A stretch of DNA of 38,209 nt from Chloroflexota bacterium (GTDB lineage: Bacteria > Chloroflexota > Anaerolineae > B4-G1), in assembly GCA_011048615.1 (NCBI GenBank), contig DSDT01000134.1, positions 1 to 38,209 on the forward strand. The letters are read 5' to 3'. This document shows positions 1 through 38,209 of the stretch, piece after piece (within the stretch, counting starts at the first letter, position 1; each line of letters begins with the position of its first letter). The position numbers were made by a program, and so were the translations under genes. The notes under the pieces were generated by a model. It ran no database searches. It saw only the letters and a program-made list of their open reading frames with translations, and had not been told where the DNA came from.

Positions 1-2
1 CC

Positions 3-590
3 ATGATCCTGGTGCACCTGGGAGGGCTGATCGTGGCGATCATTCTACTGGTTCGCCGCCGCAGCACGCCAGCTATTCTGGCCCTGGTCGCCTTTGGGCT
101 GCTGTTGGTCACGTCCTTTGCCAGCCTTTTCCGGGGCGCGCTGATCAACCAATTTGCCTCCCAGATGAGATACGGCCAGATAGGTTGGCTGGTCGCTGGT
201 ATTGGCTGCTGTTGTAGTATCTTGGACGTGATCGCTTTCATTTGCCTGATCGTGGCTATCTGGCAGGCGGTATCTGGCGTGCGGCCGGCCGTCTCGACGG
301 GTGTGGATACGGAGGCGGTCCCAGCGGAGACGGTGGTCCAGGGGACGTCAGACTCGGAGATCCTGGAGGGAATCATCGAAATCCCAGATGAGCCATCGGA
401 CAGCCCCACCCAGGTGCTGGTGGAGACGGACGGGTCGCCCCCGGTTTCAGGGGAAGCGCCGCCGTCCCATTACGCCACCCGCGTGCTGGACGAGGCGCTG
501 GAAGAGGAGGCCGAGAATCCCTACGCCACACGGGTGCTGAGCGAAGCGGTGGACGATGAGACCGCCAAGGTTCCGCCGGATAGCGAGTGA
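3..590 (+). CDS. Small membrane protein with acidic repeat tail (possibly 5'-partial)
   Basis: I do not recognise a family. The first ~90 residues contain about three hydrophobic segments (roughly residues 5-17, 22-42 and 60-90), so the protein is probably an integral membrane protein. The remaining ~100 residues form a hydrophilic, Glu/Asp-rich tail. That tail carries two near-copies of a short motif, YATRVLDEA and YATRVLSEA, about 17 residues apart, and a weaker PTQVLVE copy earlier. The first ATG is at position 3, only two bases from the window edge, so the true start may lie upstream. The stop overlaps the GTG start of queA (GTGA), which suggests translational coupling and one transcript. 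The function is unknown; the tail could be a docking region for a partner protein, which is inference only. Confidence 0.65.
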   Translation: MILVHLGGLIVAIILLVRRRSTPAILALVAFGLLLVTSFASLFRGALINQFASQMRYGQIGWLVAGIGCCCSILDVIAFICLIVAIWQAVSGVRPAVSTGVDTEAVPAETVVQGTSDSEILEGIIEIPDEPSDSPTQVLVETDGSPPVSGEAPPSHYATRVLDEALEEEAENPYATRVLSEAVDDETAKVPPDSE

Positions 591-1654
591 AAACCGCCGA
601 TTTTGATTACGACCTGCCGCCGGAGCTGATCGCCCAGACGCCCATCGAGCCGCGCAGTGCCTCCCGCTTGATGGTGGCGCACCGCTCCACGGGCGAAATC
701 TCCCATCGTCGCTTTGGCGATCTACTCGAGTTCCTCCGTCCAGGCGATCTGTTGGTGCACAACGAGAGCCGGGTCATTCCAGCCCGGCTCTTTGCCCGCA
801 AAGCGACCGGCGGGCAGGTAGAGATTCTGCTGCTCCGCCAGCGGGCCGACAGGGTCTGGGAGACGTTGGTCAAGGGGAAGCGCGTCCGCGGGGGTGCGCG
901 GCTGGCGCTGCTCGATGGCCCGGCTGGCGCTCCCAACGGCGCGGAGGCCGAGGTAGTCGAGGCGGGGGAACGCGGCATGCGGGTGTTATCTTTCGACCGA
1001 CCGGTGTTGGAACTGGCGGAGCGAGTGGGTGTCACGCCGCTGCCCCCCTACATCCACACCCCCCTGGCGAAACCGGAGCGGTACCAGACGGTCTATGCGC
1101 GAACGCCCGGCTCGGCGGCCGCGCCCACCGCCGGCATGCATTTCACGCCAGAACTGTTACTCCGGCTGCGCGAGGAGGGGATCGGGTCCGCGTTCGTCAC
1201 CCTGCACATCGGGTTGGACACCTTCCGCCCGGTGGGGGAGGAGCGGGTGGAGGACCATCAGATGCACACCGAGCACTGCTGGCTGACGCCCGCGGTGGCC
1301 CGGCAGATCAACCAGGTCAGGTTGGCTGGGGGGCGCGTCGTCGCCGTGGGGACGACCAGCGTGCGGGTGTTGGAGACGGCGGCGCGGGCAGCGGCGGACG
1401 GCGCGGTCGACGCGGAATCCTGCCCGCTGCAGACAGTGCGCGCTTTTGAGGGTGCCACCGACCTGTTCATCTATCCGGGCTATCGGTTCCGTGTCGTGGA
1501 CGTGCTGATCACCAATTTTCACCTGCCCCGCTCGACGCTCCTGATGCTGGTGTCAGCGTTTGCGGGCCGGGAGCTGATCCGGCGTGCCTACGCCGAGGCG
1601 ATCCGGGAGCGTTATCGCTTTTACAGCTTTGGCGACGCGATGTTGATTCTCTAG
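587..1654 (+). CDS. queA: S-adenosylmethionine:tRNA ribosyltransferase-isomerase QueA
   Basis: QueA transfers and isomerises the ribosyl part of S-adenosylmethionine onto preQ1-modified tRNA, giving epoxyqueuosine at wobble position 34 of GUN-anticodon tRNAs. The 355-residue length is normal. Family signatures are visible: FDYDLPPELIAQTP at the N-terminus, NESRVIPARL near residue 60 (usually NDSRV), PTAGMHFT, LHIGLDTFRPV, GTTSVRVLE, and the C-terminal FIYPGYRF and TNFHLPRSTLLMLVSAF. The start is a GTG overlapping the stop of the upstream membrane-protein gene. The gene ends convergently with the OsmC gene, with two bases between the two stop codons and no terminator-like hairpin between them. 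Identification is secure. Confidence 0.95.
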   Translation: MKTADFDYDLPPELIAQTPIEPRSASRLMVAHRSTGEISHRRFGDLLEFLRPGDLLVHNESRVIPARLFARKATGGQVEILLLRQRADRVWETLVKGKRVRGGARLALLDGPAGAPNGAEAEVVEAGERGMRVLSFDRPVLELAERVGVTPLPPYIHTPLAKPERYQTVYARTPGSAAAPTAGMHFTPELLLRLREEGIGSAFVTLHIGLDTFRPVGEERVEDHQMHTEHCWLTPAVARQINQVRLAGGRVVAVGTTSVRVLETAARAAADGAVDAESCPLQTVRAFEGATDLFIYPGYRFRVVDVLITNFHLPRSTLLMLVSAFAGRELIRRAYAEAIRERYRFYSFGDAMLIL

Positions 1655-1656
1655 GT

Positions 1657-2073
1657 CTAGTCTGCGCTGATGGTGTAATCGTAGGTGATCTCGGCTGCTT
1701 CGCGCAGCGTCGCGACGACGGAGCAGTACTTTTCCTCCGAGAGTTGAATCGCCTTGCGCACGGCCTTTTCATCCAGGTCCCGGCCTCGCAGATCATAGTG
1801 AATGTGGATCTTGCGGTAGGTCCATGGGGGATCAACCTCCTGATCGCCAGTGATGGTGATCTCTAGACCGGTCAACCGCTGGCGTTTCTTTTGCAGAATT
1901 TCCACGACGTCGTAGCCGGTACAGCCGCCGAGAGCTACCATCAGCAGTTGGGAGGGGCTCATCCCCGTCCCGTTCTCCTCGTCCTGCGAAGACATCACCA
2001 CAGAGTGTTTGGTGTTGTCGGTGCCGACGAACTGCTTTTTTTCGATCCACTTGACTCGCACGGTTTTTGCCAT
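1657..2073 (-). CDS. OsmC/Ohr family peroxiredoxin-like protein
   Basis: This is a 138-residue OsmC-family protein. OsmC/Ohr proteins are cytoplasmic thiol peroxidases that reduce organic hydroperoxides with a pair of cysteines. Both cysteines are present: one in GGCTGYDVVEIL and one in EEKYCSVVATL. The SPSQLLMVALGGC stretch is typical of the family, and the charged N-terminus with KKQF fits the YhfA/OsmC-like branch rather than classical Ohr. The ATG at 2073 is chosen because a strong Shine-Dalgarno (CAGGAGGT) lies just before it; a longer reading from 2103 lacks one. It follows the DUF72 gene on the same strand with about 30 bp between and is probably co-transcribed. The exact substrate is not predictable. 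Confidence 0.9.
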   Translation of the reverse strand: MAKTVRVKWIEKKQFVGTDNTKHSVVMSSQDEENGTGMSPSQLLMVALGGCTGYDVVEILQKKRQRLTGLEITITGDQEVDPPWTYRKIHIHYDLRGRDLDEKAVRKAIQLSEEKYCSVVATLREAAEITYDYTISAD

Positions 2074-2103
2074 GTGCGCGTGACCTCCTGTTGGTGTAGA
2101 CAA

Positions 2104-2871
2104 TTATCCTCTTTCCATCAGCGTCCTCAACTGCCGCGCCGTGCCGACGGCCTGTCCCTGCCAGTGGTTGTTCATATAGACCAGTGTCAGGGGGGCTTCT
2201 TGGTCCAACTGCTCGATCTTGGGGGTCCACTCCTCCAGTTCCTCTTCGGCATAGCTATAGTCGTACCGCTCCCACGCCTCGTCGTGCTGCCACCATTTGT
2301 CATAGTTCCGGCCGTGGAAGCGGACGTATGCCACCGGCCCCGTGGCCACGGCCACCGGCGGCACCAGGCTCTTGAAGCGCGGCTGGTCCACGCAGCAGAA
2401 TTCCAGGTCCAGCGCCCGCAGCGCCTCGAAGGTGCGCTCCTCGATCCAATCGCGGGAGCGGAACTCGACGACCACCGGCAGTTCGCCGAACCCCTCCCGT
2501 ATCCGCTCGAGATACGCCCGGTTGGCCGGGTTGGCGTGGAAAGAGTGGGGAAATTGGGCCAGCACACAGGCGAATTTCTCCGCCTCGATCAGCGGGGCCA
2601 GCGCGGCGGTGAACTGCTCGATCTGGGGGGTGGGGTCCTCCCGCTCGTGGGTGATGCCCTGGAAGGCCTTGATCGAGAAGAGAAAGCCAGCGGGAACCTT
2701 GGTCGCCATCTGCTCCAGCGTGCGGGCATCGGGGATGCGAAAGTTCAACTCGTTGGTGGGAAACTCGGCGGCATAGTGGGCGAGCCATTCCTGCTTGGGC
2801 AGGCCCTCGGGGTAGAAGGGCCCCACCCAATCCTGGTAGCTGAATCCGCTCGTGCCAATCAGGATGGTCAT
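2104..2871 (-). CDS. DUF72 (YecE-like) family protein
   Basis: A 255-residue DUF72 protein with a TIM-barrel-like fold; the biochemical role of the family is not established. Typical features are the N-terminal ILIGTSGFSYQDWVGPFYPEGLP, the NELNFRIP strand (most members have a Tyr/Thr-rich ...NSTFYR... here), FSIKAFQGITH, the VVVEFRSRDW motif in mid-protein, and the C-terminal AYVRFHGRN followed by YMNNHWQGQAVGTARQL. The ATG at 2871 is preceded by GAAGGGAGAAAAA, a good ribosome binding site; an upstream start at 2892 has no better signal. Downstream OsmC is likely in the same transcript. The 135 bp upstream of the gene contains repeated ACAGAGATTC units. Confidence 0.9.
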   Translation of the reverse strand: MTILIGTSGFSYQDWVGPFYPEGLPKQEWLAHYAAEFPTNELNFRIPDARTLEQMATKVPAGFLFSIKAFQGITHEREDPTPQIEQFTAALAPLIEAEKFACVLAQFPHSFHANPANRAYLERIREGFGELPVVVEFRSRDWIEERTFEALRALDLEFCCVDQPRFKSLVPPVAVATGPVAYVRFHGRNYDKWWQHDEAWERYDYSYAEEELEEWTPKIEQLDQEAPLTLVYMNNHWQGQAVGTARQLRTLMERG

Positions 2872-2942
2872 TTTTTCTCCCTTCGCAACCACTCAGTCCA
2901 TAGTTACAGTCTTTCAGAGAAAAAGTTTCCTTTCATGTCTGT

Positions 2943-2971
2943 GAATCTCTGTCTTCTCGGCGAATCTCTGT
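2943..2971. repeat. Direct repeat GAATCTCTGT x2 in intergenic DNA
   Basis: In the 135-bp gap between the DUF72 gene and the MurF-Alr gene, the 10-mer GAATCTCTGT occurs at 2943-2952 and again at 2962-2971, 19 bp apart. On the other strand it reads ACAGAGATTC, and flanking bases contain further partial copies such as TTCTCTG and CACAGA. The low-complexity ACAGAGA style resembles interspersed intergenic repeats seen in many bacterial genomes. Whether it is multicopy here cannot be judged from one window. Confidence 0.45.
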
Positions 2972-3006
2972 GTTCAAATTAGACTGTCTGGGTAGTCATC
3001 TCCCAT

Positions 3007-5568
3007 CTATACCATGCGGGGCACGCGGGCCAGAATCTCGGAGATGACCTCATAGTTGATGGTCCCCAGCCAATCGGCCACCTCTTCGGCGCTGATCTCG
3101 TCCTCTCCCTGGCGACCGATGAGGACGACCTCGTCTCCCACCCGGACGTTGGCGATGTGGTCCACCTTGATCATGGTCTGATCCATACAGACTTGTCCCA
3201 CGATGGGGGCCCGTTCTCCTCGGACCAATACCGACTGCCAGCGGGTGGGAGCGCGGCGGAATCCATCGGCGTAACCGACGGGAATCACGGCGATGGTCTC
3301 TTGTTCTTGGGTCTGGTAGGTGTTGCCATAGCTGACGTAACTGCCGGGGGGCAGCGTCTTGACCTGGGCGATGGTGGTCTTCCAGGCCAGCGCCGGGCGA
3401 AAGCCGGGCGGTAGGGATACGTGGGGGGAGGGTTGCAGGCCGTACATGGCCAGACCCAGGCGGACGGTGTTGAAATGGGATTCGGGCAGACGGAGGATAG
3501 CGGCCGAGTTGGCGCAGTGAACGAAGCGCAGTGTGACATCGAGGTCGGCCAATTGGGCTAACACGTCCTGGAAGCGGCCTAGTTGCCAGCGCGTATACAC
3601 CAGGTCTGGATCGTCGGCCACCGAAAAGTGGGTGAAAATCCCCTCCAGGTCCAGGCCGGGCAGCTCCCGGATCTCTTGGATGAACGGGACGACTTGATCC
3701 GGCAGCAGGCCCAATCGCCCCATGCCGGTGTCTACCTTGACGTGGACGCGCGCGGTGCGGCGCAGATCGGAGGCGGCGCGGCTCAAGGTGCGGGCGATGT
3801 CCGTGTCGTAGAGGGTGAGGGCGACGTCGTGCAGCAGCGCGTTCCGGACCAGCCATGCTGGGGTGTAGCCCAGGACCAGGATGGGGGCGTTGATCCCTCC
3901 ATGACGGAGTTTCATCCCCTCGTTGACCGAGGCCACGCCGCAGCACGCCGCGCCGTTGTTGAGGGCGGTCCGGGCGACGGTGAGGGCGCCGTGGCCGTAG
4001 GCGTCGGCCTTGAGCACCGCCATAATCTCTACGTTCGGCCCGACGATCTTTTTGATCTGCCGGACGTTGTAGGCCAGGGCCTCCAGGTCTACCTCTACCC
4101 AGGTGGGCCGGGCCGGCCGGGCGGTCCGCACCGCCAGCCCATCCGTCCGCTGCACCAGCCGGTCCTGATCCGCCGGGTCCGCCAATAAACCCTCCACGAC
4201 CTGCTCCATCCGGCTCTCGACGTCCCCCTTGACGAGCACGACGTCGCCCGGCTGGAGCTGCGGCTTGAGATGGCGCACCACGTCTCGGGTTGTATAGGTG
4301 ACCAGGGTCTGCTCGCTCAGGAGGCCGGTCTCCTGAGCGGCCTCGGCGATCCAGACCGCGCGCTCTCCCTTGGTGATGAGCAGGTCCGCGACAGCTGCGG
4401 CGGCCTCTCCCAGATGGCGGTGCCCTTCAACGGCATAGCCGCCCAGTTGGGTCATGTCTCCCAGGATGGCGATGCGTCGTTGGGCGGGATAGTCGGCCAG
4501 GGTGGACAGGGCTTGCAGGGCCGTGGTGGGACTGCAATTGGCGGACCCGTCGAGCAGCAGGGAGCCGCCGGCTCCGGGCAGGATTTGCAGCCGACCGGGC
4601 GCTGGTTCCAAGTCCTCCAGCACATCCAGGATGTCGTGCCAGGGGATGTGGTACACCAGGCCGACGGCAATGGCGGCCATGACGGTGTGCGCCTGGTGGA
4701 TTCCCAGCAGGCGGGTGCGGACTTCTGATTTGGCCGGATATCCGGGGGTCCCCAAGCCCCTGACGCCGGGAAAATGGACCACGAATTGGAGGCCTTCTGA
4801 ATCCAGGCGCAGGTCGGAGGCGACGATGTCGGCGTCGGGGCTGGTGCCGTACGTGATGACGCGGGCCTGGGTGTGGGTCTGCATAGCCAGCACTCGGGGA
4901 TCGTCGCAGTTGAGGATGGCCAGGCCATCGGGAGGGAGGGCTTCGATCAGGTGGCCCTTTTCCTGGGCGATCGCCTCCAGACTGCCCAGGTAGGCTAGAT
5001 GAGCGTTGTTGACGGCAGTGACGACGCCGATGTGGGGCTGTGTCAGGTCAGCCAGGTGGGAGATGTCGTCGAAAGCGTGGCAGGCTATCTCGAGAACGGC
5101 GACCTCGTGCTGCGGGGTGAGGGCGGCCAGCGAGATGGGCAGTCCAAATCGGTTGCTCAGGTCCGGTGGGTTGCAAAAGACGCGGTGGTGGTGGGACAGG
5201 ATGGCGGTGATGGAGCGGCACGTGTCCGTCTTGCTGGTGGAACCGGTGACGCCGATCACCTGCGGATTGTACTGCCGCAGGACGTGACGGGCCCATTCGG
5301 TGAGGGCGAGTTGGATGTCTGGAACGACGATGCATGGGACCTCGGGAGAGGCGGGGGGGAATTGACACAGCACGCCGCCGGCTCCTTTGGCGATAGCGTC
5401 GGCGATGTAATCGTGACCGTCACCGCCTCCCTCTGTCTTGACGGTGACAAACAACTCACCCCGATGGATGCATCGGGAGTCGTAGCAGAACGAGGAAAAC
5501 TGGGTCGGCTGGACCGGTCCGACGATCTGTCCGCCGGTGGCCGTCAATAGGTCTGATAGATAGATCAT
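3007..5568 (-). CDS. murF-alr: Bifunctional MurF / alanine racemase fusion (divergent MurF P-loop)
   Basis: The N-terminal ~460 residues resemble MurF, the ligase that adds D-Ala-D-Ala to the UDP-MurNAc-tripeptide. The C-terminal ~375 residues are alanine racemase, which makes the D-alanine. In the racemase half AVLKADAYGHG carries the PLP lysine (about K520) and VSYGNTYQT the catalytic tyrosine (about Y747); both are intact, as is VCMDQTMI. The MurF half keeps the overall pattern (SFCYDSR, VLEIACHAF, NCDDPRVL, LGDMTQLG, VLVKGD), but several catalytic sites are altered: the ATP loop reads GVTGSTSKTDT where GxxGKT is expected, and the AKGEL-like motif is QEKGHL. Fusions of this order are known, notably in Bacteroidetes. 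The ATG at 5568 fits the MurF N-terminus; an in-frame GTG at 5631 would add 21 residues, and neither start has a strong ribosome binding site. It follows tRNA-Val on the same strand. Confidence 0.9.
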   Translation of the reverse strand: MIYLSDLLTATGGQIVGPVQPTQFSSFCYDSRCIHRGELFVTVKTEGGGDGHDYIADAIAKGAGGVLCQFPPASPEVPCIVVPDIQLALTEWARHVLRQYNPQVIGVTGSTSKTDTCRSITAILSHHHRVFCNPPDLSNRFGLPISLAALTPQHEVAVLEIACHAFDDISHLADLTQPHIGVVTAVNNAHLAYLGSLEAIAQEKGHLIEALPPDGLAILNCDDPRVLAMQTHTQARVITYGTSPDADIVASDLRLDSEGLQFVVHFPGVRGLGTPGYPAKSEVRTRLLGIHQAHTVMAAIAVGLVYHIPWHDILDVLEDLEPAPGRLQILPGAGGSLLLDGSANCSPTTALQALSTLADYPAQRRIAILGDMTQLGGYAVEGHRHLGEAAAAVADLLITKGERAVWIAEAAQETGLLSEQTLVTYTTRDVVRHLKPQLQPGDVVLVKGDVESRMEQVVEGLLADPADQDRLVQRTDGLAVRTARPARPTWVEVDLEALAYNVRQIKKIVGPNVEIMAVLKADAYGHGALTVARTALNNGAACCGVASVNEGMKLRHGGINAPILVLGYTPAWLVRNALLHDVALTLYDTDIARTLSRAASDLRRTARVHVKVDTGMGRLGLLPDQVVPFIQEIRELPGLDLEGIFTHFSVADDPDLVYTRWQLGRFQDVLAQLADLDVTLRFVHCANSAAILRLPESHFNTVRLGLAMYGLQPSPHVSLPPGFRPALAWKTTIAQVKTLPPGSYVSYGNTYQTQEQETIAVIPVGYADGFRRAPTRWQSVLVRGERAPIVGQVCMDQTMIKVDHIANVRVGDEVVLIGRQGEDEISAEEVADWLGTINYEVISEILARVPRMV

Positions 5569-5642
5569 AACGTGTCCAAGGTGGACCGGGGTGGTCTCCT
5601 GGTGATTAACAACCGGCGGCGCAACCGTCACGCCGCCGGCAG

Positions 5643-5716
5643 TGGGCAGTACAGGACTCGAACCTGTGGCCTCCTCCTTGTAAGGGAGGCGCTCTAACCA
5701 ACTGAGCTAACCGCCC
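5643..5716 (-). tRNA. tRNA-Val (anticodon TAC)
   Basis: Read on the minus strand, the sequence folds as a 74-nt cloverleaf. The acceptor stem GGGCGGT pairs with ACTGCCC (one G-U pair), followed by discriminator A. The D-arm contains TTAGCTCAGTTGG. The anticodon stem CCTCC/GGAGG encloses the loop CTTACAA, placing TAC at positions 34-36. The T-arm ACAGG-TTCGAGT-CCTGT is canonical. No CCA is encoded. A promoter lies directly upstream, and the MurF-Alr gene starts about 75 nt downstream on the same strand, so read-through expression is possible. Confidence 0.95.
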
Positions 5717-5724
5717 ACAGGGAT

Positions 5725-5753
5725 ATTATAATCGGGAAGTGGTTCTCCGTCAA
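5725..5753 (-). promoter_or_regulatory. Putative sigma-70-type promoter of tRNA-Val
   Basis: On the minus strand TTGACG (5748-5753) and TATAAT (5725-5730) are separated by exactly 17 bp. The -10 box ends 9 bp before the tRNA 5' end, a natural spacing for a stable-RNA promoter. Confidence 0.75.
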
Positions 5754-5762
5754 TATCGCGTC

Positions 5763-6638
5763 TCATAGTCGGGGCAGGACGATGGACTGCTGATGTTGGT
5801 ATTTTCCCCTCTTGTCGGCATACGAGATCTCGCACGCTTCATCAGCCTCGAAGAAGAGCACCTGGGCGATGCCCTCGCCGGCATAGATTTTGGCCGGCAG
5901 GGGGGTGGTGTTGCTGATCTCGAGCGTCACGTACCCCTCCCACTCTGGCTCGAAGGGGGTCACGTTGACGATGATACCGCAGCGGGCATACGAGCTCTTG
6001 CCCAGACAGATGGTCAACACGCTGCGTGGGATGCGGAAATACTCGACTGTGCGGCTGAGGGCAAACGAGTTGGGCGGAATTACACACACGTCGCCCCGAA
6101 AGTCCACAAAGGAGGCGGCGTCGAACTGCTTCGGGTCCACGACGATAGCCTTGCTCGATTTCAACTCGGCCAGGGCGCGGGAGGCGGCGTCGTGGCGGTG
6201 GGAGAGGTAGGTCCATACCTGGGATAGGATGTACTGCACATCGGCCGCTTTGCTGACGATCAACTGGTACGGTTCGCCGTTCGATTCTCGCACCTGGCCG
6301 GTGCCGAGGATCGCCTGGACTCCCTCCAGCAGCAGCCGGTCGGCGCTGGCGATGACGAGGGAGAGGCAGGGCCGGAGAGCCGGCCCCGACGGAGCGTAGC
6401 CGATCTGCCCTTGACCGTCCAATATGCCAGCGACGTAGGCACACTGCACGTCAGAGAGCTTGTGGGCCGTGATCTCGGGCTGAAAGATCTTGAATTCGTC
6501 GGCCACGCGAATGTCATAGCCGTAGGATGAGAGGCCGTAGGAGATGACGCCATCCCGCACCTGGCCATCCACGAACGGCTCGATCATGCGCTGCTCCAAC
6601 GCCATCTTGCGAATCCAATGGTCCGGTTGTAGTCCCAT
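5763..6638 (-). CDS. dcd: dCTP deaminase with in-frame LAGLIDADG-like domain insertion
   Basis: Dcd deaminates dCTP to dUTP for thymidylate synthesis, normally as a homotrimer of ~185-195-residue chains. This chain has 291 residues. Residues 1-54 ([16 protein letters not shown]) and about 163-291 ([57 protein letters not shown]) align with ordinary Dcd. The catalytic Glu is retained (about E240 in VTLEISN), as are the Ser/Arg of the GKSSYAR motif. Between them, about residues 55-162 (DNA about 6153-6476) form an extra domain. It contains [13 protein letters not shown], which matches the LAGLIDADG homing-endonuclease signature, and ends in an [15 protein letters not shown] helix typical of such domains. 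The second Asp of LAGLIDADG, the metal-binding one, is Gln here. No intein splice residues flank the insert. The ATG at 6638 has GGAGG upstream. Confidence 0.92.
6153..6476 (-). other. LAGLIDADG-like domain inserted in dcd (degenerate)
   Basis: This segment encodes about 108 residues absent from ordinary dCTP deaminases, located in the loop between the KIF strand and the VVDP segment. VAGILDGQG (residues 69-77) aligns position by position with LAGLIDADG, but position 8, the catalytic acidic residue, is Gln. After it come a [24 protein letters not shown]-like strand/helix, a GTGQVRE turn and a [17 protein letters not shown] helix, the usual order of a single-motif homing endonuclease domain. 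The reading frame is unbroken on both sides. The domain assignment is by eye; exact edges are uncertain by several residues. Confidence 0.72.
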
Positions 6639-6675
6639 AATCCTCCGCTGCTCGATTCTGTGATGTGCGGGCCGG

Positions 6676-8364
6676 TCACATCCGGTCCGGGGTCGTCATA
6701 CCCATCAGCCGCAGCACGCGGGCCAGCGCTGTCTTGGCCGCTCGCACCAGCATCAGCCGGGCCTGGGTGAGGGCTGCTTGCTCCGCATCTACGACGCGGC
6801 AGTCGCGGTAAAAGGCGTGAAAGGCTGTCGCCAGTTCCTTGGCGTAAAAGGTGAGGTGGTGGGGGGCCAGTTGGGTGGCGCTGGTGGCGATGACCTCTTC
6901 CAGTTCTAACATTTTGCGGATCAGGGCGAGTTCGCTCTTGTGGGTCAACAGCGATACGTCGCCGGGCGCTTCCGCGTCCCACTCCAGGTCGGTCGCATAG
7001 CGCAGCATGCTGGCGATGCGGGCGTGGGCGTATTGGACGTAGTAGACCGGGTTCTTGTCCGATTGCTCGATCGCCAGGTCCAGGTCGAAATCCAGCGTCG
7101 AGTCCACGGTGCACGTCAGCAGCATGAAGCGGATCGGGTCTGCGCCGACCTCGTCGAGCAGCTCGCGCAGCGTGACGAACTCGCCGGCCCGTTTCGACAT
7201 CCGCACGTCCTGCTCGCCGCGCTTTAGGTTCACCATCTGGTAGAGGATGATCACGGCCCGTTCTGGGTCCAACCCCAGCGCCCTGGCGACGGCCTTGAGG
7301 CGGGGCACATCGCCGTGGTGGTCGGCTCCCCAGATATAGATGGCCCGGTCGAAGCCGCGTTCGACCAGTTTGTTCCACACGTAGGCGACGTCGGAGGCGA
7401 GATAGGTGGGCCTCTCGTCCGGCTCTGGGATCACCTGAGGGGAGCGAATCAGGACGGCGTCGGCATCCAGATCGGGGGATGTGAACCAGACGGCGTCCTC
7501 CCGCTCAGTGATGTATCCTCTGTCGCGGAGCATTTGCAGTGCGCGGTCGAACAGCCCCGATTCGTGGAGGTGTTTCTCGTGGAACCAGGTGTCGAATTCG
7601 ACGCCCAGCGCGAGCAGGTCTCGGCGAACCCAGGTGATGACCCGCGCGATCCCCTCGCGGCCCAGGGCGCGCACTGCGTCGGCGCGTTCCATCTCGATGT
7701 AGCGGCGCCCTTCCTGCTGCGCGATCTCTTGTCCCATATCGGTCACGTATTCCCCCTGATAGCCATCTTTGGGGAAGGGAGCGTCCTGTCCCAGCGCTTG
7801 GAGGTAGCGGGCATAGAGGCTTTCTCCGAATTTGCGCACCTGGGATCCGGCATCGTTGACGTAATATTCACGCTCGACTTGAAAGCCGGCGGCGGTGAGG
7901 ATGTTGGCCAGGGTGTCGCCGATGACGGCGTTGCGGGTGGAGGCGATGGTGATCGGGCCGGTGGGGTTGGCGCTCACGAATTCGACCTGAACGGAGCGCC
8001 CTCGACCCAGATCCAATTGGCCAAAGGAGTCGCCGGCCTCGAGGATCCTCTCGACTTGGGAGGCGAGCCAGGATGTGGCCAGCGTCAGGTTGATGTAGCC
8101 GGGGCCAGCGATTTCCACCTGGCCCACGAAGGGGGCTGGGGGGAGGTGAGCTGCGACGCGGGTCGCAATCTCGCGGGGGGACATGCGGGCCTCCTGGGCC
8201 AGGCGCAGGCAGATGGGGGAGGCATAGTCCCCGTGTTCAGGCTGCCGGGAGCTTTCGATGACGATAGTGGGCAGTTCGAACTTGGGCAGCTCGCCTCGTT
8301 CCTGGGCTGCTTTCAATCCTTCCTTGATCAGGTCGGCAAATTGATCGCGAACAAGTTGTGTCAT
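6676..8364 (-). CDS. argS: Arginyl-tRNA synthetase (non-canonical HIGH motif)
   Basis: ArgS charges tRNA-Arg with arginine. The 562-residue chain has the class I ArgRS layout: an N-terminal additional domain, the Rossmann catalytic core ([11 protein letters not shown], then [28 protein letters not shown]), the [13 protein letters not shown] loop that replaces KMSKS in many bacterial ArgRS, and a C-terminal DALR anticodon-binding domain ([14 protein letters not shown] ... [11 protein letters not shown]). Very unusually, the HIGH box that should follow NPTGP reads T139-I-A-S142 ([15 protein letters not shown] instead of NPTGPLHVGHGRGA). The codons read cleanly, with no frameshift. The ATG start has AAGGA upstream. 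It lies 34 bp downstream of adenosine deaminase on the same strand and 37 bp before dcd. Confidence 0.94.
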
Positions 8365-8398
8365 ATCGTTCCTTGCGGGTTTCTACATGTCACATTGC

Positions 8399-9451
8399 TT
8401 AACCGTGCAGTTGCAGTTCTTTGCGGAACCATTGAGCCAGTTCTCGCCGCTTGTCGGCCGGCTGGAAAGAACCCGCGACGCCGTTCAGAATCGTGTGTTT
8501 GATCTGTTCCAACGTCACGCCCATGGCCAGCATCGCGGTCATATACTCGTCGGTGAGGGTGGTGTCGCTGACGCTGGGGTCGTCGGTGTTGATGGTCACG
8601 CGCAGATTCAGAGCGAGTAAATCGGCGAGGGGGTGCTGCCAGAAACGGCGTACCACGGCGGTTTGCAGGTTGCTGGTGGGGCATACTTCCAGAGTAATGC
8701 CATTGCTGCGCACCAGGTGAATGACGTCCGAGTTTTCAATCGAGCGCACTCCATGTCCGATGCGCTGGGCTCCCAATAGCTCGACGGCTTCGCGGACGTT
8801 TTGAGCGCCCCCGGCCTCCCCGGCATGTACGGTGATACCCAAGCCCTCCCGGCGGGCGCGTTGGAAGATGTCGGCGAAACGGCGCGCCGGATAACTGGCC
8901 TCGTCACCGGCCAGGTCCAGGCCCACGACGCCGTTGGCTTGATGGGCCAACGCGACCTCGGTGATCTGAGTGGCAATGTCCAGGCTCTCGTCGCGGCCAA
9001 TCTGGAGAATCAGGTAGCTGGTGATGGCATGGTCCCGTTGGGATTGGGCGACGGCGTCACACACCCACGAGGTCACTTCGTCGAAGGTAAATTCCTGGTA
9101 TCTGGACAGGGCGACTGGGTTGAAGCGTAATTCCAGATATTTGATGTTATCGGCAGCGGCATCGGCCACGGCCTCGTAGGCGACTTGTTCCACGGCCGCT
9201 CGGGTGGGGTAGAAACGGCGCAAGAAGGTGAATTTGGCGAGAAAGAGGTGAAAGTCCGGCCTGTCATCGGTCACAACGGTAGCAAAGCGGCGCAGATACT
9301 CGATATCATAGCTGGGCAGGTCGATCCCGTGTTCCTGAGCGATCTCGGACAAAGTCTTCAAGCGCAGGGACCCTTCCAGGTGGCGGTGAAGATCCACTTT
9401 GGGCAGTGCGTGTAGTTGGGCACGCAATCCTGTCAACGTTGTCTCAGTCAT
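8399..9451 (-). CDS. add: Adenosine deaminase
   Basis: This enzyme hydrolyses adenosine or deoxyadenosine to inosine in purine salvage. The 350-residue length and all zinc-site motifs of the metallo-dependent hydrolase family are present: KVDLHRHLEGS near residue 20 (two metal His), VHAGEAGG with the catalytic region, RIGHGVR, and INTDDPSVSDT near the C-terminus. CPTSNLQT is also typical. The start MTETTLTGL gives a normal N-terminus; the ribosome binding site (GGGGT) is weak. It sits 52 bp after the histidine kinase gene and just before argS on the same strand. Some family members act on adenine or 6-aminodeoxyfutalosine; the length and motifs favour adenosine deaminase, but substrate is not proven. 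Confidence 0.92.
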   Translation of the reverse strand: MTETTLTGLRAQLHALPKVDLHRHLEGSLRLKTLSEIAQEHGIDLPSYDIEYLRRFATVVTDDRPDFHLFLAKFTFLRRFYPTRAAVEQVAYEAVADAAADNIKYLELRFNPVALSRYQEFTFDEVTSWVCDAVAQSQRDHAITSYLILQIGRDESLDIATQITEVALAHQANGVVGLDLAGDEASYPARRFADIFQRARREGLGITVHAGEAGGAQNVREAVELLGAQRIGHGVRSIENSDVIHLVRSNGITLEVCPTSNLQTAVVRRFWQHPLADLLALNLRVTINTDDPSVSDTTLTDEYMTAMLAMGVTLEQIKHTILNGVAGSFQPADKRRELAQWFRKELQLHG

Positions 9452-9503
9452 ATCTGCTACCCCGTACAGCGCTTATGCCGGAGGCGTGGGGCGGAAGGGG
9501 CGA

Positions 9504-11318
9504 TCATATCTGTGGTGTTTGGTATTTGGGAACCGTGAAGTAAAAGGTGCTTCCTGCCCCGACTTGACTTTCCACCCACACTTTTCCGTCGTGAGCCTCC
9601 AAAATCCGCTTGACAATCGCCAGGCCCAGTCCAGCGCCGCCGAAACGCCGCCGGGCCGAACCGTTTATCTGGTAGAATCTTTCAAAGATGCGGGACTGTT
9701 CATCCTGGGGAATTCCAATTCCCTGGTCAGAGACAGAGGCTTGCACCATGTTCCCGGCGTCTTTGACGGTCACGCCGATTTTTCCTCCATCGGGACTGAA
9801 TTTGATGGCGTTACCCAGTAAATTGTCGAATACCTGCAGCAACCTGTCCTCATCGCCGCTCACTAGGCATAGGTCGTCGGGAAAGTCGCTCACCAGGGTC
9901 AATCCCAACTGGTGCGCTGTCGCGGCACATCCTTGCATAGCCCGGTTGGCTACCGCAGTCAGAGAGAGCGGTTCTCTCTTGTAAAGCGGCTGCTCGGCTT
10001 GTTGCAGGGACATGATGTCGCCTACCAAACGCGTGACGACCGTGGTTTTCTCGATGACGATTTCCAGGTAGCTTTTTTGTTCGTCGGTGAGGGGGCCTGC
10101 GTTTTCGTCCAATAACAATTCCACATAGCTTTTGACAAAGGTCAGTGGAGTGCGCAGTTCATGGGAGATGTTTTGTACAATTTCATCCTTCAGGCGATCC
10201 GCTTTTTTCAGTTCAGCATATGCCTGAGCCAAGTTTTGCGCGCGTTGTTCCAGGCTGGCATACAGCCGGGCGTTCTCGATCGCTATGGCGGCTTGGGTCG
10301 CTGCGATAGTCAGCAGCCGTTCGTCGTTCTGACTGAAAGCGTCGGGTTGATCGCTGTCTAAGGTCAGAGTTCCAATCACCCGCTGCTGGAAGGTCAAGGG
10401 GACGGTGAGGAGCGAGCGCACGTTGGGATCGAAAAAGATAAAGTCGTTCATATCCAACACGTCGGGCACGTAAATGGGGGCGCCCTGCAACGCGACGCGG
10501 CCAGCTACCCCCTCGCCCAATCGCAGTTTGAAATCTTGTTCCCACTTGTGTTCGACGCCCGCAGCGGCCCGAATTTCCAGTACGTTATCCACGGGGTCGA
10601 GCAGGGCGATGGAACATCCCCGGCACTTTATCGTCTTCTTCAGAGATTGGACGATGGAAACCAGGACCTCCTGGATGTTGAGGCTGGTGTTCATCTGTTG
10701 GGCCAACTGGTAGAGGGCAGTGACTTCGGCCAGCCGACGTTTGGTCTCTTGATACAAGAGCGCGCTTTCGATGGAGACGGATAACCGTCGTGCTGCGGTC
10801 ATCAGCAGGCGCTCGTCAGATAGGGTGAATGCATTTCGGTGGGCGGCCGTCGTCTCCAGCACACCGATGACCCGCTCTCCAATCATCAGCGGGACGATCA
10901 GCGCGGATTGAGCAGGCTCGGCGCTCCTCTCGCCCGGGTGTGAATCCCCAAATCCGTCATTCACTCGCATCGCCGCTTTGTTCTCAGCGACCCAACCGGC
11001 GAATCCCTGTCCCAACAGGAGAGTGGAAGGGGTGGTCTCTTGATGGGCCGTTGAGGAAGGGCCCATGAGAGGTTCCAAAATGTCATGTTCCTCGTCGAAC
11101 AGCCACATATTGAGCTGGTCAAAGTTCAAGCTGTGTCGTAGGGCCTCTGCGACGCGCCCGGGAACCTCCTCCAGGACCAAAGTCGCGGTCGCGGTCAGCG
11201 CGTCGAGGACGGCTAGCACGCGGCCATACTCCTCGCATGACCATTCCGATCCGTCTTCTGGGATGGGGTGATCGGTAGCTCTCTGGTAGCCTATCTGACT
11301 TTTTCCTTCAGTATCCAT
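9504..11318 (-). CDS. GAF-GAF sensor histidine kinase
   Basis: A cytoplasmic-looking hybrid of two GAF sensor domains and a histidine kinase core; about 604 residues from the ATG at 11318. GAF1 spans roughly residues 30-180 (LNMWLFDEEHDILEPL ... ALIVPLMIGERVIGVLET) and GAF2 about 195-345 (CSIALLDPVDNVLEI ... LTVPLTFQQRVIGTLTLDS). The HisKA domain follows, with H-box NISHELRTPLTF and phospho-acceptor H386. The HATPase domain has an N-box (VFDNLLGNAIKFSPDGG), a G1 box (VSDQGIGIPQDE) and a G2 box (FGGAGLGLAIVKRIL). No transmembrane segment is evident, so it probably senses a soluble or small-molecule cue. The start overlaps the end of the upstream small membrane-protein gene; an alternative ATG at 11333 adds five residues. 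No response regulator is adjacent. Confidence 0.93.
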   Translation of the reverse strand: MDTEGKSQIGYQRATDHPIPEDGSEWSCEEYGRVLAVLDALTATATLVLEEVPGRVAEALRHSLNFDQLNMWLFDEEHDILEPLMGPSSTAHQETTPSTLLLGQGFAGWVAENKAAMRVNDGFGDSHPGERSAEPAQSALIVPLMIGERVIGVLETTAAHRNAFTLSDERLLMTAARRLSVSIESALLYQETKRRLAEVTALYQLAQQMNTSLNIQEVLVSIVQSLKKTIKCRGCSIALLDPVDNVLEIRAAAGVEHKWEQDFKLRLGEGVAGRVALQGAPIYVPDVLDMNDFIFFDPNVRSLLTVPLTFQQRVIGTLTLDSDQPDAFSQNDERLLTIAATQAAIAIENARLYASLEQRAQNLAQAYAELKKADRLKDEIVQNISHELRTPLTFVKSYVELLLDENAGPLTDEQKSYLEIVIEKTTVVTRLVGDIMSLQQAEQPLYKREPLSLTAVANRAMQGCAATAHQLGLTLVSDFPDDLCLVSGDEDRLLQVFDNLLGNAIKFSPDGGKIGVTVKDAGNMVQASVSDQGIGIPQDEQSRIFERFYQINGSARRRFGGAGLGLAIVKRILEAHDGKVWVESQVGAGSTFYFTVPKYQTPQI

Positions 11319-11629
11319 CTCCAATAATACCATACCAGCACTAGGTCTATCGTGACTCCAATGGCCAGGGGGATGTGGTAAGTGATCAGCGAGAACCAGG
11401 GATGCAGCAGCACAGACAGGGCCTGATCGGGCGCCAGGTCTGCGATGCCCAGCACGATTTGGCTCATCGTTGCCAGGGTGATGAATCCCGTGGCTACCCA
11501 GAACCACGAGTAGTGGTCTGACATTCTGGTCACTGTGCCCAGGCGGCGGCTAAAGTTGGTAAACATGATCCCCAAATAGATTACGGACACGAGCCCTACC
11601 GCTCCCAGGGGTGTCGTGATGACGATCAT
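11291..11629 (-). CDS. Small integral membrane protein (112 aa)
   Basis: No family is recognised. The chain MIVITTPLGAVGLVSVIY... has about three hydrophobic helices (near residues 5-25, 40-65 and 75-105) and ends with a basic WRWILKEKVR tail. The ATG at 11629 has an excellent ribosome binding site (AGGAGG six bases upstream) and overlaps the TGA of the preceding small membrane-protein gene (ATGA). Its end overlaps the start of the GAF histidine kinase. Tight overlap on both sides implies translational coupling, so it is plausibly the membrane partner of the kinase/KaiC-like ATPase system; that role is inferred only from position. Confidence 0.8.
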   Translation of the reverse strand: MIVITTPLGAVGLVSVIYLGIMFTNFSRRLGTVTRMSDHYSWFWVATGFITLATMSQIVLGIADLAPDQALSVLLHPWFSLITYHIPLAIGVTIDLVLVWYYWRWILKEKVR

Positions 11630-11919
11630 TGTCGGCCTCCTGTCATGAACTCTTGCAGGCGAATGCCGAACGCACTGAGCAGTGCTCCACCACCGAACAA
11701 CAATAGATCCCCGACCGGTTCTCCGATGAATGTTCCTCCATGGAAGAGATACCAGCCGACGCCGCCAGCTAGCAGGAGGATCGGGACGGCGAGCAAGCGG
11801 TAGCTCGTCTTTTGACCCGATGTTTTCTCGTAGAAATAGGCGATGCGCACCAAAAAGAGGAGCAGTACGCCGATGATACTCCACGAGTATATGGATAGTA
11901 TGATGGTCAGTATTTTCAT
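11626..11919 (-). CDS. Small integral membrane protein (97 aa)
   Basis: No family is recognised. MKILTIILSIYSWSIIGVLL begins with a hydrophobic helix, followed by a KTSGQKTSYR polar loop and two more hydrophobic stretches (RLLAVPILLLAGGVGWYLF and GDLLLFGGGALLSAFGI). The ATG at 11919 is chosen; an in-frame GTG three codons upstream is possible. The ribosome binding site is weak (GGTGA). It follows the KaiC-like gene by about 20 bp and its stop overlaps the next start (ATGA), which places it firmly inside the signalling operon. Confidence 0.75.
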   Translation of the reverse strand: MKILTIILSIYSWSIIGVLLLFLVRIAYFYEKTSGQKTSYRLLAVPILLLAGGVGWYLFHGGTFIGEPVGDLLLFGGGALLSAFGIRLQEFMTGGRQ

Positions 11920-11940
11920 CACAGTCACCGGTTCTAGCGA

Positions 11941-12702
11941 TTAGCGCCGTACAAAGGCCTGGACGAATGAATCTACCATACGCCGAGGACTGCCGCTCAT
12001 GATTCCCTCGCGGCCCTCGAAGGGAGCGCGCACGTCTATGCCCCGAGAGGTGATCTCGAATTGACGGATGCCCCGGTCGTGATTGCTCCCTCGCATCTTG
12101 AGCACCAGTAGCGCCTTGCGAATGGCGCTCTCGATCTCGACATAGCGGAGCAGGATGTAGGTATCAACGAGAAAGGCCAGAGCGTCGTCTGTGCCCTCCG
12201 AATCCCCCAGCAGGGCGATGCTTTCGCGCGTCAACACAGTGGTCAGCCCTTCCCGCTTGAGCGCATTGACGAAGCTGTGGATGATAGAACGCAACTGGGT
12301 TGGCTCTTCACTGAGGCGTTCAAAGTGCGAGATGCTGTCCACCAGGACTCGTTTGGCCCCGGTCTCTTGTATCAGTCCCTCAATCCGTCCTCCCACGGCC
12401 TCCAAGTCCGCTTTGGAGACCTCTGGGCTGGTCATCACGATGCGCAGTTTCCCCTCGCGCTCCATCTGGCGAAAGTCCCATCCAAAGTTGGTGGCATCGT
12501 TATAGTATTGTTGGGGAAATTCCTCAAATGTCAGGATCAGGCCCGGTTCACCGCAGGCCACGATGCCGTGATAAATGAACTGCATACCGAGCGTCGTCTT
12601 CCCGGTACCTGGTGCCCCCTCGATCAGGTTAGCTGTCTGTGGCAGAAAACCACCTTGCAGCATCTCGTCCAGGCCCGGAATACCAGTCTTTACCCGTTCC
12701 AT
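11941..12702 (-). CDS. KaiC-like RecA-superfamily ATPase (single domain)
   Basis: A 253-residue single-domain member of the KaiC/RadA/GvpD-type ATPases. The start MERVKTGIPGLDEMLQGGF is the standard family opening. Walker A is GAPGTGKTTL (about residues 29-38). The paired catalytic glutamates are in LILTFEEFPQQYYNDATNFGWDF, and Walker B is AKRVLVDSISHF. There is a C-terminal RGIRQFEITSRGIDV strand region. The ATG at 12702 has GGGGAGG upstream, better than the longer reading from 12723, which would overlap the preceding gene. Such ATPases act in signal relay or timing in archaea and bacteria. Here the neighbours are a winged-helix protein, two small membrane proteins and a GAF histidine kinase. 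No KaiA or KaiB is present, so a clock role is not supported. Confidence 0.92.
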   Translation of the reverse strand: MERVKTGIPGLDEMLQGGFLPQTANLIEGAPGTGKTTLGMQFIYHGIVACGEPGLILTFEEFPQQYYNDATNFGWDFRQMEREGKLRIVMTSPEVSKADLEAVGGRIEGLIQETGAKRVLVDSISHFERLSEEPTQLRSIIHSFVNALKREGLTTVLTRESIALLGDSEGTDDALAFLVDTYILLRYVEIESAIRKALLVLKMRGSNHDRGIRQFEITSRGIDVRAPFEGREGIMSGSPRRMVDSFVQAFVRR

Positions 12703-12719
12703 GCGTTCCTCCCCTTGGT

Positions 12720-13112
12720 TCACTGCCGTGTGCCCCGGATGATGTGATAGATGGCCTTGACGCGAAACTGCCGATCATCGGATGCTCTCACGAATTGCTC
12801 TAGCAGGTTTCGGGTATGAGGATCTGGAGCCAGAGAGTAGACGGTCATCTCGCCCAGTTGATTCTCTTCCAGCACGCCATCTCGTGTCAGATCAGCCAGT
12901 TCTGTGCGAATCGTATCAATGCTGCGACCAGCGTAGCGGGCGATGTTGTCGGCTGTGTCTGTCGTGTGGGGGTTATCGTGGAAGAAGCGGACCAGATCCC
13001 ACTTGACAAAAGAGTTCACTTTTGTCTGCAAAAAGTCGAGCAGCCCGGGATCCATGTCCGCCATCAGGCGACCGGTCAGATCCAGTTCTTTTTCGTTCAT
13101 CTTCTCTTCCAT
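12720..13112 (-). CDS. Winged-helix DNA-binding-like protein
   Basis: A 130-residue protein that appears to be one winged-helix domain: FVKWDLVRFFHDNPHTT, TADNIARYAGRSIDTIRTELADLTRDGVL (the recognition-helix region) and LGEMTVYSLAPD (the wing). An acidic N-terminal ~30 residues and a C-terminal RNLLEQFVRA helix flank it. The ATG at 13112 has AGGAGG at ideal spacing. It follows secA by 39 bp and precedes the KaiC-like gene, nearly touching it. It probably regulates the operon or is the output of the KaiC-like ATPase; no ligand-binding residues are evident. Confidence 0.82.
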   Translation of the reverse strand: MEEKMNEKELDLTGRLMADMDPGLLDFLQTKVNSFVKWDLVRFFHDNPHTTDTADNIARYAGRSIDTIRTELADLTRDGVLEENQLGEMTVYSLAPDPHTRNLLEQFVRASDDRQFRVKAIYHIIRGTRQ

Positions 13113-13151
13113 AAAAATCCTCCTGAGCTCAACCTCTTCCATGGACTGACC

Positions 13152-16406
<3,255 letters not shown>

Positions 16407-16441
16407 ACGTTGATCTGCTCCTTAACACCGGTGGGATAATC

Positions 16442-16469
16442 ATTATACCCGTAGGTGGCGCAAATGCAA
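16442..16469 (-). promoter_or_regulatory. Putative secA promoter
   Basis: On the minus strand TTGCAT (16464-16469) and a perfect TATAAT (16442-16447) are spaced by 16 bp. The expected transcript start is about 30 bp upstream of the secA ATG, leaving room for its AAGGAG ribosome binding site. Confidence 0.65.
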
Positions 16470-16490
16470 GCGCCCGTGTTTTCGATGTGG

Positions 16491-16519
16491 TTGACAGCGC
16501 TCAGCGCCGATGGTAGAAT
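16491..16519 (+). promoter_or_regulatory. Putative promoter 1 (TTGACA-N17-TAGAAT)
   Basis: A perfect -35 TTGACA at 16491-16496 and TAGAAT at 16514-16519 have the optimal 17-bp spacing. It points to the right, towards the small ORF and the secreted-protein gene, and lies back-to-back with the secA promoter. Confidence 0.65.
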
Positions 16520-16564
16520 CCAGCGGATGGTCCGGTGATCCTAGTGGCCTCAGGGGAGGGTTTC

Positions 16565-16795
16565 GTGAGACGACAGGCGATGGCATTGTTGGCAATCACA
16601 TTTGGCGACTGTGCAGTGGCTGCCGGTCTTGGATGGAACGTCAGCAGTAAACAGTGTATGCCTGACCGACGTGCCGATCTGGCCCTCACATTGACAAAGG
16701 TTGGGCTTCATAGTAGAATTTTTGTAATTGCCAAGTGCGTCGCACCTGAGCAGTTTGTGTTGTGCAGAGCAAAAGAGATGGAAGTGGGTTTGTAG
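16565..16795 (+). CDS. Possible small ORF (76 aa), doubtful
   Basis: A GTG at 16565 follows a good Shine-Dalgarno (GGGGAGGG) and lies about 40 bp downstream of promoter 1. The product would begin MRRQAMALLAITFGD, loosely like a short hydrophobic leader, and contains several cysteines. No family is recognised, the composition is not clearly protein-like, and promoter 2 lies within the frame. It may be spurious. Confidence 0.2.
   Translation: MRRQAMALLAITFGDCAVAAGLGWNVSSKQCMPDRRADLALTLTKVGLHSRIFVIAKCVAPEQFVLCRAKEMEVGL
16691..16719 (+). promoter_or_regulatory. Putative promoter 2 (TTGACA-N17-TAGAAT)
   Basis: TTGACA at 16691-16696 and TAGAAT at 16714-16719 again have 17-bp spacing. The boxes are identical to promoter 1, exactly 200 bp downstream, but the spacer and flanks differ. 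It would give the secreted-protein gene a leader of about 150 nt containing the 16797-16812 palindrome. Confidence 0.65.
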
Positions 16796-16876
16796 TCGGC
16801 GCTGCAGCGCCGAGGTTGTTTGCCAAGGCGATAAATTGCCCACTACGAACCGTTTATTATGGTAAAGGGGTGAATC

Positions 16877-19417
16877 TTGAAGAAAGATACTCAAACTCGT
16901 CTGGTCGTGCTGTTCTTGACCGGGTGCTCGGCCCTGCTGTTGGTGGCCGGCCTCTTGTTTTTCCTCTCCGATTCTCGGGCGCTGGCCCAACCGGTGGCCG
17001 CCCCCACGGCTCTGGAGGCAGAAAAGGCGGTCAGTGCCGAGGTGGCCGCGCCGACAGACATCCTGACCTATACCATCACGATTCTTGACGTAGGCACTCC
17101 GGAAGGAACCGTGTGGCTCACCGACAGTCTGCCGGCCGAGTTGATCTGCATCACCGACAGCCTGCATTCTACTTTTGGTTCCTATGGCGTGCGGGACAAT
17201 GTCATCACCTGGACGGCCGAGCTGTACGGCTATGGTCAGACCGCCTTCCTCCAATTCAGCGCGCGTATCTCCACCGCCCTGTCCTATACCGAGATCGAGA
17301 ACACGGCCCAGATCACCGCCGCCGGTGAACTGATCGAGATCACGTCGCCCAAAACCATCGTGGCGACGACGATGGGCGACCTGGACAACTCGGGCACGAA
17401 AAAAACAGTCTCGCACGAGCTGGCACAGCCAGGCGACGTGGTGACGTATACCATCCAGCTTAACAACAGCCAGAGCGCCTTTGTGCCGGGGGTACAGGTC
17501 GTGGATAGGCTGCCTGCCAGCCTGAAAATTCGCCCTGCCAGCGTCCAATACCAAGAGGGCAGCCACGTCGTCCACGACAACGTGCTCACCTGGACCGTTG
17601 ATATGGGCGCGTATTGGTCCATAAACCTGAGTTTCAGCGCCGACGTCCTGCCCTACGATGGTCCGGTCGTCAACACTGTAGAGATCATCACCCCTACCTC
17701 ATCCTTCACACGGGCGGTCGGCATGGATGTGCGGCCGCTTTATCCCCACCTGGCGGCCACCAAGACCGTCCAAACCGCCCGCCCCGGCTACGCCCGCCCC
17801 GGCGAGCGCCTGACCTATACCGTGCACATCGTCAACAGCGGCGAGGGGGACGCCTACCCAGTCTGGATGACCGACACGCTGAGCCACTGGCCGCCAACGG
17901 TCTACCTGCTGCAGGACAGCCTGACGGCGACGATGGGCACCTTTGGCGTGACGGGCAGCGTCATTACGTGGAACCTGAGCACAGAGCCGGACGGCACGCT
18001 GTTGCTGCCCGGTCTGGGAGGGAGCGCTACCCTCACCTACGCGGCCGAGGTGTGGCCCCAGCTGCAAAGCAATCTGGAGATCACCAACACGGCCCAGATC
18101 ACCGGCGGCGGCGTCCTGCTCGCGGCCTCATCTACCGCCCGGGTGATGTTCCGTTTCACCCTCTACCTGCCGATCCTCTTCCGCAACTATCCGCCAGTCC
18201 CCGTTCTGAACCCGATCCCGGCCCCGGTGAACCACGCCTACGACGTCACCTGGCAGGCTATTGACGGCGACCTGGATTATTACGTCCTCCAGCAAGCCCG
18301 CACCGCCGACTTTTCCACCGTCGAGCAGTTCTGGCAGACGGGGCAGACGGGGCGGACGGTCACCGATGTCTACTGCTCTTACTACTACCGGGTGCGGGCC
18401 GATAAGGCGAGTGGTTGGGGTATAGGGCCGTGGAGCCAGGTCCGGCAGGGAGCGCATTCCGCCCCCAATCCTCCGACACTGAACAGTATCTCGGATCCGG
18501 ATGGCGATGGCTCGTATACTGTCAGTTGGTCGGCCATCAACGTCCCGGTCAGTGGGGTGGCGGTGGATCGGTACGTGCTGCAAGAGTCCCTGGTCGCTGA
18601 TTTCGCCACCATCTCGCGGCAGTGGGTGACGACGGAGACGTCTTATGTCGTGCCGGCCGGTTCTTCTCTGGGACAGGCTCACTACTACCGGGTGCGGGCC
18701 GACGATGACGACTGCTGGGGGCAGGGTCCGTGGAGCAATGTGCAGTACATTTACACCGTCTACTTTGACAATTTTACTAACAGCAGCTCTGGCTGGCCTG
18801 ACGATCGCGGCCCGATTAAGGATGACCAAGGGGAAATACACGGCTACTGGTATCGGCAGTACAAGAGTGGTAATTATCGCCTGTACGTGGAACAACCGAC
18901 CTGCTGGACGTGCGGTTGGTTCTATCAGCCCGATGCTCTGGCTCCGTATCGTCCCCCTTCGAACAAGTACTGTATTGAGGCGGACGTCAAGTTCGAGACC
19001 GGCGCATTTTGGGCCAATATGGGCATTGTCTTTGGGGCCAACGAATCGAACAAACAGATCTATGCCATGTGCCTGGCCCAGGGCGATCACGAGAGTCAAC
19101 TCGGTTGGTTCCTGATGCGCAAGGACGATTACCAGTTTCCCAGGCGTGGTTGTAGTGGCCCAACGTACAAAATAAATGGGGAGGATGCCGGCAGCGCCCC
19201 CGGCACCAGTCGCTATGGCTGGAATCGGGTGAAAATCGGCGTGGATGGGAACCAGGTCACGCTCTACATCGGAGGGCAATACAAGGGCCGGTGGACGATG
19301 AGCGGGTTGAGCAGTACGACCCGCGTCGGCGTCATCGGCGGGGTCTATGAGCTCTTCCCGGTGGATATTCGGTACGCTTACTACCGGGTGATTCCCAACT
19401 CGGCCTGTACGCCTTAA
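16877..19417 (+). CDS. Secreted multidomain surface protein (DUF11 repeats, FN3-like, C-terminal lectin-like domain)
   Basis: An 846-residue exported protein. A signal peptide is clear: KK at the N-terminus, then a hydrophobic core (LVVLFLTGCSALLLVAGLLFFL) ending near ALAQP. Three DUF11-type beta-sandwich repeats follow (about residues 40-160, 165-285, 290-425), recognisable by DILTYTITI, DVVTYTIQLNN and ERLTYTVHIVNSG plus the recurring ENTAQIT/TNTAQIT. A linker (LYLPILFRNYPP) leads to two FN3-like repeats (about 440-530 and 535-630), each with YYYRVRAD and GPWS. The C-terminal ~210 residues look like a concanavalin/laminin-G-like sandwich with several cysteines. The start is TTG at 16877 because AAGGGG lies seven bases upstream and the signal peptide begins there. 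A role in adhesion or matrix binding is plausible. No sortase motif is seen. Confidence 0.85.
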   Translation: MKKDTQTRLVVLFLTGCSALLLVAGLLFFLSDSRALAQPVAAPTALEAEKAVSAEVAAPTDILTYTITILDVGTPEGTVWLTDSLPAELICITDSLHSTFGSYGVRDNVITWTAELYGYGQTAFLQFSARISTALSYTEIENTAQITAAGELIEITSPKTIVATTMGDLDNSGTKKTVSHELAQPGDVVTYTIQLNNSQSAFVPGVQVVDRLPASLKIRPASVQYQEGSHVVHDNVLTWTVDMGAYWSINLSFSADVLPYDGPVVNTVEIITPTSSFTRAVGMDVRPLYPHLAATKTVQTARPGYARPGERLTYTVHIVNSGEGDAYPVWMTDTLSHWPPTVYLLQDSLTATMGTFGVTGSVITWNLSTEPDGTLLLPGLGGSATLTYAAEVWPQLQSNLEITNTAQITGGGVLLAASSTARVMFRFTLYLPILFRNYPPVPVLNPIPAPVNHAYDVTWQAIDGDLDYYVLQQARTADFSTVEQFWQTGQTGRTVTDVYCSYYYRVRADKASGWGIGPWSQVRQGAHSAPNPPTLNSISDPDGDGSYTVSWSAINVPVSGVAVDRYVLQESLVADFATISRQWVTTETSYVVPAGSSLGQAHYYRVRADDDDCWGQGPWSNVQYIYTVYFDNFTNSSSGWPDDRGPIKDDQGEIHGYWYRQYKSGNYRLYVEQPTCWTCGWFYQPDALAPYRPPSNKYCIEADVKFETGAFWANMGIVFGANESNKQIYAMCLAQGDHESQLGWFLMRKDDYQFPRRGCSGPTYKINGEDAGSAPGTSRYGWNRVKIGVDGNQVTLYIGGQYKGRWTMSGLSSTTRVGVIGGVYELFPVDIRYAYYRVIPNSACTP

Positions 19418-19451
19418 TGTAACTGGGACGCTGGATCTGACTGCTAGAGGT

Positions 19452-19477
19452 GGGGATGCTTGGTTACAGGCATCCCC
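19452..19477 (+). terminator. Hairpin between secreted-protein and PMT-like genes
   Basis: GGGGATGC (19452-19459) and GCATCCCC (19470-19477) form a perfect 8-bp stem with a 10-nt loop, 35 bp after the stop of the secreted-protein gene. No T-run follows, so it may be a weak terminator, an mRNA-stabilising hairpin or an attenuator. It overlaps the upstream candidate starts (GTG 19450, ATG 19456) of the next gene, which argues against those starts. Confidence 0.45.
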
Positions 19478-19500
19478 GTCGCCATGTCAACGAAGAAAGC

Positions 19501-21513
19501 ATGAAGCGAAACGGATTTTCTAGGCTTGACCTCGTTTTACTGGGGGGCATCCTGTTGTGGGCTGCCTGGCTGCGGTTCACCCACCTCGACCATGCAGAAC
19601 TGTTGTGGGATCAGGCCGAGATTTCCAAGTGGGCGCTGAATATGGCCCAGCGTCGCGAGATCACGTGGATCGGCCCGTGGTCTTCGACGCGCCTCGACAC
19701 GTTTCCCGGCGCGATCTGGCTGCTGGCGATACCGTATGCCCTCTCGACCAGCCCGGTCTTTGTCACCGGGTTCGTCGCCCTCATCAATCTGGGGGCTGTG
19801 GCTGCCTGCTACCCCATCGTCCGGTGCTGGTTCGGAAGGACCGCGGCCTGGATAGCGACCCTGTTGTTTGCCGTCGCGCCGTGGGCCGTGATTTACTCTC
19901 GCAAAATATGGCACACCGAGCTGCTGGCTCCCTTTGTGCCGTTCTACGTCGTGACGGGTTGGTATGCGTTCGTGCGGGGGCGGCGCTGGGCCGTGCTCGC
20001 CCACAGCCTGGCCCTGGCTGGCTTGATACAAATCCACTTTGCAGCGCTGGTCTTTGTTCCCTTGACGGTCCTATGGGGACTGATTTTCTCCAAACGACTG
20101 TGCTGGCGGATGGTCCCTCTCGGCGTGCTGCTGGCGGCCCTGACGTTTCTGCCCTACTTTATCCACGATGCCCAGGCCGAGTGGCGAAATGTCCGGCTGT
20201 TTGCCCAAATCATGCAGCAGCCGGCCGTGATAAGCAGCGATGCGCTGCGCGGGACCTGGATCATGACCACCGGCCAGAACTTGTCCTTGCTGACCGGCCC
20301 GGATCGGTACCCGGATTTCGTGGCCGCGACCCTGAACCTGCGCTGGCTCTTTCCCCTCATAGGGGGCGCGGCCGTCGTCGCGGCCCTGCTCGCCGTGGGA
20401 CGGGCGCTGCGCCAGGCCCGCACCGGCCTGGACGATGAGACGGCCGCCATTCTGATGGTGACGACCTGGTGGATCACACCGGCCCTGTTCCTGACCTGCT
20501 ACTTGACCCGCATCGTGGCTCCCCATTATTTCACCACCATCTTGCCCGCCCCGTTCATCCTCGCCGGATGGCTGATCTGGCGGCTGATTTCGTGGGCGAA
20601 ACAGGCGCCGGGGCAGGTCGCGCGGGTGGCCCAAGGGGTGCTCGTCGCTCTGGTCGTGGGGCTGGTGGGAGCGCAGACCTATGAGACAATCTCGGTGCTG
20701 CGATTCGTGATCACGCACGATACCCCCTGGGGATACGGCACGCCTATGGCTTACGAGATTCAGGCCGTGCAGACCGCCACCCGGTTGTGCCGCGAAATGG
20801 GGGACGGCGAGGTGATCCTGCTCTCAGAGGGGGACGATCCCCGCATATTCGAGATGCCGGCCGCGGCCGACGTGCTGATGTACGAGAGCGATGTCCCCCA
20901 CCGCGCGGTAGATATTCGCACCGCGCTGGTTCTGCCATCCGGACCGGCCGTCTACTGGGCTACCTACCCCATGGCACCTGGCGAGGATCTGTTGGCCGCC
21001 TTTGCCCCAGAGGTGGTCGAGGCGCGCATCCCCCTGCGGGAGGGGGTCCGCTCCTTCCGGTTTTATCGCTGGCCGGGCGGCGCGGCGGACGTTCCATTCA
21101 TGCCGCCGCCGCCCGGCGGCGTGCGGAGGTGGGCCAACGGCGTGGAGCTGCTGGGCTACGCCCTGGAGGGGGACGTGGCCGCCGGCGAGCAGGTGCGCTG
21201 GACCCTGGTCTGGCGGGTCACTCGGATATCAACTGCGGACGGGCATTACCATTGGTTCAATCACCTGGTGGATGAACAGGGTCGGATGCGCGCTCAAAAG
21301 GACGGCCCCAGCTTCCTGCCGACCTACTGGCGCGTCGGGGACGTGGTATTCAATTGGTTCGAGCTAGAGATTCCACCGGACGCGCCGGCGGGGGACTACC
21401 GGATGCGCGTCGGGATGTACACCTACCCGGCCCTGGAAGGCGTACCGCTGCTCGCCGAGGATGGAACGTCGCCCTGGGAATGGGTCGAGATCCAACTGCC
21501 GTCAAGGGAGTGA
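19501..21513 (+). CDS. PMT/GT39-like polytopic glycosyltransferase with C-terminal beta-sandwich
   Basis: A 670-residue membrane protein. An N-terminal hydrophobic helix (LDLVLLGGILLWAAWLRF) is followed by a loop with acidic residues (HAELLWDQAEISKWAL), in the place where PMT/ArnT-type GT-C glycosyltransferases carry their catalytic Asp/Glu. At least ten further hydrophobic segments extend to about residue 400. The last ~130 residues (from about 541: GVELLGYALEGDVAAGEQV) form a soluble beta-sandwich module that recurs twice in the related gene at 23836-26025. Such enzymes transfer sugars from polyprenyl-phosphate donors on the outer face of the membrane. The ATG at 19501 is preferred; upstream starts lie in a hairpin. 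The ribosome binding site is weak. The YfhO-like gene follows 3 bp later. Confidence 0.82.
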   Translation: MKRNGFSRLDLVLLGGILLWAAWLRFTHLDHAELLWDQAEISKWALNMAQRREITWIGPWSSTRLDTFPGAIWLLAIPYALSTSPVFVTGFVALINLGAVAACYPIVRCWFGRTAAWIATLLFAVAPWAVIYSRKIWHTELLAPFVPFYVVTGWYAFVRGRRWAVLAHSLALAGLIQIHFAALVFVPLTVLWGLIFSKRLCWRMVPLGVLLAALTFLPYFIHDAQAEWRNVRLFAQIMQQPAVISSDALRGTWIMTTGQNLSLLTGPDRYPDFVAATLNLRWLFPLIGGAAVVAALLAVGRALRQARTGLDDETAAILMVTTWWITPALFLTCYLTRIVAPHYFTTILPAPFILAGWLIWRLISWAKQAPGQVARVAQGVLVALVVGLVGAQTYETISVLRFVITHDTPWGYGTPMAYEIQAVQTATRLCREMGDGEVILLSEGDDPRIFEMPAAADVLMYESDVPHRAVDIRTALVLPSGPAVYWATYPMAPGEDLLAAFAPEVVEARIPLREGVRSFRFYRWPGGAADVPFMPPPPGGVRRWANGVELLGYALEGDVAAGEQVRWTLVWRVTRISTADGHYHWFNHLVDEQGRMRAQKDGPSFLPTYWRVGDVVFNWFELEIPPDAPAGDYRMRVGMYTYPALEGVPLLAEDGTSPWEWVEIQLPSRE

Positions 21514-21516
21514 CCG

Positions 21517-23835
21517 ATGTCCAATCGTTCCGATACAGACCGCTGGTGGAGTAGAGCGTGGCGCGTGGCCTGGCCGGTGGTGGTTCTGACGCTGCTGTGC
21601 ACCGTCTTTTATTGGGACGTCCCCTGGCTGTCCGAGAATCAGATGATCCTGGGGGAGGATGCCGCCGATATGCATCTCCACTGGCTGCGGTTCGCCGTCT
21701 CCTCGGTGCGCGAGGGGCGCCCCCCGCTGTGGAACCCCTACCTTTTCTCCGGCCAACCGCTGGTCGCCAACCCCCAGGCCGCTCTCTTTTACCCGCCCAC
21801 CTGGTTGACCCTGCTGATGCCCGTGACCAGGGGACTGAGCTTGATCGCGGTGCTGCACCTGTGGTTGGGCGGCGTCGGCCTGTACGGCTGGCTGCGTGCC
21901 GAGGGGGCGTCCAGAGTGGGAGCGCTGTTCGGGGCGGTCGTCTTTACCTTTAGCGGCTATTTTTCCGTGCGGGTGCGGGTCGGGCACATCGGCGTCATCA
22001 CGACCCAGGCCTGGCTGCCCGTGTCGTTGTGGGCCTATCGCCGCGTGGTGGCTCATCCCTCGTCTCGAGGGGCCTGGCGGCTCGCCATTCTGGGAGGGCT
22101 GCCGGTGGGGCTTTCGATCCTGGCAGGCCATTCCGCCTCCTTCGTCTACGTGGCGCTGGGACTGGCGGCCTATGCCCTCTTTTACGCCTGGCGCGCGTGG
22201 CGCACGTCCCGTTCGGTGCGGGCCACGCTGCTCCCCTTGGCCTGGCTGGGCGCGCTGCTGCTGGTCGGGGTGGCGGTGGCGGCGGTCCAACTCGTGCCCA
22301 CGCTCGAATACTCGATCCACACCACGCGCCAGGGTGTGCCCAGCTATGACTTTGCCGCGCGGTTCTCCTGGCCGCCGGGCTACCTGCTGACTCTCCTGGC
22401 GCCCGATTTCTTTGGCGAGCCGATCCACACCGGCTATTGGGGGGACGGTGTCCACCACGAGTTCATTTTCTACGTCGGCATCCTGCCGCTGCTGCTGGCG
22501 CTGCTGGGGCTGGGGCGACGCCGCCAACTGACGGGGTTTCTATTCGCCCTGGGCCTGGGTGGACTGCTGCTGGCCCTGGGGTCCTATGGCGCGCTCCATC
22601 CCCTGTTCTATCGCTTCGTCCCCATCTTCCAGATGATGCGGGCGCCAGCCCGGGCCGGGTTCCTCTTCACCCTGGCCTGTGCCGCCCTCTCTGGCCTGAC
22701 GCTGACGGCGCTCCAGGCCTTGGACGAGGAAGGGCGGGCGCGGCTGTTGCGACCGCTGACGGGGCCGCCCGTCCTGGTCGTGGCCGGGGGAGCGGCCGGG
22801 CTGATCCTGCTCGATTTCGTCATGTTCGCCTGGGGCCGGGAGACAAATCCCGCCGCCGGCCGACTATGGCACCAGGCGAACGAGGTGGCCATCTTCTTGC
22901 TCTTTTTTCTCCTGTCCGCTGGCCTGTTGACGGCCTGGCGGAATGGTTCCTCGCGGGGAGCCGCGTCCCAGGCCAGTCACTTTGTCTGGCTGGCGCTGGG
23001 CCTGGCGCTGCTGGATCTGTGGACCTATGGCAGCAGCACCGTCGAGGTCGTCGCTGTGCCAGAGCGGGCCGGCTGGCGCGTCGTGGCCCAAGCGGTGGAC
23101 GATCCCCAATCCACACGGGTTCTCCCCTGGGGGCTGAACGACGTCGAGCAGAGTGGAGGGATGGCGTTTGGGGTGCGTAGCGTCTTTGGGTACGATCCCC
23201 TGGTCCTCCAACGGTATCAGGCGTTCATTGATTCGCGGCCCGATCCACGCGCTCGCACCTACGACCTATTGAACGCCGGGTATGTGATCGCCCTGGCCCC
23301 CCTCGAATTCCCGGACGATCCCGATGCCCCTCGCTTGCTCGTCCAGGAGGCCGGCGCGTGGGTGTACGAGCGGCCGAACGCGCTGCCCCGGGCTTGGGTC
23401 GCGACGGAGGTGCGGGTGATGGAGCCCGCGGCTATCCTGACGCGCATCCACGAACCGGATTTCGACCCCCGCACGACGGTGTTGGTGGAGGAGAGCCTGG
23501 CGTGTGGGACCGACGGGACGGCGGGGACGGTCGAAATCCTGCGCGACGACGGAAATCGCATCGAGGCCCGTGTCCGCGGCGGTGGTGTGCTGGTCCTGAG
23601 CGAGATGGATTATCCCGGCTGGCGCGCGGCGGTGGACGGTCAATCTGTGCCGCTGGTGCGAGCCGATTATCTGCTGCGCGCTCTCTGCGTGCCGCCCGGC
23701 GACCATCAGGTCGTGCTGTGGTACGATCCGCCGCTGCTCAAGGTCGGACTTGTCGTCACGGGGTTGACGCTGCTGCTCCTGACCGGGACAGCTTTCTCCC
23801 CCTTTGCCAAACGGCGCCGCCGGCGGGTGGAGTGA
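21517..23835 (+). CDS. YfhO family polytopic membrane protein
   Basis: A 772-residue protein with about a dozen or more hydrophobic helices. It resembles the YfhO family, membrane proteins linked in Gram-positives to glycosylation of lipoteichoic acid and related GT-C-type chemistry. Supporting features are WNPYLFSGQPLVANPQAALFYPPTWL near residue 70 (a family hallmark), GHIGVITTQAWLP, FQMMRAPARAGFLFTLA, and the soluble C-terminal part with LVLSEMDYPGWRAAVDG, RALCVPPGDHQVVLWYDPP and a last membrane helix. The ATG at 21517 has AAGGGAG upstream. The stop abuts the ATG of the next gene (TGAATG), so translation is probably coupled. The sugar donor and acceptor are unknown. Confidence 0.85.
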   Translation: MSNRSDTDRWWSRAWRVAWPVVVLTLLCTVFYWDVPWLSENQMILGEDAADMHLHWLRFAVSSVREGRPPLWNPYLFSGQPLVANPQAALFYPPTWLTLLMPVTRGLSLIAVLHLWLGGVGLYGWLRAEGASRVGALFGAVVFTFSGYFSVRVRVGHIGVITTQAWLPVSLWAYRRVVAHPSSRGAWRLAILGGLPVGLSILAGHSASFVYVALGLAAYALFYAWRAWRTSRSVRATLLPLAWLGALLLVGVAVAAVQLVPTLEYSIHTTRQGVPSYDFAARFSWPPGYLLTLLAPDFFGEPIHTGYWGDGVHHEFIFYVGILPLLLALLGLGRRRQLTGFLFALGLGGLLLALGSYGALHPLFYRFVPIFQMMRAPARAGFLFTLACAALSGLTLTALQALDEEGRARLLRPLTGPPVLVVAGGAAGLILLDFVMFAWGRETNPAAGRLWHQANEVAIFLLFFLLSAGLLTAWRNGSSRGAASQASHFVWLALGLALLDLWTYGSSTVEVVAVPERAGWRVVAQAVDDPQSTRVLPWGLNDVEQSGGMAFGVRSVFGYDPLVLQRYQAFIDSRPDPRARTYDLLNAGYVIALAPLEFPDDPDAPRLLVQEAGAWVYERPNALPRAWVATEVRVMEPAAILTRIHEPDFDPRTTVLVEESLACGTDGTAGTVEILRDDGNRIEARVRGGGVLVLSEMDYPGWRAAVDGQSVPLVRADYLLRALCVPPGDHQVVLWYDPPLLKVGLVVTGLTLLLLTGTAFSPFAKRRRRRVE

Positions 23836-26025
23836 ATGGATCTGACCCGCTCCCGTCCCTGGTTCCTGGTGTGCGCCGTCCTGCTGGCGCTCTACCTGCT
23901 GCTGGCCGTCGCCTACAGCCTGGCCTCTCCCCTCTACGAGCCGACCGACGAACTGCGCCACGTCCGCTACGCGCGGCACATCGCCGTCTACCACGCGCTG
24001 CCCGTCCAACAGGCTGACGCCCCCCGCGCCCAGAGTCACCACCCGCCGCTCTACTACGCCCTCGCCGCGCTGGTCAGTGGGTGGGTGCCGGTCGAGCAGG
24101 ACGTCTACTACGAACCGGCGACCAATCCCTACTGGGGCTACCGCGCCTGGGAAGTCGGAGTTGACAACAAAAATCAGTACCTCCATAGCGCCGACGAGCG
24201 CTTTCCCTTCCACGGTGCCGCCCTGGCCGTCTACCTGGTCCGCTGGATGACGGTCCTGATGGGGGGCGGCGTCGTCTGGCTGACCTACCACATCGGGCGC
24301 ACTCTCTCTCCCGACCGTCCGGCGCTGGCCGTAGGGGGGGCGGCCCTGGTGGCGTTCAATCCCCAGTTTCTGTACCTGAGCGGGGCCATCAACAACGACA
24401 TCCCCGCCGCGCTGTGCGGCGCGGCGGTGCTCTGGACCTGCCTGCGATTGGTGCGCCGTGGCCCCAGCCCGCGCACCGATGTGGCGCTGGGGTTGTTGTA
24501 CGGCCTGGCGCTGCTGACCAAGTTCCACCTGCTGGCCCTGTTGGCGCTGATCGCGCTCGCCTACCTCCTGGCCGTCTGGCCCACCCGCGACTGGCGAGCG
24601 TTCGTGCGGGGGCTGCTGATCGTCCTAGGGCTGGCGGCCCTGCTCTCGGGCTGGTGGTTCTGGCGCAACTATGCCCTGTACGGCGACCCAACGGGGATGA
24701 GCAAGGTCAACGAGCTGTGGGGCGGGCGGTCCGCGTCCGAAAATTGGTGGGCCATCCGGCAGAGTTTGCCTTACCTGTGGAGCAGTCTGTGGGGGCGCTT
24801 TGGCTACGGTCAGGTCCCCCTGCCCCTGCTGGCCTACCAGGGGACGTTCGCGCTCTGCCTGCTGGGATTGGCCGGGCATCTGATCCCGCGGCGAGATTCT
24901 CTGCCGCGTCCGGCGCTGTTGATCCTGGGCAGCGCCGGCCTGCTCTTTGTGGCGGTGGTCTGCTACTATATTCTGATTCAACCCGCCGGCGCGATGGGAC
25001 GGTTCCTGTTCCCGGTTCTGCCGGCCTTGGCCGTCCTGGTCGTGCAGGGATTGGGCCGATTCTTTCCCTCGCATCTGGCCTGGGCAGCGGGACTGGGTGC
25101 GGCGGTGGGAATGGCGGCCTTGTCCGTCTACGCGCTGGTCGGTGTGCTACAGCCGGCCTTTGCGCCTCCCTCCTGGCTGGACGGAGCCGAGGTCGAGGGC
25201 ATCCCCAACCGGGTCGCCGTCGAGTTTGGAGATGTGGCCCGCTTGTTGGGGTATCGGGTCACGCCTCAGGTCGTCGAGCCGGGGGGGAGGGTGGACATCA
25301 CGCTCTATTGGCAGCCTCTGGTCCGGACGGAGGCGAATTACGCCGTCTTTATCCACCTGTTGAGCAAAGTGGGGCCGTTGGTGGCGCAGCGGGATACCTA
25401 CCCCGGCCTGGGGCGGTACCCGACCAGCAGATGGGAGCCCGGCGTCGTCTTTGCCGATACGTACCGCCTGGCCGTGCCGGAGACGGCTTATGCGCCGGAC
25501 CAGGGCTACGTGCAGGTGGGGCTGTATCTGCCGGATGGTCCGCGCCTGACCACCCCCGACGGGCAGGACGCGCTGCGTCTGGCAGAGGTCGAAATCCAGC
25601 CCCGGCCCGGCCCGTTCCCCAATCCGCTGGACGCCGATTTCGGTCGCCAGATCACGCTGGTCGGCTACGCCCTCGACCGGCGCGCCGCGCGACCCGGCGA
25701 GCCGATCCAGTTGACGCTCTACTGGCAGGCGCAGCAGCCGGTGGAGACGGATTACCGCATCTTTGCCCACGTCTTGGGCGTCGAGAACCAGGTCTGGGCC
25801 AACAGCGACATCGAGCCGGCCATCCCGACCAGCCGGTGGGCGGCGGGGCAGACGATCAGCGAGACCCACGTGTTGACCATCGGGCAGACGACCCCGCCGA
25901 GCATCTATGACATTGAAGTAGGCGTGTATCGGCCGGGTGAGGGCCGGCTGCCGGTGGTGGCGGAGGATGGCCATTGGCTGGACGATCGAGTGTTGTTGGG
26001 TAAAATCCGTGTGAAAGATGGATGA
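23836..26025 (+). CDS. PMT/DUF2142-like membrane glycosyltransferase with two C-terminal beta-sandwich modules
   Basis: A 729-residue protein. The N-terminal ~440 residues are polytopic and resemble PMT/GT-C glycosyltransferases: an early periplasmic loop with YEPTDELRHVRYARHIA (acidic catalytic-like residues), HHPPLYYALAAL, FNPQFLYLSGAINNDIPAAL, and LLTKFHLLALLALIALAYLL. The C-terminal ~270 residues are two tandem copies of a beta-sandwich (about 458-590 and 600-729), each opening with a phrase like LLGYRVTPQVVEPGG / LVGYALDRRAARPGE followed by ITLYWQP / LTLYWQA. The same module occurs once in the 19501-21513 protein. Start and stop are tightly coupled to the neighbours (it overlaps the next gene by 8 bp). 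It probably transfers sugar to a surface polymer; the acceptor is unknown. Confidence 0.82.
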   Translation: MDLTRSRPWFLVCAVLLALYLLLAVAYSLASPLYEPTDELRHVRYARHIAVYHALPVQQADAPRAQSHHPPLYYALAALVSGWVPVEQDVYYEPATNPYWGYRAWEVGVDNKNQYLHSADERFPFHGAALAVYLVRWMTVLMGGGVVWLTYHIGRTLSPDRPALAVGGAALVAFNPQFLYLSGAINNDIPAALCGAAVLWTCLRLVRRGPSPRTDVALGLLYGLALLTKFHLLALLALIALAYLLAVWPTRDWRAFVRGLLIVLGLAALLSGWWFWRNYALYGDPTGMSKVNELWGGRSASENWWAIRQSLPYLWSSLWGRFGYGQVPLPLLAYQGTFALCLLGLAGHLIPRRDSLPRPALLILGSAGLLFVAVVCYYILIQPAGAMGRFLFPVLPALAVLVVQGLGRFFPSHLAWAAGLGAAVGMAALSVYALVGVLQPAFAPPSWLDGAEVEGIPNRVAVEFGDVARLLGYRVTPQVVEPGGRVDITLYWQPLVRTEANYAVFIHLLSKVGPLVAQRDTYPGLGRYPTSRWEPGVVFADTYRLAVPETAYAPDQGYVQVGLYLPDGPRLTTPDGQDALRLAEVEIQPRPGPFPNPLDADFGRQITLVGYALDRRAARPGEPIQLTLYWQAQQPVETDYRIFAHVLGVENQVWANSDIEPAIPTSRWAAGQTISETHVLTIGQTTPPSIYDIEVGVYRPGEGRLPVVAEDGHWLDDRVLLGKIRVKDG

Positions 26026-27004
26026 TATGGAAGAAAACGAGCGAACAGAGCCGCGATCAGGTGGGAGACGGTGGCTCAATCTCCTGCGGGTACTGATCAG
26101 CGTCGGGACGTTGGTCTTTTTGTTTGGGCGGGTGGTGGGCCTGGGGGAGACATTGGCTGTGCTGCGCCAGGCCGAACCGGCCTATTGGTTGGCCGCCTTT
26201 CTGCTGTACGCGCTCAGCCTGATCGTTCGTGCGCTCCGATGGCTCACCCTGATCAGGGGATTGGGGTTGACGATTCCCTTCAGTCGCCTGGTGCGCCTCT
26301 ACTTTGTGGGCGCTTTTTTCAGTGCCTTTCTGCCCAGTCAATTCGGCGGCGATGTGGTGCGAGCGTTGGAATTGACCCAGGACGTTGATTCGGCGGCGGC
26401 GGTCGGCACCGTCCTGTTGGATCGCATGACTGGTCTGCTGGTGCTCTTTGCGATGGGGCTGGTGGTGCTCCCCTTCCACGCCGCGCGGATGGAAGCATGG
26501 TTGGTAGGAACGCTGCTGGTCGTGGCAGTGGGCGGGTTAGCGGCGGGTGGCCTGATCCTGGAGGGCCGGCTTCTTCAACGTCTCACCCGGTGGCTGCCCC
26601 CGGCCCTCTCCCTGACCGGGCAGGGGCCGCTGGCCAAGATCTATGCCGCCGTCACCGGGTGTGGAGGGCGGGCAGTGCTGAGGGCTGGCGTTGTGTCGCT
26701 GGCGTTCAACTTGATCAATGTCCTCATCAACTGGCTGTGCGGGCAGACGGTGGGGGCGGGCATTGGCCTGGGATACTTTTTCGCCGTCACGCCTCTGCTC
26801 TCGGTGTCGGGGTTGATTCCCACCATCGGTGGGTGGGGCGTGCGGGAGGCGGTCAGCACCGCCATTTTTGCGCCCACCGGGGCGGGGGAGAGCGTGGCGG
26901 CGGCGCTGGGCCTCGCGCTGGGCAGCGTCACCCTGGCGACGGGACTGCTGGGCGGACTCGTCTACGGCGTCGAGGTGTGGCGTGAGCTGCGCGCGGGCCG
27001 CTGA
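26018..27004 (+). CDS. Lysylphosphatidylglycerol synthase TM-region / UPF0104 family membrane protein
   Basis: A 328-residue protein with about eight hydrophobic helices, matching the flippase-like membrane domain of MprF and the UPF0104/AglD-type proteins. Typical motifs are ALSLIVRALRWLTLI, SRLVRLYFVGAFFSAFLPSQFGGDVVRALEL (the family's conserved G-D-R region), GTVLLDRMTGLLVLF, and the late SVSGLIPTIGGWGVREAVS segment. It lacks the cytosolic aminoacyl-transferase part of MprF. Family members are implicated in lipid or glycolipid translocation. The ATG at 26018 overlaps the previous gene; a second in-frame ATG at 26027 is possible. It closes a four-gene, tightly packed membrane set with the preceding three genes. 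Confidence 0.85.
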   Translation: MDDMEENERTEPRSGGRRWLNLLRVLISVGTLVFLFGRVVGLGETLAVLRQAEPAYWLAAFLLYALSLIVRALRWLTLIRGLGLTIPFSRLVRLYFVGAFFSAFLPSQFGGDVVRALELTQDVDSAAAVGTVLLDRMTGLLVLFAMGLVVLPFHAARMEAWLVGTLLVVAVGGLAAGGLILEGRLLQRLTRWLPPALSLTGQGPLAKIYAAVTGCGGRAVLRAGVVSLAFNLINVLINWLCGQTVGAGIGLGYFFAVTPLLSVSGLIPTIGGWGVREAVSTAIFAPTGAGESVAAALGLALGSVTLATGLLGGLVYGVEVWRELRAGR

Positions 27005-27017
27005 CGCCTGAGAGGGG

Positions 27018-27046
27018 TTGTCAGCCTCCCCGACTCGTGTTATCAT
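27018..27046 (+). promoter_or_regulatory. Putative promoter of the CelD-like acetyltransferase gene
   Basis: TTGTCA (27018-27023) and TATCAT (27041-27046) are 17 bp apart. The ATG lies about 30 bp downstream, preceded by GAGGAG. Confidence 0.6.
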
Positions 27047-27054
27047 ATCGGGGA
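27027..27054. promoter_or_regulatory. Inverted repeat overlapping the -10 box (possible operator)
   Basis: TCCCCGA (27027-27033) and TCGGGGA (27048-27054) are perfect 7-bp inverted arms with a 14-bp centre. The centre covers the -10 hexamer of the promoter at 27018-27046. The placement suits a repressor operator. It could instead act as a transcript hairpin for the preceding operon, but no T-run follows. Confidence 0.4.
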
Positions 27055-27075
27055 CTATTGAGGAGATGTTAGCGT

Positions 27076-28125
27076 ATGGGTTTGTCTGTGCATGCCTATC
27101 GTGATGCCGACGGGTTCGACGCCCTGGTGGAAGTGTGGAACGACGTGCTGCATCGCTCTTTCGCCGATACCCTCTTCCTGACTCTGCAATTCCAGCGCAC
27201 ATGGTGGCGTGTGCTGGGGGAGGGGGAGTTACTGCTCCTGGCCTTGTGCGAGGAGGAGAGCGGCCGCGTGGTGGGTATCGCTCCGTTGTTCGCGACCGAG
27301 AACGCCCAGGGCGAACGGGTGCTCTCTATCGTGGGGTGCGAAGAGGTGGCCGACTATCTGGACTTGATTGTGGCCGAGGGGTGGGAGGAGCAGGTGTACG
27401 GGGCGCTGGTCGAGTATCTGGCCGGCTCCGATGGGCCGGCCTGGGACCTGCTCGACCTGTGCAACGTGCATCAGGACTCGCCCACGTTACAGATGCTGCC
27501 AGCGCTGGCCGAGGCGCGCGGCTGGGCCGTCTCCACGGGCCTGGACGACGTATGCCCCATCGTGCGGCTGCCAGAGACGTGGGAGGAATACCTGGAGCGG
27601 CTGGATGGCAAGCAGCGGCGCGAGATTCGGCGCAAGCTGCGCCACGTCAGCCCGGATGTAAATTGGTACATCGTCGGCTCGGAACACGATCTGGAGACAG
27701 AGGTCGAGGATTTACTGGCTCTGATGGCGGCCAGCACGCCCGACAAGGCCGAGTTCCTCACCCCTCGGATGCGCGAGTTCTTTTGCCAATTGGCCCGCGC
27801 AACCTACGAGGCCGGGTGGTTGCAGTTGATGGTTCTCCGGGTCGGGGAGCAGAAAGCCGCGGCCTATTTCAACTTTGTTTACGATAACCGCGTGTGGGTC
27901 TACAACTCGGGGCTTGACTGGCAGTCGTTTCCCCGGTTGAGCGCGGGTGTTATTCTCACTGCGTATGCCATCCGCCACGCCATCGAGCAGGGGCGGGAGG
28001 CGTTTGACTTTATGCAAGGCGATGAGCGGTACAAGTACCAATTTGGAGGTCAGGATGTGGAGGTGCGGCGGCTTTCAATCCGTCACACGCAAAAACCGGG
28101 GAGTAAAGATCCCCGGTCTCTCTAG
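27076..28125 (+). CDS. CelD/BcsL-type GNAT acetyltransferase (FemAB-like)
   Basis: A 349-residue protein of the Acetyltransf_6/CelD group, double-GNAT-fold enzymes related to FemAB that act in polysaccharide or cell-envelope modification. The N-terminal domain has LFLTLQFQRTWWRVLGEGELLLL and the central part LDGKQRREIRRKLRHV, a characteristic basic motif. The C-terminal GNAT fold shows LMVLRVGEQKAAAYFNFVYDNRVWVYNSGLD and FDFMQGDERYKYQFGG. The ATG at 27076 has GAGGAGA upstream. The last ~10 codons overlap the terminator hairpin of the convergent tRNA-Gly gene, and the stop codon ends one base before the tRNA. It adjoins the surface-glycan genes but has its own promoter. Confidence 0.87.
   Translation: MGLSVHAYRDADGFDALVEVWNDVLHRSFADTLFLTLQFQRTWWRVLGEGELLLLALCEEESGRVVGIAPLFATENAQGERVLSIVGCEEVADYLDLIVAEGWEEQVYGALVEYLAGSDGPAWDLLDLCNVHQDSPTLQMLPALAEARGWAVSTGLDDVCPIVRLPETWEEYLERLDGKQRREIRRKLRHVSPDVNWYIVGSEHDLETEVEDLLALMAASTPDKAEFLTPRMREFFCQLARATYEAGWLQLMVLRVGEQKAAAYFNFVYDNRVWVYNSGLDWQSFPRLSAGVILTAYAIRHAIEQGREAFDFMQGDERYKYQFGGQDVEVRRLSIRHTQKPGSKDPRSL
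28090..28117 (-). terminator. Rho-independent terminator of tRNA-Gly, inside the acetyltransferase CDS
   Basis: Read leftwards, ACCGGGGA (28117-28110) and TCCCCGGT (28102-28095) form an 8-bp perfect stem with a 7-nt loop, followed directly by a T-run (28095-28091). It lies about 10 nt past the tRNA-Gly 3' end. On the plus strand the same bases encode the C-terminal KPGSKDPRSL of the acetyltransferase. Confidence 0.85.
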
Positions 28126-28198
28126 AGCGGGCGACGGGACTCGAACCCGTGACCTTCTCCTTGGCAAGGAGACATTCTACCAACTGAACCACGCCCGC
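28126..28198 (-). tRNA. tRNA-Gly (anticodon GCC)
   Basis: On the minus strand a 73-nt cloverleaf is seen: acceptor stem GCGGGCG/CGCCCGC with discriminator T, D-arm TGGTTCAGTTGGTAGAA, anticodon stem TCTCC/GGAGA around loop TTGCCAA (GCC at 34-36), and T-arm ACGGG-TTCGAGT-CCCGT. No CCA is encoded. It is convergent with the acetyltransferase gene, directly abutting its stop codon. Confidence 0.96.
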
Positions 28199-28210
28199 TA
28201 GAATGGCGAT

Positions 28211-28239
28211 ATTATACCATACTGTTCTCAAGCCTGCAA
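28211..28239 (-). promoter_or_regulatory. Putative tRNA-Gly promoter
   Basis: On the minus strand an extended -10 (TGGTATAAT; hexamer 28211-28216) lies 12 bp before the tRNA 5' end. A weak -35 TTGCAG (28234-28239) sits 17 bp upstream of it. Confidence 0.65.
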
Positions 28240-28275
28240 GTTTGGCGGAATGGTGTCAGAGGAGTTTCGGGAACA

Positions 28276-28932
28276 TTGCGCATTTTGTTGGTGGACGATC
28301 ACCTATTATTTCGGAAGGGGCTGGCGCGGCTGTTGGAAGCTCAATCCGATTTTGAAGTCGTCGGAGAAGCCGCTGATGGCCTGGAGGCGGTGCGGCAGGC
28401 CGAGGCGCTCCGGCCGGATGTGATATTGATGGACATCCGAATGCCTGTTTGCGATGGCCTGGAGGCGACCCGTCGTATCAAGTCTCAGATGTCGGACGTG
28501 AAGGTGGTGATGCTGACGGTGTCCGAGACTGAACAGGATCTGGCCACGGCTGTGCGTTACGGGGCGGATGGCTATCTGCTCAAGGATTTGGTGCCAGAGA
28601 CGCTGTTCCAACATCTGCGAGGTCTATCGTCTGGGGAGTCTCCCATCTCACGGGTGATGACCAGCAAACTATTCCGTCAACTGGCGCAGCGCAGCCTGCC
28701 AGCTATTGAACCAGCGGCCATCTCGGTCCTTTCGGTCCGCGAAAGCGAGGTTCTGACGTTGGTGGTGGAGGGGTACTCCAATCAGGATATCGCCGATGAA
28801 TTGGGGATCGCGCACAATACCGTGAAGAATCACTTGCGTAGCATTTTGACCAAGTTGGGGGTTCGCAACCGTGCTCAAGCGGCGGCCTATGCCGTGAGCC
28901 AGGGATTGGTGCGTGTGCCGACGCAGAGCTAG
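28276..28932 (+). CDS. NarL/LuxR-family response regulator
   Basis: A 218-residue two-component regulator. The receiver domain (about 1-120) has the acidic pair in LLVDDHLLFRKG, phospho-acceptor Asp in VILMDIRMPV, the conserved Thr in VVMLTVS and Lys in GYLLKDL. The C-terminal LuxR-type helix-turn-helix is LSVRESEVLTLVVEGYSNQDIADELGIAHNTVKNHL. All phosphorylation residues are intact, so it should respond to a kinase, but none is adjacent; the GAF histidine kinase at 9504-11318 is the only one in the window. The start is TTG at 28276, with AGAGGAG eleven bases upstream; no ATG gives the full receiver. It lies just before the pseudo-receiver/DUF166 gene and the Wood-Ljungdahl genes. Confidence 0.93.
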   Translation: MRILLVDDHLLFRKGLARLLEAQSDFEVVGEAADGLEAVRQAEALRPDVILMDIRMPVCDGLEATRRIKSQMSDVKVVMLTVSETEQDLATAVRYGADGYLLKDLVPETLFQHLRGLSSGESPISRVMTSKLFRQLAQRSLPAIEPAAISVLSVRESEVLTLVVEGYSNQDIADELGIAHNTVKNHLRSILTKLGVRNRAQAAAYAVSQGLVRVPTQS

Positions 28933-28982
28933 GGAAATCTTGAGGAATCAGGGGTTAGCTCAAAAAGACCATATACCATTTA

Positions 28983-29000
28983 TAAATAGCCCTAAATAGC
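28983..29000. repeat. Tandem TAAATAGC direct repeat (10-bp period)
   Basis: TAAATAGC occurs at 28983-28990 and again at 28993-29000. The period is exactly 10 bp, about one helical turn, and the pair abuts the -35 region of the promoter at 29003-29031. It is a candidate binding site for a regulator. Confidence 0.45.
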
Positions 29001-29002
29001 TA

Positions 29003-29031
29003 TGGACGAAGGTGAGGGGCGCGGGTATAAT
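29003..29031 (+). promoter_or_regulatory. Putative promoter of the pseudo-receiver/DUF166 gene
   Basis: TGGACG (29003-29008) and a perfect TATAAT (29026-29031) are 17 bp apart. Transcription would start near 29038, before the ATG at 29071, which supports that start. The leader contains a small CTGAC/GTCAG hairpin. Confidence 0.6.
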
Positions 29032-29070
29032 TGTGACAGTTTGCTGACCAGCAGTCAGTTAATACATCGT

Positions 29071-30210
29071 ATGCACCCTACCCGCGTATTTATTCTTGCT
29101 AGCCAGGCTCTATTTGCCCAGGGAGTCCAAAGCCTCATCTCTGGACAACCGGGCATCCAAGTCGTTGGGGTAGCCGCTGTTGACCCCGGTATCTTTGAGC
29201 GGGTTCAAGCGGCAGCTCCAGACGTGGTCGTCGTTGAAGCTCGGGGAGGAGAACAGAGCCGTCTGGTCACCCAGGTGCTGGAATCGGTCCCGGGAGCCAG
29301 GGTTGTCGCTCTGACATTGGAAGATAATCGCATCCTTACATATTACCAGCAAATGAAGCAAGGGCGACGCATTGAAGACCTGCTGGAGGCAATTGTTGGA
29401 CAGCCATTGGATTGGCAAGGCCGCGGCCCGGAAGCGCTGCGGCTTTTTGTCTTGTTCCAGGGCCACTATGGGCAGCGCATCCTGGATAACCTGCGCCGTT
29501 TCGCCCCAGACACGTGGACGGTTAACGCCTGGCGTGCACCTGTGGACTTGCCCTTGGTGGTAGACGATCCATCGTCGTTTCTCCCACCACATTTTCCCAT
29601 CGCCGACTTGTTGCTTTCTCTGGGGGAGAGTGGGGGGGCGGCGCAGTTACTGCCCAGCATCGTCGAGCGGACAGGGGTGCGGGCTGTCATCGCACCGGTG
29701 GACAATGTGGCCTGGCTGCCAGAAGGTTTGGTTCACCAGCTCGAGGCCCAGTTGGCAGATGTCGGGGTGACGGCTGTTTTTCCCAAGCCGTTTTGCTCTC
29801 TCACAACAGGGAGCTGCAACGTGCGCCACGAAGCAGTCTCTTTCGACGATCCCTGGATCGAAGATTTTGCCCGCCATTTTGGCCGGCCCGTGTTTCGGAT
29901 CGGGTGTGATGATCAAGCGATCACAGGCGTGGAGGTGGAGCGAGACACGGCCTGTGGATGTGCCCGGTCGGTAGGTCGCCAATTGATCGGGGTGAACGTG
30001 GAGGAAGCAGTCGTCCAGGCGGGGTTGTTCCACCATCACTACCCCTGCTTGGCGACGATGCGGGTGGATCCCGGCTTGGGAGAACCGTTGATCCAGGTGG
30101 CGGGCGATTTCGTCCGCCACGCGGTGCAAACCGAGATCGCGGCCTGCCTGCCTGGCGCGGCTTCCAGCCTGATGCCGGAAGGACAGAGTGAGGTGTCGAG
30201 AGATGTGTGA
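29071..30210 (+). CDS. Degenerate receiver domain fused to DUF166 (DfsP-like) protein
   Basis: A 379-residue two-part protein. Residues 1-~115 look like a NarL-type receiver (TRVFILASQALFAQGVQSLI; then IQVVGVAAVDPG; ARVVALTLED), but the acidic pair is replaced by Ala-Ser and the phospho-acceptor Asp is Glu (VVVVEARGG). The remaining ~260 residues match DUF166: VFPKPFCSL, an RDxxCG-type segment (RDTACGCARSVGRQL) and HHHYPCLATM with conserved Cys/His. DUF166 is a Cys-rich family of anaerobes and archaea with no settled function; selenocysteine versions are known, and the CGC here may be the cysteine form. A longer reading from 29002 would put its start codon upstream of the likely transcription start. 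There is no clear ribosome binding site. It lies directly upstream of fhs. Confidence 0.78.
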   Translation: MHPTRVFILASQALFAQGVQSLISGQPGIQVVGVAAVDPGIFERVQAAAPDVVVVEARGGEQSRLVTQVLESVPGARVVALTLEDNRILTYYQQMKQGRRIEDLLEAIVGQPLDWQGRGPEALRLFVLFQGHYGQRILDNLRRFAPDTWTVNAWRAPVDLPLVVDDPSSFLPPHFPIADLLLSLGESGGAAQLLPSIVERTGVRAVIAPVDNVAWLPEGLVHQLEAQLADVGVTAVFPKPFCSLTTGSCNVRHEAVSFDDPWIEDFARHFGRPVFRIGCDDQAITGVEVERDTACGCARSVGRQLIGVNVEEAVVQAGLFHHHYPCLATMRVDPGLGEPLIQVAGDFVRHAVQTEIAACLPGAASSLMPEGQSEVSRDV

Positions 30211-30258
30211 GACAATACCATAGTTTCAGACGTTGAGGGGACAGCGTCGAGCATACTT

Positions 30259-30267
30259 TGGTATACT
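30259..30267 (+). promoter_or_regulatory. Possible extended -10 promoter of the fhs operon
   Basis: TGGTATACT fits the extended -10 pattern TGnTATAAT, about 40 bp upstream of the fhs ATG. No good -35 box is visible, so this is tentative. Confidence 0.35.
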
Positions 30268-30308
30268 GTACTCTTGTTGAAGCCGTTAGAATTACCAAGG
30301 AGGTAAAA

Positions 30309-32204
30309 ATGCCAGTCAAACGTTTGGACCCAATACCCAGTGACATCGAGATCGCGCAGGCAGCCGAGCTACTTCCCATTGTCGAGGTCGCCAAGAGTGT
30401 CGGACTTACCGAGGACGACATCGACCTGCAGGGAAAATGGAAGGCCAAGGTCCACTTGGACGTGCTCGAAAAGTTCAAGGACCGTCCCAACGGCAAGTAC
30501 ATTGATGTGACTGCTATCACCCCCACGCCTCTGGGCGAGGGCAAGACGGTCACCACAATCGGTGTGAGCCAGGGGTTGCACTATATCGGCAAGAAGGTCT
30601 TTACCTGCATTCGTCAGCCTTCGCAGGGCCCGACCTTTGGCATCAAGGGTGGGGCGGCCGGTGGCGGCTATGCCCAGATTGTGCCGATGGAGGACTTTAA
30701 CCTGCATCTCACCGGAGACATCCATGCCGTAGGCGCGGCCCACAACCTGCTGGCTGCGGCGATCAACAATCGCATGGCAAAAGAAGCCCGCTGGAGCACG
30801 GACTATATGGCCAAGGCGCTCTGCCCGAACGACGAGTATACACCGAGCATGCGCAAGCGACTGGAAAAGTTGGGCATCGAGTCGGAAAAGCCCTCTGACC
30901 TGAACGACGAGGACAAGGAGCGCATGTTCCGCCTGAACATCGATCCCGATGGTATCCAGTGGCGGCGCGTGGTCGACGTCAGTGACGCCGCGCTGCGCAA
31001 CATCATTGTCGGTCTGGGGGGCGTCAACAACGGTGTAGTGCGCGAGACGGGGTACGACATCACGGTCGCCTCCGAGATCATGGCCGCGCTGGCGATGTGC
31101 AGTGATCTGGCCGACCTGCGCGAGCGTATGGGCCGCATCATCATCGGCACGAGTAAGGCCGGAGGGTTGAGTAGTAAAGGGTCTGTGGACCCCATCACGG
31201 CCGAGGACCTGAACGTGGCCGGCGCGATGACCGTCCTGCTCAAGGATGCCATCATGCCGAACATGATGCAGACGTTGGCTGGCAGCCCAGCTTTCGTCCA
31301 CTGCGGCCCCTTCGCCAACATCGCCCAGGGCAACAGTTCCATCATCGCCGACAAGATCGCCCTCAAGCTGGTGGGACCAGAAGGCTACGTGGTCACAGAG
31401 TCCGGCTTTGGCGCCGACTGTGGAATGGAAAAGTTCATGAACCTCAAGTGCCGCTACAGCGGGCTGGTCCCCGACTGCGTGGTGATAGTCTGCACCGTCC
31501 GTGCGCTCAAGATGCACGGCGGCGGTCCCAAGGTCGTCGCCGGCAAGCCGCTGGACAGGGCCTACACCGAGGAGAACCTGGAGCTGTTGGAAAAGGGTCT
31601 GCCCAACCTGCTGCAACACGTCGAGAACGCGGTCAAATTCGGCGTGCCGGTGGTGGTGGCGATCAACCGCTTCAAATACGACACCGAGGCCGAGCTCGAA
31701 CTGATCCGCACGCGGGCCAAGAAGACAGGCGCCGAGGACGCGGTGATGCACAACGTCTGGGCTATGGGCGGCGAGGGCGGCGCGGACCTGGCCCGGGCAG
31801 TCGTCGCGGCCTGCGAGAAGTCAAACCACTTCCACTACCTCTACGAGGACGACATGTCCATCAAGGAAAAGATCGAGACCATCGTGCGCGAGATTTACCG
31901 CGCCGATGGAGTGGATTACACACCCGAGGCGGAGGCCAAGATCAAGCTCTTTACCGATATGGGGCTGGCGCACCTGCCGCTCTGTATGGCCAAGACCCAC
32001 CTCTCGTTCACGCACGACCCGGCGATCAAGGGCACGCCGCGCGGATGGCGCATGCCCGTCACCGACGTGCGGGCCAGCGTCGGCGCTGGCTTCATCTTCC
32101 CGCTATGCGGAACGATGAAGACCATGCCCGGCCTGCCCACCCGACCGGTTTTTACGGATATTGATATAGACGTGGAGACGGGGAAGGTTCTAGGACTATC
32201 ATAA
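30309..32204 (+). CDS. fhs: Formate--tetrahydrofolate ligase (long form)
   Basis: Fhs makes 10-formyl-tetrahydrofolate from formate, THF and ATP, the first THF step of the methyl branch of the Wood-Ljungdahl pathway. The chain has 631 residues; many bacterial forms have about 557. Signatures are TPTPLGEGKTVTT (about residues 71-83, nucleotide loop), RQPSQGPTFGIKGGAAGGGYAQ, DFNLHLTGDIHA, NNRM, and the C-terminal PGLPTRPVFTDIDID. Part of the extra length is a charged segment near residues 175-215 (MRKRLEKLGIESEK ... DEDKERMFRLN). The ATG at 30309 has a perfect AAGGAGGT; the longer frame from 30258 is not needed. It heads a run of four genes: fhs, an HMA-like gene, cooS and acsB-acsD. Confidence 0.97.
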   Translation: MPVKRLDPIPSDIEIAQAAELLPIVEVAKSVGLTEDDIDLQGKWKAKVHLDVLEKFKDRPNGKYIDVTAITPTPLGEGKTVTTIGVSQGLHYIGKKVFTCIRQPSQGPTFGIKGGAAGGGYAQIVPMEDFNLHLTGDIHAVGAAHNLLAAAINNRMAKEARWSTDYMAKALCPNDEYTPSMRKRLEKLGIESEKPSDLNDEDKERMFRLNIDPDGIQWRRVVDVSDAALRNIIVGLGGVNNGVVRETGYDITVASEIMAALAMCSDLADLRERMGRIIIGTSKAGGLSSKGSVDPITAEDLNVAGAMTVLLKDAIMPNMMQTLAGSPAFVHCGPFANIAQGNSSIIADKIALKLVGPEGYVVTESGFGADCGMEKFMNLKCRYSGLVPDCVVIVCTVRALKMHGGGPKVVAGKPLDRAYTEENLELLEKGLPNLLQHVENAVKFGVPVVVAINRFKYDTEAELELIRTRAKKTGAEDAVMHNVWAMGGEGGADLARAVVAACEKSNHFHYLYEDDMSIKEKIETIVREIYRADGVDYTPEAEAKIKLFTDMGLAHLPLCMAKTHLSFTHDPAIKGTPRGWRMPVTDVRASVGAGFIFPLCGTMKTMPGLPTRPVFTDIDIDVETGKVLGLS

Positions 32205-32211
32205 AACTTGT

Positions 32212-32253
32212 GTGATGCGTGAAATACGATGCGAGTTGTGTTTCACGCATCAC
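32212..32253 (+). promoter_or_regulatory. Strong hairpin between fhs and the HMA-like gene
   Basis: GTGATGCGTGAAA (32212-32224) and TTTCACGCATCAC (32241-32253) form a perfect 13-bp stem with a 16-nt loop, starting 7 bp after the fhs stop. Only a short ACTATTTTC follows, so it is not a classical terminator. It may stabilise or process the mRNA, or attenuate transcription into cooS. Confidence 0.6.
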
Positions 32254-32277
32254 GTACTATTTTCAGGAGGTAACGAG

Positions 32278-32613
32278 ATGAACAAAGTGGTACTTGATGT
32301 ACCGACTCTCTGGGCCGATCACCACGTCCTGAAGGTGCGGGAGGCGCTGAACGGCCTGGCGGGAGTAGATGGCGTGTACGCCAGCGCCGCCTGGAAGCAG
32401 GTCCTGGTCAGCTACGATGAGGCCCAGGTAGATCAGACGGCGATTGAAACTGCGTTGGCCGACGCCGGTTACCCAGTGGGTGTCGGGCAGATGCCGGTCC
32501 TGGTGCAGCCGACGGAGATTCAGCGCGACCCCCAGTGGGGCGTGTTGGGCTTCCGAATCACCGAGACGAATATGGCTGACCTGGAGATGTCGGGCGAGTT
32601 CCGACGGTACTAG
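32278..32613 (+). CDS. Small HMA-like (ferredoxin-fold) protein lacking CxxC
   Basis: A 111-residue protein whose first ~70 residues resemble the heavy-metal-associated (HMA) beta-alpha-beta fold: KVVLDVPTLWADHHVLKVREAL, LAGVDGVYASAAWKQVLVSYDEAQ, and ETALADAGYPVG. The usual MxCxxC metal loop is replaced by TLWADHH, with two histidines and an Asp. The C-terminal ~40 residues (VLVQPTEIQRDPQWGVLGFRITETNMADLEMSGEF) are not recognised. The ATG has CAGGAGGT upstream. It lies between fhs and cooS with short gaps, so it may assist the nickel/iron enzymes next to it, but no direct evidence for this exists in the sequence. Confidence 0.75.
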   Translation: MNKVVLDVPTLWADHHVLKVREALNGLAGVDGVYASAAWKQVLVSYDEAQVDQTAIETALADAGYPVGVGQMPVLVQPTEIQRDPQWGVLGFRITETNMADLEMSGEFRRY

Positions 32614-32640
32614 GCGGACGCTCTGTGGAGGGTTAAGAAT

Positions 32641-34656
32641 ATGGCAAAGAAAGAAGCTCGAACACCGGAAGAGACGAGTAAGGATCGCGTATCGGTGGCG
32701 CTGATCGAGCGGGCGTGCGCGATCGAGGTTGAGACCGCGTTCACGCGGGCCGATGCCATCGCAGCCTGTAACATCGGCGGCGCGGGCCTGTGCTGCAAAA
32801 ACTGCGCTATGGGGCCGTGCCGTTTGGTCGGCAAAACCGTGCGTGGCGTGTGCGGCGCGACGTTGAGTACCATCGCGGCCCGCAACTTCGCCCGGGCGGT
32901 GGCGGCGGGCGCTTCGGCGCACTCGGACCACGGCCGCGGCCTGGCCTATACGCTGTTGGAAGCCGTTGAGGGACACGCGCCCGACTATGGCGTCAAAGAT
33001 CGGTTCAAGTTGATGGAGGTCGCCGGCTATCTGGGCGTCCCCGTTACGGACGAGGAGGGAGCGCTGCGACCCGAGGACGAGATCGCGCGGGACGTCGCTA
33101 TCGAGTCGCTGAACGAGTTCGGCAAGATCAGGGGGACGTTGACGTACCTGAAGCGCGCCCCGATCAAGCGGCAAAAAGTGTGGCACGAGACGGGCATCGA
33201 ACCGCGCAGCGTGGATCGGGAGGTGGTCGAACTGCTGCACCGCACTCACATCGGCAACGACCAGGACGCCGAGCACATCCTCGATCACACCATGCGCTGC
33301 GCCCTGGGCGACGGCTGGGGCGGCTCGATGTTGGCGACGGACCTGTCGGATATTCTGTTCGGCACCCCTGCGCCGGTGCGCGCCGACTCCAACCTGGGGG
33401 TGCTTGGGGAGAACAAAGTGAACATTATCGTCCACGGTCACGAGCCGACCCTATCGGAAATGATCGTGGCGGCGTCCCTCGATCCGGAGATCATCGCCTA
33501 TGCGAAGAGCAAGGGCGCCGATGGGATCCAGTTGGCCGGCATCTGCTGCACGGCGAATGAAACGCTGATGCGCCAGGGCGTGCCGCTGGCTGGCAACTTC
33601 TTGCAGCAGGAACTCGCCATCCTCACCGGCGCGGTCGAAGCGATGGTGGTGGACATTCAGTGCATCTTCCAGGGCCTGGTGTCCGTGGCGGAGCGTTTCC
33701 ACACGGAGATCATCACCACGTCGCCCAAGGCGAAGATCACCGGCGCTACCCACATCGAGTTCGAGGAGAGCCGGGCGTTGGAGATCGCCAAGGAGATCGT
33801 CCGGCGGGCGATTGACCACTTCCCCGAACGCGGCGAGACGATTGTCCCCGAAGATCATAGCGAGTTGGTGCCTGGCTTTTCGCACGAGTACATTGATTAT
33901 GCGCTGGGCGGTTTCTACCGCGGCTCCTTACGCCCGCTCAACGACGCGATCATCACCGGGCGCATCCGGGGTGTGGTGGCGAACATCGGCTGCAACAACG
34001 CCCGCATCTGCCACGATTCGCTCCACCAGTACGTCGTGGAGGAGTTCCTCAAGAACGACATTCTGGTGGTCGAGACCGGCTGCGGCGCGATTGCCAGCGC
34101 CAAGCAGGGGTTGATGACGCCAGAGGCGGCGTTGCAAGCGGCCGGGCCTGGACTGCGCGAGGTCTGTGAGACGGTGGGAATCCCGCCCGTGCTGCACATG
34201 GGCTCCTGCGTGGACAACTCCCGCATTCTGACGGTGTTGGCGCAGATGGCGACCGAGGGTGGTTTGGGCGAGGACATCTCCGATATCCCGGCTGTCGGTA
34301 TGGCGCCGGAGTGGATGAGCGAAAAGGCGCTCTCCATCGCCACCTACTGCGTGGCGTCGGGCGCGTACGTCATCCTGGGCGGCAGTGACGGCCCTGTCTC
34401 CGGCAGCGAAGAAGCGCTGCGTATCATGAGCGACGGCTGGGAGAAGAAGGTCGGCGGTCGGCTGGAGTTCATCGCGGACGGAGAGGAGATCGTCCGTCGT
34501 TCGATCGCGCACATTGACAAGAAACGAGCTGCGCTCGGTCTGCCCGAATATGACCCCAGCAAGTGGGGCCGCAGCGGCGACCACCGCATACCAGAGTTGC
34601 TGGCGTTGCCTCTGGAGGAGCGCATCGAGGCCGCTTATGGCGTGGCAGGAAAGTAG
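32641..34656 (+). CDS. cooS: Ni-dependent carbon monoxide dehydrogenase catalytic subunit
   Basis: CooS/AcsA interconverts CO2 and CO at a Ni-Fe-S C-cluster and supplies CO to acetyl-CoA synthase. The 671-residue length is normal. The N-terminal Cys cluster CNIGGAGLCCKNCAMGPC (C43, C51, C52, C55, C60) and the later RGVCGA bind the B/D clusters. C-cluster ligand motifs are present: VHGHEPTLSE (His 265-267), GICCTANE (C302/303), IQCIFQG (C341), GCNNARICH (C451), TGCGAIASAK (C481) and GSCVDN (C523). C451 and C481 are 30 apart, the same as C446/C476 in Carboxydothermus CooS II. The ATG has GGAGGG upstream. It precedes the ACS fusion gene by 13 bp, the arrangement of acetogenic CODH/ACS operons. 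No CooC maturation gene lies in the window. Confidence 0.97.
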   Translation: MAKKEARTPEETSKDRVSVALIERACAIEVETAFTRADAIAACNIGGAGLCCKNCAMGPCRLVGKTVRGVCGATLSTIAARNFARAVAAGASAHSDHGRGLAYTLLEAVEGHAPDYGVKDRFKLMEVAGYLGVPVTDEEGALRPEDEIARDVAIESLNEFGKIRGTLTYLKRAPIKRQKVWHETGIEPRSVDREVVELLHRTHIGNDQDAEHILDHTMRCALGDGWGGSMLATDLSDILFGTPAPVRADSNLGVLGENKVNIIVHGHEPTLSEMIVAASLDPEIIAYAKSKGADGIQLAGICCTANETLMRQGVPLAGNFLQQELAILTGAVEAMVVDIQCIFQGLVSVAERFHTEIITTSPKAKITGATHIEFEESRALEIAKEIVRRAIDHFPERGETIVPEDHSELVPGFSHEYIDYALGGFYRGSLRPLNDAIITGRIRGVVANIGCNNARICHDSLHQYVVEEFLKNDILVVETGCGAIASAKQGLMTPEAALQAAGPGLREVCETVGIPPVLHMGSCVDNSRILTVLAQMATEGGLGEDISDIPAVGMAPEWMSEKALSIATYCVASGAYVILGGSDGPVSGSEEALRIMSDGWEKKVGGRLEFIADGEEIVRRSIAHIDKKRAALGLPEYDPSKWGRSGDHRIPELLALPLEERIEAAYGVAGK

Positions 34657-34669
34657 GGGGTGAGAGACT

Positions 34670-37600
34670 ATGTCTAAGTATATTGCAACACGCGCCATTC
34701 GCGGCGCGAACGCGCTCGTGGCCGAGGCCGATGCGATGCTACAGCAGGCCATCGCCGAGAAAGGACCCGATACGCCGGTCGTTTTTCCGAACACCGCGTA
34801 TTACCTGCCGGTCACGTATGGGATGTTGAATCACAAGGTCGAGACCTTGAAGGACCTGGAACCGGCGCTGGCGCACGCTCGACGGCTGCTCCATCCCGTG
34901 CCGGAAAATCAGCTCTGGGTCCCGTACCTGGGTGAGACGCTCGACAGCGGCATGGCGACGCTGCTGGCGGCTGAGGCCATCGAGGGGGTGCGGTTCGTCT
35001 ACGGCGAGCAGCCGGAGCTCTATCCCGGGTTGGAGCTGACCGGCGGCACGGCGTACCCTGATTTCCAGGGCGATGGTCACCTGAACGGCCCCATTGACGA
35101 CATTCAACTCCGCTCCTGGGGTATCCAACTAGTGGATGGCCGGATGCCGGGCTTCGCCGCCATCGTCGGCGCGGCGCGGACGAATGAAGCCGCCGTCGCT
35201 ATCGTGCGCGAACTTCAGAAGCGCAACATCTTGATCTTTTTGTGCGGCAACACCAATGGTCGTTCGATGATTGATCAGCTTCAGGAGGAAGGAGTCGAGA
35301 TGGGGTACGATACGTACATCGTTCCCTTCGGCAAAGACACCATCTCGGCGATCTATCCCCTCGGTTTTGCGACCCGGTCGGGTCTGACCTTCGGCGGCCT
35401 CAAGCCCGGTCAGTGGCGCGAGATTCTGCTCTACAACAAGTTCCGCGTCTTCGCCTTCGTGTTGGCGCTGGGCGAGGTGGACGATCTGAAGTACGCTGCC
35501 GCCGCCGGGGCCATCTCTTACGGTTTCCCGACCATCGCGGATACAGTCATTCCGGAGATTCTGCCCACCGGCGTCACTCGTTACGAACACGTCATTTCGA
35601 TGCCGTGGAATGAGATTGACGCCGAAACCGAGACGGAGCGGGCGGCCAAACTGGTGCAGCGGGCCATCGAGGTGCGCGGCGTCAAGATCAAGATCACCGA
35701 TGTGCCCGTCCCTGTCCCCTATGGTTCTGCTTTCGAGGGCGAGGTCGTGCGCCGCGCCGATATGCGGGTCGAGTTCGGTGGCAAGAACAGCCGCGCTTTC
35801 GAGTACCTGCGTATGGTGCCGATGGACGATGTGGAGGATCACAGGATCGAGGTCATCGGCCCCGGCTTTGAGGATGTGGAAGAGGGCGGCTCGATAGACC
35901 TGGGCATCCTGATCGAGGTGGCGGGCCGCAAGATGCAGGAAGATTTCGAGCCGGTGCTGGAGCGGCAGGTGCACTATTTCATCAACGGCGCATCCGGCAT
36001 CCAGCACATTGGCCAGCGAGACATCGCCTGGATCCGCATCAGCAAGGCGGCGGTCGAGAAGGGCTTCGACCTGAAGCACTTTGGCGAGATCCTGTACGCA
36101 CGTTTCCACGCCGACTTTGGCGCCATCGTGGACAAGGTGCAGGTCAAGCTCATCACCGACCCCGATCTGCACGCCGAGTGGCTGGAAAAGGCGCGCATAG
36201 CCTACGACCTGCGCAACCGCCGTCTGGCCGACCTGACCGACGAGGCGGTGGATACGTTCTATGACTGCACGTTGTGCCAGTCCTTCGCTCCCACCCACGT
36301 CTGCATCGTCAGCCCGCAGCGGCTGGGCTTGTGCGGCGCGTACAACTGGCTGGACTGCAAGGCCTCCAACCAGATCAACCCTACCGGCCCTAACCAACCG
36401 GTTCCCAAGGGGAAGCTGATTGATCCGGTCAAGGGGTACTGGGAGGGCACGAACGAGAACGCTGTCAAGAACTCGCAGGGCACGGTCACCGAGGTCGCTC
36501 TATACTCTATCATGGAGAACCCGATGACGGCCTGCGGCTGCTTCGAGTGTATCGTGATGTACATCCCTGAAGTTGAGGGTGTGATGGTCGTCAGCCGGGA
36601 GGATCCCAGCATGACGCCGGCCGGGATGACCTTTTCCACGCTGGCCGGTATGGCCGGCGGTGGCTTGCAAACCCCTGGCGTGATGGGCGTGGGCAAGTTC
36701 TATCTGACCAGTCCCAAGTTCATCTCTGCCGATGGCGGGTTCAAGCGCGTGGTGTGGATGTCCAGTTTCCTCAAGGACTCGATGAAGGAAGAACTGGCCG
36801 CGGTGGCGGAGCGCGAAGGGATACCAGATTTGATCGAACGGATCGCCGACGAGCGCAAGGTCACAACGGTGGACGAGCTGGTAGACTGGTTGGAAGAGGT
36901 TCAACACCCGGTATGTGAGATGGGGGTGATGCAGGCGGCCTCAGGAGCACCGGCCGAAGCAGAGCCCCAGGTAGCCGTTCCAACGGCTAAACCGAGGGTG
37001 GAAGAGAAGCCGGCTGCGGCCGAGGCGCCGAAAGAGGAGCCCAAGCCAGCCGTTGCAGCGGTCCCCGCACCGCCACCTACGTCCGTTGTGGCAGAGGTTC
37101 CTGCGCCAGCACCCAAGCCGGTCGCCGCGCCGCAGTTACCCGCCGGCGCCGATGCGCAGGCCATTGTTCAAGCCAGCGCTGAGGTCGTCCTGGGCAGCAT
37201 CCGGCGAGCGTTGGAGGCTGCACTGCGGGAGCTGGGGGGAGAGGTTCCACCCTCGGCAGTGCCGACCGCGCCAGCGGCCGTAGAGGTCGAACTGGCACCA
37301 TCGGAGGCAGCACCAGCGCCGGCCAAGATCGCTCGGCCGGAGGTCCCCCCCTGGTCTGAGGAGCGGGAGACGCTCGAGTTCCTCAAAGAGACGTGGATGG
37401 GTAAGGTGCGCGAGGTGACGTTGGGTGCTACTTCCGCCGAGGGGGGCACGCGAACCACCACCGTCACTGTCGGTGGTCAAGCGGCGATGCCGTTTATGAG
37501 CCTGGAGGGTGAGCTGCCTCACGCGCCAATCGTGGCTATCGAGATTCAGGACCGCAAGCCAGATGACTGGTCGCCGCTGCTGATGGAAGCGTGGGGCGAC

Positions 37601-38209
37601 GTCGTGAACGATCCGGGTGAGTGGGCCAGGGCGGCCGAGCAGGCCGGGGCCAACGTCATCCTGCTTCAACTCAGCCTGACCGACGCCGAGGGCAACCCGA
37701 ATACGCCGGAGAAGGCGGTCGCAGCCATGAAAAAGGTGCTGGAGGCGACAGGACTGCCGCTCATCGTGCTCGGTCCGGGCCAGGTGGACGCGGATAACAC
37801 GCTGTTGGTGCCCATCGCCGAGGCCGCGGCAGGAGAGCGCATCCTGTTGGGTCTGTGCGAGGAAAAGAACTATCGCACCATCGTGGCAGCGGCGCTGGCT
37901 CACGATCAACTGGTCATCGCTCGTACCGCGATGGACGTCAATCTGGCAAAGCAGCTCAACATCCTGATCAGCGATATGGGCTTGCCCCTGGACCGGATCG
38001 TGATGGATCCGACCTGCGCCGGGGTGGGTTACGGGATGGAATACGGCTACTCGGTCATGGAGCGGCTGCGACTGGCGGCGCTCCAGGGGGATAGTATGAC
38101 CCAACTGCCGATGATCGTCACCGTGGGGTACGAAGCGTGGCGACAGAAGGAGAGCAAGGTGGGCGAGGGCGTCCCGGAGGCGTGGGGCGACTGGAAGGAA
38201 CGGGCCATC
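34670..38209 (+). CDS. acsB-acsD: Acetyl-CoA synthase (AcsB) fused to corrinoid protein small subunit (AcsD/CdhD), 3'-partial
   Basis: An open frame of at least 1180 codons, without a stop, runs to the window edge. Residues 1-~752 are bacterial-type acetyl-CoA synthase including the CODH-contacting N-terminal domain. A-cluster cysteines are C533, C536, C545, C555 (DCTLCQSF ... THVCIV ... LGLCGAYN) and C622/C624 (TACGCFEC); their spacings (3, 9, 10, 67, 2) are exactly those of Moorella AcsB. After the usual ACS end (HPVCEMGVM) comes a ~140-residue Ala/Pro/Glu-rich linker, and from about residue 890 the CFeSP small subunit begins (MGKVREVTLGAT, GGTRTTTVTVGG, VAIEIQDRKPDDW, ARTAMDVNLAKQLNILI, GYGMEYGYSVMERLRLAAL, VTVGYEAW). 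In Moorella these are separate genes. ACS joins methyl, CO and CoA; the corrinoid protein delivers the methyl. The start has GGGGGTGAG upstream. Confidence 0.93.
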   Translation, partial: MSKYIATRAIRGANALVAEADAMLQQAIAEKGPDTPVVFPNTAYYLPVTYGMLNHKVETLKDLEPALAHARRLLHPVPENQLWVPYLGETLDSGMATLLAAEAIEGVRFVYGEQPELYPGLELTGGTAYPDFQGDGHLNGPIDDIQLRSWGIQLVDGRMPGFAAIVGAARTNEAAVAIVRELQKRNILIFLCGNTNGRSMIDQLQEEGVEMGYDTYIVPFGKDTISAIYPLGFATRSGLTFGGLKPGQWREILLYNKFRVFAFVLALGEVDDLKYAAAAGAISYGFPTIADTVIPEILPTGVTRYEHVISMPWNEIDAETETERAAKLVQRAIEVRGVKIKITDVPVPVPYGSAFEGEVVRRADMRVEFGGKNSRAFEYLRMVPMDDVEDHRIEVIGPGFEDVEEGGSIDLGILIEVAGRKMQEDFEPVLERQVHYFINGASGIQHIGQRDIAWIRISKAAVEKGFDLKHFGEILYARFHADFGAIVDKVQVKLITDPDLHAEWLEKARIAYDLRNRRLADLTDEAVDTFYDCTLCQSFAPTHVCIVSPQRLGLCGAYNWLDCKASNQINPTGPNQPVPKGKLIDPVKGYWEGTNENAVKNSQGTVTEVALYSIMENPMTACGCFECIVMYIPEVEGVMVVSREDPSMTPAGMTFSTLAGMAGGGLQTPGVMGVGKFYLTSPKFISADGGFKRVVWMSSFLKDSMKEELAAVAEREGIPDLIERIADERKVTTVDELVDWLEEVQHPVCEMGVMQAASGAPAEAEPQVAVPTAKPRVEEKPAAAEAPKEEPKPAVAAVPAPPPTSVVAEVPAPAPKPVAAPQLPAGADAQAIVQASAEVVLGSIRRALEAALRELGGEVPPSAVPTAPAAVEVELAPSEAAPAPAKIARPEVPPWSEERETLEFLKETWMGKVREVTLGATSAEGGTRTTTVTVGGQAAMPFMSLEGELPHAPIVAIEIQDRKPDDWSPLLMEAWGDVVNDPGEWARAAEQAGANVILLQLSLTDAEGNPNTPEKAVAAMKKVLEATGLPLIVLGPGQVDADNTLLVPIAEAAAGERILLGLCEEKNYRTIVAAALAHDQLVIARTAMDVNLAKQLNILISDMGLPLDRIVMDPTCAGVGYGMEYGYSVMERLRLAALQGDSMTQLPMIVTVGYEAWRQKESKVGEGVPEAWGDWKERAI

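Follow-up and report, generated by a model that had tools for sequence, protein, structure and literature searches.

Joining of acsB and acsD in one gene

Does the last gene of this stretch of DNA encode acetyl-CoA synthase (ACS, AcsB) and the small subunit of the corrinoid/iron-sulfur protein (CoFeSP), AcsD, as one polypeptide, and what could such a join do for the enzyme? The window, by which we mean the whole stretch of 38,209 nucleotides analyzed here, is an entire contig (C5) of a genome of 425 contigs. Translation of its open reading frames showed that the frame in question opens with an ATG at 34670 and continues for 1180 codons without a stop until it runs off the contig end. The gene and its surroundings in the window are laid out as follows:

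30258..32204, + strand: formate-tetrahydrofolate ligase (FTHFS), same pathway (Pfam/NCBIfam)
32641..34656, + strand: acsA, CO dehydrogenase (CODH) catalytic subunit, 671 aa, partner of the ACS part (Pfam/NCBIfam)
34657..34663, + strand: Shine-Dalgarno-like GGGGTGA, directly 3' of the acsA stop codon and 6 nt 5' of the fusion ATG
34670..38209, + strand: fusion of acsB and acsD, codons 1 to 1180 out of 1219 (translated frame; remainder on contig C78)
34670..36925, + strand: acetyl-CoA synthase part, residues 1-752 (A1 CODH_A_N 23-110, A2 CdhC 347-499, A3 ACS_CODH_B_C 512-753)
36266..36541, + strand: A-cluster ligand stretch, Cys533, 536, 545, 555, 622 and 624 (sequence and structure alignment)
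36926..37153, + strand: linker arm 1, residues 753-828, Ala/Pro/Glu-rich, predicted disordered
37154..37231, + strand: conserved linker helix, residues 829-854, ending ...SIRRALEAALRELG
37232..37375, + strand: linker arm 2, residues 855-902, Ala/Pro-rich, with a conserved PPWSE at its end
37376..38209, + strand: AcsD, CoFeSP small subunit, residues 903-1180, complete to 1219 with C78
38087..38209, + strand: overlap of 123 bp, identical to the terminal sequence of contig C78, joining the contigs (DNA overlap; both contigs end there)

A sequence-only reading of this DNA had claimed that AcsB runs into AcsD as one continuous frame, and the profile scores of both parts, each above cut-off, bear this out. 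The AcsB part matched NF040764 (NCBIfam) over residues 10-752 with 968 bits against a cut-off of 800 and is a full-length A1-A2-A3 enzyme, its A1 domain spanning residues 1 to ~340; the AcsD part matched the delta-subunit model NF003376 (NCBIfam, residues 903-1180, 325.7 bits against 280) and PF03599 (Pfam, 116.6 bits against 24.8). A narrower AcsD model, NF040759, stayed below its cut-off (218.7 of 430) when scored on the chain cut by the contig end. Pfam thus places CODH_A_N, CdhC, ACS_CODH_B_C and CdhD (915-1161) on a single chain, and among solved structures the first part comes closest to the ACS of Carboxydothermus and Moorella, the second to two CoFeSP small subunits, 4djd and 2h9a. The six A-cluster cysteines follow one another in steps of 3, 9, 10, 67 and 2, which we take to be the spacing of the known A-cluster enzyme (Moorella numbering), and they align with those of Carboxydothermus ACS; the canonical spacing read earlier from the letters was therefore correct. 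No internal start codon is present in the fusion where a free-standing AcsD would begin. Furthermore, pN/pS was 0.15 for AcsB, 0.20 for AcsD and 0.35-0.48 for the linker, and since the linker values lie below 1, the linker is translated in the fusion frame.

The remainder of the gene lies on the minus strand of C78 (locus L026). A protein search of the genome against itself showed residues 1140-1180 repeated at the end of C78 with 100% identity, and both contigs end at the exact overlap, as expected from a broken assembly graph. C78 supplies the last 39 codons and the stop; past 38209, where the sequence-only reading had to leave AcsD unfinished, the joined protein is complete at 1219 aa, with acsC and acsE downstream. 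The acsB-acsD join is thereby confirmed as a real gene fusion, comprising a complete AcsB, a linker and AcsD.

On C78, acsC lies ~85 bp 3' of the fusion stop (a 483-codon frame; gamma subunit, 553 bits), followed by acsV, a radical SAM protein gene, a MinD/CooC-like ATPase gene, acsE, folD and hdrB/hdrA-like genes. Genes for CODH, AcsC, AcsE and the activator are thus all present, acsA in the window and acsC, acsV, acsE and folD on C78, and together with the FTHFS gene they make the locus a near-complete Wood-Ljungdahl cluster. Profile and protein searches of the genome found no second acsB and no free-standing acsD; PF03599 otherwise matches acsC, acsE (weakly) and a short stretch on C67. As the fusion is the only acsB and the only acsD of this genome, the chain must fill both roles if the pathway runs.

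Other genes of the cluster also deserve mention. At its head, 29002-30210 encodes a 402-aa DUF166 protein. The FTHFS carries a ~52-residue insertion at 174-225 relative to the Moorella-type enzyme, and part of this insertion, together with the adjoining downstream stretch, weakly matches the mouse protein 2eo2. Between the FTHFS and CODH genes, 32212-32613 encodes a 133-aa protein with a heavy-metal-associated (CopZ/MerP-like) domain, for which metal supply to CODH/ACS is a conceivable role.

Recurrence of the fusion among relatives

Relatives were collected from public genomes by re-translating their DNA. Among the best-scoring 80 of 206 loci, a choice that favours fused genes, 24 were complete fusions, 47 were split and 9 were cut or lacked acsD nearby, and in five of the latter the contig ends within a tail resembling the linker. 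The architecture had been called unusual compared with Moorella and the archaeal complex; this was confirmed, but with 24 of the best 80 relatives fused it is not unique to this genome. To gauge its frequency, we drew an even sample of class Anaerolineae, in which 88 of 199 genomes matched; their DNA was fetched and classified, with earlier loci reused for eleven. Seventy-four were split, three were fused, four more had a contig broken inside the linker and seven were undecided, so that the fused state accounts for 7 of the 81 decidable ACS-bearing genomes (~9%). In the window's own family, seven of eight acsB-bearing genomes were fused, two of these with contigs broken inside the linker, and one (G004) was split. 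A sample of the phylum beyond class Anaerolineae gave no joined AcsB-AcsD match. Within Anaerolineae the fusion thus recurs, but in a minority of genomes, and since about nine tenths of decidable ACS-bearing members are unfused, it is dispensable. A search of the accessible literature found no description of an AcsB-AcsD fusion; each domain is already known, and the AcsB-linker-AcsD arrangement is what differs.

The survey also turned up inteins within acsB of several Anaerolineae, exactly 5' of A-cluster ligands. One site lies before Cys536 (FYDCTL|CQS; L028, L214) and another before Cys622 (PMTA|CGCFEC; L094/L186, L117, L118, L209, L210, L211, L212, L214, L217); L214 carries inteins at both, L209 and L211 carry mini-inteins of ~220 aa, and in L028 and L118 the inteins are recognized by the Pfam models Intein_splicing and LAGLIDADG_3. 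The acsB of the window has none. In addition, some relatives encode a second, distant ACS-like gene of 38-40% identity that lacks the N-terminal ~140 residues (G006:C46:34658-36382, G009:C339:6417-8174 and G033:C217:21187-22917).

Evolutionary history of the fused state

The AcsB tree requires three changes between the fused and split states, at least two of them forced by well-supported branches. A single clade of all fused AcsB was rejected, the constraint lowering the log-likelihood by 176 units (AU p = 0.0001). The AcsD tree likewise needs three changes, and a single fused clade occurs in none of its bootstrap trees, yet is not rejected by the AU test (p = 0.29). Rooting with Carboxydothermus ACS, on a very long outgroup branch, leaves two changes. 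Judging from these trees, the fused/split state has changed at least twice. Lineage I unites the window with Thermoflexia-like and other Anaerolineae MAGs, and lineage II includes Caldilineae MAGs and Candidatus Desulfolinea; L117 and L118 may form a third fused lineage. Independent fusions are the simplest reading of the trees, while a linker helix shared between lineages hints at one fusion followed by several fissions. One fused locus nested among Chloroflexota (L049) comes from a record titled Thermoguttaceae (Planctomycetota), reflecting either a mislabelled bin or horizontal transfer.

A conserved helix within the linker

The linker of the window is ~150 residues long (26% Ala, 19% Pro, 13% Glu), in agreement with the Ala/Pro/Glu-rich composition noted from the sequence. 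It is not featureless, however: a conserved helix at ~829-854 separates two disordered arms. Linkers of fused relatives range from 139 to 285 aa, and every one carries a single helix roughly halfway along, between two disordered arms; the helix reads SIRRALEAALRELGG in lineage I and either SLRQALxAALGALGG or RVDRLERSVKTLIGSLVGALAELG in lineage II. Among lineage I members, sequence identity is 78% in the helix core (843-852), compared to roughly 25-60% in the arms. A profile built on the lineage I helix confidently matched fused proteins only; the five best matches outside the lineage were lineage II linkers, albeit weakly (E 0.009 to 2), and none of the split loci searched gave a convincing match. 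The likeness between the helices of the two lineages could have arisen by convergence. Pfam found no match between residues 753 and 915, and no PDB sequence matched the linker. AlphaFold prediction of the whole chain left residues 756-827 and 860-912 disordered and made 829-854 helical, with a mean pLDDT of 56 and a poor global model; it thus supports only the predicted helix between disordered arms and has no bearing on docking. The amphipathicity of the window's helix was mildly above that of shuffled sequences (p 0.07).

It is possible, though less likely than not, that the helix is a small docking element, kept or independently re-evolved in separate fused lineages, which holds CoFeSP at the CODH/ACS core or brings together the arms of two fusions. 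If so, the linker would be an active conveyor, more than a leash.

In 26 of the 47 split loci (e.g. L082, L106, L069) a gene for a CBS-domain pair lies between acsB and acsD. Of 28 fused loci, 27 lacked this gene in the flanking DNA that was fetched; in the fused locus L118 it lies directly 3' of the fusion. Derivation of the linker from the CBS-domain gene was considered and rejected, as no sequence similarity was seen and the helix profile had no convincing match at split loci. A regulatory or scaffold role of the CBS-domain gene may possibly have been taken over by the fusion.

Proposed tethering of CoFeSP to ACS

What would such a chain do? ACS must open for its A-cluster to be exposed, and the meeting of CoFeSP with ACS is a central step of the Wood-Ljungdahl pathway. 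We favour, with a probability of roughly 0.7, the reading that the fusion works as one polypeptide whose linker tethers the AcsC/AcsD heterodimer to ACS and makes methyl transfer intramolecular. ACS, the two-armed flexible linker with its central helix, and AcsD would remain a single chain in the cell. AcsD would pair non-covalently with AcsC, the corrinoid-bearing subunit, so that each ACS holds its own CoFeSP; as the linker leads from the C-terminal domain of ACS into the beginning of AcsD, AcsC would be recruited via AcsD and stay in reach. The linker would then let the corrinoid domain of AcsC reach AcsE (methyltransferase), AcsV (activator) and the exposed A-cluster inside the complex, and methyl transfer to Ni would proceed at an effective concentration of some 0.4-1.4 mM, a polymer estimate good to an order of magnitude only, as is the estimated reach of ~7-11 nm. 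A 1:1 ratio of ACS to AcsD follows from the architecture.

Tethering of the methyl donor to the A-cluster had been suggested from the sequence, and tethering does stand as the best explanation. However, it is AcsC and not AcsD that bears the corrinoid, in its C-terminal domain (PMC12289521), and the donor could therefore be tethered only via the AcsC-AcsD dimer. In acetogens CoFeSP stands alone (PMC11474084), and in Carboxydothermus the concentrations required for an ACS-CoFeSP complex crowded the grids, so that the pair was not imaged (PMC12289521); a tether therefore has something to gain. In an AlphaFold3 model the corrinoid domain of AcsC meets the ACS C-terminal domain, while AcsD (the CoFeSP beta subunit) contacts the ACS N-terminal domain (PMC12289521). 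According to a 2024 archaeal study no ACS-CoFeSP structure existed (PMC11474084), and a 2025 Carboxydothermus study cites a recent one from C. autoethanogenum (PMC12289521). With fixed stoichiometry and high local concentration, a naturally tethered pair could make both the methyl-transfer state and the value of a tether directly testable.

The same gene could also have arisen near-neutrally, when a stop codon and a gene lying in between were lost, with the linker a mere spacer and equal co-expression the benefit, if any. The acsB and acsD genes do adjoin in most split relatives, some with gaps below 100 bp (L052, L083, L093, L101), and fused and split states occur together within one order. 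The arms are of low complexity and would evolve alike as mere spacers, which counts against tethering. However, the state changed at least twice toward the same layout, a central helix is present in every linker while the arms drift, and the linkers are far longer than simple stop loss requires; we thus consider a near-neutral origin unlikely. Still less probable is a polyprotein that is cut in the linker after translation to yield ordinary AcsB and AcsD, in which case the fusion would matter for expression only: long exposed linkers are protease-prone, but no conserved cleavage motif was seen in the aligned linkers, and the helix is their only strongly conserved element. An assembly or sequencing error that joined the two genes might be suspected in a MAG whose contig ends within the gene, the more so as Pro/Ala-rich linkers do break assemblies (G002, G009, G060, G091). 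Recurrence refutes it, since many independent assemblies carry homologous linkers constrained in frame, and its probability is negligible.

Comparison with known systems

The E2 chains of 2-oxoacid dehydrogenase complexes have Ala/Pro-rich flexible arms and a small helical element between their catalytic parts. The fusion shares this arm-helix-arm layout, whereas lipoyl and peripheral-subunit-binding domains were not found in its linker; by analogy, then, the resemblance is one of layout, not of homology. Split relatives in Anaerolineae (e.g. L050-L055, L106) have the same chromosomal order, with AcsB ~79-85% and AcsD 68-75% identical, but their acsB ends in a stop codon right after A3, with neither linker nor helix. 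The CODH/ACS of acetogens (Moorella, Carboxydothermus, Clostridium autoethanogenum) has the same A1-A2-A3 ACS with its A-cluster and the same set of AcsD, AcsC, AcsE and AcsV; there AcsD is a separate chain of a stand-alone CoFeSP (PMC11474084), whereas here it is covalently joined to ACS through the ~150-residue linker. The likeness proposed here to the archaeal ACDS (alpha2epsilon2, beta and gammadelta; 2.2 MDa) is that CoFeSP would be stably held with ACS. In ACDS, however, CoFeSP is bound non-covalently and ACS lacks A1, whereas in the fusion A1 is present and an extension of ACS leads into AcsD. Next to the two textbook arrangements, stand-alone CoFeSP in acetogens and ACDS in archaea, the fusion would thus be a third one with a covalent link, and it could offer a design for engineering CO2 fixation.
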